DNA of 34,359 nt. Source: an uncultured Caulobacterales bacterium (GTDB taxonomy: Bacteria; Pseudomonadota; Alphaproteobacteria; Caulobacterales; Caulobacteraceae). Every line of letters begins with the position of its first letter. The stretch's first letter is position 1. The position numbers were made by a program, and so were the translations under genes. Shown here piece by piece: positions 1-34,359 of this stretch. The notes beneath the pieces were generated by a model. That model did not search any database, was not told the DNA's origin, and was given only the letters and a program-made list of their open reading frames with translations. The stretch is from assembly GCA_903874895.1 (NCBI GenBank), contig CAIQUG010000123.1, positions 1 to 34,359 on the forward strand, given 5' to 3'.

Positions 1-1
1 A

Positions 2-331
2 AAGATGGAGAAGCGCCTGCTGGGGGTCGGCGCACCGGACCTGGCCGCCCTGCGCGCCGGTCGTCAGGCCCTGCGCGCCCATCTGGCCCATCTGGAGGGC
101 CTGCTCGCCCAGAGGGACTGGCTGGCGGGCCGGCAGCTCAGTCTCGCGGACATGGCGGCCGGGGCTCATCTGTCGGTGGTCGACTTCTTCGGCGAGTGCC
201 CGTGGGAGGACTTTCCCGCAACGCGGACCTGGTATGCCCGCCTGAAATCCCGGCCGTGCTTCCGCCCCCTGCTCAACGATCGGTATCCGGGGCTGGCCCC
301 TGCCGCCCACTATGACGATCTGGATTTCTGA
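2..331 (+). CDS. Glutathione S-transferase family protein, C-terminal part (5' truncated by window edge)
   Basis: About 109 residues remain, forming the all-helical C-terminal domain of a cytosolic glutathione transferase. The stretch DWLAGRQLSLADMAAGAHLS is the usual N-capping box and hydrophobic staple region (S/T-x-x-D with preceding LADxxAA), followed by the WYARLKSRPCFRPLL segment common in GSTs. The thioredoxin-like N-terminal domain, which carries the glutathione site, lies upstream of the window; the frame is open through base 2, so the ATG at position 5 is probably internal. The tail ending HYDDLDF is typical of an alphaproteobacterial GST subgroup of unknown substrate. It ends about 160 bp before the ABC transporter genes, and nothing links the two functionally. 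Confidence 0.85.
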   Translation, partial: KMEKRLLGVGAPDLAALRAGRQALRAHLAHLEGLLAQRDWLAGRQLSLADMAAGAHLSVVDFFGECPWEDFPATRTWYARLKSRPCFRPLLNDRYPGLAPAAHYDDLDF

Positions 332-492
332 CACCCGCGGGGCCGGGCGAAATCTCCGTCCGCGGACTGTCTTGAAACTGTCGCCAAACCGGCATTGCCC
401 TTGGCTTCCGACGCCTGTATGGGGGCGTGCGCCTGCGTACCGGGGGTCCGCTCGGCACGTCCCGTTGAATGACCATGCGACAAGGGGGGTCC

Positions 493-2232
493 ATGCCCGC
501 GCATCACCCGTCCCTGACGGCGATCCGGCCGTGGCGATACATCCCGTCCGTCTGGGATGCGCTGATCTTCGCCCTGGTGCTGGGCCTCATCGCCCTGATC
601 GCCTTTGGCGGCCATGAAACCACCCAGCCCCTGGCGGCGGTGGAGCACGCAAGGATCTCCCTCGATCCGTCGGCCCTTCCCTACTACGCGCTTCGCACGA
701 CCCTGCGGATGCTGGCGGGCATCATCTGCTCGTTCATCTTCACCCTCTGCTACGGGGCGCTGGCCCAGAAGAGCCGGCGGGCGGAGATGGTGCTGATCCC
801 GATCCTCGACATCCTCCAGTCCCTGCCCGTCCTGACCTTCCTGACCTTCACCCTGGCCTTCTTCCTGAAGCTGTTCCCGGGCTCGGTCCTCGGGGCCGAG
901 CTTTGCTCGGTCTTCACCATCTTCACGTCCCAGGCGTGGAACATGACCTTCAGCTTCTACCAGTCCCTGAAGACGGTGCCGAAGGATCTGTCCGACGTGT
1001 CCGACAGCCTGCGGCTGGGGGGCTGGCGGCGGTTCTGGACGCTGGAGGTGCCGTTCGCCGCGCCCGGCCTGATCTGGAACGCCATGATGTCCATGTCCGG
1101 CGCCTGGTTCTTCGTGGTGGCGTCCGAGGCGTTCTCGGTGGGCTCCACCACCATCACCCTGCCGGGCATCGGGGCCTATGTGGCCACGGCCATCGACCAC
1201 AAGGACCTTGGTGCCATCGGCTGGGCCGTGGCCACGATGCTGGCCGTGATCCTGGTCTATGACCAGCTGCTGTTCCGGCCCCTGGTCGCCTGGTCGCAGA
1301 AGTTCCGGGTGGAGCTTTCGTCCGGCTCCGGACCCGAGGCCTCGTCCTGGCTGCTGGACTTCTTCCAGCGGGCGCGGCTCGCCCAGCGGATGTTCGCGCC
1401 GGTGGGGCGCCTGTCCCGCTGGTTCATCACCCTGCGGCTGGGCCGGGAGTTCACCCCGCCGCCCGCCGTGCGCAAGGCGTGGGACAGCCGCAACGTGGAC
1501 TATCTGTGGTTCGCGGCCATCACCGTCGCGTCCCTGTGGGTGGCCTGGCAGGGCGTCGCCTACATGCACCTGACCCTCGGCCTCGGGGATGTGATCTACG
1601 CCGTCGAGATGGGGGCCCTGACCCTGATCCGCGTCCTGGTCCTGATCCTGCTGGCCAGTCTGATCTGGGTGCCTCTCGGCGTGTGGATCGGATTGCGCCC
1701 GAAGCTGGCGGAGGCGGTCCAGCCGGCGGCCCAGTTCCTGGCCGCCTTCCCCTCCAACCTGCTGTTCCCGGTGGTGGTGGCGCTGATCGTCGCCAACCAC
1801 GCAAGCCCGGACATCTGGCTGTCGCCGCTGATGATCCTCGGCACCCAGTGGTACATCCTGTTCAACGTCATCGCCGGGGCCAGTGCCTTCCCCAATGACC
1901 TGCTGGAGGCGGCAGGCAGCTTCGGCGTCCGGGGCTGGAGCTGGTGGCGCAAGGTCGCCCTGCCCGGGATCTTCCCCTACTATGTGACCGGGGCGATCAC
2001 CGCGTCCGGGGGGTCCTGGAATGCCTCCATCGCCGCGGAAGTGGCGAGCTGGGGGGAGCAGAGGCTGGAGGCCCACGGTCTTGGGGCCTACATCGCCGAT
2101 GCCACGCTCAAGGGCGACTTCCCGCGGATCGTCCTGGGGGCGGTGGTGATGAGCATCTTCGTCGTCCTGTTCAACCGGCTGCTCTGGCGGCCCCTGTTCG
2201 ACTTCGCCGCGCGCCGTCTCGCGCTGAACTGA
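493..2232 (+). CDS. ABC transporter permease, two fused permease domains (NitT/TauT-type)
   Basis: The 579-residue integral membrane protein carries two consecutive permease domains of the BPD_transp_1 type. Each half has an EAA-like cytoplasmic loop: the first around residues 160-193 (PKDLSDVSDSLRLGGWRRF, then a proline-rich end), the second around 464-495 (NDLLEAAGSFGVRGWSWW, then VALPG). These loops dock on the ATPase. The ATG at 493 was chosen because a strong Shine-Dalgarno run (AAGGGGGG, 482-489) lies at proper spacing; ATGs at 469 and 475 have none. The ATPase gene follows after 31 bp, so the two form one operon. The family imports nitrate, sulfonates or similar small anions, but the fused form is less well characterised. 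No periplasmic binding protein is encoded nearby, so the substrate is unknown. Confidence 0.9.
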   Translation: MPAHHPSLTAIRPWRYIPSVWDALIFALVLGLIALIAFGGHETTQPLAAVEHARISLDPSALPYYALRTTLRMLAGIICSFIFTLCYGALAQKSRRAEMVLIPILDILQSLPVLTFLTFTLAFFLKLFPGSVLGAELCSVFTIFTSQAWNMTFSFYQSLKTVPKDLSDVSDSLRLGGWRRFWTLEVPFAAPGLIWNAMMSMSGAWFFVVASEAFSVGSTTITLPGIGAYVATAIDHKDLGAIGWAVATMLAVILVYDQLLFRPLVAWSQKFRVELSSGSGPEASSWLLDFFQRARLAQRMFAPVGRLSRWFITLRLGREFTPPPAVRKAWDSRNVDYLWFAAITVASLWVAWQGVAYMHLTLGLGDVIYAVEMGALTLIRVLVLILLASLIWVPLGVWIGLRPKLAEAVQPAAQFLAAFPSNLLFPVVVALIVANHASPDIWLSPLMILGTQWYILFNVIAGASAFPNDLLEAAGSFGVRGWSWWRKVALPGIFPYYVTGAITASGGSWNASIAAEVASWGEQRLEAHGLGAYIADATLKGDFPRIVLGAVVMSIFVVLFNRLLWRPLFDFAARRLALN

Positions 2233-2263
2233 CCCGTCTGCACGCCATCCCGAGGAGGGACCC

Positions 2264-3622
2264 ATGGTCATGACATCGCCGGCGACCGCGCCGACTCCCC
2301 AGCGCCCCGAGGCCGGGCCCGTGATGCTGGACATCCGCAATGTGCGCCAGACCTATTCCAAGGGTCAGGCCAACGACCTGCTGGTGCTGGACGGCATCAA
2401 CTTCCAGCTCCGCGAGGGGGAGATCGTCGGCCTCCTGGGCCGCTCCGGGTCCGGCAAGTCCACCCTGCTGCGGATCATTGCCGGTCTCGCCCGACCCCGG
2501 GGCGGCGACGTCACCTGGCAGGGTCAGCCCATCGACGGGCCGCCCAAGGGGGTGGCCATGGTGTTCCAGAGCTTCGCCCTGTTTCCCTGGCTGACCGTGC
2601 TGGAAAACGTGGAGATCGGGCTGGAGCCCCTCGGCGTCCCCCCGGCGGAGCGGCGCCAGCGGTCCCTGCAGGCCATCGACCTGATCGGCCTCGACGGCTT
2701 CGAGAATGCCTATCCGAAGGAGTTGTCCGGCGGCATGCGCCAGCGGGTGGGCTTTGCCCGCGGGCTGGTGGTGCATCCCCAGCTGCTGCTCATGGACGAG
2801 CCCTTCTCCGCCCTCGACGTCCTCACCGCCGAGACCCTGCGCACCGACCTCGTGGACCTGTGGATGGAGGGCAAGCTGCCGCTCCGCTCGATCCTTCTCG
2901 TCACCCACAATATCGAAGAGGCCGTGCTGATGTGCGACCGGGTAGTGATCTTCGCCTCCAATCCCGGCCGGATCGCCGCCGAGGTGAAGATCGACCTTCC
3001 CTATCCCCGCAACCGGACCGAACCGGCCTTCCGCCAGCTGGTGGACGACATCTATGGCCGCATGACCAACCCCATGGACCCAAAGCTGCGGGCCGAGCAG
3101 ATGCATGGCGGCGCCGACCACCCCGGCGGCGGCATCGGCATGACCCTGCCCCAGGTCTCCACCAACCTGCTGGCGGGCCTGATGGAGGCACTGATGCAGC
3201 CGCCCTTCGATGGCAAGGCGGACCTGCCCGACATTGCCGACGAACTGACCATGGAGGTGGACGAGCTCTTCCCCCTGGCGGAAAGCCTTCAGCTGCTGGG
3301 CTTTGCCGACGTGGCCCACGGGGACATCCGGCTGACCGAGGACGGTCGGCGGTTTGTCGATTACGACGTGGACTCCCGCAAGAAGCTGTTCCGCGACCAC
3401 CTGATGGCCCGGGTTCCCATGGCGGCCATGATCCGCCGGGTGCTGGACGAACGCTCCACTCACCGGGCGCCGTATCGCCGCTTCTCTGAAGAGCTCGAGG
3501 ACTTCATGTCCGAGGAGTTCGCCGAGGAGACCCTCTACGCCCTGATCGACTGGGGTCGCTATGCGGAGCTGTTCGCCTTCGACGAGCAGTCCCAGAGCTT
3601 CAGCCTCGAAGACCCGGCCTAG
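2264..3622 (+). CDS. ABC transporter ATP-binding protein with C-terminal AAA-associated domain
   Basis: The 452-residue protein has an ABC ATPase domain at about 20-265 with all signature elements: Walker A GRSGSGKST (59-67), Q-loop Q102, signature LSGGMRQ (154-160), Walker B ending DEP (178-180) and switch His215. The domain resembles NitT/TauT-family (SsuB/TauB) ATPases. From about 290 to the end there is an extra domain rich in acidic and helical segments, matching what is known as the AAA-associated C-terminal domain found on such ATPases; its role is unclear and may be regulatory. The start has an excellent ribosome binding site (GAGGAGG at 2252-2258). It energises the fused permease encoded just upstream. 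The 3' end overlaps the convergent gene by 23 bp. Confidence 0.92.
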   Translation: MVMTSPATAPTPQRPEAGPVMLDIRNVRQTYSKGQANDLLVLDGINFQLREGEIVGLLGRSGSGKSTLLRIIAGLARPRGGDVTWQGQPIDGPPKGVAMVFQSFALFPWLTVLENVEIGLEPLGVPPAERRQRSLQAIDLIGLDGFENAYPKELSGGMRQRVGFARGLVVHPQLLLMDEPFSALDVLTAETLRTDLVDLWMEGKLPLRSILLVTHNIEEAVLMCDRVVIFASNPGRIAAEVKIDLPYPRNRTEPAFRQLVDDIYGRMTNPMDPKLRAEQMHGGADHPGGGIGMTLPQVSTNLLAGLMEALMQPPFDGKADLPDIADELTMEVDELFPLAESLQLLGFADVAHGDIRLTEDGRRFVDYDVDSRKKLFRDHLMARVPMAAMIRRVLDERSTHRAPYRRFSEELEDFMSEEFAEETLYALIDWGRYAELFAFDEQSQSFSLEDPA

Positions 3623-4754
3623 GTCCGGCCCGAAGCACCGGCGCTTGCGGTGCCCGCCCGCCGGGTGCCGGTAGGGTGAAGGGCCGCAGGGTCAGGTCGG
3701 TGGCCAGCTGGCGTTCCAGTCCGGCCAGCACGACCCGCAGGCCGTCCGGGGACGCGAACCCCAAGCCCGATCCGGTCTGGCCCATCCAGCCGCCACAGAC
3801 TTCATCCAGCCGACGGACACGCTCCCCCAGGGCCGCCATGCAGGTGGGGGCCAGATGGAGGAACTGGGACAGCCGGTCCGGGCTCCGCTGTACCTCGAGG
3901 AGGGTCACGGTTTCCGCCACGGCATCGGACAGGTCCCGCGCTTCCCGCCGCGCCAGGGTCAGGGCCCGCAGCACCCGGCCGCGAGCGAGGTCGATCATGG
4001 CCAGCTCGTCGGGCTGGGCAGTCTGTCTCGGCGCGGCCCCGCCGATCTCGTCGGCCGTCCGGCAGACCATGCGGTCCATGGCGGCGAGCCTTTGGCGGTA
4101 GAAGGCGAGAGCCTTCCAGGCCAGCAAGGCCAGGGACAACTGTTCCGGTTTGAGGCCGAACCGGACAGCGACGGCCTCGGTCGCTGCCGGGCCCGCGCAG
4201 TGGGTGAGGAGCTGGACCATTTCCCTGTTCGGCAGGGCGCGGGGGGTGTCAGCCAGTCCCAGCTGCCACTGCAGGCACGGCGCGACCTCGGCCAGCACCC
4301 GGGCTGCGGTGGTCTCCTGCTCGGTCCGTGAGACCTGCAGGTAGCAGTCTCCGAAGGGAAGCTGGAAGTGACGCCCCATCTCCTCCACGACATAGGGGTC
4401 GAGGGACGGCAACCATGCCAGGCGCTGGAGCATGGCCACGTCATGCGCCAGATCATAGGCGCGGTAGTCGAGATCCGCCTGAAGCTGCGCGTCCAGGGAC
4501 TGCGGCATGATGACCAGCGACTTGGCGATAAGTCCTCCCCGATTCCGCTGCAGGGGCAGCATCAGCTTGGTGGCGCCCAGGCGGCGGGGCAGGTCGCGGC
4601 GGGCATCGTCCGGCGTCATGTTGAATTTCACGATCACCGAACGGTTCAGGATCGGATGAGAGAAGACCGGACGGGTCTGATACGCCGGGTCTGCCGGGGG
4701 ATGGCGCCACAGGGCGTGGAGGTCCAGGCGACTGGACATGCGCCAGTCCGCCAT
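3600..4754 (-). CDS. Unrecognised protein, 384 residues
   Basis: I do not recognise a family. The protein is soluble, has no signal peptide or membrane segment, and appears mostly helical. An N-terminal part (about 1-110) contains a basic section with VIVKFNMTPDDARRDLPRRLG, followed by long amphipathic helices rich in Leu, Ala and Arg. Several cysteines are scattered without a metal-binding pattern. The start could be residue 1 or Met6 (4739). Its stop overlaps the end of the convergent ABC ATPase gene by 23 bp. It lies alone on the minus strand with about 200 bp of more AT-rich DNA upstream, so it probably has its own promoter. Codon use looks like the neighbours, which supports a genuine gene. 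Confidence 0.7.
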   Translation of the reverse strand: MADWRMSSRLDLHALWRHPPADPAYQTRPVFSHPILNRSVIVKFNMTPDDARRDLPRRLGATKLMLPLQRNRGGLIAKSLVIMPQSLDAQLQADLDYRAYDLAHDVAMLQRLAWLPSLDPYVVEEMGRHFQLPFGDCYLQVSRTEQETTAARVLAEVAPCLQWQLGLADTPRALPNREMVQLLTHCAGPAATEAVAVRFGLKPEQLSLALLAWKALAFYRQRLAAMDRMVCRTADEIGGAAPRQTAQPDELAMIDLARGRVLRALTLARREARDLSDAVAETVTLLEVQRSPDRLSQFLHLAPTCMAALGERVRRLDEVCGGWMGQTGSGLGFASPDGLRVVLAGLERQLATDLTLRPFTLPAPGGRAPQAPVLRAGPRPGLRG

Positions 4755-4951
4755 CGCCGGGATCGATGCCGGGTCCGTTGTCTCGGACGGTAGGCCGGGG
4801 ATCGGGGTGTACAGGGACGGACCCTTCGCGCGAACAATACGTCTTTCATAACAATTCTAGCGCGCATTTCTTTCCGCAAGGTTCCAATCGATGGTTATCC
4901 GAAGGTAAATTCAGACCCTGGGTTGCATCGTGTCCGGCCGCCCCGGGGGGC

Positions 4952-5179
4952 TCAGTGCCGCGGGGGCGCGAAGTCGCCCCCGTCGGAGCCCCCGGATCCC
5001 TGCAGACCGGAGATGCAGAGGATCACGGCGTCCCAGTGGGCCAGCGCCGCGGCGTCGCCCATGGCGGCCAGCTCCGCAGCCCGCATCACGGCGATCACCT
5101 CGGCGTCCTCGCCATACTGGCGGATCAGGGCAATGGCGGCGGACATGACGGCGGGATCCGGGGAAGCCTCCTGGGTCAT
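4952..5179 (-). CDS. Small conserved hypothetical protein
   Basis: A 75-residue protein if started at the ATG at 5179 (a GTG at 5197 would add six residues). The core (IALIRQYGEDAEVIAVMRAA, then ELAAMGDAAALAHWDAVILC) looks like a short pair of amphipathic helices known to me from small alphaproteobacterial proteins of unknown function that handle no obvious substrate. It is soluble with no signal peptide. It lies 80 bp downstream of tRNA-Gly on the same strand, so read-through from the tRNA promoter could transcribe it. Base use is typical of the region. Confidence 0.6.
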   Translation of the reverse strand: MTQEASPDPAVMSAAIALIRQYGEDAEVIAVMRAAELAAMGDAAALAHWDAVILCISGLQGSGGSDGGDFAPPRH

Positions 5180-5195
5180 GCCGGCATCCGCAGAC

Positions 5196-5212
5196 ACCCC
5201 GACACACGGGGT
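5196..5212 (-). other. Hairpin between tRNA-Gly and the small downstream gene
   Basis: ACCCC (5196-5200) and GGGGT (5208-5212) form a perfect 5-bp stem around a 7-base loop. It has no T run, so termination is uncertain; it sits just upstream of the small hypothetical gene and overlaps its alternative GTG start. Confidence 0.3.
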
Positions 5213-5216
5213 CGGG

Positions 5217-5230
5217 CGGCCCGAAGGCCG
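5217..5230 (-). terminator. Candidate 3' hairpin after tRNA-Gly
   Basis: On the minus strand CGGCC-TTCG-GGCCG forms a 5-bp stem capped by a very stable UUCG tetraloop, 29 bases past the tRNA 3' end. It could mark the end of the tRNA transcript or act as a processing stop. There is no T run, so it is not a standard intrinsic terminator. Confidence 0.35.
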
Positions 5231-5258
5231 ACCAACACACCGGAATGTCGAGAGAATT

Positions 5259-5333
5259 TGGAGCGGGCAGAGGGATTCGAACCCTCGACCCCAACCTTGG
5301 CAAGGTTGTGCTCTACCCCTGAGCTACGCCCGC
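5259..5333 (-). tRNA. tRNA-Gly (anticodon GCC)
   Basis: Read on the minus strand the gene folds as a full cloverleaf: acceptor arms GCGGGCG and TGCCCGC (one G-T pair), D-arm with AGCTC and GGGGTAGAGC, anticodon loop TTGCCAA giving GCC (plus positions 5299-5301), and T-loop GTTCGAATC. The 3' CCA is encoded (5259-5261). It reads GGC and GGT glycine codons, which are dominant in this high-GC genome. A promoter lies about 35 bp upstream of the mature 5' end. Confidence 0.97.
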
Positions 5334-5374
5334 TCGCGCACGAGGCCGAAGAGGCCCCGCAGGAAGAGGCGCGC

Positions 5375-5403
5375 TTTAAAACAGACCGCGCCCGCCTTGG
5401 CAA
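5375..5403 (-). promoter_or_regulatory. Sigma-70-type promoter for tRNA-Gly
   Basis: On the minus strand, TTGCCA (5403-5398) and TTTAAA (5380-5375) are separated by exactly 17 bp. The bases after the -10 box are a GC-rich discriminator (GCGCGCC), as expected for a stringently controlled stable-RNA promoter. Predicted start is near 5368, about 35 bases before the mature tRNA. Confidence 0.6.
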
Positions 5404-5411
5404 GCGGTCTG
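5382..5411 (-). terminator. Candidate intrinsic terminator of the DUF6065 gene, overlapping the tRNA-Gly promoter
   Basis: Read on the minus strand, CAGACCGC (5411-5404) and GCGGTCTG (5389-5382) form a perfect 8-bp stem around a 14-base loop, directly followed by TTTT. It starts 38 bp after the DUF6065 stop codon. The T run is short, so efficiency is uncertain. The same bases hold the -35 box and spacer of the tRNA-Gly promoter. Confidence 0.55.
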
Positions 5412-5448
5412 TTGCGGGATTCTGCAGGTTACGGGGTGCCATCCCGGG

Positions 5449-6192
5449 TCAACGGCCGATCTTGAGAGACTTCAGACGCCGCTTGTTCACGTGGTCCGCC
5501 GGGGCCGGACCCATGTCGTCGGGGATCTCGCCCTTGAAGTAGTAGCGCTGCCAGGCATCCCGCACTGCCTCCGGATCCCGCTGGCCGAGCTTCTTGTTGA
5601 AGGCCTCCCGCTCGCGGATCCAGGCCTCGTACTGATTTCGCAGGGCATCATCCGAGGCCATGCTCCGTTGCACCGGCTGGACCTGGTCCATGACCCGGTG
5701 CGGGGTCAGGCTGATGAAGCAGAAGGGTTCGCCCTTCTCGAAGCGGACCCGGCCGGGACGGGTGAAGATCCAGTTCATGGTGAAGGGAAACGGCAGCCAG
5801 TCGGTCTCCACCAGCCCGGACAGGGGCTGGATACCGTCCTTGGGCAGGTTCGGCGGACCGGCGGCGATGAGGTCCCAGCCCGGCGGCGTCCGGAACAGGT
5901 AGCCCGGGTGAAAGGTCAGGATCCCCCCGCCGAAATGCGCCTTGCACAGGTCGTGGAAGTCCGGGTGCGGCCGGTCCGGACGCAGGGTGATGGCCTCGTT
6001 CTGCGGCGAGCCGCTCCATTCCGCCGTGAAGCCCACCGGACAGAGCAGCTCCCAGCCCGTGGTGTTGGCCATGGTCAGGGGCAGGCAGCGATAGGGATGT
6101 CGGTTGGCGAAATGATCCATCCAGCGCCGGTCCGGCCGACCCGGCACGATTTCGGGCGGCCGTGCGGCCACCGGGTAGCACTCGAGTTCCAT
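5449..6192 (-). CDS. DUF6065 family protein
   Basis: A 247-residue soluble protein that begins MELECYPV and contains YRCLPLTMANTTGWEL, PFPFTMNWIFTRPG and FCFISLTPH. This pattern matches the uncharacterised DUF6065 family as I know it; the family has no assigned function. Many invariant aromatic and proline residues suggest a compact beta-rich fold followed by a helical tail (residues 185-247) rich in charged residues (WIREREAFNKK). The start at 6192 has a GAGG seven bases upstream; a longer in-frame reading up to 6780 has no family similarity and overlaps the divergent gene. It is transcribed away from the deacylase gene and followed by a candidate terminator. Confidence 0.8.
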   Translation of the reverse strand: MELECYPVAARPPEIVPGRPDRRWMDHFANRHPYRCLPLTMANTTGWELLCPVGFTAEWSGSPQNEAITLRPDRPHPDFHDLCKAHFGGGILTFHPGYLFRTPPGWDLIAAGPPNLPKDGIQPLSGLVETDWLPFPFTMNWIFTRPGRVRFEKGEPFCFISLTPHRVMDQVQPVQRSMASDDALRNQYEAWIREREAFNKKLGQRDPEAVRDAWQRYYFKGEIPDDMGPAPADHVNKRRLKSLKIGR

Positions 6193-6292
6193 CTGCGGCC
6201 TCACGGGAATGCGGTCTCGTCCGTTCACGCCTAGAACATGTCGCCGGGAAACAGAAGGGCCGGAGCGGGATCGCGGCCCTTGCAGCCCAGCG

Positions 6293-6320
6293 CTTGACGT
6301 CCGGCCCTTGACGTCTGGCC
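6293..6320 (+). repeat. Tandem 14-bp repeat containing two -35-like TTGACG boxes
   Basis: CTTGACGTCCGGCC (6293-6306) is followed immediately by CTTGACGTCTGGCC (6307-6320), one mismatch in fourteen. Each copy holds TTGACG. It lies in the 180-bp divergent gap between the DUF6065 and deacylase genes. Confidence 0.7.
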
Positions 6321-6338
6321 GGGCCCCGTGGCTCAAGC
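6308..6338 (+). promoter_or_regulatory. Candidate promoter of the ProXp-type deacylase gene
   Basis: TTGACG (6308-6313), a 17-bp spacer, then GCTCAAGC (6331-6338), which resembles the extended GCTANAWC -10 box described for Caulobacter housekeeping promoters at five or six of eight positions. The start would be near 6345, about 30 bp before the ATG at 6373. Confidence 0.35.
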
Positions 6339-6372
6339 GGGCCAGCAAACGCTGCGCTGCGAGGGCCGACAC

Positions 6373-6903
6373 ATGACCGAACCTCTGGGACCCATGGGCC
6401 GAGCCGAGCTCGAGGCCTTTCTCGTCGCCCATGACATCCCCTTCGTCACCTACGAGCACCCGCCGGTCTTCCGGGTCGAGGAGGGGCCGGAGCTGAAGGC
6501 CCGGATCCCCGGGGGTCATTCCAAGAACCTGTTCCTCAAGGACCAGAAGGGACAGCTGTGGCTGATCAGCGCGCTGGGCGACACCCGCATCGACCTGAAG
6601 GCCGCCCCCGCCTGGATCGGCTCCGCGCGCCTGTCCTTCGGGTCGGAGGAGCGGCTGTGGGAGGCGCTGGGCGTGAGGCCGGGCTCGGTGACGGCTCTGG
6701 CCCTGGTCAATGATCCGGACCAGGCGGTGCGGTTCGTGCTGGATGCGGCCCTGATGGCCCATGACAGCGTCAATTTCCACCCCCTGACCAATGACGCCAC
6801 CACGAACCTGACCCGGGCGGCCTTCCTGAAATTCCTCGAGGTGACCGGGCGCGAGCCGGTGATCATCGACTTTGGCGGCCTCAGCGGTGCCGCAGCCTCC
6901 TGA
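6373..6903 (+). CDS. ProXp/YbaK-type aminoacyl-tRNA deacylase (prolyl-tRNA synthetase associated domain protein)
   Basis: The 176-residue single-domain protein belongs to the INS/YbaK/ProX superfamily of free-standing trans-editing enzymes, which hydrolyse mischarged tRNA. Features typical of the ProXp-ala/PrdX branch are visible: TYEHPPVF near residues 26-33, [11 protein letters not shown] around 47-57 with Lys51 and Asn52 at the expected substrate pocket, and the late [15 protein letters not shown] segment that binds the amino-acid end. By family knowledge it probably clears Ala-tRNA(Pro), but the exact substrate cannot be read from sequence. The ATG at 6373 is preferred over a GTG at 6328, which would sit inside the candidate promoter. 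Confidence 0.88.
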
Positions 6904-7019
6904 AAACCCCGGTGCAGTGACGGAATCCGATTGAAGCTCCGGGCCATCGGGGCCATCTAGGGCGGGAGATGCTGTGACGCCGTGCGGCTCTGCGCGGCCC
7001 GGACGAGAGGTGAGACGCG

Positions 7020-7940
7020 ATGTTCGGAGACCTGATCGGCAAGGGCAAGTCCAGTGGCACAGCTGCCGCTGACGCTTCCCTGATCAAGGAGGCCACCGAC
7101 GCCAGCTTCATGGCCGACGTGGTCGAGGCGTCCCGGCATCAGCCGGTTCTGGTGGACTTCTGGGCCCCCTGGTGCGGCCCCTGTCGCCAGCTGACACCCC
7201 TTCTGGAAAAGGTGGTCACGGCCGCCAAGGGCGCGGTGAAGCTGGTCAAGATCAATGTGGACGAGAACCCCGGCTATGCCGGTCAGCTGCGGGTGCAGTC
7301 GATCCCGGCGGTGTTTGCCTTCAAGGACGGCCAGCCGGTGGACGGCTTCATGGGGGCTCTTCCCGAAAGCCAGTTGAAGGCCTTCATCGATCGTCTGGTG
7401 GGAGATGCCGCCGGCCCGTCCGCCGACGTCGAGGCTCTGCTGGCGGAGGCGGCCGAGTCCGTCTCCCTCGGCGATGTGGGCGGCGCGGCCCAGGCCTATG
7501 CCCAGATCCTTTCCCTGGAGCCGGAGAACCTGAAGGCGATTGCCGGACTGGCCCGTTGCTATCTGGCCAACGGTGACGCCGAGCGCGCCACGGAGGTGCT
7601 CGAGATGGCACCCGCCGGTGCCAGTGACAGCGACCTGACCGCCGTGCGCGCGGCGCTGGCCCTGGCGGCCAAGGGCGGGGCGGAGACCGCCGCTCTGGAG
7701 CGGCGGCTGCAGGCCGATCCGACGGACCACCAGGCCCGCTTCGAACTGGCCCAGGCTTTGGCGGCCCGGGGCGACTTCGCGGCCGCATCCGACCGGCTGC
7801 TGCAGATCATCGAAAGCGACCGTGCCTGGAACGGCGACGCAGCGCGCAAGGAGCTTCTCACCGTCTTCGAGGCGGCCGGGCTGTCCTCGGACATCGCCAA
7901 GGCGGGACGGCGCCGCCTGTCCGCCATCCTGTTCTCCTGA
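7020..7940 (+). CDS. cnoX: CnoX/YbbN-like thioredoxin with TPR region
   Basis: The 306-residue cytoplasmic protein has a thioredoxin domain (about 20-130) with the active site WCGPC at 51-55 and a cis-proline in the SIPAVFAF segment, followed by a TPR-rich region (about 135-306). This architecture is the CnoX (YbbN) chaperedoxin, which shields oxidised or unfolded proteins and hands them to GroEL. Unlike E. coli CnoX, which lacks the full redox motif, this one retains both cysteines, as described for Caulobacter CnoX, so it can probably reduce disulfides. GAGAGGTGAGA lies upstream of the start. Followed at 20 bp by the LON-domain gene in what looks like one operon. Confidence 0.9.
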   Translation: MFGDLIGKGKSSGTAAADASLIKEATDASFMADVVEASRHQPVLVDFWAPWCGPCRQLTPLLEKVVTAAKGAVKLVKINVDENPGYAGQLRVQSIPAVFAFKDGQPVDGFMGALPESQLKAFIDRLVGDAAGPSADVEALLAEAAESVSLGDVGGAAQAYAQILSLEPENLKAIAGLARCYLANGDAERATEVLEMAPAGASDSDLTAVRAALALAAKGGAETAALERRLQADPTDHQARFELAQALAARGDFAAASDRLLQIIESDRAWNGDAARKELLTVFEAAGLSSDIAKAGRRRLSAILFS

Positions 7941-7960
7941 GCGCGGAGGTGGGCGGTCCG

Positions 7961-8605
7961 ATGAGAGCGAGCGAACTGCCCCAGGTCATCCCGATATTCC
8001 CGCTGGACGGCGTCCTGCTGCTGCCGGACGGGACGTTGCCCCTGAACGTGTTCGAGCCGCGCTATCTCAACATGATCGACGATGCCATGGCAGGCGACCG
8101 GACGATCGGCATCATCCAGAGCCGCAGTGGTGGAGACCGCCAGGTGCCCCGGCTGATGGAGGTCGGCTGCGTGGGCCGGATCACCAGCTTCACCGAGACC
8201 CCGGACGGCCGCTATCTGATCACCCTGACCGGTGTCTGCCGCTTCACCCTCCGGGCGGAGCTGGACCTGCCGACTCCCTACCGGCAGGTGCGGGCGGACT
8301 ATGCCGCCTGGCTCGACGACCTCCAGGCCGCGGATGAACCGGACACGACCGCCCGTGACGCCCTGTTCGAGGCCCTGAAGTCGTATCTGGACCATCGGGG
8401 GCTGGCCATGGACTGGGATGCGGTCCGGGCGGCGCCGGTGAACGCCCTGGTGAGCAGTCTGTGCATGGCCCTGCCCTTCGATTCCACGGAAAAGCAGGCC
8501 CTGCTCGAGGCCCCATCCCCCACGGATCGACATGCGGCACTGATCACCCTGCTGCGGTTCGATGCGGCCGGTGGACAGCCGGGCGAGGCTTCCGGCCTGC
8601 AATGA
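7961..8605 (+). CDS. LON substrate-binding-domain protein
   Basis: The 214-residue protein consists of the N-terminal substrate-recognition domain of Lon protease without ATPase or protease parts. Typical segments are IPIFPLDGVLLLPDGTLPLN, FEPRYLNMIDDAM and GCVGRITSFTE. Such stand-alone proteins are common in Alphaproteobacteria beside a CnoX-like thioredoxin; their function is not established, although a role in protein quality control fits the neighbour. The ATG at 7961 follows GGAGGT (7945-7950) by ten bases; a GTG at 7949 would overlap that site. Confidence 0.88.
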   Translation: MRASELPQVIPIFPLDGVLLLPDGTLPLNVFEPRYLNMIDDAMAGDRTIGIIQSRSGGDRQVPRLMEVGCVGRITSFTETPDGRYLITLTGVCRFTLRAELDLPTPYRQVRADYAAWLDDLQAADEPDTTARDALFEALKSYLDHRGLAMDWDAVRAAPVNALVSSLCMALPFDSTEKQALLEAPSPTDRHAALITLLRFDAAGGQPGEASGLQ

Positions 8606-8626
8606 CCTCCTGACAAGGACTCCGCC

Positions 8627-8857
8627 ATGACCGATGCCGCCCAGACTGCCCCGGACCAGACGACCCCGAACCAGACCGCCGTGGATCCTCGCCTGCTGGA
8701 GATCCTGGTCTGCCCGGTGACCCGCGGGCCGCTGGAATATGACAGGGCCCGCAACGAGCTGATCAGCCGGTCGGCGCGGCTGGCCTATCCGATCCGCGAC
8801 GGGGCCCCGGTCATGCTTCCCGACGAAGCCCGGGCGCTGGAGGAGGGGGAGGCGTGA
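8627..8857 (+). CDS. Trm112-like small protein
   Basis: A 76-residue protein with a disordered Gln/Thr-rich N-terminus (1-18) and a Trm112 core: [17 protein letters not shown], then [21 protein letters not shown]. In eukaryotes and archaea Trm112 activates several methyltransferases; the bacterial YcaR-like form has no firm role. Only one of the four classical zinc cysteines is present (in CPVT), as is usual in this bacterial branch. The gene sits in a run with CnoX, LON-domain and DUF971 genes and overlaps the next start by four bases. Confidence 0.9.
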
Positions 8858-9165
8858 CCCTCGCCCCCTGGCCGACGGAACTCCGGGCCCACGCCAATGG
8901 GCGACAGTTGAAGGTCAGCTTCGACGACGGAATCACCGCCGACCTGTCCGCGTCCGAGCTCCGGCGCCGCTCGCCCAGCGCGGAGGGGCGCGGCCACGGG
9001 GCCCATGCACCCCAGCGGGCCGAGGGGCTCTATGACCATGTGGCCATCGTCGGCCTCGCCCCGGTGGGACGCTATGCCGTCCGGATCCGTTTCGACGACG
9101 GACACGATACCGGCCTGTTCACCTGGGCGCTGCTGCGCCGTCTGGCGACGGCTGGGCCGGAGTGA
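8854..9165 (+). CDS. DUF971 domain protein
   Basis: The 103-residue protein is a stand-alone DUF971 domain (the N-terminal domain also seen in gamma-butyrobetaine hydroxylase). Motifs are [27 protein letters not shown], and the end [20 protein letters not shown]. Such proteins are linked to iron-sulfur protein maturation in some bacteria, but this is not settled. The start is GTG inside GTGA, giving a four-base translational overlap with the Trm112-like gene, so expression is coupled. The 3' end overlaps the convergent Rieske gene by 47 bp. Confidence 0.9.
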
Positions 9166-9382
9166 GCCAGGCCCCCGCGCAGGGGCCGGCGACACAGAAC
9201 CCGTCGGAGATCCGGAACAGGGCCCCGTGGGTCTGGCAGACCAGATGCTCCCCGTCCCGGGACAGGGGCAGCACCCCCGGCGGGGCAAGGGGGCCACCGG
9301 TGTGCGGGCAGGCGTTTCGCCAGACGTGCGTGATGCCCTCGGCATCGAGCACGGCGAGATCGGGCAGCGACGGAGGCTTCAA
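9119..9382 (-). CDS. Small Rieske-type [2Fe-2S] protein
   Basis: An 87-residue protein with a Rieske cluster-binding set: Cys25-x-His27 in CPHTGG and Cys49-x2-His52 in CQTHGALF, plus Cys63 and Cys68 in FCVAGPCAG, which is typical of small soluble Rieske ferredoxins. Those usually have about 20 more N-terminal residues. The only good start in frame is TTG at 9382, ten bases after a GAGGGG site and 13 bp after the YciI stop. It may serve as an electron carrier, partner unknown. It is the last gene of the tsaD-gpsA-YciI run and overlaps the convergent DUF971 gene by 47 bp. Confidence 0.78.
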   Translation of the reverse strand: MKPPSLPDLAVLDAEGITHVWRNACPHTGGPLAPPGVLPLSRDGEHLVCQTHGALFRISDGFCVAGPCAGAWLTPAQPSPDGAAAPR

Positions 9383-9395
9383 GCCCGTTCGCCCC

Positions 9396-9680
9396 TCAGG
9401 CCAGACCGCCCAGCGCGAGACGCCAGGGCCGGACCTCCACCGACGCGAACACGCCTGCCGTGGCATAGGGGTCGCCGGCGGCAAAGGCCCGGGCCGCAGC
9501 CAGGTCGTCCGCCTCGACGATGATGAGCGAGCCCTCCGGCTGGCCGTCGGCATCGAGAAAGGCCCCGCCGGCCCGGACGCGGCCGGTCCCGTCGGCATAG
9601 GCCAGATGCCGGTCACGGGTTGCCAGGCGCAGGGGCAGGGCACCGGGCTTGTCAAGGCAGATGATCGCGAAGAGGGCCAT
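9396..9680 (-). CDS. YciI-like protein
   Basis: The 94-residue protein is a dimeric alpha+beta barrel (YCII) domain. It shows the conserved RDRHLAYADG with the His-Asp pair, GGAFLD, and the C-terminal DPYATAGVFASVEVRPW. In family members the His/Asp pair lies in a putative active site, but no reaction is established. The start at 9680 has GAAGGAA upstream. It lies ten bases after gpsA and just before the Rieske gene, an arrangement common in Alphaproteobacteria. Confidence 0.9.
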   Translation of the reverse strand: MALFAIICLDKPGALPLRLATRDRHLAYADGTGRVRAGGAFLDADGQPEGSLIIVEADDLAAARAFAAGDPYATAGVFASVEVRPWRLALGGLA

Positions 9681-9690
9681 GGCGGTTCCT

Positions 9691-10683
9691 TCAGGTTTCG
9701 TGACGCAGGGGGCGGGACAACAGGCCGGTGACGGCATCTTCCAGCCGGATCTCTCCCGCCAGCAGGGCGGCGGTGGTTTCGCAGATCGGCATGTCGACGC
9801 CCAGCTTCCCGGCCAGGGCGCGGACGGCGGGGGCCGAGGCCACGCCCTCCGCCACGGACAGCTTGCCCGAGAGGGCCTCCGCCAGGGACCGGCCCCGGCC
9901 CAGGGCCAGACCGACGGACATGTTGCGGGACTGGGGCGAGGAACAGGTCAGCACCAGATCCCCGAGGCCACACAGTCCGGCGAGGGTCTCCGCCCGGCCG
10001 CCCAGCGCGGTCCCCAGCCGGGTCATCTCGGCAAAGCCCCGGGTGATCAGGGCGGCATGGGCGCTGCGGCCCAGTTCCAGGCCCTCCACCACGCCGCAGG
10101 CGATGGCCAGGACGTTCTTCACCGCCCCGCCGGCCTCGGCGCCGATCATGTCGGTGCTCAGATACGGGCGGAAGCCGGGCGTGGCCAGCTGACGGGCCAT
10201 GGCTTCGCCCAGCGCCGCATCACCGCAGGCCAGCGTCACCGCGGTGGGCTGTCGCCGGGCCACCTCCGCCGCGAAGCTGGGGCCGGACAGCACGGCGAGG
10301 GGCGCGCCGGGCACGGTCTCCCGCGCCACGTCGGTCATCAGCTTCAGGGTCGCCTGCTCGACCCCCTTGGCGCACAGGACCAGAGGGGCCTGCGAAGGGC
10401 CGAGGGCCGCAAGCGTCGAGCGGACGTGCTGGGCGGGAGTCACCACCAGCAGCAGCTGCCGGTCTGCGAGATCCCCCAGGGCGACGGTGGCACGGATCGC
10501 CGGGTCGAGATCGACACCGGCGAGGAAGGGCGTGTTGCGGTGAGCTGCGTTGATCTCCCCCGCCACTTCGGCCTCACGGGCATGCAGCAGGACGTCCACC
10601 CCGTCCCGGGCACAGACCTGGGCCAGGGCCGTGCCCCAGGCACCCGCACCGATGACGCCGATCCGTTCGAAGGCCGGGCTCAT
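9691..10683 (-). CDS. gpsA: NAD(P)H-dependent glycerol-3-phosphate dehydrogenase
   Basis: The 330-residue cytoplasmic enzyme reduces dihydroxyacetone phosphate to sn-glycerol 3-phosphate for phospholipid synthesis. The Rossmann motif GAGAWG is at 12-17, followed by the family segments [29 protein letters not shown] and the catalytic-lysine region [13 protein letters not shown]. Length fits the family. Its ATG overlaps the tsaD stop in ATGA, so the two are translationally coupled; tsaD-gpsA adjacency is frequent in Alphaproteobacteria. Confidence 0.96.
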
Positions 10684-11789
10684 GCCTTGGCCCCCTTGCG
10701 ACCCGGCGCATGCAGCGGGGCCCGCAGCGCAGCCTCGGAATCGAGGGGCCAGCGGGGACGGGCGGCCACGTCCAGGGGATCGGTCAGCCCCAGGCGAAGC
10801 CGCTCGGCCCCCGCCAGCGCAATCATGGCCGCATTGTCCGTGCAGTATTTCAGGGGCGGGGCGACGAACCGGAACCCGTGCCGCGCCGCCATGTCCGCCA
10901 GGGCCGTGCGCACGGCGCCATTGGCCGCGACGCCGCCGGCCACGGCCAGCAGGCGCCCCGCGTCGCCGAAGCGTTCCAGATGCAGGGCCATGGCCCGCTC
11001 TGTCCGTTCCGCCAGTTGCCGGGCGATGGCCTGCTGCACCGTGGCGGCCAGATCCGCCCGGTCCGCCTCCGTGGTCAGGCCTGCCGCCTGGCGCGCCGCG
11101 GCGGTCTTCAGCCCGGAAAAGGAAAAGTCGCAGCCCGCCCGGCCGAGCAGCATCCGTGGCAGCTGGAAACGGGAGGCGTCACCGGAGGCCGCCAGCCGTT
11201 CCAGCGCGGGGCCGCCGGGATAGCCGAGGCCCAGGGTCATGGCGATCTTGTCGAACGCCTCTCCCGCCGCATCGTCGATTGTGGCGCCCAGCCGGGTGCA
11301 ACGCCCGATCCCTTCCACGGACAGCAGCTGGCAGTGACCGCCCGAGACCAGCAGCAGCAGGTAGGGATAGGGCGCGTCCTCCGTCAGCCGCGGGGACAGG
11401 GCGTGGCCCTCCAGATGGTTCACCGCGATCAGGGGCAGGCCCCGGGCGAGGGCCACGGCCTTCCCTGCGGCGAGGCCGACCATCACCCCGCCGATCAGGC
11501 CGGGACCGGCGGTGGCCGCCACGCCCTGGAGGTCGCCGAAGTCCAGCCCGGCCTCGTCGAGGGCGGCGCGGATCACCGTGTCGATGACCTCTGCATGGGC
11601 CCGGGCGGCAATCTCCGGGACGACGCCGCCATAGGGGCTGTGTCGCTCGAACTGGGTGGCGATCACCGAGGACAGGACCTCCGGTCGCGCGTCCAGACGC
11701 ACCACGGCCGCCGCGGTCTCGTCACAGCTGGTCTCGATTCCGAGGACCGTGAGGGAGGGCTGCACGACGGCGGGTTGGGGGTCGGACAT
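10680..11789 (-). CDS. tsaD: tRNA N6-threonylcarbamoyladenosine (t6A) transferase subunit TsaD
   Basis: The 369-residue ASKHA-fold protein is the catalytic subunit that, with TsaB and TsaE, transfers the threonylcarbamoyl group made by TsaC to A37 of ANN-reading tRNAs. Visible motifs are GIETSCDET (17-25), PEIAARAH (58-65), the metal ligands His125 and His129 in [13 protein letters not shown] (148-152) and [10 protein letters not shown]. The ATG at 11789 places the GIETS strand at the usual distance; an upstream ATG at 11834 would add 15 unrelated residues. It diverges from hemC across about 110 bp. Confidence 0.95.
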
Positions 11790-11901
11790 GGGCTCCGGGG
11801 GCCGGGCAAGGGACGGCGGGGCCGTCGCCTGCATTGAAATGCGGCCCCGTCTCCGGTAGCCGTTGCTGTCAGAGCCCTCAGGTAACCGTCCGGACCCCAC
11901 G

Positions 11902-12867
11902 ATGCAACACAGCTCCTCTCCCATCCGTATCGGTGCCCGAGGGTCACGCCTGTCCCAGGTCCAGGCCCGCTACATCCAGGCGGAGGTCACCCGGCTGATG
12001 GGGGCCGATCCAGCCGATGCGGAGCGGGTGGCCCCGGTGATCTTCATCACCACCACCGGCGACCGGATCCAGGACCGGCGTCTGCTGGAGATCGGCGGAA
12101 AGGCCCTGTTCACCAAGGAGATCGAGGAGGCGTTGCTCGACAACCGCATCGATCTGGCCGTCCATTGCCTGAAGGACATGCCGTCGATCTCGCCCCCGGG
12201 TCTCGGCGTCGCGGCCTATCCCGAACGGGAAGATCCCCGGGATGCCTTCATCTCCCCGGTCGCCACCCGGATCGAGGACCTGCCCCACGGGGCGCGGCTG
12301 GGCACGGCCAGCCTCCGCCGCCAGGCCCAGGCCCTGTTCCGTCGCCCGGACCTGTCTCTGCAGTTGCTGCGCGGCAATGTGGACACCCGCCTCGCCAAGT
12401 TGGAGGAGGGCTTCGCCGAGGGCATCGTGCTCGCCTATGCGGGCCTGAAGCGCCTCGGCATGGCCGACCGGGTGGCCGGCCTGATCGATCCGGTCGAGGC
12501 TCCCCCGGCGCCCGGCCAGGGCTGCCTGACCCTGCAGACGCGCACGGCGGACCTGGATCACCCGGTCGTCCGGGCGCTGAACCATGCGGAGACCGAACTG
12601 TGCGTGGCCGCGGAGCGCGGCGCGCTGGAGGCCCTGGAAGGTTCCTGCAAGACCGCGGTGGGGGCCTATGCCGTCCGGGTCGACGGCACCCTGTCCCTCG
12701 TCGTGGAGGGCCTGGCCGCCGACGGATCGCAGCGCTGGCGGCGGGAGGGTGCCATCCCTGCGGCGTCCATCGACGCCTCCGTGATCGATGCGGCGGGACG
12801 TCTCGGCCGGGAGCTGGGCGACATTGTCCGGCAGGAGGGCGGCGACGCCCTGACCCCGCCGGAGTGA
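11902..12867 (+). CDS. hemC: Hydroxymethylbilane synthase (porphobilinogen deaminase)
   Basis: The 321-residue enzyme joins four porphobilinogen molecules to give hydroxymethylbilane in heme synthesis. Motifs in order: [15 protein letters not shown] (8-22), [14 protein letters not shown] (66-79), [10 protein letters not shown] (86-95), [11 protein letters not shown], and the dipyrromethane-cofactor cysteine Cys249 in [11 protein letters not shown]. Met at 11902 matches the family N-terminus; an ATG at 11863 would add 13 residues. It is followed by hemD after 36 bp. The upstream gap is shared with divergent tsaD and I see no convincing promoter in it. Confidence 0.97.
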
Positions 12868-12903
12868 ACCCGGCTGGGCGGCGACCATGACCAGAGCCCG
12901 ACC

Positions 12904-13635
12904 ATGACCCGCGACGCACCCCGGGTCTGGGTGACACGGGCGCTGCCCGGGGCGCAGGCGACGGCCGCGCGCCTGTCCGCCGCAGGCCTGACGCCGGTCG
13001 TCGCGCCGCTGATCGAGACCACGTCCCTGCCCGGTCCGGTCGACGTCCTCGACGGTCATGATGCCCTGGTCTTCACCAGCGCCGCCGCCGTCCGTGAGGT
13101 GGCCCGGCGGACCCCGGTCCGCACGCATCCCGTCTATGCCGTCGGCGAGGCCACGGCTCGGACCGCAGGCACGGCCGGCTGGAGAGTGGTGGCCGATGCC
13201 GACGGGGGCGTGAACGACCTCGCCGGGATCCTCGCCGCCGCGCCGCCAGGCCTTCGTCTGCTGCACCCCTGCGCGGCGGTCACGGCCGGGGACCTTTCGG
13301 CCCTCGGGATCACCGTGACGTCCTGGCCGGTCTATCGCACCGACCGGGTCTCGTCCGGCTGGGAGGACGCCCTGGCGGATCTGACAGCCGGGCGGCTGGC
13401 TGCGGTGCTGGTCCAGTCACCCAGCGCAGCGGCCGCCCTGGCCGCCCTGATCCCTCCGGCATCGCTCCCGGGGCATGTGGTGGCGTTCGCCCTGTCTCCA
13501 GCCTGCGCCGTGCCCCTCGCAGGGACGGGATTCAGAGAAATTGCGCATCCCCCGTTCCCCCGGGAGGCCGCATTGCTTAAGGTCGTCGCTGACACTCTGG
13601 TCGGTGCGCCTCCTGCGGCTCCGGCCCGCCACTGA
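12904..13635 (+). CDS. hemD: Uroporphyrinogen-III synthase
   Basis: The 243-residue protein fits the bilobed HemD fold that cyclises hydroxymethylbilane to uroporphyrinogen III while inverting ring D. HemD sequences are poorly conserved; here the start WVTRALPGAQATAARL, the DALVFTSAAAVREVARR segment, YAVGEATA and the late VQSPSAAAAL helix are the expected landmarks. Position directly after hemC strengthens the call. The mitofilin-like gene follows after 10 bp. Confidence 0.9.
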   Translation: MTRDAPRVWVTRALPGAQATAARLSAAGLTPVVAPLIETTSLPGPVDVLDGHDALVFTSAAAVREVARRTPVRTHPVYAVGEATARTAGTAGWRVVADADGGVNDLAGILAAAPPGLRLLHPCAAVTAGDLSALGITVTSWPVYRTDRVSSGWEDALADLTAGRLAAVLVQSPSAAAALAALIPPASLPGHVVAFALSPACAVPLAGTGFREIAHPPFPREAALLKVVADTLVGAPPAAPARH

Positions 13636-13645
13636 CCGGTTGCCC

Positions 13646-14503
13646 ATGACCCTTGCCAGCGACCCCGCCGACCGTTCCCCCACAAGCCGTCCCGGCCGCA
13701 GTGGCGTGCTCACGCCCGTGGTCTGGATGTGGCTCGTGTCCTGTGCCGTATGCATCATCGGTGGCGCGGTGGTGGGCCTCTATGGATCCCGGTTGTTCCC
13801 GTCCGCCCCGCCCGCGGCCTCGACACCGGGCACGGTCCGTCCGACGCCGGTCGAGCCCCTACCCTCCGCGCCCCTGGCCGCCACCCCGGCCCCTTCGCCC
13901 CCTCCTGCTGCCGAGACAGCGGCCCTGGCCGCGCGCATCGACCGGCTGGAGGCTGACCATCGGGCCGTCACCGCCGCTGCGGCCGCCGCGCTCGCCACCG
14001 CCAGCCTGTCCCAGGCGTCGGAAACCGGCCGGCCCTTCGTGGCGGAACTGAATACCATGGCGCGGATCGTGCCGGACTCCGGCGACCTCACCGCCCTTCG
14101 TCCCCTGGCCGAACGCGGCGTGCCCACCCGCGAGGTGCTGGTGGCGGAATTTCCGGAAATGGCCCGGCAGGCCAGCTTCGCCGCCAAGACCCCTGCCGAA
14201 GGCGCAGGACTTCTCACCCGCTTGAATCACGCCCTGTCGGCGCTGTTCACCCTGCGGCAGACCAACCGTCTGACCGGGTCCGACCCGGACGCCATTCTCG
14301 CCCGGGCCGAGCGCAAGGTGAATGACGGCGATCTCGACGGGGCGATCCGCGAGATCCAGACCCTGCCGTCCAATGGTCCGGCCGCCGCGAAGGTCTGGGT
14401 GGACCGGGCCCGCAGCCGGGCGGATCTGCAGCGGCAGATCGCCGCGATCCGACTGAAGGTGCTGCGCAATCTCGCGGCCGTGGACCGGGAGGCGGGGCTT
14501 TGA
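13646..14503 (+). CDS. Mitofilin/Mic60-like inner-membrane protein
   Basis: A 285-residue protein with a short cytoplasmic N-terminus, one membrane span (about 21-47), a Pro/Ala-rich linker (52-90), a short coiled-coil (about 92-120) and a C-terminal region (130-285) with the layout of the mitofilin signature domain. Alphaproteobacterial Mic60 homologues are typically encoded between hemD and hemY, as here, and are thought to shape intracytoplasmic membranes or link inner and outer membranes. The coiled-coil is much shorter than in mitochondrial Mic60. The start is 13646; the TGA stop overlaps the TTG start of hemY by three bases. Confidence 0.8.
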   Translation: MTLASDPADRSPTSRPGRSGVLTPVVWMWLVSCAVCIIGGAVVGLYGSRLFPSAPPAASTPGTVRPTPVEPLPSAPLAATPAPSPPPAAETAALAARIDRLEADHRAVTAAAAAALATASLSQASETGRPFVAELNTMARIVPDSGDLTALRPLAERGVPTREVLVAEFPEMARQASFAAKTPAEGAGLLTRLNHALSALFTLRQTNRLTGSDPDAILARAERKVNDGDLDGAIREIQTLPSNGPAAAKVWVDRARSRADLQRQIAAIRLKVLRNLAAVDREAGL

Positions 14504-16005
14504 TCCGGACGCTTCTGTTCCTGCTGGTCGTCGCCTTCATCACGGCCGTGGCCGTTGCCGCCACCGGCGATGCCGGTGCTGCCAGCGTCTCCTGGCTTGG
14601 CTGGCGGATTGACACCACCGCGTCTGCCGCCCTCGTGACCGTCGTGTTCGGCGCCCTGGTGGCGACCCTGATCTGGCAGCTGCTGCTGTGGTTCCTCGCG
14701 GCCCCGTCCCGGGCCGCCCGCGCCCGGGCCGAGACCCGTCGCCGGGAAGGGGCCGAGAGCCTTGCCCGGGGCTTTGTCGCCGTGGCTGCGGGGGCGGGCA
14801 CCGACGCCCGGCGTCTGGCGCAGAAGGCTGCGGACTATATCGATGATCAGCCCGCCCTCGTGCGGGTGCTGGCCGCCTCGGCCGCGGAAGCGGCCGGGGA
14901 CGAGCCGGCGGCCATGGCGGCCTACAACGCCATGCTGGGTTTTCCCGAGCTTCGCCTCGCCGGACACCGGGGCCTGATGCTCCAGGCCCAGCGCCGGGGC
15001 GATGCCGGGGACGCCGTGCGGCACGCCGAGGCGGCCTATGGCCTGACCAAGACCGCCCGCTGGGCCTGGCGGGCGCTGCTGGAGGCGCGTCTGGCCGCCG
15101 GGGACTGGGATGCCGCCCTGTCCCTCGCCAAGGATGCCCTGGACCGCAAGATCGTCTCCCCCGCCTCGGCAGAACGGGCGCGGGCGGCCCTCCTCGCCGC
15201 CTCGGCCGCGCGGCGGGAGCTGTCATCCGATCCCAGGGCGCTGGAAGAGGCCCTCGATCTCGCCAGCCAGGCGGCCAAGCTGCGCCCCGACTTCACCCCC
15301 GGCGTGCTCACCGCCGCCCGGCGTCTGGCGGCCGACGGACGTGCCGCCCGGGCGGCCCAGCTGGTCGAGCAGGCGTGGAAGGTGCGCCCGCACCCGGGGC
15401 TCGCCATGGCCTGGCGGGACCTGAACACCGCCGAGACACCGCGGGAGCGGGCCCGGCGCCTGACCCAGCTGGCCGACGCCAATCCCGATCATCACGAGAG
15501 CCGGATCCTGCTGGTGGAGCAGGCCCTGCTGGCGGGCGATGTGATCCAGGCGCGCAAGGCGGCGGAACGTCTCGATCGTCCGCAGGCCAGCGCCCGGGTC
15601 TGCGGCCTGATGGCCCGGGTGGCCATGGCCGCCCACGATACGGACGAGGCCCGGGGCTGGATCACCCGCGCCGCCGCCGCACCGGTGGAGCCGGACTGGA
15701 GCGACATCGATCCCGAGGGCCGCGCCTTTGCCTATGGCTCCGGCGACTGGAGCCGCCTGGTCTCCCAGTATGCCGAGACCGGGGAACTGATCCATCCGCG
15801 GCTGGAACGCGGGGAGCGGGTGTTGAGCGAGCTGCCGGACCTCCCCGTCGCCTACACGGCGTCCACCCCTTTCTTCGCCACGGATCGCGCCGGGACCCTC
15901 GCCCCCCTGATCCCCGACGATCCCGGTCCGGAGGAGGACGGCACCGCCCTGAGTGCGCCGCGTCCGACCCCGCCGCCGGGTCGCCGTCGTCGCACGGTCC
16001 GCTGA
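14500..16005 (+). CDS. hemY: HemY-type membrane TPR protein
   Basis: The 501-residue protein has two membrane spans (about 3-21 and 42-67) in the HemY N-terminal domain, then a long TPR array in the cytoplasm or periplasm, ending in a Pro/Arg-rich tail. This is the proteobacterial HemY associated with late heme synthesis operons, not the Gram-positive protoporphyrinogen oxidase of the same name. Its biochemical role is unproven, perhaps scaffolding. The start codon is TTG at 14500, fused with the preceding TGA, so it depends on translational coupling to the mitofilin-like gene. Confidence 0.88.
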   Translation: MIRTLLFLLVVAFITAVAVAATGDAGAASVSWLGWRIDTTASAALVTVVFGALVATLIWQLLLWFLAAPSRAARARAETRRREGAESLARGFVAVAAGAGTDARRLAQKAADYIDDQPALVRVLAASAAEAAGDEPAAMAAYNAMLGFPELRLAGHRGLMLQAQRRGDAGDAVRHAEAAYGLTKTARWAWRALLEARLAAGDWDAALSLAKDALDRKIVSPASAERARAALLAASAARRELSSDPRALEEALDLASQAAKLRPDFTPGVLTAARRLAADGRAARAAQLVEQAWKVRPHPGLAMAWRDLNTAETPRERARRLTQLADANPDHHESRILLVEQALLAGDVIQARKAAERLDRPQASARVCGLMARVAMAAHDTDEARGWITRAAAAPVEPDWSDIDPEGRAFAYGSGDWSRLVSQYAETGELIHPRLERGERVLSELPDLPVAYTASTPFFATDRAGTLAPLIPDDPGPEEDGTALSAPRPTPPPGRRRRTVR

Positions 16006-16040
16006 CGCTGCTTCCAAGCCCCCTCCGGCGAATCAAAGGC

Positions 16041-16069
16041 TTGGCAAGACGGCCCCGCGAGGCTAAACA
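16041..16069 (+). promoter_or_regulatory. Promoter of tRNA-Thr
   Basis: TTGGCA (16041-16046), a 17-bp spacer and TAAACA (16064-16069, within GGCTAAACA) form a good sigma-70-type promoter about 38 bp before the tRNA. It closely resembles the tRNA-Gly promoter in this window (TTGCCA-17-TTTAAA). Confidence 0.6.
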
Positions 16070-16107
16070 CCGCGCCACCGTCGACCCGTCCGGATCGACG
16101 GCTCCGG

Positions 16108-16183
16108 GCCGCCTTAGCTCAGCCGGTAGAGCACCGCATTCGTAATGCGGGGGTCAGGTGTTCGAGTCACCTAGGCGGCACCA
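16108..16183 (+). tRNA. tRNA-Thr (anticodon CGT)
   Basis: Acceptor arms GCCGCCT and AGGCGGC pair perfectly. The D-arm holds TAGCTCAGCCGGTAGAGCA, the anticodon loop ATTCGTAAT gives CGT (16141-16143) for ACG codons, the T-loop is GTTCGAGTC, and CCA is encoded (16181-16183). A lower-GC stretch begins right after it, so the 3' end could be an integration site, but I found no direct copy of it downstream. Confidence 0.97.
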
Positions 16184-16186
16184 CTT

Positions 16187-16207
16187 ACCCGTTTTAATTC
16201 AACGGGT
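16187..16207 (+). terminator. Hairpin just downstream of tRNA-Thr
   Basis: ACCCGTT (16187-16193) and AACGGGT (16201-16207) form a perfect 7-bp stem with a TTAATTC loop, three bases after the encoded CCA. Its position suggests a stop or processing signal for the tRNA transcript. There is no T run after it on either strand. Confidence 0.45.
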
Positions 16208-16513
16208 GTGCGAGTCTCACAGCGCCGGTTCGTCACAGGTTCCAGCCTTCCGATTGCTGCAGCCGCGCCATGGTCCCGTGAAAAATGATTTCGAATCAAG
16301 GCGTTGACGCGCGAGCCAAGCCATCGAGGGCATGATCAGAAGGTTCGTGGCCGGGATCACGACCGGCCGCAGACAAGGTGCGCGAGGCTGGTCGTTCATC
16401 CGCAGACGGCGGGAGCAATCGAAGCCGACAGTCTCGCCCTTCTGCATTGTGTCCGGCGGAGATATGTTCCGGACCTGGCGTCTATCTGACTGGGTTCGTG
16501 TTGGGGGTGGTTG
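16208..16513. other. Gene-poor stretch between tRNA-Thr and the repeat protein
   Basis: About 306 bp of lower-GC DNA. Short open frames on both strands overlap each other and none has a recognisable product or good start. It presumably contains the promoter of the repeat-protein gene, but I see no clear -35/-10 pair. No tRNA-end duplicate, transposase or terminal repeat is visible. Confidence 0.4.
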
Positions 16514-17797
16514 GTGCGTCTTGGATGGGTTGCATCGCTGATTTTCGGTGCTTTTACGAGCCAGGCGATGGGTGCTGGCAGTGGTGACCACCCCGCCAGA
16601 CTGACGGCCGTCCCCGATGCGACGGCCCTGTTCGCCGCATTCCCGGAATCCGCCCTTGAAACCGGTACGCCCGGTAGAGCAACGATTCGCTGTCAGATCG
16701 GCGACCGCGGAGCGCTTTCGGGTTGTGCCGTGGTCGATGAAAATCCGAGGGGATATGGTTTCGGCCCTGCAGCCCTGCGATTATCCGGAAGCATGACAGC
16801 GAGTCTGCCGGTTCAGGATGGGGCAGAGTCGAAAAATGCCACTATGACCATCCCGCTCTCTTTTGATCTCCCGCCTGTGACTGCGCCAAGAATATATGAG
16901 GCTCTACCCACGGGTGAACAGCTCATGCAGGTCTATCCGAACGCTGCGAGAGTCGCGCTTATTCATGGCAGGGCCAAACTCTACTGCCTTGTTACAGCCG
17001 AAGGCCAGTCCTATGGGTGTCACGTGCTGAGTGAATACCCGGCAGGTTACGGGTTTGGGAAAGCGGCCTTGCGGCTGGCTCCGTTTTTCAAAATGAAGGC
17101 GGTGACTGCCAGTGCCGAGTCCAACGATTCAAGCATGGTCGTGCCGATTGTATTCAACATCGATGGTGTCGCAAGAGGCGGCTATCCGTTCACCGGGATT
17201 GAACTCTGGCGAGCAACGCCATCACGAAATGACATTGAGGCGGCCTTTCCGGTAGACGCGCGGACCATGCAGGCATCGGGTCTTGTTGAGTTGGCCTGTG
17301 CCGTCTCTGCTGATGGTCGACTGGATTCGTGCGACGTCGCGCGAGAGGTCCCGGAAGGCTTGGGTTTTGGCAAGGCTGCAATCACGTTGGTGCCGAAATT
17401 CCTGGCAGACTTTCCACCCGGTGAGATCAAGGGCGTTGGCCAGACGGTTCTGACGACGATCCGGTTCAGGGCATCACCTGAAACGACGCGGGTGACGTTC
17501 TGGCGCAGGCAGCTGAGTCTGCCAGCGCTGACCGATGACGATCTCGAGCGGGCTCTCCCGGAACCGGCTCGGCGGGCGAAGGTGAGATCGGCTCATGCTG
17601 TCGTGAGCTGTTCGGTCGGTTCGGATGGTTCGATGCATGACTGCGCATCGACAGAGGAAGCGCCTGCGAACCTCGGCATCGGGGAAGCCGCCGTGAAGCT
17701 GGTTTCGGGCCGGCGGATCGACGTCTGGAAGGATGGCGCTTCGCTCGAGGATCGGCCCTTCATCTGGGATATCGTTCTGGGGCGGCAGCCGAGGTAA
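16514..17797 (+). CDS. Secreted protein with four tandem TonB-C-like CX10C repeats
   Basis: The 427-residue protein begins with a signal peptide (MRLGWVASLIFGAFTSQAMG, cleavage near 20-22). Four repeats of about 100 residues follow. Each has P-x-(A)-F/YP, a strand ending in Cys, ten residues with a central D/E-G turn, a second Cys, then E-x-P-x-G-x-G-F/I-G-x-A-A. The cysteine pairs are 60/71, 158/169, 262/273 and 366/377, and there are no other cysteines, which strongly suggests one disulfide per repeat in the periplasm. The repeat resembles TonB C-terminal domains common in Caulobacterales. No TonB N-terminal anchor or proline-rich spacer is present. GTG 14 at 16514 follows a GGGGG run. Codon use and GC are clearly lower than in the neighbours (34 of 60 bases G or C in 16921-16980). 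Confidence 0.8.
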   Translation: MRLGWVASLIFGAFTSQAMGAGSGDHPARLTAVPDATALFAAFPESALETGTPGRATIRCQIGDRGALSGCAVVDENPRGYGFGPAALRLSGSMTASLPVQDGAESKNATMTIPLSFDLPPVTAPRIYEALPTGEQLMQVYPNAARVALIHGRAKLYCLVTAEGQSYGCHVLSEYPAGYGFGKAALRLAPFFKMKAVTASAESNDSSMVVPIVFNIDGVARGGYPFTGIELWRATPSRNDIEAAFPVDARTMQASGLVELACAVSADGRLDSCDVAREVPEGLGFGKAAITLVPKFLADFPPGEIKGVGQTVLTTIRFRASPETTRVTFWRRQLSLPALTDDDLERALPEPARRAKVRSAHAVVSCSVGSDGSMHDCASTEEAPANLGIGEAAVKLVSGRRIDVWKDGASLEDRPFIWDIVLGRQPR

Positions 17798-18034
17798 CGG
17801 TCTGCCATGGCCTGTGGTGCGAGGGAGCGCAGACCTCGCGTTACTCACGGTGCCGCCAGCAAAGACCCGCTCGGCCATTCCGCGACCGTCCTGGGCCGTC
17901 CCGCTGTCCGCCGTGCCGTGACGGCGCCGGCCACAGGATCCCGGCCCCAGTCCGGATTACAGGATGTCCGGTCCGAAGAACTGTGGCATTCAACGCCACC
18001 ATCGTCCTATCCCTTTCCCGAGAGCCCGCACCCC

Positions 18035-18541
18035 ATGCCCCTGACCCTGCACGCCGTCTCCGTCCCCGTTTTCGTCCGCGCCCTCAAGGCGCTGGACGCC
18101 CTCTTGACCAAGGGCGAGGAAAGCGCCGTGGCCCGGGGCTTCGATCCGGCCGTGCTGCTGACCTCCCGGCTGGCCCCGGACATGTTCCCCCTGACCCGCC
18201 AGGTTCAGATTGCCAGCGACGGCGCCAAGGGCGGTGCCGCACGGCTGGCCGGGCAGGCCCCGCCGTCCTATCCGGACACGGAAACGACCTTTGCCGAACT
18301 GCATGAGCGGATCGCCAAGACCATCACCTGGCTGGAGGGCCTCGATCCCGCAGCCTTCGACGGCGATCCGGACGCCGCGATGGTGGTCACCATGGGCGGG
18401 CAGGACTATCCCTTCACCCGCCAGTCCTTCCTGTTCGGCTTCGTGCTGCCGAACATGTATTTCCACGTGAGCGCCGCCTACAACATCCTGCGGCACAACG
18501 GCGTGGCCGTGGGCAAGCGGGACTATCTCGGCGGGCTCTGA
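18035..18541 (+). CDS. DUF1993 family protein
   Basis: The 168-residue soluble protein has the DUF1993 pattern: LHAVSVPVFVRALKALDALL, SRLAPDMFPLTRQVQIASD, and the end FGFVLPNMYFHVSAAYNILR followed by HNGVAVGKRDYLGG. The fold is a DinB/YfiT-like four-helix bundle with a conserved late histidine; the function is unknown. The ATG at 18035 fits the family N-terminus; upstream in-frame sequence back to 17807 shows no similarity. It converges on the monooxygenase gene with only 13 bp between stops. Confidence 0.88.
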   Translation: MPLTLHAVSVPVFVRALKALDALLTKGEESAVARGFDPAVLLTSRLAPDMFPLTRQVQIASDGAKGGAARLAGQAPPSYPDTETTFAELHERIAKTITWLEGLDPAAFDGDPDAAMVVTMGGQDYPFTRQSFLFGFVLPNMYFHVSAAYNILRHNGVAVGKRDYLGGL

Positions 18542-18554
18542 CGGGCCCGTTGCA

Positions 18555-19925
18555 TCAGGCGGGCTCCTTCAGCCCCGCCCGGGCCGGGACGGGCAGGGGG
18601 TGCCCCGCCCGCTTCGCCCGCAGCGCCCCGGCCTTCAGTTCCTTCAGGAGGTCGCGGACATAGAGGTTGAAGTCCACCTGGATCGTGTGCCGGGGGGAGT
18701 TGTAGTAGTGGCCGAGATGCGCCGTCTCGTCGTCCGCGGTGATCCTGTCCATCTCCGCAGCGGGCGGAAGGGCGTACCGGCCCGTCAGATAGGCTGCCGC
18801 CAGCTTGGTCTGCTGCTCGGCGAAGTTCACCAGTGTCGGCAGCGGCTGGGCGAGGCCCATGTAGAACAGGTTCGGCACGCCGGTGCGCATCATCCGCTTG
18901 AACAGGGGCAGGCGGTGGTCGGCATCCGGCTGCAGCGCCCGGTCGGTCAGGAACGGGAAGCTGATCTTGTAGCCGGTGGCGTAGATGATCACGTCCACCT
19001 CGAGGATGCTGTCGTCCTCGAAGCGGACCTGGCGGCCCTCGAGGGCCTTGATGTTCGGCTTGAAGGTGATGTCGCCGCATCCGGCCCGGGTGAGGAATTC
19101 GCCGGACACGGAGGGATGCGCCTCCAGCGGCTCATGGTCGGGCCTGGGCAGGCCGTAGTCCTCCATCCGGCCGATGGCGCTCTTGATCTTGCGCCGGGCG
19201 AGGGCCACGCCGAGGCTCCGGGGCATCCAGGCGGGCAGCACCGCCTTGTCCGCGGCCTTGCCGTCCATGTACTTGGGCAGCACCCAGACGCCGCGCCGGG
19301 CAGCGACCACCAGCTTGCCGGCGATGGGCCGCTGGGCGAGCTCCGACGCCACGTCCATGGCGGAGTTGCCCATGCCCACCACCACCACGGTCTTGCCGCG
19401 CATGTCCACGGGGTCGAAGGGCGTGCGATAGCTGTGCACGTGGAATGAGATCCCGTCGAAATGCCCGGGAAAGTCGGGGATCCGCGGGTCCCAGTGATGG
19501 CCGTTGCAGATGAACAGCACGTCGTAGGTCCGCGTTTCCCCGGTGGACAGGCTCACCTGCCAAAGGCCGTCTGCGTCCCGTTCCGCCCGGGTCACGGCGG
19601 TGTTGAAGGTGATCAGCGGGCGCAGTCCGAAGTGGTCCACATAGTCGCGGAAATACTGCAGCAGCTGGCTGTGGTGGGGGAAGTCCGGCCAGTCCGACGG
19701 CACGGGAAAGTCCTCGAAGGCCAGCCGCCATTTGGACGTGTCGATGTGAAGGCTCTGGTAGCAGGCGGAGAGGCCGTTGGGGTTGCGGTAGTACCAGTTG
19801 CCGCCGATGTCGTCGGACAGCTCGAAGCAGTCGAAGGGCACGCCCTCGTCCTTCAGCCGCTTGGCGGTGGTGAAGCCCGAACATCCGGCGCCGATGATGC
19901 AGGCGCGGGGAAGGGTGGCGGCCAT
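18555..19925 (-). CDS. Flavin-containing monooxygenase family protein
   Basis: The 456-residue cytoplasmic flavoprotein has the FAD Rossmann motif GAGCSG at 12-17, the GGNWYYRNPNG segment at 41-51, the FMO identifying motif FPGHFDGISFHVHSY (152-166), the NADPH motif GMGNSA (184-189) and the late YATGYK motif. The family oxidises nitrogen, sulfur or ketone groups with O2 and NADPH; the substrate cannot be inferred. The start at 19925 has GGGAG nine bases upstream. It diverges from the GH1 gene across 166 bp with a 17-bp dyad in the middle. Confidence 0.92.
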   Translation of the reverse strand: MAATLPRACIIGAGCSGFTTAKRLKDEGVPFDCFELSDDIGGNWYYRNPNGLSACYQSLHIDTSKWRLAFEDFPVPSDWPDFPHHSQLLQYFRDYVDHFGLRPLITFNTAVTRAERDADGLWQVSLSTGETRTYDVLFICNGHHWDPRIPDFPGHFDGISFHVHSYRTPFDPVDMRGKTVVVVGMGNSAMDVASELAQRPIAGKLVVAARRGVWVLPKYMDGKAADKAVLPAWMPRSLGVALARRKIKSAIGRMEDYGLPRPDHEPLEAHPSVSGEFLTRAGCGDITFKPNIKALEGRQVRFEDDSILEVDVIIYATGYKISFPFLTDRALQPDADHRLPLFKRMMRTGVPNLFYMGLAQPLPTLVNFAEQQTKLAAAYLTGRYALPPAAEMDRITADDETAHLGHYYNSPRHTIQVDFNLYVRDLLKELKAGALRAKRAGHPLPVPARAGLKEPA

Positions 19926-19986
19926 CGATCATTGCTCCCGGGTCATTGCCGGGCCAAGTCTGCGCCCGCCCCGCTTCATCGCCAAG

Positions 19987-20003
19987 CCTGACCCAGCGTC
20001 AGG
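19987..20003. promoter_or_regulatory. Operator-like dyad between the monooxygenase and GH1 genes
   Basis: CCTGAC-CCAGC-GTCAGG is a perfect 6-bp inverted repeat around five bases, roughly midway in the divergent gap. Size and placement fit a dimeric repressor or activator site; the cognate regulator is unknown. Confidence 0.35.
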
Positions 20004-20091
20004 GCGCGTGCGACCCCTTGCCATCGGCCAGCGCCGGGGGAAGACTGGATCGACGCCCGTCAGAGGCGGACCATGGGGAGGCCCGACGGGC

Positions 20092-21423
20092 ATGGATCGC
20101 AGATACTTCACGACGGCGGGGCTCGCCGCCGGACTGGCGACGGGACTGGCCACCGCCGGGACCGCCTCCGCAGCCCCTGCCACGACGGCCTCGGGCGCCC
20201 GATCCGCCTTTCCGAAGGGCTTTCAGTGGGGGGTCGCCACCGCAGCCCATCAGATCGAGGGCAACAACGTCAATTCCGACTTCTGGCTGCTGGAGCACCT
20301 GAAGGGCACCCCCTTTGCCGAGCCGTCCGGCGATGCCTGCGACAGCTACAACCGCTATCCCGAGGACATCGCCATCGTGGCCAAGCTCGGCCTGTCCACC
20401 TATCGCTATTCCATCGAATGGGCGCGGGTGGAGCCGGAACCGGGTCTCTATTCCCAGGCGGAACTCGATCACTACAAGCGGGTGGCGGACCTGTGCCGCA
20501 AGCACGGCATCCGGCCCATGGCCACGTTCCACCACTTCACCGCGCCGCGCTGGTTGTCGGCCTCGGGCGGCTGGCACCAGGCCTCGACGCCGGACCGGTT
20601 CGCGGCCTATGCCGACAGGATCACCCGGGCCATGGGGGATGTGCTCGACTCCGTCTGTACCCTCAACGAGCCGAATGGTCCGGTGGAGGCCTATGGGGAG
20701 CGGCTGGACAAGCCGATCCCGGGGGAGGACCTCCTCGCCATGCTGGCGGCGAAGGCCGCCGGCACGACCCAGTGGTCGGGCTTCGGCCTGGGCGACGTGA
20801 TCAAGACCCGGGACGGAATGATCGCCGGGCACAAGGCGGCGCGGGCGGCCATCAAGGCCAACCGGTCCAGCCTGCCGGTGGGTCTGACCCTCGCCCTCAC
20901 CGAACTGGTGGCCGGTCCCGGGGGCGAGGCCCTGCGCGACCACATCGTCGACGAGGCGCGGCGGCCCTTCTATGCGGCGGTGAAGGGCGACGACTTCATC
21001 GGCGTGCAGACCTATACCCGCACCCGACTGGGGCCCACGGGTCGCCTGCCGAACATCGAGAAGACCCTGCAGATGCGCTACGAATACTGGCCCCAGGCCC
21101 TGGAGGCCTGCATCCGCGAGGCCGCCCGCGAGACGGGCTGCCCGGTGATCGTGACGGAGAACGGCATCGGCACCGAGGATGACGCGGAGCGGATCCGCTA
21201 TACCGACGAGGCCCTGCGGGGCCTGCGCCGCTGTCTGACGGACGGGATCGACGTCCGGGGCTACGTCCACTGGAGTCTGATGGACAATTTCGAGTGGCTG
21301 GAGGGCTATCGGCCGAAGTTCGGGATTGTTTCAGTAGATCGAAAGACTTTCCGGCGCACATTGAAACCCAGCGCCCGGCACCTGGCCCGGTTGGCCCGCA
21401 GCAACGGTGCCATCCTGGTCTGA
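20092..21423 (+). CDS. GH1 family beta-glycosidase with probable Tat signal
   Basis: The 443-residue protein opens with a twin-arginine-like leader (MDRRYF, then a long Ala/Gly hydrophobic stretch ending TASAAP near 28), so it is probably exported folded to the periplasm. The mature part is a GH1 TIM barrel: FQWGVATAAHQIEG near 43-56, acid/base Glu193 in TLNEP, nucleophile Glu356 in VTENG, and YVHWSLMDNFEWLEGY with the aglycone-site tryptophans. Both catalytic residues are present, so a retaining beta-glucosidase or related activity is expected. Start ATG 20092 has GGGGAGG upstream. The outer-membrane plug protein gene follows after 49 bp in the same direction. Confidence 0.92.
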   Translation: MDRRYFTTAGLAAGLATGLATAGTASAAPATTASGARSAFPKGFQWGVATAAHQIEGNNVNSDFWLLEHLKGTPFAEPSGDACDSYNRYPEDIAIVAKLGLSTYRYSIEWARVEPEPGLYSQAELDHYKRVADLCRKHGIRPMATFHHFTAPRWLSASGGWHQASTPDRFAAYADRITRAMGDVLDSVCTLNEPNGPVEAYGERLDKPIPGEDLLAMLAAKAAGTTQWSGFGLGDVIKTRDGMIAGHKAARAAIKANRSSLPVGLTLALTELVAGPGGEALRDHIVDEARRPFYAAVKGDDFIGVQTYTRTRLGPTGRLPNIEKTLQMRYEYWPQALEACIREAARETGCPVIVTENGIGTEDDAERIRYTDEALRGLRRCLTDGIDVRGYVHWSLMDNFEWLEGYRPKFGIVSVDRKTFRRTLKPSARHLARLARSNGAILV

Positions 21424-21472
21424 CGCCCGGGGCCGACTTGCCACCGGACGACAAAGGACGCTACGGATCAGG

Positions 21473-23491
21473 ATGTTAGTAGCGTTCGCGTCCCTTCTCG
21501 CCGCCCTGGCCGCTCCTGTGCCGGCCGTTTCCACACCCGCCGCCACCGGTGATGTGGCCGTCTATGATGCCGCCTACTTTGCGGGCGGCCAGCTCAGCAC
21601 GGCGCTGGATCTGGTTCAGCGCGTTCCGGGTTTCACCGTCGACACCGGCGAGGGTGTCCGGGGATATGCCGGTTCCGCGGGCAATGTGCTGATCGACGGC
21701 CAGCGGACCACTTCCAAGGCCGACAGCCTGCGCGAGGCCCTGCAGCGCATCCCTGCCGCCAGTGTCGCCCGGGTCGAGATCATCCGGGGCGGGGCCCCCG
21801 GGATCGACATGCAGGGCCGCACGGTGCTGGCCAATCTGGTGCTGAAGTCGGCCCCCCGGACCGATGTGAACCTGGTCAGCGTGGGTCGGTTCCTCGGGGA
21901 TCGACGGGGCCTGGCCTCCGGCCGGTTCGAGCTGGAGCATCGCGATGGCCAGCTGTCCTTCAATCTGAGCGTCGTCCTCTACCAGTATCCTCCCGATGAT
22001 CCCGGCAAGGGGCATGCGACCCTGACGGCCCGCCCCGGCGGCCCCGTGCTCAGCCGTACCGCGGTCAAGGTCGAGGCCGGAGACACCGGTGCCAGCTTCC
22101 GGACCGGCGTCCAGGCCCCCTGGCGCGGGGGGATCGGACACGTGAACCTCGCCCTCGACTATGACACCTTCCGGGAGAACGAGGACGACCGGGTCACCGA
22201 TCTGACCCAGGGCGGCACCCTGCGCACCGACTCGGCCAACCAGCAGGACCGCAACCGAAAGGGAGAGCTCGGTGCCGACTATGCCTTCGGTCTCGGCCAC
22301 GGGGTCGTGGCCAAGCTTGTCGCCCTGCAGGCCCTGGGAACGGAGAGCTTCGGGGCCCGCAACGTCCTGCAGGGGTCGCTGGGCCGCTATCGCCAGCTGA
22401 CCCGCACCGGGGAGTCCATCGGCCGGGTGGAGCTCAACTGGAAGCCCAGTGCCGCCTTCAGTCTCGAGGGGGGCGGCGAGGCGGTCTTCAATTTCCTGCA
22501 GTCCTCGTCCCTCTACGCGCAGGATGGCGTGCCGATTCCGCTGCCATCCGCCAACATCCGGGTGGAAGAGCAGCGGTTCGAGGGCTTTGCCGTGGCCTCC
22601 TGGCGGGTGCGGCCGACCCTTCAGCTTGAGGCGGGTGGACGGATCGAGAGCTCGTCCCTCACCCAGTCCGGCGACAGCACCCAGACAGCGAGCTTCAGCT
22701 TCCCCAAGCCCCGGGTGGCCCTGACGTGGACGCCCAATCCCGTGGACCAGCTTCGCCTGACCTGGGAACGAGTGGTGGGGCAGCTGAACTTCGCCGACTT
22801 CGCCACCTCGGCCAACCTGGTCAGCGGCCAGGTCAACGGCGGCAATGCCAATCTCGAACCGCAGCGGGAATGGCGTACGGAACTCGCCTATGAGCGGAAG
22901 GTCTTCGGCAAGGGATCGGCGGCGGTCACCCTGCGTCACGCGGATATCCAGCAGGTGCTGGACGTGATCCCTGTCCAGGGTGTGGATGCACCGGGCAATA
23001 TCGGCAACGGCGTGCGGGACACCGCGCTGGTGGCCCTGACCCTGCCCCTCGGCGGACTCGGCCTCGGCGGGGGCCAGTTCAAGGCCGACCTCAGCTGGAT
23101 CCACAGCCAGGTGACCGATCCCACCACCCACACCCGACGCGCCATTTCCGGCGACAAGCCCTTCACGGCGACCCTCAGTCTCACCAATGACGCCCCCCGG
23201 CTGAAATCCTCCTGGGAAATCGACGTCAACGCCCTCGGCCGCACTCCCACCTGGCGGATCGAGGAGGTGCGCAGGACCGACGTCAAGCCTCAGGTTGACC
23301 TGATCTGGATCTATCGGCCCCGTCCCCGGCAGACGGTGCAGCTTCAGCTCAGCAATGCCCTCAGCCGGGAACGCCGGCGCACCCGCACCGACTGGGCGGG
23401 CCCCCGCAACGTCGCACCTGTACTGTTCCAGGAACAGTTTGCCGTGACCGGGCCGCCGGTGGCCATGATCCGGTTCCGCCTGGGGTTGTGA
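21473..23491 (+). CDS. TonB-dependent receptor plug/outer-membrane barrel protein
   Basis: The 672-residue protein has a signal peptide (about 1-20), a plug domain (about 30-130) with VLIDGQRTTSKADSLREAL, IPAASVARVEIIRGGAPGID and a conserved end, and a long beta-barrel with alternating hydrophobic strands. It resembles plug-domain receptors common in Caulobacterales. No standard TonB box is obvious before the plug, and the C-terminal residue is Leu rather than Phe. The substrate is unknown, but the GH1 enzyme just upstream suggests a plant or microbial glycoside. Start ATG 21473 follows AAAGGA; an earlier ATG at 21407 overlaps the GH1 gene. It converges on the TetR gene, 27 bp apart. Confidence 0.85.
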   Translation: MLVAFASLLAALAAPVPAVSTPAATGDVAVYDAAYFAGGQLSTALDLVQRVPGFTVDTGEGVRGYAGSAGNVLIDGQRTTSKADSLREALQRIPAASVARVEIIRGGAPGIDMQGRTVLANLVLKSAPRTDVNLVSVGRFLGDRRGLASGRFELEHRDGQLSFNLSVVLYQYPPDDPGKGHATLTARPGGPVLSRTAVKVEAGDTGASFRTGVQAPWRGGIGHVNLALDYDTFRENEDDRVTDLTQGGTLRTDSANQQDRNRKGELGADYAFGLGHGVVAKLVALQALGTESFGARNVLQGSLGRYRQLTRTGESIGRVELNWKPSAAFSLEGGGEAVFNFLQSSSLYAQDGVPIPLPSANIRVEEQRFEGFAVASWRVRPTLQLEAGGRIESSSLTQSGDSTQTASFSFPKPRVALTWTPNPVDQLRLTWERVVGQLNFADFATSANLVSGQVNGGNANLEPQREWRTELAYERKVFGKGSAAVTLRHADIQQVLDVIPVQGVDAPGNIGNGVRDTALVALTLPLGGLGLGGGQFKADLSWIHSQVTDPTTHTRRAISGDKPFTATLSLTNDAPRLKSSWEIDVNALGRTPTWRIEEVRRTDVKPQVDLIWIYRPRPRQTVQLQLSNALSRERRRTRTDWAGPRNVAPVLFQEQFAVTGPPVAMIRFRLGL

Positions 23492-23518
23492 GGGGGCTTG
23501 CAGCCTTCGGGACGGCTC

Positions 23519-24166
23519 TCAGTCCTCCCAGAGGTCCTGTCCGCCGCCCTTGCGGTTCAGCATCCGCGCGGCGCGCTTGGCGATGGCCAGCAGCCGCTCG
23601 GTCCGGCCATCGCCGTCATAGGCGAGGTGAGCCTGGGCCAGCCCTTCGAGGATGAAGCGGGCGAGGTCGCGGCTCGCCTGGAACCTTGGCCCTTCTCCGG
23701 CCTGGACCAGATCGAACAGATGCTCTCCCACCTGAGCCCGGTCAAAGGCTTCCTGAGCGGGGATCAGCCGCTGGCGCAGCACGTCGTCCGTGCGGGCTGC
23801 GGCCTCCAGCTCGGCAAAGGCCACGAACGGGGCCTCCCGCAGGAGCCGCCAGTAGCTGTCGATGGCGTGGTCGGTCCGGTCGGCCCCGTGGGGGGCAGAG
23901 GTCACCGCCTGCTCGAACAGCCGCCCGCGGGCGGCCTGGATATAGTCCACCGCCGCCGCCACCAGGCTGTCGCGGGTGGGGAAGTGATACAGCATCGCCC
24001 CCCGGGTCAGGCCGGCCTCCTCGGCAATCCGCGGATTGGTCGCGGCGGCATAGCCGATCTCCGCGAACAACCGCTGGGCCGTCTCGAGGATCCGGGCGCG
24101 GGTCTGGCGGGACTTTCGGCTGTCGGCGGCGGTGCGAGCGGGGGGTTCGGGCATGGGGCGGGTCAT
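23519..24166 (-). CDS. TetR/AcrR family transcriptional regulator
   Basis: The 215-residue protein has the TetR N-terminal helix-turn-helix at about 25-70 (ARILETAQRLFAEIGYAAAT, then RIAEEAGLTRGAMLYHFPTR) and a helical ligand-binding domain after it. The start is ATG 24166, or ATG 24154. It is divergent from the metallophosphoesterase gene, so it may regulate itself, that operon, or both. The ligand is unknown. Confidence 0.92.
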   Translation of the reverse strand: MTRPMPEPPARTAADSRKSRQTRARILETAQRLFAEIGYAAATNPRIAEEAGLTRGAMLYHFPTRDSLVAAAVDYIQAARGRLFEQAVTSAPHGADRTDHAIDSYWRLLREAPFVAFAELEAAARTDDVLRQRLIPAQEAFDRAQVGEHLFDLVQAGEGPRFQASRDLARFILEGLAQAHLAYDGDGRTERLLAIAKRAARMLNRKGGGQDLWED

Positions 24167-24224
24167 GGTGCTGCAGTGTATTCGGGTGTGCGCCGGTCTC
24201 GTGGCGCGCCTGACAGATAGGGAT

Positions 24225-24254
24225 GCCGCGCGGCGTTGCGAGCCCTTGTGCAAC
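24225..24254. promoter_or_regulatory. Candidate TetR operator region
   Basis: A perfect 10-bp palindrome GCCGCGCGGC (24225-24234) is followed immediately by the dyad GTTGC-N10-GCAAC (24235-24254). Their place in the divergent gap suits an operator of the TetR protein, but GC palindromes arise easily in this genome. Confidence 0.3.
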
Positions 24255-24280
24255 AAAGCGTCCCGCGAGTCCGCCGGAAT

Positions 24281-24298
24281 TCGTCACACGGTCGTCAT
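24281..24298 (+). promoter_or_regulatory. Pho-box-like direct repeat upstream of the metallophosphoesterase gene
   Basis: TCGTCAC-acgg-TCGTCAT is a pair of 7-bp repeats with 4-bp spacing, the geometry of a PhoB box (CTGTCAT-N4-CTGTCAT). Nine of fourteen repeat positions match that consensus, including GTCA in both halves. It lies 72 bp before the GTG start. The family context (PlcP is Pho-controlled in Sinorhizobium) makes it plausible. Confidence 0.35.
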
Positions 24299-24370
24299 GT
24301 AATCGCCTTAGCCATCCAGATGCTGCCGGGTTGATCGTCGGCGCCCCGTCCGCGCGAGAGGTGAGGCGTC

Positions 24371-25228
24371 GTGCCTGTCCCCCCCATCCCCCATCTGTCC
24401 CTGCTGGACGGCTCTTCCGATGCCACGGCCGACGCGCCGGCGACGCGCCACTACCGCACGGTCTTCCTGTCGGACATCCATCTGGGCACGCGGGGTTGCC
24501 AGGCGGGAATCCTGCTGGACTTCATCCGCGGCATGGAGTGCGAGACCCTTTATCTGGTGGGCGACATCATCGATGGATGGAAGCTGAAGAGCGGCTGGTA
24601 CTGGCCCCAGTCCCACAACGACGTGGTCCAGAAGGTGCTGCGCTTGGCCCGCAAGGGGACCCGGGTGATCTACATCCCCGGCAACCATGACGACCGGGTG
24701 AGGGACTTCTGCGGCGTGCATTTCGGCGGCGTGATCGTGGCCCGGGACGCCATCTTCGAGACGGCGGCGGGAAAGCGCTACCTGGTGACCCACGGGGATG
24801 AATTTGACGGGGTGATCAACCACGCAAAATGGCTCGCCTTCCTCGGGGATTGGGCCTATAGGGCGCTTCTGAGCCTGAACACGACGTGGAATCTTGTCCG
24901 TCGTCGGATGGGTTTCGGATACTGGAGCCTGTCGGCCTTCGTGAAGGTGAAGGTGAAGAACGCCTTGCAGTTCATCGAGAACTTTGAAGCCGCCGTGGCG
25001 GATGAAGCCCGTCGGCGCGGGGTGGATGGCGTGATCTGCGGCCATATCCACAAGGCCGAGATGCGCATGATCGGCGGCATCGAATACATCAATGACGGGG
25101 ACTGGGTGGAAAGCTGCACCGCGCTGGTGGAGCATGCCGATGGCCGGCTGGAGCTGATCTCGTGGGTCGGCGACGGGCGCACCGTCGGGCACGCCGACCC
25201 GGTCGCCGCCCTGGCCGGTCGCGCCTGA
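24371..25228 (+). CDS. PlcP-like metallophosphoesterase (UDP-2,3-diacylglucosamine diphosphatase-like)
   Basis: The 285-residue metallophosphoesterase has the full metal set: D35-x-H37 in SDIHLG, GD (Asp65), GNHD (104-107), His141 in THGDEFD and GHIH (His225, His227). The sequence style (LGTRGCQA, WYWPQSHNDVVQK, YWSLSAFVKVKVKNA, INDGDWVESCTALVEH) is that of the COG2908 branch containing PlcP, a phospholipase C that degrades membrane phospholipids under phosphate starvation, rather than LpxH of lipid A synthesis. The glycosyltransferase gene overlaps its stop (TGATG), as in PlcP-Agt pairs. Start GTG 24371 follows AGAGGTGAGG. Annotation as UDP-diacylglucosamine hydrolase would be the automatic alternative. 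Confidence 0.85.
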   Translation: MPVPPIPHLSLLDGSSDATADAPATRHYRTVFLSDIHLGTRGCQAGILLDFIRGMECETLYLVGDIIDGWKLKSGWYWPQSHNDVVQKVLRLARKGTRVIYIPGNHDDRVRDFCGVHFGGVIVARDAIFETAAGKRYLVTHGDEFDGVINHAKWLAFLGDWAYRALLSLNTTWNLVRRRMGFGYWSLSAFVKVKVKNALQFIENFEAAVADEARRRGVDGVICGHIHKAEMRMIGGIEYINDGDWVESCTALVEHADGRLELISWVGDGRTVGHADPVAALAGRA

Positions 25229-26313
25229 TGCGAATCCTGCTGGCGACAGACGCCTGGGAGCCGCAGGTGAACGGCGTTGTCCGCACCCTGACCCGCACCA
25301 TCGCCGAATGCCGTGCCCTGGGGCACGAGGTCGAGGTGGTCTCCCCCGACCAGTTCAAGACCGTGCCCATGCCCACCTATCCGGAGATCCGGCTGGCGTT
25401 GAACGCCTACGAGGCGATCCAGGAGCGGTTCAAGGCGTTCGAGCCGGAGGCGATCCACATCGCCACGGAGGGCCCGATCGGTCTGGCGGCCCGGCGCATC
25501 TGCCTCGAATGGAAGCTGCCCTTCACGACGAGTTATCACACGCGGTTTCCGGAATACATTTCCGCGCGCCTGCCGGTGCCGACGGCGGTGGGCTATGCCT
25601 TCATGCGCTGGTTCCACGGACCGTCGGGGCGGATCATGGTGGCCACGGAAAGCTTCCGGACCGAGCTGGAGAAGAAGGGGTTCCGCAACCTGTCCCCCTG
25701 GTCCCGCGGTGTGGAGACCGAGCTGTTCCGTCCCCGTTCCCATGACGACCTGCCGGAAGAGATCCGTGACCTGCCCCGCCCGATCTGGCTGAATGTCGGC
25801 CGGGTGGCGGTGGAGAAGAACATCGAGGCCTTCCTGTCCCTGGACCTGCCGGGCAGCAAGGTGGTGGTGGGCGATGGCCCGTCCCGGGAGGCCCTGCAGG
25901 CCAGCTATCCCGAGGCGTTCTTCGCCGGATCCCGCTTCGGCGAGGAACTGGCGCGCTTCTTCGCCGCCGCCGACGTGTTCGTGTTCCCGTCCCTGACCGA
26001 CACCTTCGGACTCGTGATCCTCGAGGCCATGGCCACCGGCTCCCCCGTGGCGGCCTATCCGGCGCCGGGACCCATCGATCTGATCCCCGGCTCGGGGGCC
26101 GGCGTCTGCGACGAAGACCTGGCCACGGCCTGCCGCGAGGCCCTGAAGATCGACCGCGCCGTCGTGCGGGCCTATGCGGAGAAGTTCTCCTGGCGGGCCT
26201 GCACGGAGGAGTTCATCCGCAACCTGCAGCCCTATCCCGAGCCGGAAAAGACCCGTTTCTGGCGGCGGCTCCGGCGGTTGGCGCGCCTGAGGCGGCGCCC
26301 GCAGCTGAACTGA
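25228..26313 (+). CDS. GT4 family glycosyltransferase (Agt-like glycolipid synthase candidate)
   Basis: The 361-residue GT-B enzyme begins MRILLATDAWEPQVNGVVRT, has TSYHTRFPEY (101-110), the nucleotide-binding NVGRVAVEKN (189-198) and the acidic motif with Glu266 in DTFGLVILEAM (258-268). It has no membrane span; a basic C-terminal tail (WRRLRRLARLRRRP) could bind membranes. Coupled in one transcript with the PlcP-like gene, it probably glycosylates the diacylglycerol that PlcP releases, giving phosphorus-free glycolipids. The sugar donor cannot be told; automatic pipelines would call it a mannosyltransferase. Confidence 0.85.
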   Translation: MRILLATDAWEPQVNGVVRTLTRTIAECRALGHEVEVVSPDQFKTVPMPTYPEIRLALNAYEAIQERFKAFEPEAIHIATEGPIGLAARRICLEWKLPFTTSYHTRFPEYISARLPVPTAVGYAFMRWFHGPSGRIMVATESFRTELEKKGFRNLSPWSRGVETELFRPRSHDDLPEEIRDLPRPIWLNVGRVAVEKNIEAFLSLDLPGSKVVVGDGPSREALQASYPEAFFAGSRFGEELARFFAAADVFVFPSLTDTFGLVILEAMATGSPVAAYPAPGPIDLIPGSGAGVCDEDLATACREALKIDRAVVRAYAEKFSWRACTEEFIRNLQPYPEPEKTRFWRRLRRLARLRRRPQLN

Positions 26314-26520
26314 GGGGTCGGGCGTCCTTCGAGACGGTCTTCAAGGGGGCCTTGTCCCACAGCACCTCATTGATTTTCCACAACCTTCGTCATCCTGAGG
26401 GGGGCCGTCAGGTCCATCTCGAACGACGGGATCCGCTTGCCCGGACTGTCACAAAGCCCCCCTCGGGGCTGTCACAATTCCCGCAGCCGAAAAAGATGCC
26501 CCCGCTGCGACAAAATGCCT
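26314..26520. other. Intergenic stretch upstream of the decarboxylase promoter
   Basis: This non-coding stretch holds a CTTCGTCATCCTGAGG segment that resembles dispersed intergenic repeats of alphaproteobacteria, and a hairpin flanked by 9-bp direct repeats (listed separately). Together with the promoter and leader it makes a 317-bp gap between genes, unusually long for this window. Confidence 0.5.
26446..26477. repeat. Two CTGTCACAA direct repeats enclosing a perfect hairpin
   Basis: CTGTCACAA occurs at 26446-26454 and 26469-26477, 23 bp apart (about two helical turns). Between and overlapping them, AGCCCC-CCTC-GGGGCT (26455-26470) forms a 6-bp hairpin. It could be a regulator site for the decarboxylase promoter 45-75 bp downstream, or the end of the glycosyltransferase transcript, though no T run follows. 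Confidence 0.6.
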
Positions 26521-26549
26521 TTGACATGGGGGCGTATTTTCCTTATCTG
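26521..26549 (+). promoter_or_regulatory. Strong sigma-70-type promoter of the decarboxylase gene
   Basis: A perfect TTGACA (26521-26526), a 17-bp spacer and TATCTG (26544-26549). A GCCCCC/GGGGGC inverted repeat (26498-26503 and 26528-26533) spans the -35 box and may be an operator. Predicted start near 26556, leaving a 75-base leader. Confidence 0.65.
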
Positions 26550-26555
26550 CGCGCT

Positions 26556-26630
26556 TCCGGCGGACCCGAAGTCCACAAACACGCTGCTAACGCCGGCCTG
26601 GGTTTAACAATTTGCAGGGGGCTACGTGAA
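26556..26630 (+). promoter_or_regulatory. 5' leader of the decarboxylase mRNA, possible speF-type RNA element
   Basis: The predicted leader contains a GGAC-CCGAA-GTCC hairpin and a CCTG (26597-26600) that could pair with CAGG (26615-26618) at the ribosome binding site. Alphaproteobacterial ornithine decarboxylase genes are known to carry a conserved leader called speF; gene identity fits, but I cannot confirm the consensus by eye. There is no ATG-started upstream peptide in it. Confidence 0.35.
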
Positions 26631-27887
26631 TTGCGCACGTACCAATCTCCCCTGGACCTGGTCCGTGAGCGGTCCCCGGAACGTCCGGTCGCACTTGTGC
26701 GCCCCGACGTCCTGGCCGTAGCGGCGCAGTGGTTCCAGGCTAACTTTCGCGGCGACGTTCTCTACGCCGTCAAGGCCAACCCTTCTCCGTGGGTCATCGA
26801 GACCCTGCGGGAGACCGGCCTCGACCGCTATGACGTGGCCTCCGTGCCGGAGATCGACCTGGTGGCGCGCCACGCTCCGGGTGCGAAGATGGCGTTCATG
26901 CACCCGGTAAAGAGCCGTGCCGCCATCTCGAAGGCCTATTTCGACTATGGTGTCCGGACCTTTTCCCTGGATTGTCATGACGAGCTGGCCAAGATCCTCG
27001 ACGCCACCGGCAACGCCCGGGACCTGGACCTGATCGTCCGGCTCGGCGTCCAGACCGACGGCGCGGCCTACTCCCTGTCCGGCAAGTTCGGTGTGTCCGC
27101 CGACGAGGCTCCGTCCCTGCTGCTCGCCGCCCGCCGGGCGACGGAGGAGCGAATGGGCGTGTCCTTCCATGTGGGCTCCCAGTGCATGCGGCCGACCGCC
27201 TATCAGGCGGCCATGGCCCAGGCCTCCCGGGCCCTGGTTCGCGCCGGCGTGTTCGCCGATGTGGTGGACGTGGGCGGCGGCTTCCCGTCCATCTATCCGG
27301 GCATGACCCCGCCGGCCCTGGCCGACTATGTGGACTCCATCCATCGCGGCTTCGACGAGATGAAGGTGCACGAGACCACCGAGCTGTGGTGCGAACCCGG
27401 CCGGGCCCTGGTGGCCGAAGCCTCGTCCCTGCTGGTGAAGGTGGAGCTGCGCAAGGGTGACGCCCTCTATCTGAACGACGGGTCCTATGGCTCGATGTTC
27501 GACGCCACCCACTTCAAGTGGCCCTTCCCGGTGAAGCTGGTCCGCGACGGCGAGTCGTCCGGCGAGCTGCGGCCGTTCCGCTTCTACGGACCGACCTGCG
27601 ACTCCATCGATGCCATGGCCGGTCCCTACTGGCTGCCGGAGGACGTCCGCGAGGGCGACTATCTGGAGATCGGCCAGATGGGGGCCTACGGCGTCGCCAT
27701 GGCCACGCGCTTCAACGGCTATGGCGATACCGAGCTGGCGGAGGTGGGCGATGGCCCGATGGCCTCTCAGTTCGGCCTTGGACCCCGCAACATCTCGACG
27801 CCCCGGGTCGAGGAAGAGGACGCCCGCAAGGTCGTCCGCTTCTCCCGGCCGAAGGGTGCCGCGGGCAAGAAGCGGCGCAAGCGCTAG
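26631..27887 (+). CDS. Type III PLP-dependent ornithine/lysine decarboxylase
   Basis: The 418-residue alanine-racemase-fold enzyme makes putrescine or cadaverine. PLP lysine is Lys48 in YAVKANP; other landmarks are FHVGSQC, DVGGGFPSIYPG, CEPGRALVAE and the cross-subunit catalytic Cys in YGPTCDSID. The reading frame is open back to 26352, but the start is probably TTG 26631 (MRTYQSPLDL), nine bases after AGGGGG and downstream of the promoter; upstream residues have no family similarity. The basic tail (GKKRRKR) is unusual. It is followed by the deoxyhypusine-synthase-like gene after 148 bp, a common pairing in Alphaproteobacteria. Ornithine versus lysine preference is not decidable here. Confidence 0.9.
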   Translation: MRTYQSPLDLVRERSPERPVALVRPDVLAVAAQWFQANFRGDVLYAVKANPSPWVIETLRETGLDRYDVASVPEIDLVARHAPGAKMAFMHPVKSRAAISKAYFDYGVRTFSLDCHDELAKILDATGNARDLDLIVRLGVQTDGAAYSLSGKFGVSADEAPSLLLAARRATEERMGVSFHVGSQCMRPTAYQAAMAQASRALVRAGVFADVVDVGGGFPSIYPGMTPPALADYVDSIHRGFDEMKVHETTELWCEPGRALVAEASSLLVKVELRKGDALYLNDGSYGSMFDATHFKWPFPVKLVRDGESSGELRPFRFYGPTCDSIDAMAGPYWLPEDVREGDYLEIGQMGAYGVAMATRFNGYGDTELAEVGDGPMASQFGLGPRNISTPRVEEEDARKVVRFSRPKGAAGKKRRKR

Positions 27888-28035
27888 CCGGCCCATCCTA
27901 CAATCGCCGGTCACAATCTCCGGCCTATATGTCTTTGCGCGCCGATGACGAATCGGCCGCGCGCCCGCCGGTCGCTCCGTCCCGGCGGGCGCAGTTGTTC
28001 CGGGACGGGCGTTTGAACCATGGGAAACCAGAGCG

Positions 28036-29094
28036 ATGAACGCACCCGCCTCCAAGTCCAACACCAAGGCCGAACTTCTCTCCACCCTCGTCGAGCACGT
28101 GGACATCACGTCCTATGATGCCCGTCCGGTGATCGACGCCATGCGCAAGATGAGCTTCACCAGCCGTGACACGGCCCGGGCGGCGGACATCTTCAACATG
28201 GCCATCGAGGACGCCGACTGCTCCCCCTGGCTGATCCTCGCCGGGTCCACCTCCGCCGGCGGCTGCATGCACGTGTACCGGGACATGGTGAAGTTCGGCA
28301 TGGTCGACGTGGTGGTCGCCACCGGTGCCTCCATCGTCGACATGGACTTCTTCGAGGCCCTGGGCTTCCGCCACTACCAGGCCAAGGGCCAGGTGGACGA
28401 CCGGGACTTGCGGGCCAACTACATCGACCGGATCTACGACACCTATATCGACGAGGAAGAGCTCCAGAACTGCGATCACGTGATCTACGAGATCGCCGAG
28501 AGCCTGGAGCCGCGCCCCTATTCGTCCCGGGAATTCATCTACGAGATGGGCAAGTGGCTGGCGGCGGGCAACGCCAAGAAGCCCGGCTCCCTGATCCAGA
28601 CGGCCTATGAGGAGGGCGCGCCCATCTTCTGCCCGGCCTTCGTCGATTCCTCGGCGGGCTTCGGCCTTGTCAAGCACCAGGTCGAGCGGGCCAAGGCCGG
28701 CAAGCCCTACATGTGCATCGACGCCGTGGCCGACTTCCGCGAACTGACCGACATCAAGCTGGCGGCCGGGGCCACGGGCCTGTTCATGGTCGGCGGCGGC
28801 GTGCCCAAGAATTTCGCCCAGGACACGGTGGTGTGTGCGGAAATCCTCGGCCACGAGGTGGAGATGCACAAGTACGCCGTGCAGATCACCGTCGCCGATG
28901 TGCGCGACGGGGCGTGCTCCTCCTCGACCCTCAAGGAGGCCTGCTCCTGGGGCAAGGTGGACGTGACCTTCGAACAGATGGTATTCGCCGAGGCGACCAC
29001 GGTGGTGCCGCTGATCGGGTCCGACGCCTATTTCCGCGGCGGCTGGAAGGCGCGGGAAAAGCGCCGCTGGCAGAAGCTGTTCACCAAGGGCTGA
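28036..29094 (+). CDS. Deoxyhypusine-synthase-like protein (probable homospermidine synthase type)
   Basis: The 352-residue NAD-dependent protein has the DHS fold: LILAGSTSAGG (66-76), VVVATGASIVDMDFFEALG (92-110), a C-terminal VGGGVPKNF with the catalytic lysine Lys258, and the ACSSSTLKEACSWGKV segment. Bacteria lack eIF5A, so the classical reaction is unlikely; bacterial DHS-like proteins have been reported to transfer an aminobutyl group between polyamines to form sym-homospermidine. The preceding putrescine-forming decarboxylase supports this. Whether spermidine or putrescine is the donor here is inference. Confidence 0.9.
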   Translation: MNAPASKSNTKAELLSTLVEHVDITSYDARPVIDAMRKMSFTSRDTARAADIFNMAIEDADCSPWLILAGSTSAGGCMHVYRDMVKFGMVDVVVATGASIVDMDFFEALGFRHYQAKGQVDDRDLRANYIDRIYDTYIDEEELQNCDHVIYEIAESLEPRPYSSREFIYEMGKWLAAGNAKKPGSLIQTAYEEGAPIFCPAFVDSSAGFGLVKHQVERAKAGKPYMCIDAVADFRELTDIKLAAGATGLFMVGGGVPKNFAQDTVVCAEILGHEVEMHKYAVQITVADVRDGACSSSTLKEACSWGKVDVTFEQMVFAEATTVVPLIGSDAYFRGGWKAREKRRWQKLFTKG

Positions 29095-29128
29095 GCCGAA
29101 GTCCTGACCGGAGAGACCTGAAGACGTC

Positions 29129-29575
29129 ATGTCGTTCAAGATCGAACATCGCGTGGGCGTCCAGGCCGCTCCGGACGTGTTGTGGGACCTGGTCTCCGAC
29201 CTGTCCGGCTGGGAGGCCTGGAACCCCCTCTATCCCCGGGCCGAGGGCAAGCTGGCCATCGGCTCGAAACTCGACGTGACGCTGGCCCTGCCCGGCGGCA
29301 AGCCCGAACCGATCGCCCCCATCGTGGTGGACTGGGTGCCGCACATGCAGCTGGTCTGGCGCCTGCGCCTGATGGGCGGCCTGTTGCGGACGGTCCGCTA
29401 CATGGAGATCGAACCCCTGGACGAAGGGCGCGCCTCGGTCTTCTCCCACGGGGAGATGTTCGAGGGTCCGGCGGCCATGTTCATGCCCAAGGCCCTGCGC
29501 AAGCGGATCAAGGCCGGCTTCATCGCCATGAGTGAAGCCCTGCAGGCCGAGGCCCACCGCCGCGCCGGGCGGTGA
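29129..29575 (+). CDS. SRPBCC (START-like) domain protein
   Basis: The 148-residue protein is one SRPBCC domain: FKIEHRVGVQAAPDVLWDLVSDLSGWEAWNPLYPRAEG is the standard N-terminal half, followed by a beta-sheet with LVWRLRLMGGLLRTVRYMEI and a long C-terminal helix ending ALQAEAHRR. Such domains bind hydrophobic ligands; the ligand is unknown. GGAGAG precedes the ATG. It lies 34 bp after the DHS-like gene, probably on the same transcript, but a polyamine role is not evident. Confidence 0.88.
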   Translation: MSFKIEHRVGVQAAPDVLWDLVSDLSGWEAWNPLYPRAEGKLAIGSKLDVTLALPGGKPEPIAPIVVDWVPHMQLVWRLRLMGGLLRTVRYMEIEPLDEGRASVFSHGEMFEGPAAMFMPKALRKRIKAGFIAMSEALQAEAHRRAGR

Positions 29576-29747
29576 GGCGGTGCGGGGTTCACGGAACCCC
29601 GTGCCGGGGGGCTACACCCTGGCGAATGCCGTAGACAACACGTCTTCCCGATCCTGGGGATGGGCCGGATGGGCCCGGTGCGAGGGACGTGCGCTGGCGT
29701 ACCCGGCCTGTTCGGCCTATATCGGTTCAGGACCGGAGACCCGCCCC

Positions 29748-30203
29748 GTGATCGACGACCTCTATTCGGCGAAGATCCTCACCCTGGCCGCGAACATGCC
29801 CCGGGCCGGGCGTCTGGCCGCGCCCCAGGCCACGGCAGAGCGGACGGCCAAGCTCTGCGGCAGCACGATCATCGTCGACGTGATCCTGGACGCGGCGGGC
29901 CATGTGGCGGACTTCGCCCAGGACGTGCGGGCGTGTGCCCTCGGCCAGGCCGCTGCGGCGGTGTTGGGGGAACACGTCATCGGGGCTGACCTGGCAGACA
30001 TCGAGCAGGCTCGCGACGCGCTCCGGGATATGCTAAAGACCGGGGGTCCGGCACCCGACGGGCGGTTTTCGGATCTCGCCGTGCTGGCTCCCGTGAAAGA
30101 CTATCCTGCCCGCCACGCCTCGACCCTGCTGGCCTTCGAGGCTGCCGTGGCGGCTGTCCGGGCCGGGATCGCAACGCGAACTAGCCCCGCCGTCGCAGGA
30201 TGA
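29748..30203 (+). CDS. Iron-sulfur cluster assembly scaffold protein, IscU/NifU-like
   Basis: The 151-residue protein fits the IscU/SufU fold. Cluster ligands are visible at Cys37 (KLCGST) and Cys63 ([10 protein letters not shown]); the third cysteine of IscU is replaced by His in PARHAS, as in the alphaproteobacterial scaffold branch. The GTG at 29748 has GGAG ten bases upstream and gives the family N-terminus ([10 protein letters not shown]). It precedes yidD and thrS, a conserved arrangement in Caulobacterales. Confidence 0.85.
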
Positions 30204-30288
30204 GCTGCGGCGCGGGTTGATCTGTGGCGTCTGCAAGGCGATAAGCCTTGCGCCATCCGGCAGCCTCCCGCCCCAGCCCGACGACGGC

Positions 30289-30555
30289 ATGAACCTTTAT
30301 CCCACGAGCGTCCGCCTGGCGCACCGCGCCTACAAGCTGACCCTGTCGCCCCTGATCGGGCGGCAGTGCCGCTTTCTTCCGACCTGTTCGGACTATGCCG
30401 CGGACGTTCTGATCACCCACGGACCCTGGCGCGGCGGCTGGCTCGCCGCCCGGCGTGTGTGCCGCTGCAACCCCTGGGGTGGATCGGGCTATGACCCGCC
30501 GCCGCCGAAAGTCCCGGGCCTCGCAAGGGCCCCGGGGAAGGACCAAGACCGATGA
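30289..30555 (+). CDS. yidD: Membrane protein insertion efficiency factor YidD
   Basis: The 88-residue protein has the YidD signature [23 protein letters not shown], then [15 protein letters not shown]. It is a small amphipathic inner-membrane-associated protein thought to assist YidC-dependent insertion. Start ATG 30289 ([10 protein letters not shown]) matches family members; a TTG at 30217 would add 24 residues. Its stop overlaps thrS by four bases (ATGA). Confidence 0.92.
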
Positions 30556-32480
30556 GCATCGACATCCAGTTTCCCGACGGCGCCGTGCGCAGCTATGAGC
30601 CGGGCATCACCGGCCGGGCCATCGCCGAAGGCCTGTCCAAGTCCCTCGCCAAGAAGGCCATGCTCGTCCGCGTGGACGGCCGCCTCCTCGACCTCGACCG
30701 GGTCCTCGAGGCCGGCGGCCGGATCGAGATCCTGACCCGGGAGCATCCCGATGTGCTGGACGTGATCCGCCACGACGCCTCCCATGTCATGGCGCAGGCG
30801 GTGCAGGAGCTGTTCCCCGGCACCCAGGTGACCATCGGCCCGGCGGTGGAAGACGGCTTCTACTATGATTTCGCCCGGGACGAGCCCTTCAGCCTTGATG
30901 ACCTCGCCCTGATCGAGACGCGCATGCGCCAGATCGTGGACCGGGACGAGAAGATCGTGCGGGAAGTCTGGGACCGGGACGCGGCCATTGCCCATTTCCG
31001 CGAGATCGGCGAGACCTACAAGGCGGAGATCATCTCCGACCTGCCACAGGACGAGGTGATCACCGTCTATCGCCAGGGTCCGTGGAAGGACCTCTGTCTG
31101 GGCCCGCACCTGCCCTCCACCGGCAAGGTGGGCAAGGCCTTCAAGCTGACCAAGCTGGCCGGGGCCTACTGGCGGGGCGACCATCGCAATGCCCAGCTTC
31201 AGCGGATCTATGGCACGGCCTGGGCTTCGGACGAGGACCTTGCCGCCCACCTGCACCGGCTGGAGGAGGCCGAGCGCCGGGACCACCGCCGCATCGGCCG
31301 GGCCATGGACCTGTTCCACATCCAGGAAGAGGGCCGGGGCATGGTGTTCTGGCACCCCAAGGGCTGGACCCTGTGGAAGACGGTGGAGGCCTACATGCGC
31401 CGCCGCCTGGATGCCGCCGGCTATGTGGAGGTGAAGACGCCCCAGGTGCTGGACCGCTCCTTCTGGGAAAAGTCCGGCCACTGGGAGAAGTACCGCCCCA
31501 ACATGTTCGTCTGCGAGACGGTGGAGGACGAGGTCCTGTCCCTGAAGCCGATGAACTGCCCGGGGCACCTGCAGATCTTCAATTTCGGCCAGCGTTCCTA
31601 TCGCGACCTGCCCCTGCGCATGGCCGAGTTCGGGGCCTGCCACCGGTACGAGCCGTCCGGCAGCCTGCACGGGCTGATGCGGGTCCGGGGTTTCACCCAG
31701 GACGATGCCCACATCTTCTGCCGCGAGGACCAGATCGAGGCAGAGACGGAAGCCTTCGTGCGCCTGACCCAGAGCATCCATGCGGACTTCGGCATGGTGG
31801 CACAGCATGTGGCGCTGGCCACCCGTCCGGAGATCCGGGCCGGGTCCGACGAATTCTGGGACAAGGCGGAAGCCACCCTGCTCAGCGCCTCGCGCAAGGC
31901 CGGGGTGGAGCCGGTGATTGCCGAGGGTGACGGGGCCTTCTACGCGCCGAAGCTCGACTTCGTGGTCAAGGACGCCATCGGCCGCAGCTGGACCTGTGGC
32001 ACCCTGCAGCTGGACTATGTCCTGCCGGAGCGGCTGGGGGCGGAATACGTGGCCGCCGACGGGACCAAGCAACGGCCGGTGATGCTGCACCGGGCGATCC
32101 TCGGTTCGTTCGAGCGCTTCATCGGCATACTGATCGAGAACTACGGCGGCGCCTTCCCCCTGTGGCTGGCACCGGTGCAGGTCGTCGTGGCCACGATCAC
32201 CTCGGATGCGGACGACTATGCGCGATCTGTCGCAGACCGCCTCACGAATGCCGGATTGCGTGTCGAGACTGATCTGCGTAATGAGAAAATCAACTACAAG
32301 GTGCGAGAGCACAGCCTCGGCAAGATCCCTGTGATTGCAGTGATCGGCCGGAAGGAGGCTGAGCTCGGGCAGCTTGCCCTTCGTCGCCTGGGGTCCCAGG
32401 ATCAGACGATTGTAAGTCTGGACGAAGCGGTTTCTATTTTGGTGCAGGATGCGGCTCCGCCGGATCTGAGGTTGGGGTGA
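30552..32480 (+). CDS. thrS: Threonyl-tRNA synthetase
   Basis: The 642-residue class II synthetase has an N-terminal TGS domain (1-63), the editing domain with His74, His78 (HDASH), Cys182 and His186 (CLGPH), the catalytic core with zinc ligands Cys336, His387 and His513, and a C-terminal anticodon-binding domain (from about 535). All key residues for charging tRNA-Thr and hydrolysing Ser-tRNA-Thr are present. It is translationally coupled to yidD. The last 260 bases (32221-32480) are visibly lower in GC than the rest. Confidence 0.97.
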
Positions 32481-32487
32481 GATCTGC

Positions 32488-33420
32488 ATGAATTCCCCGA
32501 CACGTGATCTCGGTCAGCGGATTTTGGGTCAGGACCTGATGCCCGGCCGGGATCGCGATGGCATCACGGTGGTCATGGTCGTGTTCCGGACGGGACCGGC
32601 GCTGCGGGGCAGCATTGATCGCGTCCGGGCTGACGCCCTGACGGATCAGTTCGTCATCGTCGACAATGGATCCAACCCGGAGGAAGAGGGCTGGATCGAT
32701 GCCGCCGTCTCCGCCGATGACCGGATCATCCTGATCCGTGGCCAGGGCAATGTGGGCTTTGCCCGGGCCGCCAATATGGGAGCCAACGCGGCCAACGGCC
32801 GTGTGGTGGTGTTTCTCAATCCCGATGCCTTCCTGCAGCCGGGCTGTCTCCAGTCCCTGGCCGACGGGGTCCGCATGGGCCCGGCCCCGTGTCTCGTGGG
32901 GGCCCGGGTGCTGAACCCGGACCTGTCCGAGCAGCGCGGGGCCCGGCGCGGGGAGGTGACGCCGGTCACCACGCTGCTCAGCCTGCTCCGTCTGTCCAAC
33001 CGGTTCAGTTTCCTGCGGCGGTTCGAGATCCATCACGAAGGCGATCCCGCCCCCTGCGGCCGGATTCCCGTTCCCACCATCTCCGGCGCGGGCTTTGCCA
33101 TGACCCCGGAGGACTTCGCCGCCCTGAAGGGCTTCGACGAGGGCTATTTCCTGCATGTGGAGGATGTGGACCTGTGCTGGCGGGTGCGTCGCATGGGCGG
33201 GTCGGTGTGGTTCGACCCCAATGCCAGCATCATCCATCTGGGTTCCACCAGCCGCACCAGTCCGATCAAGATCGAGTTCTGGAAGGGCGTGGGGCTGGTC
33301 CGCTATTTCCGCAAGCGGGCGGACAATCCGGCGCGGGTGCTGGTCGCCAATCTTCTGGCCCCCGCCATCATCGGGGCTTCGCTCGTGCGGGCTGTGCTGC
33401 GCAAGCGCCGACCGCGCTGA
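32488..33420 (+). CDS. GT2 family glycosyltransferase, rhamnosyltransferase-like
   Basis: The 310-residue GT-A enzyme shows the family landmarks: DNGS (59-62), GNVGFARAANMG (87-98), LNPDA (110-114), SGAGFAM, and FLHVEDVDLCWR with the ED catalytic-base pair. It resembles WbbL-type enzymes that add rhamnose or other deoxysugars to surface polysaccharide. One hydrophobic stretch near the C-terminus (VLVANLLAPAIIGASLV) may touch the membrane. It lies seven bases after thrS, so it is co-transcribed, but no polysaccharide cluster is in the window. Confidence 0.9.
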   Translation: MNSPTRDLGQRILGQDLMPGRDRDGITVVMVVFRTGPALRGSIDRVRADALTDQFVIVDNGSNPEEEGWIDAAVSADDRIILIRGQGNVGFARAANMGANAANGRVVVFLNPDAFLQPGCLQSLADGVRMGPAPCLVGARVLNPDLSEQRGARRGEVTPVTTLLSLLRLSNRFSFLRRFEIHHEGDPAPCGRIPVPTISGAGFAMTPEDFAALKGFDEGYFLHVEDVDLCWRVRRMGGSVWFDPNASIIHLGSTSRTSPIKIEFWKGVGLVRYFRKRADNPARVLVANLLAPAIIGASLVRAVLRKRRPR

Positions 33421-33441
33421 GACCCGGCTTCAGAGCCGGCT

Positions 33442-34359
33442 TCAGGCCGCGCGGGTCTTGCGGCCGAGCATCAGGGTGGCGAGGATCGAGCCAAGCACGG
33501 CGTTCAGCTCAGACCGCTCCACGATCCGGTCGACCATGCCCTTTTCCACCAGATATTCCGACCGCTGGAAGCCCGGCGGAAGGGTCTCGCGGATGGTCTG
33601 CTCGATCACCCGGGGTCCGGCAAAGCCGATCAGGGCCCCGGGCTCCGCCAGGTGGATATCCCCCAGCATGGCGTAGGAGGCGGTGACGCCCCCGGTGGTC
33701 GGGTCGGTCAGCACCACCACATAGGGCAGGTGGGCGCGGCGAAGTTCCTGGATCGACAGGGTGGTGCGGGCCATCTGCATCAGGCTGAAGGCCCCTTCCT
33801 GCATCCGGGCCCCTCCCGCGGCGCAGAAGGCCACATAGGGCACCTGCCGCTCCAGCGCAGCCCGGGCCCCGGCGATGAAGGTCTCTCCCGCCGCCATGCC
33901 GAGCGAACCGCCCATGAAGGCGAAGTCCTGCACCATGACCACGGCGGGCACGTTGCGGATCCCGCCGAAGGCGAGGGCCACGGCATCCGGCTCGCCCGTG
34001 GCCTTGCGGGCGGCGGCGAGCCGCTCGGGATAGGGCTTCTGGTCGGAGAACTTCAGCGGGTCCTCGACCACCGACGGCACCGGCAGCGATTCATAGGCCC
34101 CGCCGTCGAAGGTGTACTTGAACCGGAGGGGCGGTGCGATCCGCATGTGCCGCCCGGCGGGGGTCACCCACAGGGCGCTCTCCAGATCCGGACGATAGAT
34201 CATCTCCCCCGTGTCGGGGCACTTGATCCACAGGTTGTCCGGCGTCTCCGTCCGGCGGGTCACCAGATTGCGCACACCCGGTGCGATCTTGGCTAGCCAG
34301 CCAGCGCCCCGTGCCGGTCGGGCGGGCTTGTCCTTCGGGGTCTCGTCGCGAGCGTCAGC
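33442..34359 (-). CDS. accD: Acetyl-CoA carboxylase carboxyltransferase subunit beta (5' end beyond window)
   Basis: The protein is open to the edge of the window: the frame continues upstream of the GTG at 34275 with 28 more codons (ending WLAKIAPG) that look like a real AccD N-terminus, so the start is outside. The crotonase-fold core is clear: GGSLGMAAGETF, FCAAGGARMQEGAFSLMQMA, DPTTGGVTASYAMLGD, and the end FAGPRVIEQTIRETLP. AccD with AccA transfers CO2 from biotin to acetyl-CoA to make malonyl-CoA. The N-terminal zinc ribbon is degenerate, keeping one cysteine (KCPDTGEM). It converges on the GT2 gene with 21 bp between stops. Confidence 0.95.
   Translation of the reverse strand, partial: ADARDETPKDKPARPARGAGWLAKIAPGVRNLVTRRTETPDNLWIKCPDTGEMIYRPDLESALWVTPAGRHMRIAPPLRFKYTFDGGAYESLPVPSVVEDPLKFSDQKPYPERLAAARKATGEPDAVALAFGGIRNVPAVVMVQDFAFMGGSLGMAAGETFIAGARAALERQVPYVAFCAAGGARMQEGAFSLMQMARTTLSIQELRRAHLPYVVVLTDPTTGGVTASYAMLGDIHLAEPGALIGFAGPRVIEQTIRETLPPGFQRSEYLVEKGMVDRIVERSELNAVLGSILATLMLGRKTRAA

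Follow-up and report, generated by a model that had tools for sequence, protein, structure and literature searches.

The array gene described here, which lies in a 34,359-nucleotide stretch of DNA (the window) from an uncultured member of Caulobacteraceae, encodes a protein composed of a signal-peptide-like N-terminus and four repeats of the TonB C-terminal domain (TonB-CTD) type, and profile searches place it among arrays that constitute a Caulobacteraceae-specific family of tandem TonB-CTD proteins. Tandem TonB-CTDs are already on record, whereas for the soluble, conserved, and position-ordered array family no published description was found in a search that lacked most subscription journals. 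As to function, our main reading, to which we give a probability of only about 35%, is that the exported array may serve in the periplasm as a multivalent scaffold that binds peptides and is unpowered, candidate ligands being TonB boxes.

The N-terminus of the protein, MVRLGWVASLIFGAFTSQA-MGAG, resembles by eye a Sec signal of the cleavable type, with no lipobox cysteine, and the same signal-like N-termini are found in its homologues. Only two in-frame starts, TTG 16511 and GTG 16514, are available to this signal peptide, and an in-frame stop precedes both. Neither the sequence nor the structural model of the array protein contains a TonB-type transmembrane anchor or a proline-rich spacer (the genome's own TonB serving as the contrast), and repeat 1 begins almost straight after the signal-like segment. 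Judging from its sequence, the protein is probably exported and soluble.

Four stretches of the protein match the TonB_C profile in both Pfam (PF03544; E 7.5e-23, 81.2 bits against a cut-off of 24.6) and NCBIfam (TIGR01352, tonB_Cterm; E 5.6e-19), which places the repeats far beyond chance. The only eight cysteines of the protein form four CX10C pairs, one in each repeat (Table 1). An AlphaFold2 model, built from a 14-row alignment of the window protein and relative sequences, reached a mean pLDDT of 75 and a pTM of 0.42, the latter being low, as expected, because the domains are on flexible links. In this model, repeats 1–3 each consist of two short helices, two strands, a helix, and a strand, while the last strand and C-terminal end of repeat 4 are modelled without confidence, and each cysteine pair sits on two adjacent strands. 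The best PDB match found by Foldseek was 2gsk_B, the TonB of the BtuB:TonB complex (probability 1.00, TMt 0.72), followed among the top matches by 1xx3 and 1u07 (also probability 1.00), and TonB/TolA C-terminal domains account for nearly all meaningful fold matches, the rest being of low probability. The first-pass annotation, made from the sequence alone, had claimed four identically spaced cysteine pairs with no other cysteines, which agrees exactly with the translation, and the lack of a TonB anchor and spacer, which holds, with the signal-like N-terminus leading directly into repeat 1; the structural comparison with TonB C-terminal domains that it had proposed returned the TonB-CTD fold, with 2gsk on top. 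The array-bearing genome also encodes a DsbB homologue, and the model suggests that one strand-to-strand disulfide per repeat would form after export. No long direct repeats were found within the array gene, which leaves a recent duplication at the DNA level unsupported as the origin of its four domains.

Table 1. Features of the array gene and its surroundings in the window
Feature	Position	Strand	Details
tRNA-Thr (CGT)	16108..16183	+	Flanks the variable slot; G003 (sister genome) is homologous up to 3 bases beyond the tRNA
Variable slot, not homologous to sister genome G003	16187..17962	.	Low-GC upstream stretch, array gene, start of DUF1993 leader
Array gene	16511..17797	+	427 aa from GTG 16514 (TTG 16511 a possible start); consists solely of four TonB_C repeats behind a signal-peptide-like N-terminus
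Signal-peptide-like N-terminus	16514..16585	+	About residues 1-24, without lipobox Cys; read by eye and from the parallel in homologues
Repeat D1	16613..16864	+	About residues 34-117; Cys60/Cys71; Arg166 equivalent Ser; Phe230 equivalent kept (Phe); pLDDT mostly 86-97
Repeat D2	16895..17155	+	About residues 128-214; Cys158/Cys169; Arg166 equivalent Ala; Phe kept
Repeat D3	17207..17467	+	About residues 232-318; Cys262/Cys273; Arg166 equivalent Asp; Phe kept
Repeat D4	17522..17779	+	About residues 337-422; Cys366/Cys377; Arg166 equivalent Pro; Phe230 equivalent Leu; C-terminal end modelled poorly

The cysteine spacing extends well beyond the arrays. The anchored TonB encoded in the same genome (G000:C162, L001:1492-2187, 231 aa) carries a CX10C pair too and shares the domain sequence pattern, but differs in having an anchor, a proline-rich spacer, a single domain, and the motif YPDRAQR with its arginine; of the clade's single-domain TonB-type proteins that were examined, 19/19 likewise had CX10C. 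The motif was therefore rejected as an array hallmark, and the disulfide idea, reasonable in itself, appears to describe Caulobacteraceae TonB tips in general. The earlier picture of a free periplasmic array pinned by disulfides is accordingly borne out in part: the TonB-C-fold repeats, the placement of the cysteines, and the DsbB homologue favor it, but the cysteine pattern is not specific to arrays and the array is not a singleton.

Relatives were recovered with a three-row alignment, a single-sequence scan of genome contigs having given none and an eight-row alignment being too diverse. A family profile built from arrays with three to four repeats gave strong matches (E<=1e-40) in 79 of 199 Caulobacteraceae genomes, distributed over 14 of 22 genera, and in a class-wide sample 4/289 genomes matched at 1e-20, the sole match outside Caulobacteraceae being a single-domain protein. 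The named relatives belong to Caulobacter, Phenylobacterium, and other Caulobacteraceae, and those found in Asticcacaulis have one or two domains. The window protein shows the architecture that defines the family, namely a signal-like N-terminus followed by two to four CX10C TonB_C repeats and nothing else, and the search for multi-repeat proteins suggested at first reading has thus turned up a conserved family of arrays with 2–4 domains. With position-specific profiles, D3 of the window scores best against D3-type profiles and D4 against the last-domain profiles of other arrays, and TonB/D2 types are the nearest for D1 and D2 (a 253-row domain tree was poorly resolved, and position identity is therefore based on these profile scores); since D3 and D4 score best with position-matched domains elsewhere, the repeat order is old. 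In two array pairs, dN/dS was about 0.16–0.17 (dN 0.12/dS 0.77 and dN 0.18/dS 1.02), and the array relatives are evidently under purifying selection.

Among the best 30 family loci, which are top matches to a profile built from such loci and so bias the count toward these neighbourhoods, 17 arrays immediately follow a gene that encodes a helical protein, and the other 13 are adjacent to polA. By eye this helical protein lacks a signal peptide; it matches no Pfam family, and its model is a TPR-type solenoid. One member of this TPR-like solenoid family (L043:4441-5841) and its homologues are uncharacterised proteins of 450–490 aa without a Pfam or NCBIfam match, and their gene sits just upstream of the three-domain array at every examined locus of this kind. 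Elsewhere, four consecutive array genes adjoin polA (G358:C1:96349-100353), and similar runs of three occur in two further genomes (G477 C19 and G492 C7). Neither a polA nor a TPR-type neighbour is found beside the window array. The latter shares with the three- and four-domain arrays of Caulobacter segnis (L044) and Phenylobacterium deserti (L050) the signal-like N-terminus, CX10C repeats, and domain order, whereas these two are located beside polA or the TPR-type gene and have near-native base composition, and the window array is low in GC and located beside tRNA-Thr.

According to PMC6118199, a contact with the FhuA plug is proposed for Arg166 of Escherichia coli TonB, whose Phe230 adjoins the TonB box at its conserved valine. 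The Arg166 column holds arginine in 18/19 clade TonBs versus 7/131 array domains, and in none of the window repeats, whereas the Phe230 column is aromatic in 129/131 array domains; for the window repeats, the Phe230 equivalents given in Table 1 rest on a phmmer alignment, the reference row being misplaced at the strand-3 end of the family alignment. Since the Arg166 equivalent is lost and the Phe230 aromatic is kept, the arrays look like TonB tips that retain the strand-pairing edge but lack the arginine that is suggested to disturb the plug. The E. coli TonB-CTD on BtuB (PDB 2GSK; PF03544/TIGR01352) shares with the window array the fold and profile of every repeat as well as the aromatic of D1–D3, and is distinguished from it by the anchor and spacer that the array lacks, while the array has four copies, CX10C pairs, and a replaced Arg166 equivalent. 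The binding surface of the arrays may still be in use; it is also possible that the aromatic on the box-binding strand is kept for a structural rather than a functional reason.

Under the scaffold reading, the cysteines would form one disulfide per domain once the array is exported, and the domains would bind extended envelope-protein segments through strand addition, with the TonB boxes of roughly 30 TonB-dependent receptors as the obvious candidate partners. The array would then hold, buffer, or gather these segments in the periplasm without pulling. The array-bearing genome yields 30 TonB-dependent-receptor barrel matches, and Caulobacter-type bacteria depend heavily on such receptors. Repeat 4, with its leucine in place of the aromatic and its poorly modelled C-terminal end, counts against the scaffold reading, as does the fact that no receptor gene was seen next to the conserved arrays; the conserved neighbours, polA and the TPR-type protein, say nothing about peptide binding. 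The main rival, which we regard as rather unlikely, is that the domains bind the wall, or envelope proteins that are not TonB-dependent receptors, as a peptidoglycan or envelope tether that braces or positions the envelope. In the clade, proteins of the adhesin-E-like, TPR, and M56-peptidase kinds carry the same domain, suggesting a general periplasmic module, and a septal role is reported for the TonB-like protein SjdR of Anabaena (PMC8262864); against tethering to the wall, no wall-binding motif is known for the array.

An active part in receptor control is unlikely, yet several observations would fit it. Here the array would compete with TonB for TonB boxes, as a decoy or regulator, and thereby lower or select receptor uptake, in keeping with the box-binding strand aromatic kept in D1–D3, receptor-bound TonB as the best fold match, the about 30 receptors of the genome, and one receptor gene 3.6 kb downstream of the array in the window. 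However, the Arg166 equivalent is lost, no receptor gene was seen beside conserved arrays in the neighbourhoods examined, and the window's receptor neighbour is not part of a conserved context. A functional partnership with genes near the array in the window (receptor, glycosidase, and FMO) was also weighed and dropped, as these are not conserved neighbours. A broader version, in which the arrays form a family-wide second, unpowered set of TonB tips controlling which TonB-dependent receptors the motor can access, is doubtful indeed. In this version, the free, multivalent arrays would retain the receptor-binding strand without the lever arginine in organisms with dozens of receptors. The family may bring to light a scaffold or regulator of the system for outer-membrane transport.

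The genomic setting of the window array bears on another explanation. Its third-position GC is 0.62, compared with 0.82–0.94 for the other 22 window genes that were measured, whereas arrays in other genomes are mostly closer to their neighbours. Homology with the sister genome G003 resumes at 17963, before the DUF1993 gene, and G003 carries a GNAT-type ORF in the slot between tRNA-Thr and that gene, while in the sister genome G001 the same DUF1993 gene is preceded by an unrelated ORF. The G001 ORF has a double-glycine-leader-like start and weak muramidase similarity (slot loci L150 and L151). A search for direct repeats of the tRNA end that would resemble an att site gave no match. Because its third-position GC is low and the sisters hold other genes in the slot, we read the window array as an accessory gene that probably arrived from outside into a variable slot beside tRNA-Thr. 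It could be a transient product of lineage-specific TonB_C proliferation with no dedicated function in this genome, in line with its foreign composition, the other genes carried by the sisters, and the many TonB_C domain proteins per Caulobacteraceae genome. We consider this improbable, given the intact frame with all eight cysteines kept in the window and the purifying selection, conserved order, and synteny of its relatives. Least probable by far is a true TonB energy transducer working with a separate anchor protein, which would explain the TonB_C fold but is opposed by the missing transmembrane anchor and spacer, the loss of the Arg166 equivalent in 4/4 repeats, and an intact TonB elsewhere in the genome; without anchor or spacer the array cannot transduce energy in the manner of TonB, and energy transduction by it is very unlikely.

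Separated from the motor, with one key residue gone and another kept, the arrays would offer a natural test of what each part of the TonB tip does. Chu, Peacock and Vogel reportedly described in 2007 mostly anchored proteins, namely TonBs with two serial C-terminal domains and fusions of TonB with MecR1/BlaR1 (M56-peptidase); the arrays differ from these tandem and fused TonB-CTDs in being soluble, with four domains here, and in forming a conserved family with two set neighbourhoods. Related architectures also occur within the clade. In one Caulobacteraceae genome, an M56 (BlaR1-type) peptidase is fused to two CX10C TonB_C domains (L020:289-2274), and another protein has three such domains followed by TPR repeats, with a near-N-terminal cysteine that may belong to a lipobox (L019:1411-3027). 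The array-bearing genome itself encodes a protein with a signal-like N-terminus, one CX10C TonB_C domain, and then an Adhesin_E domain (L004:1315-2256).
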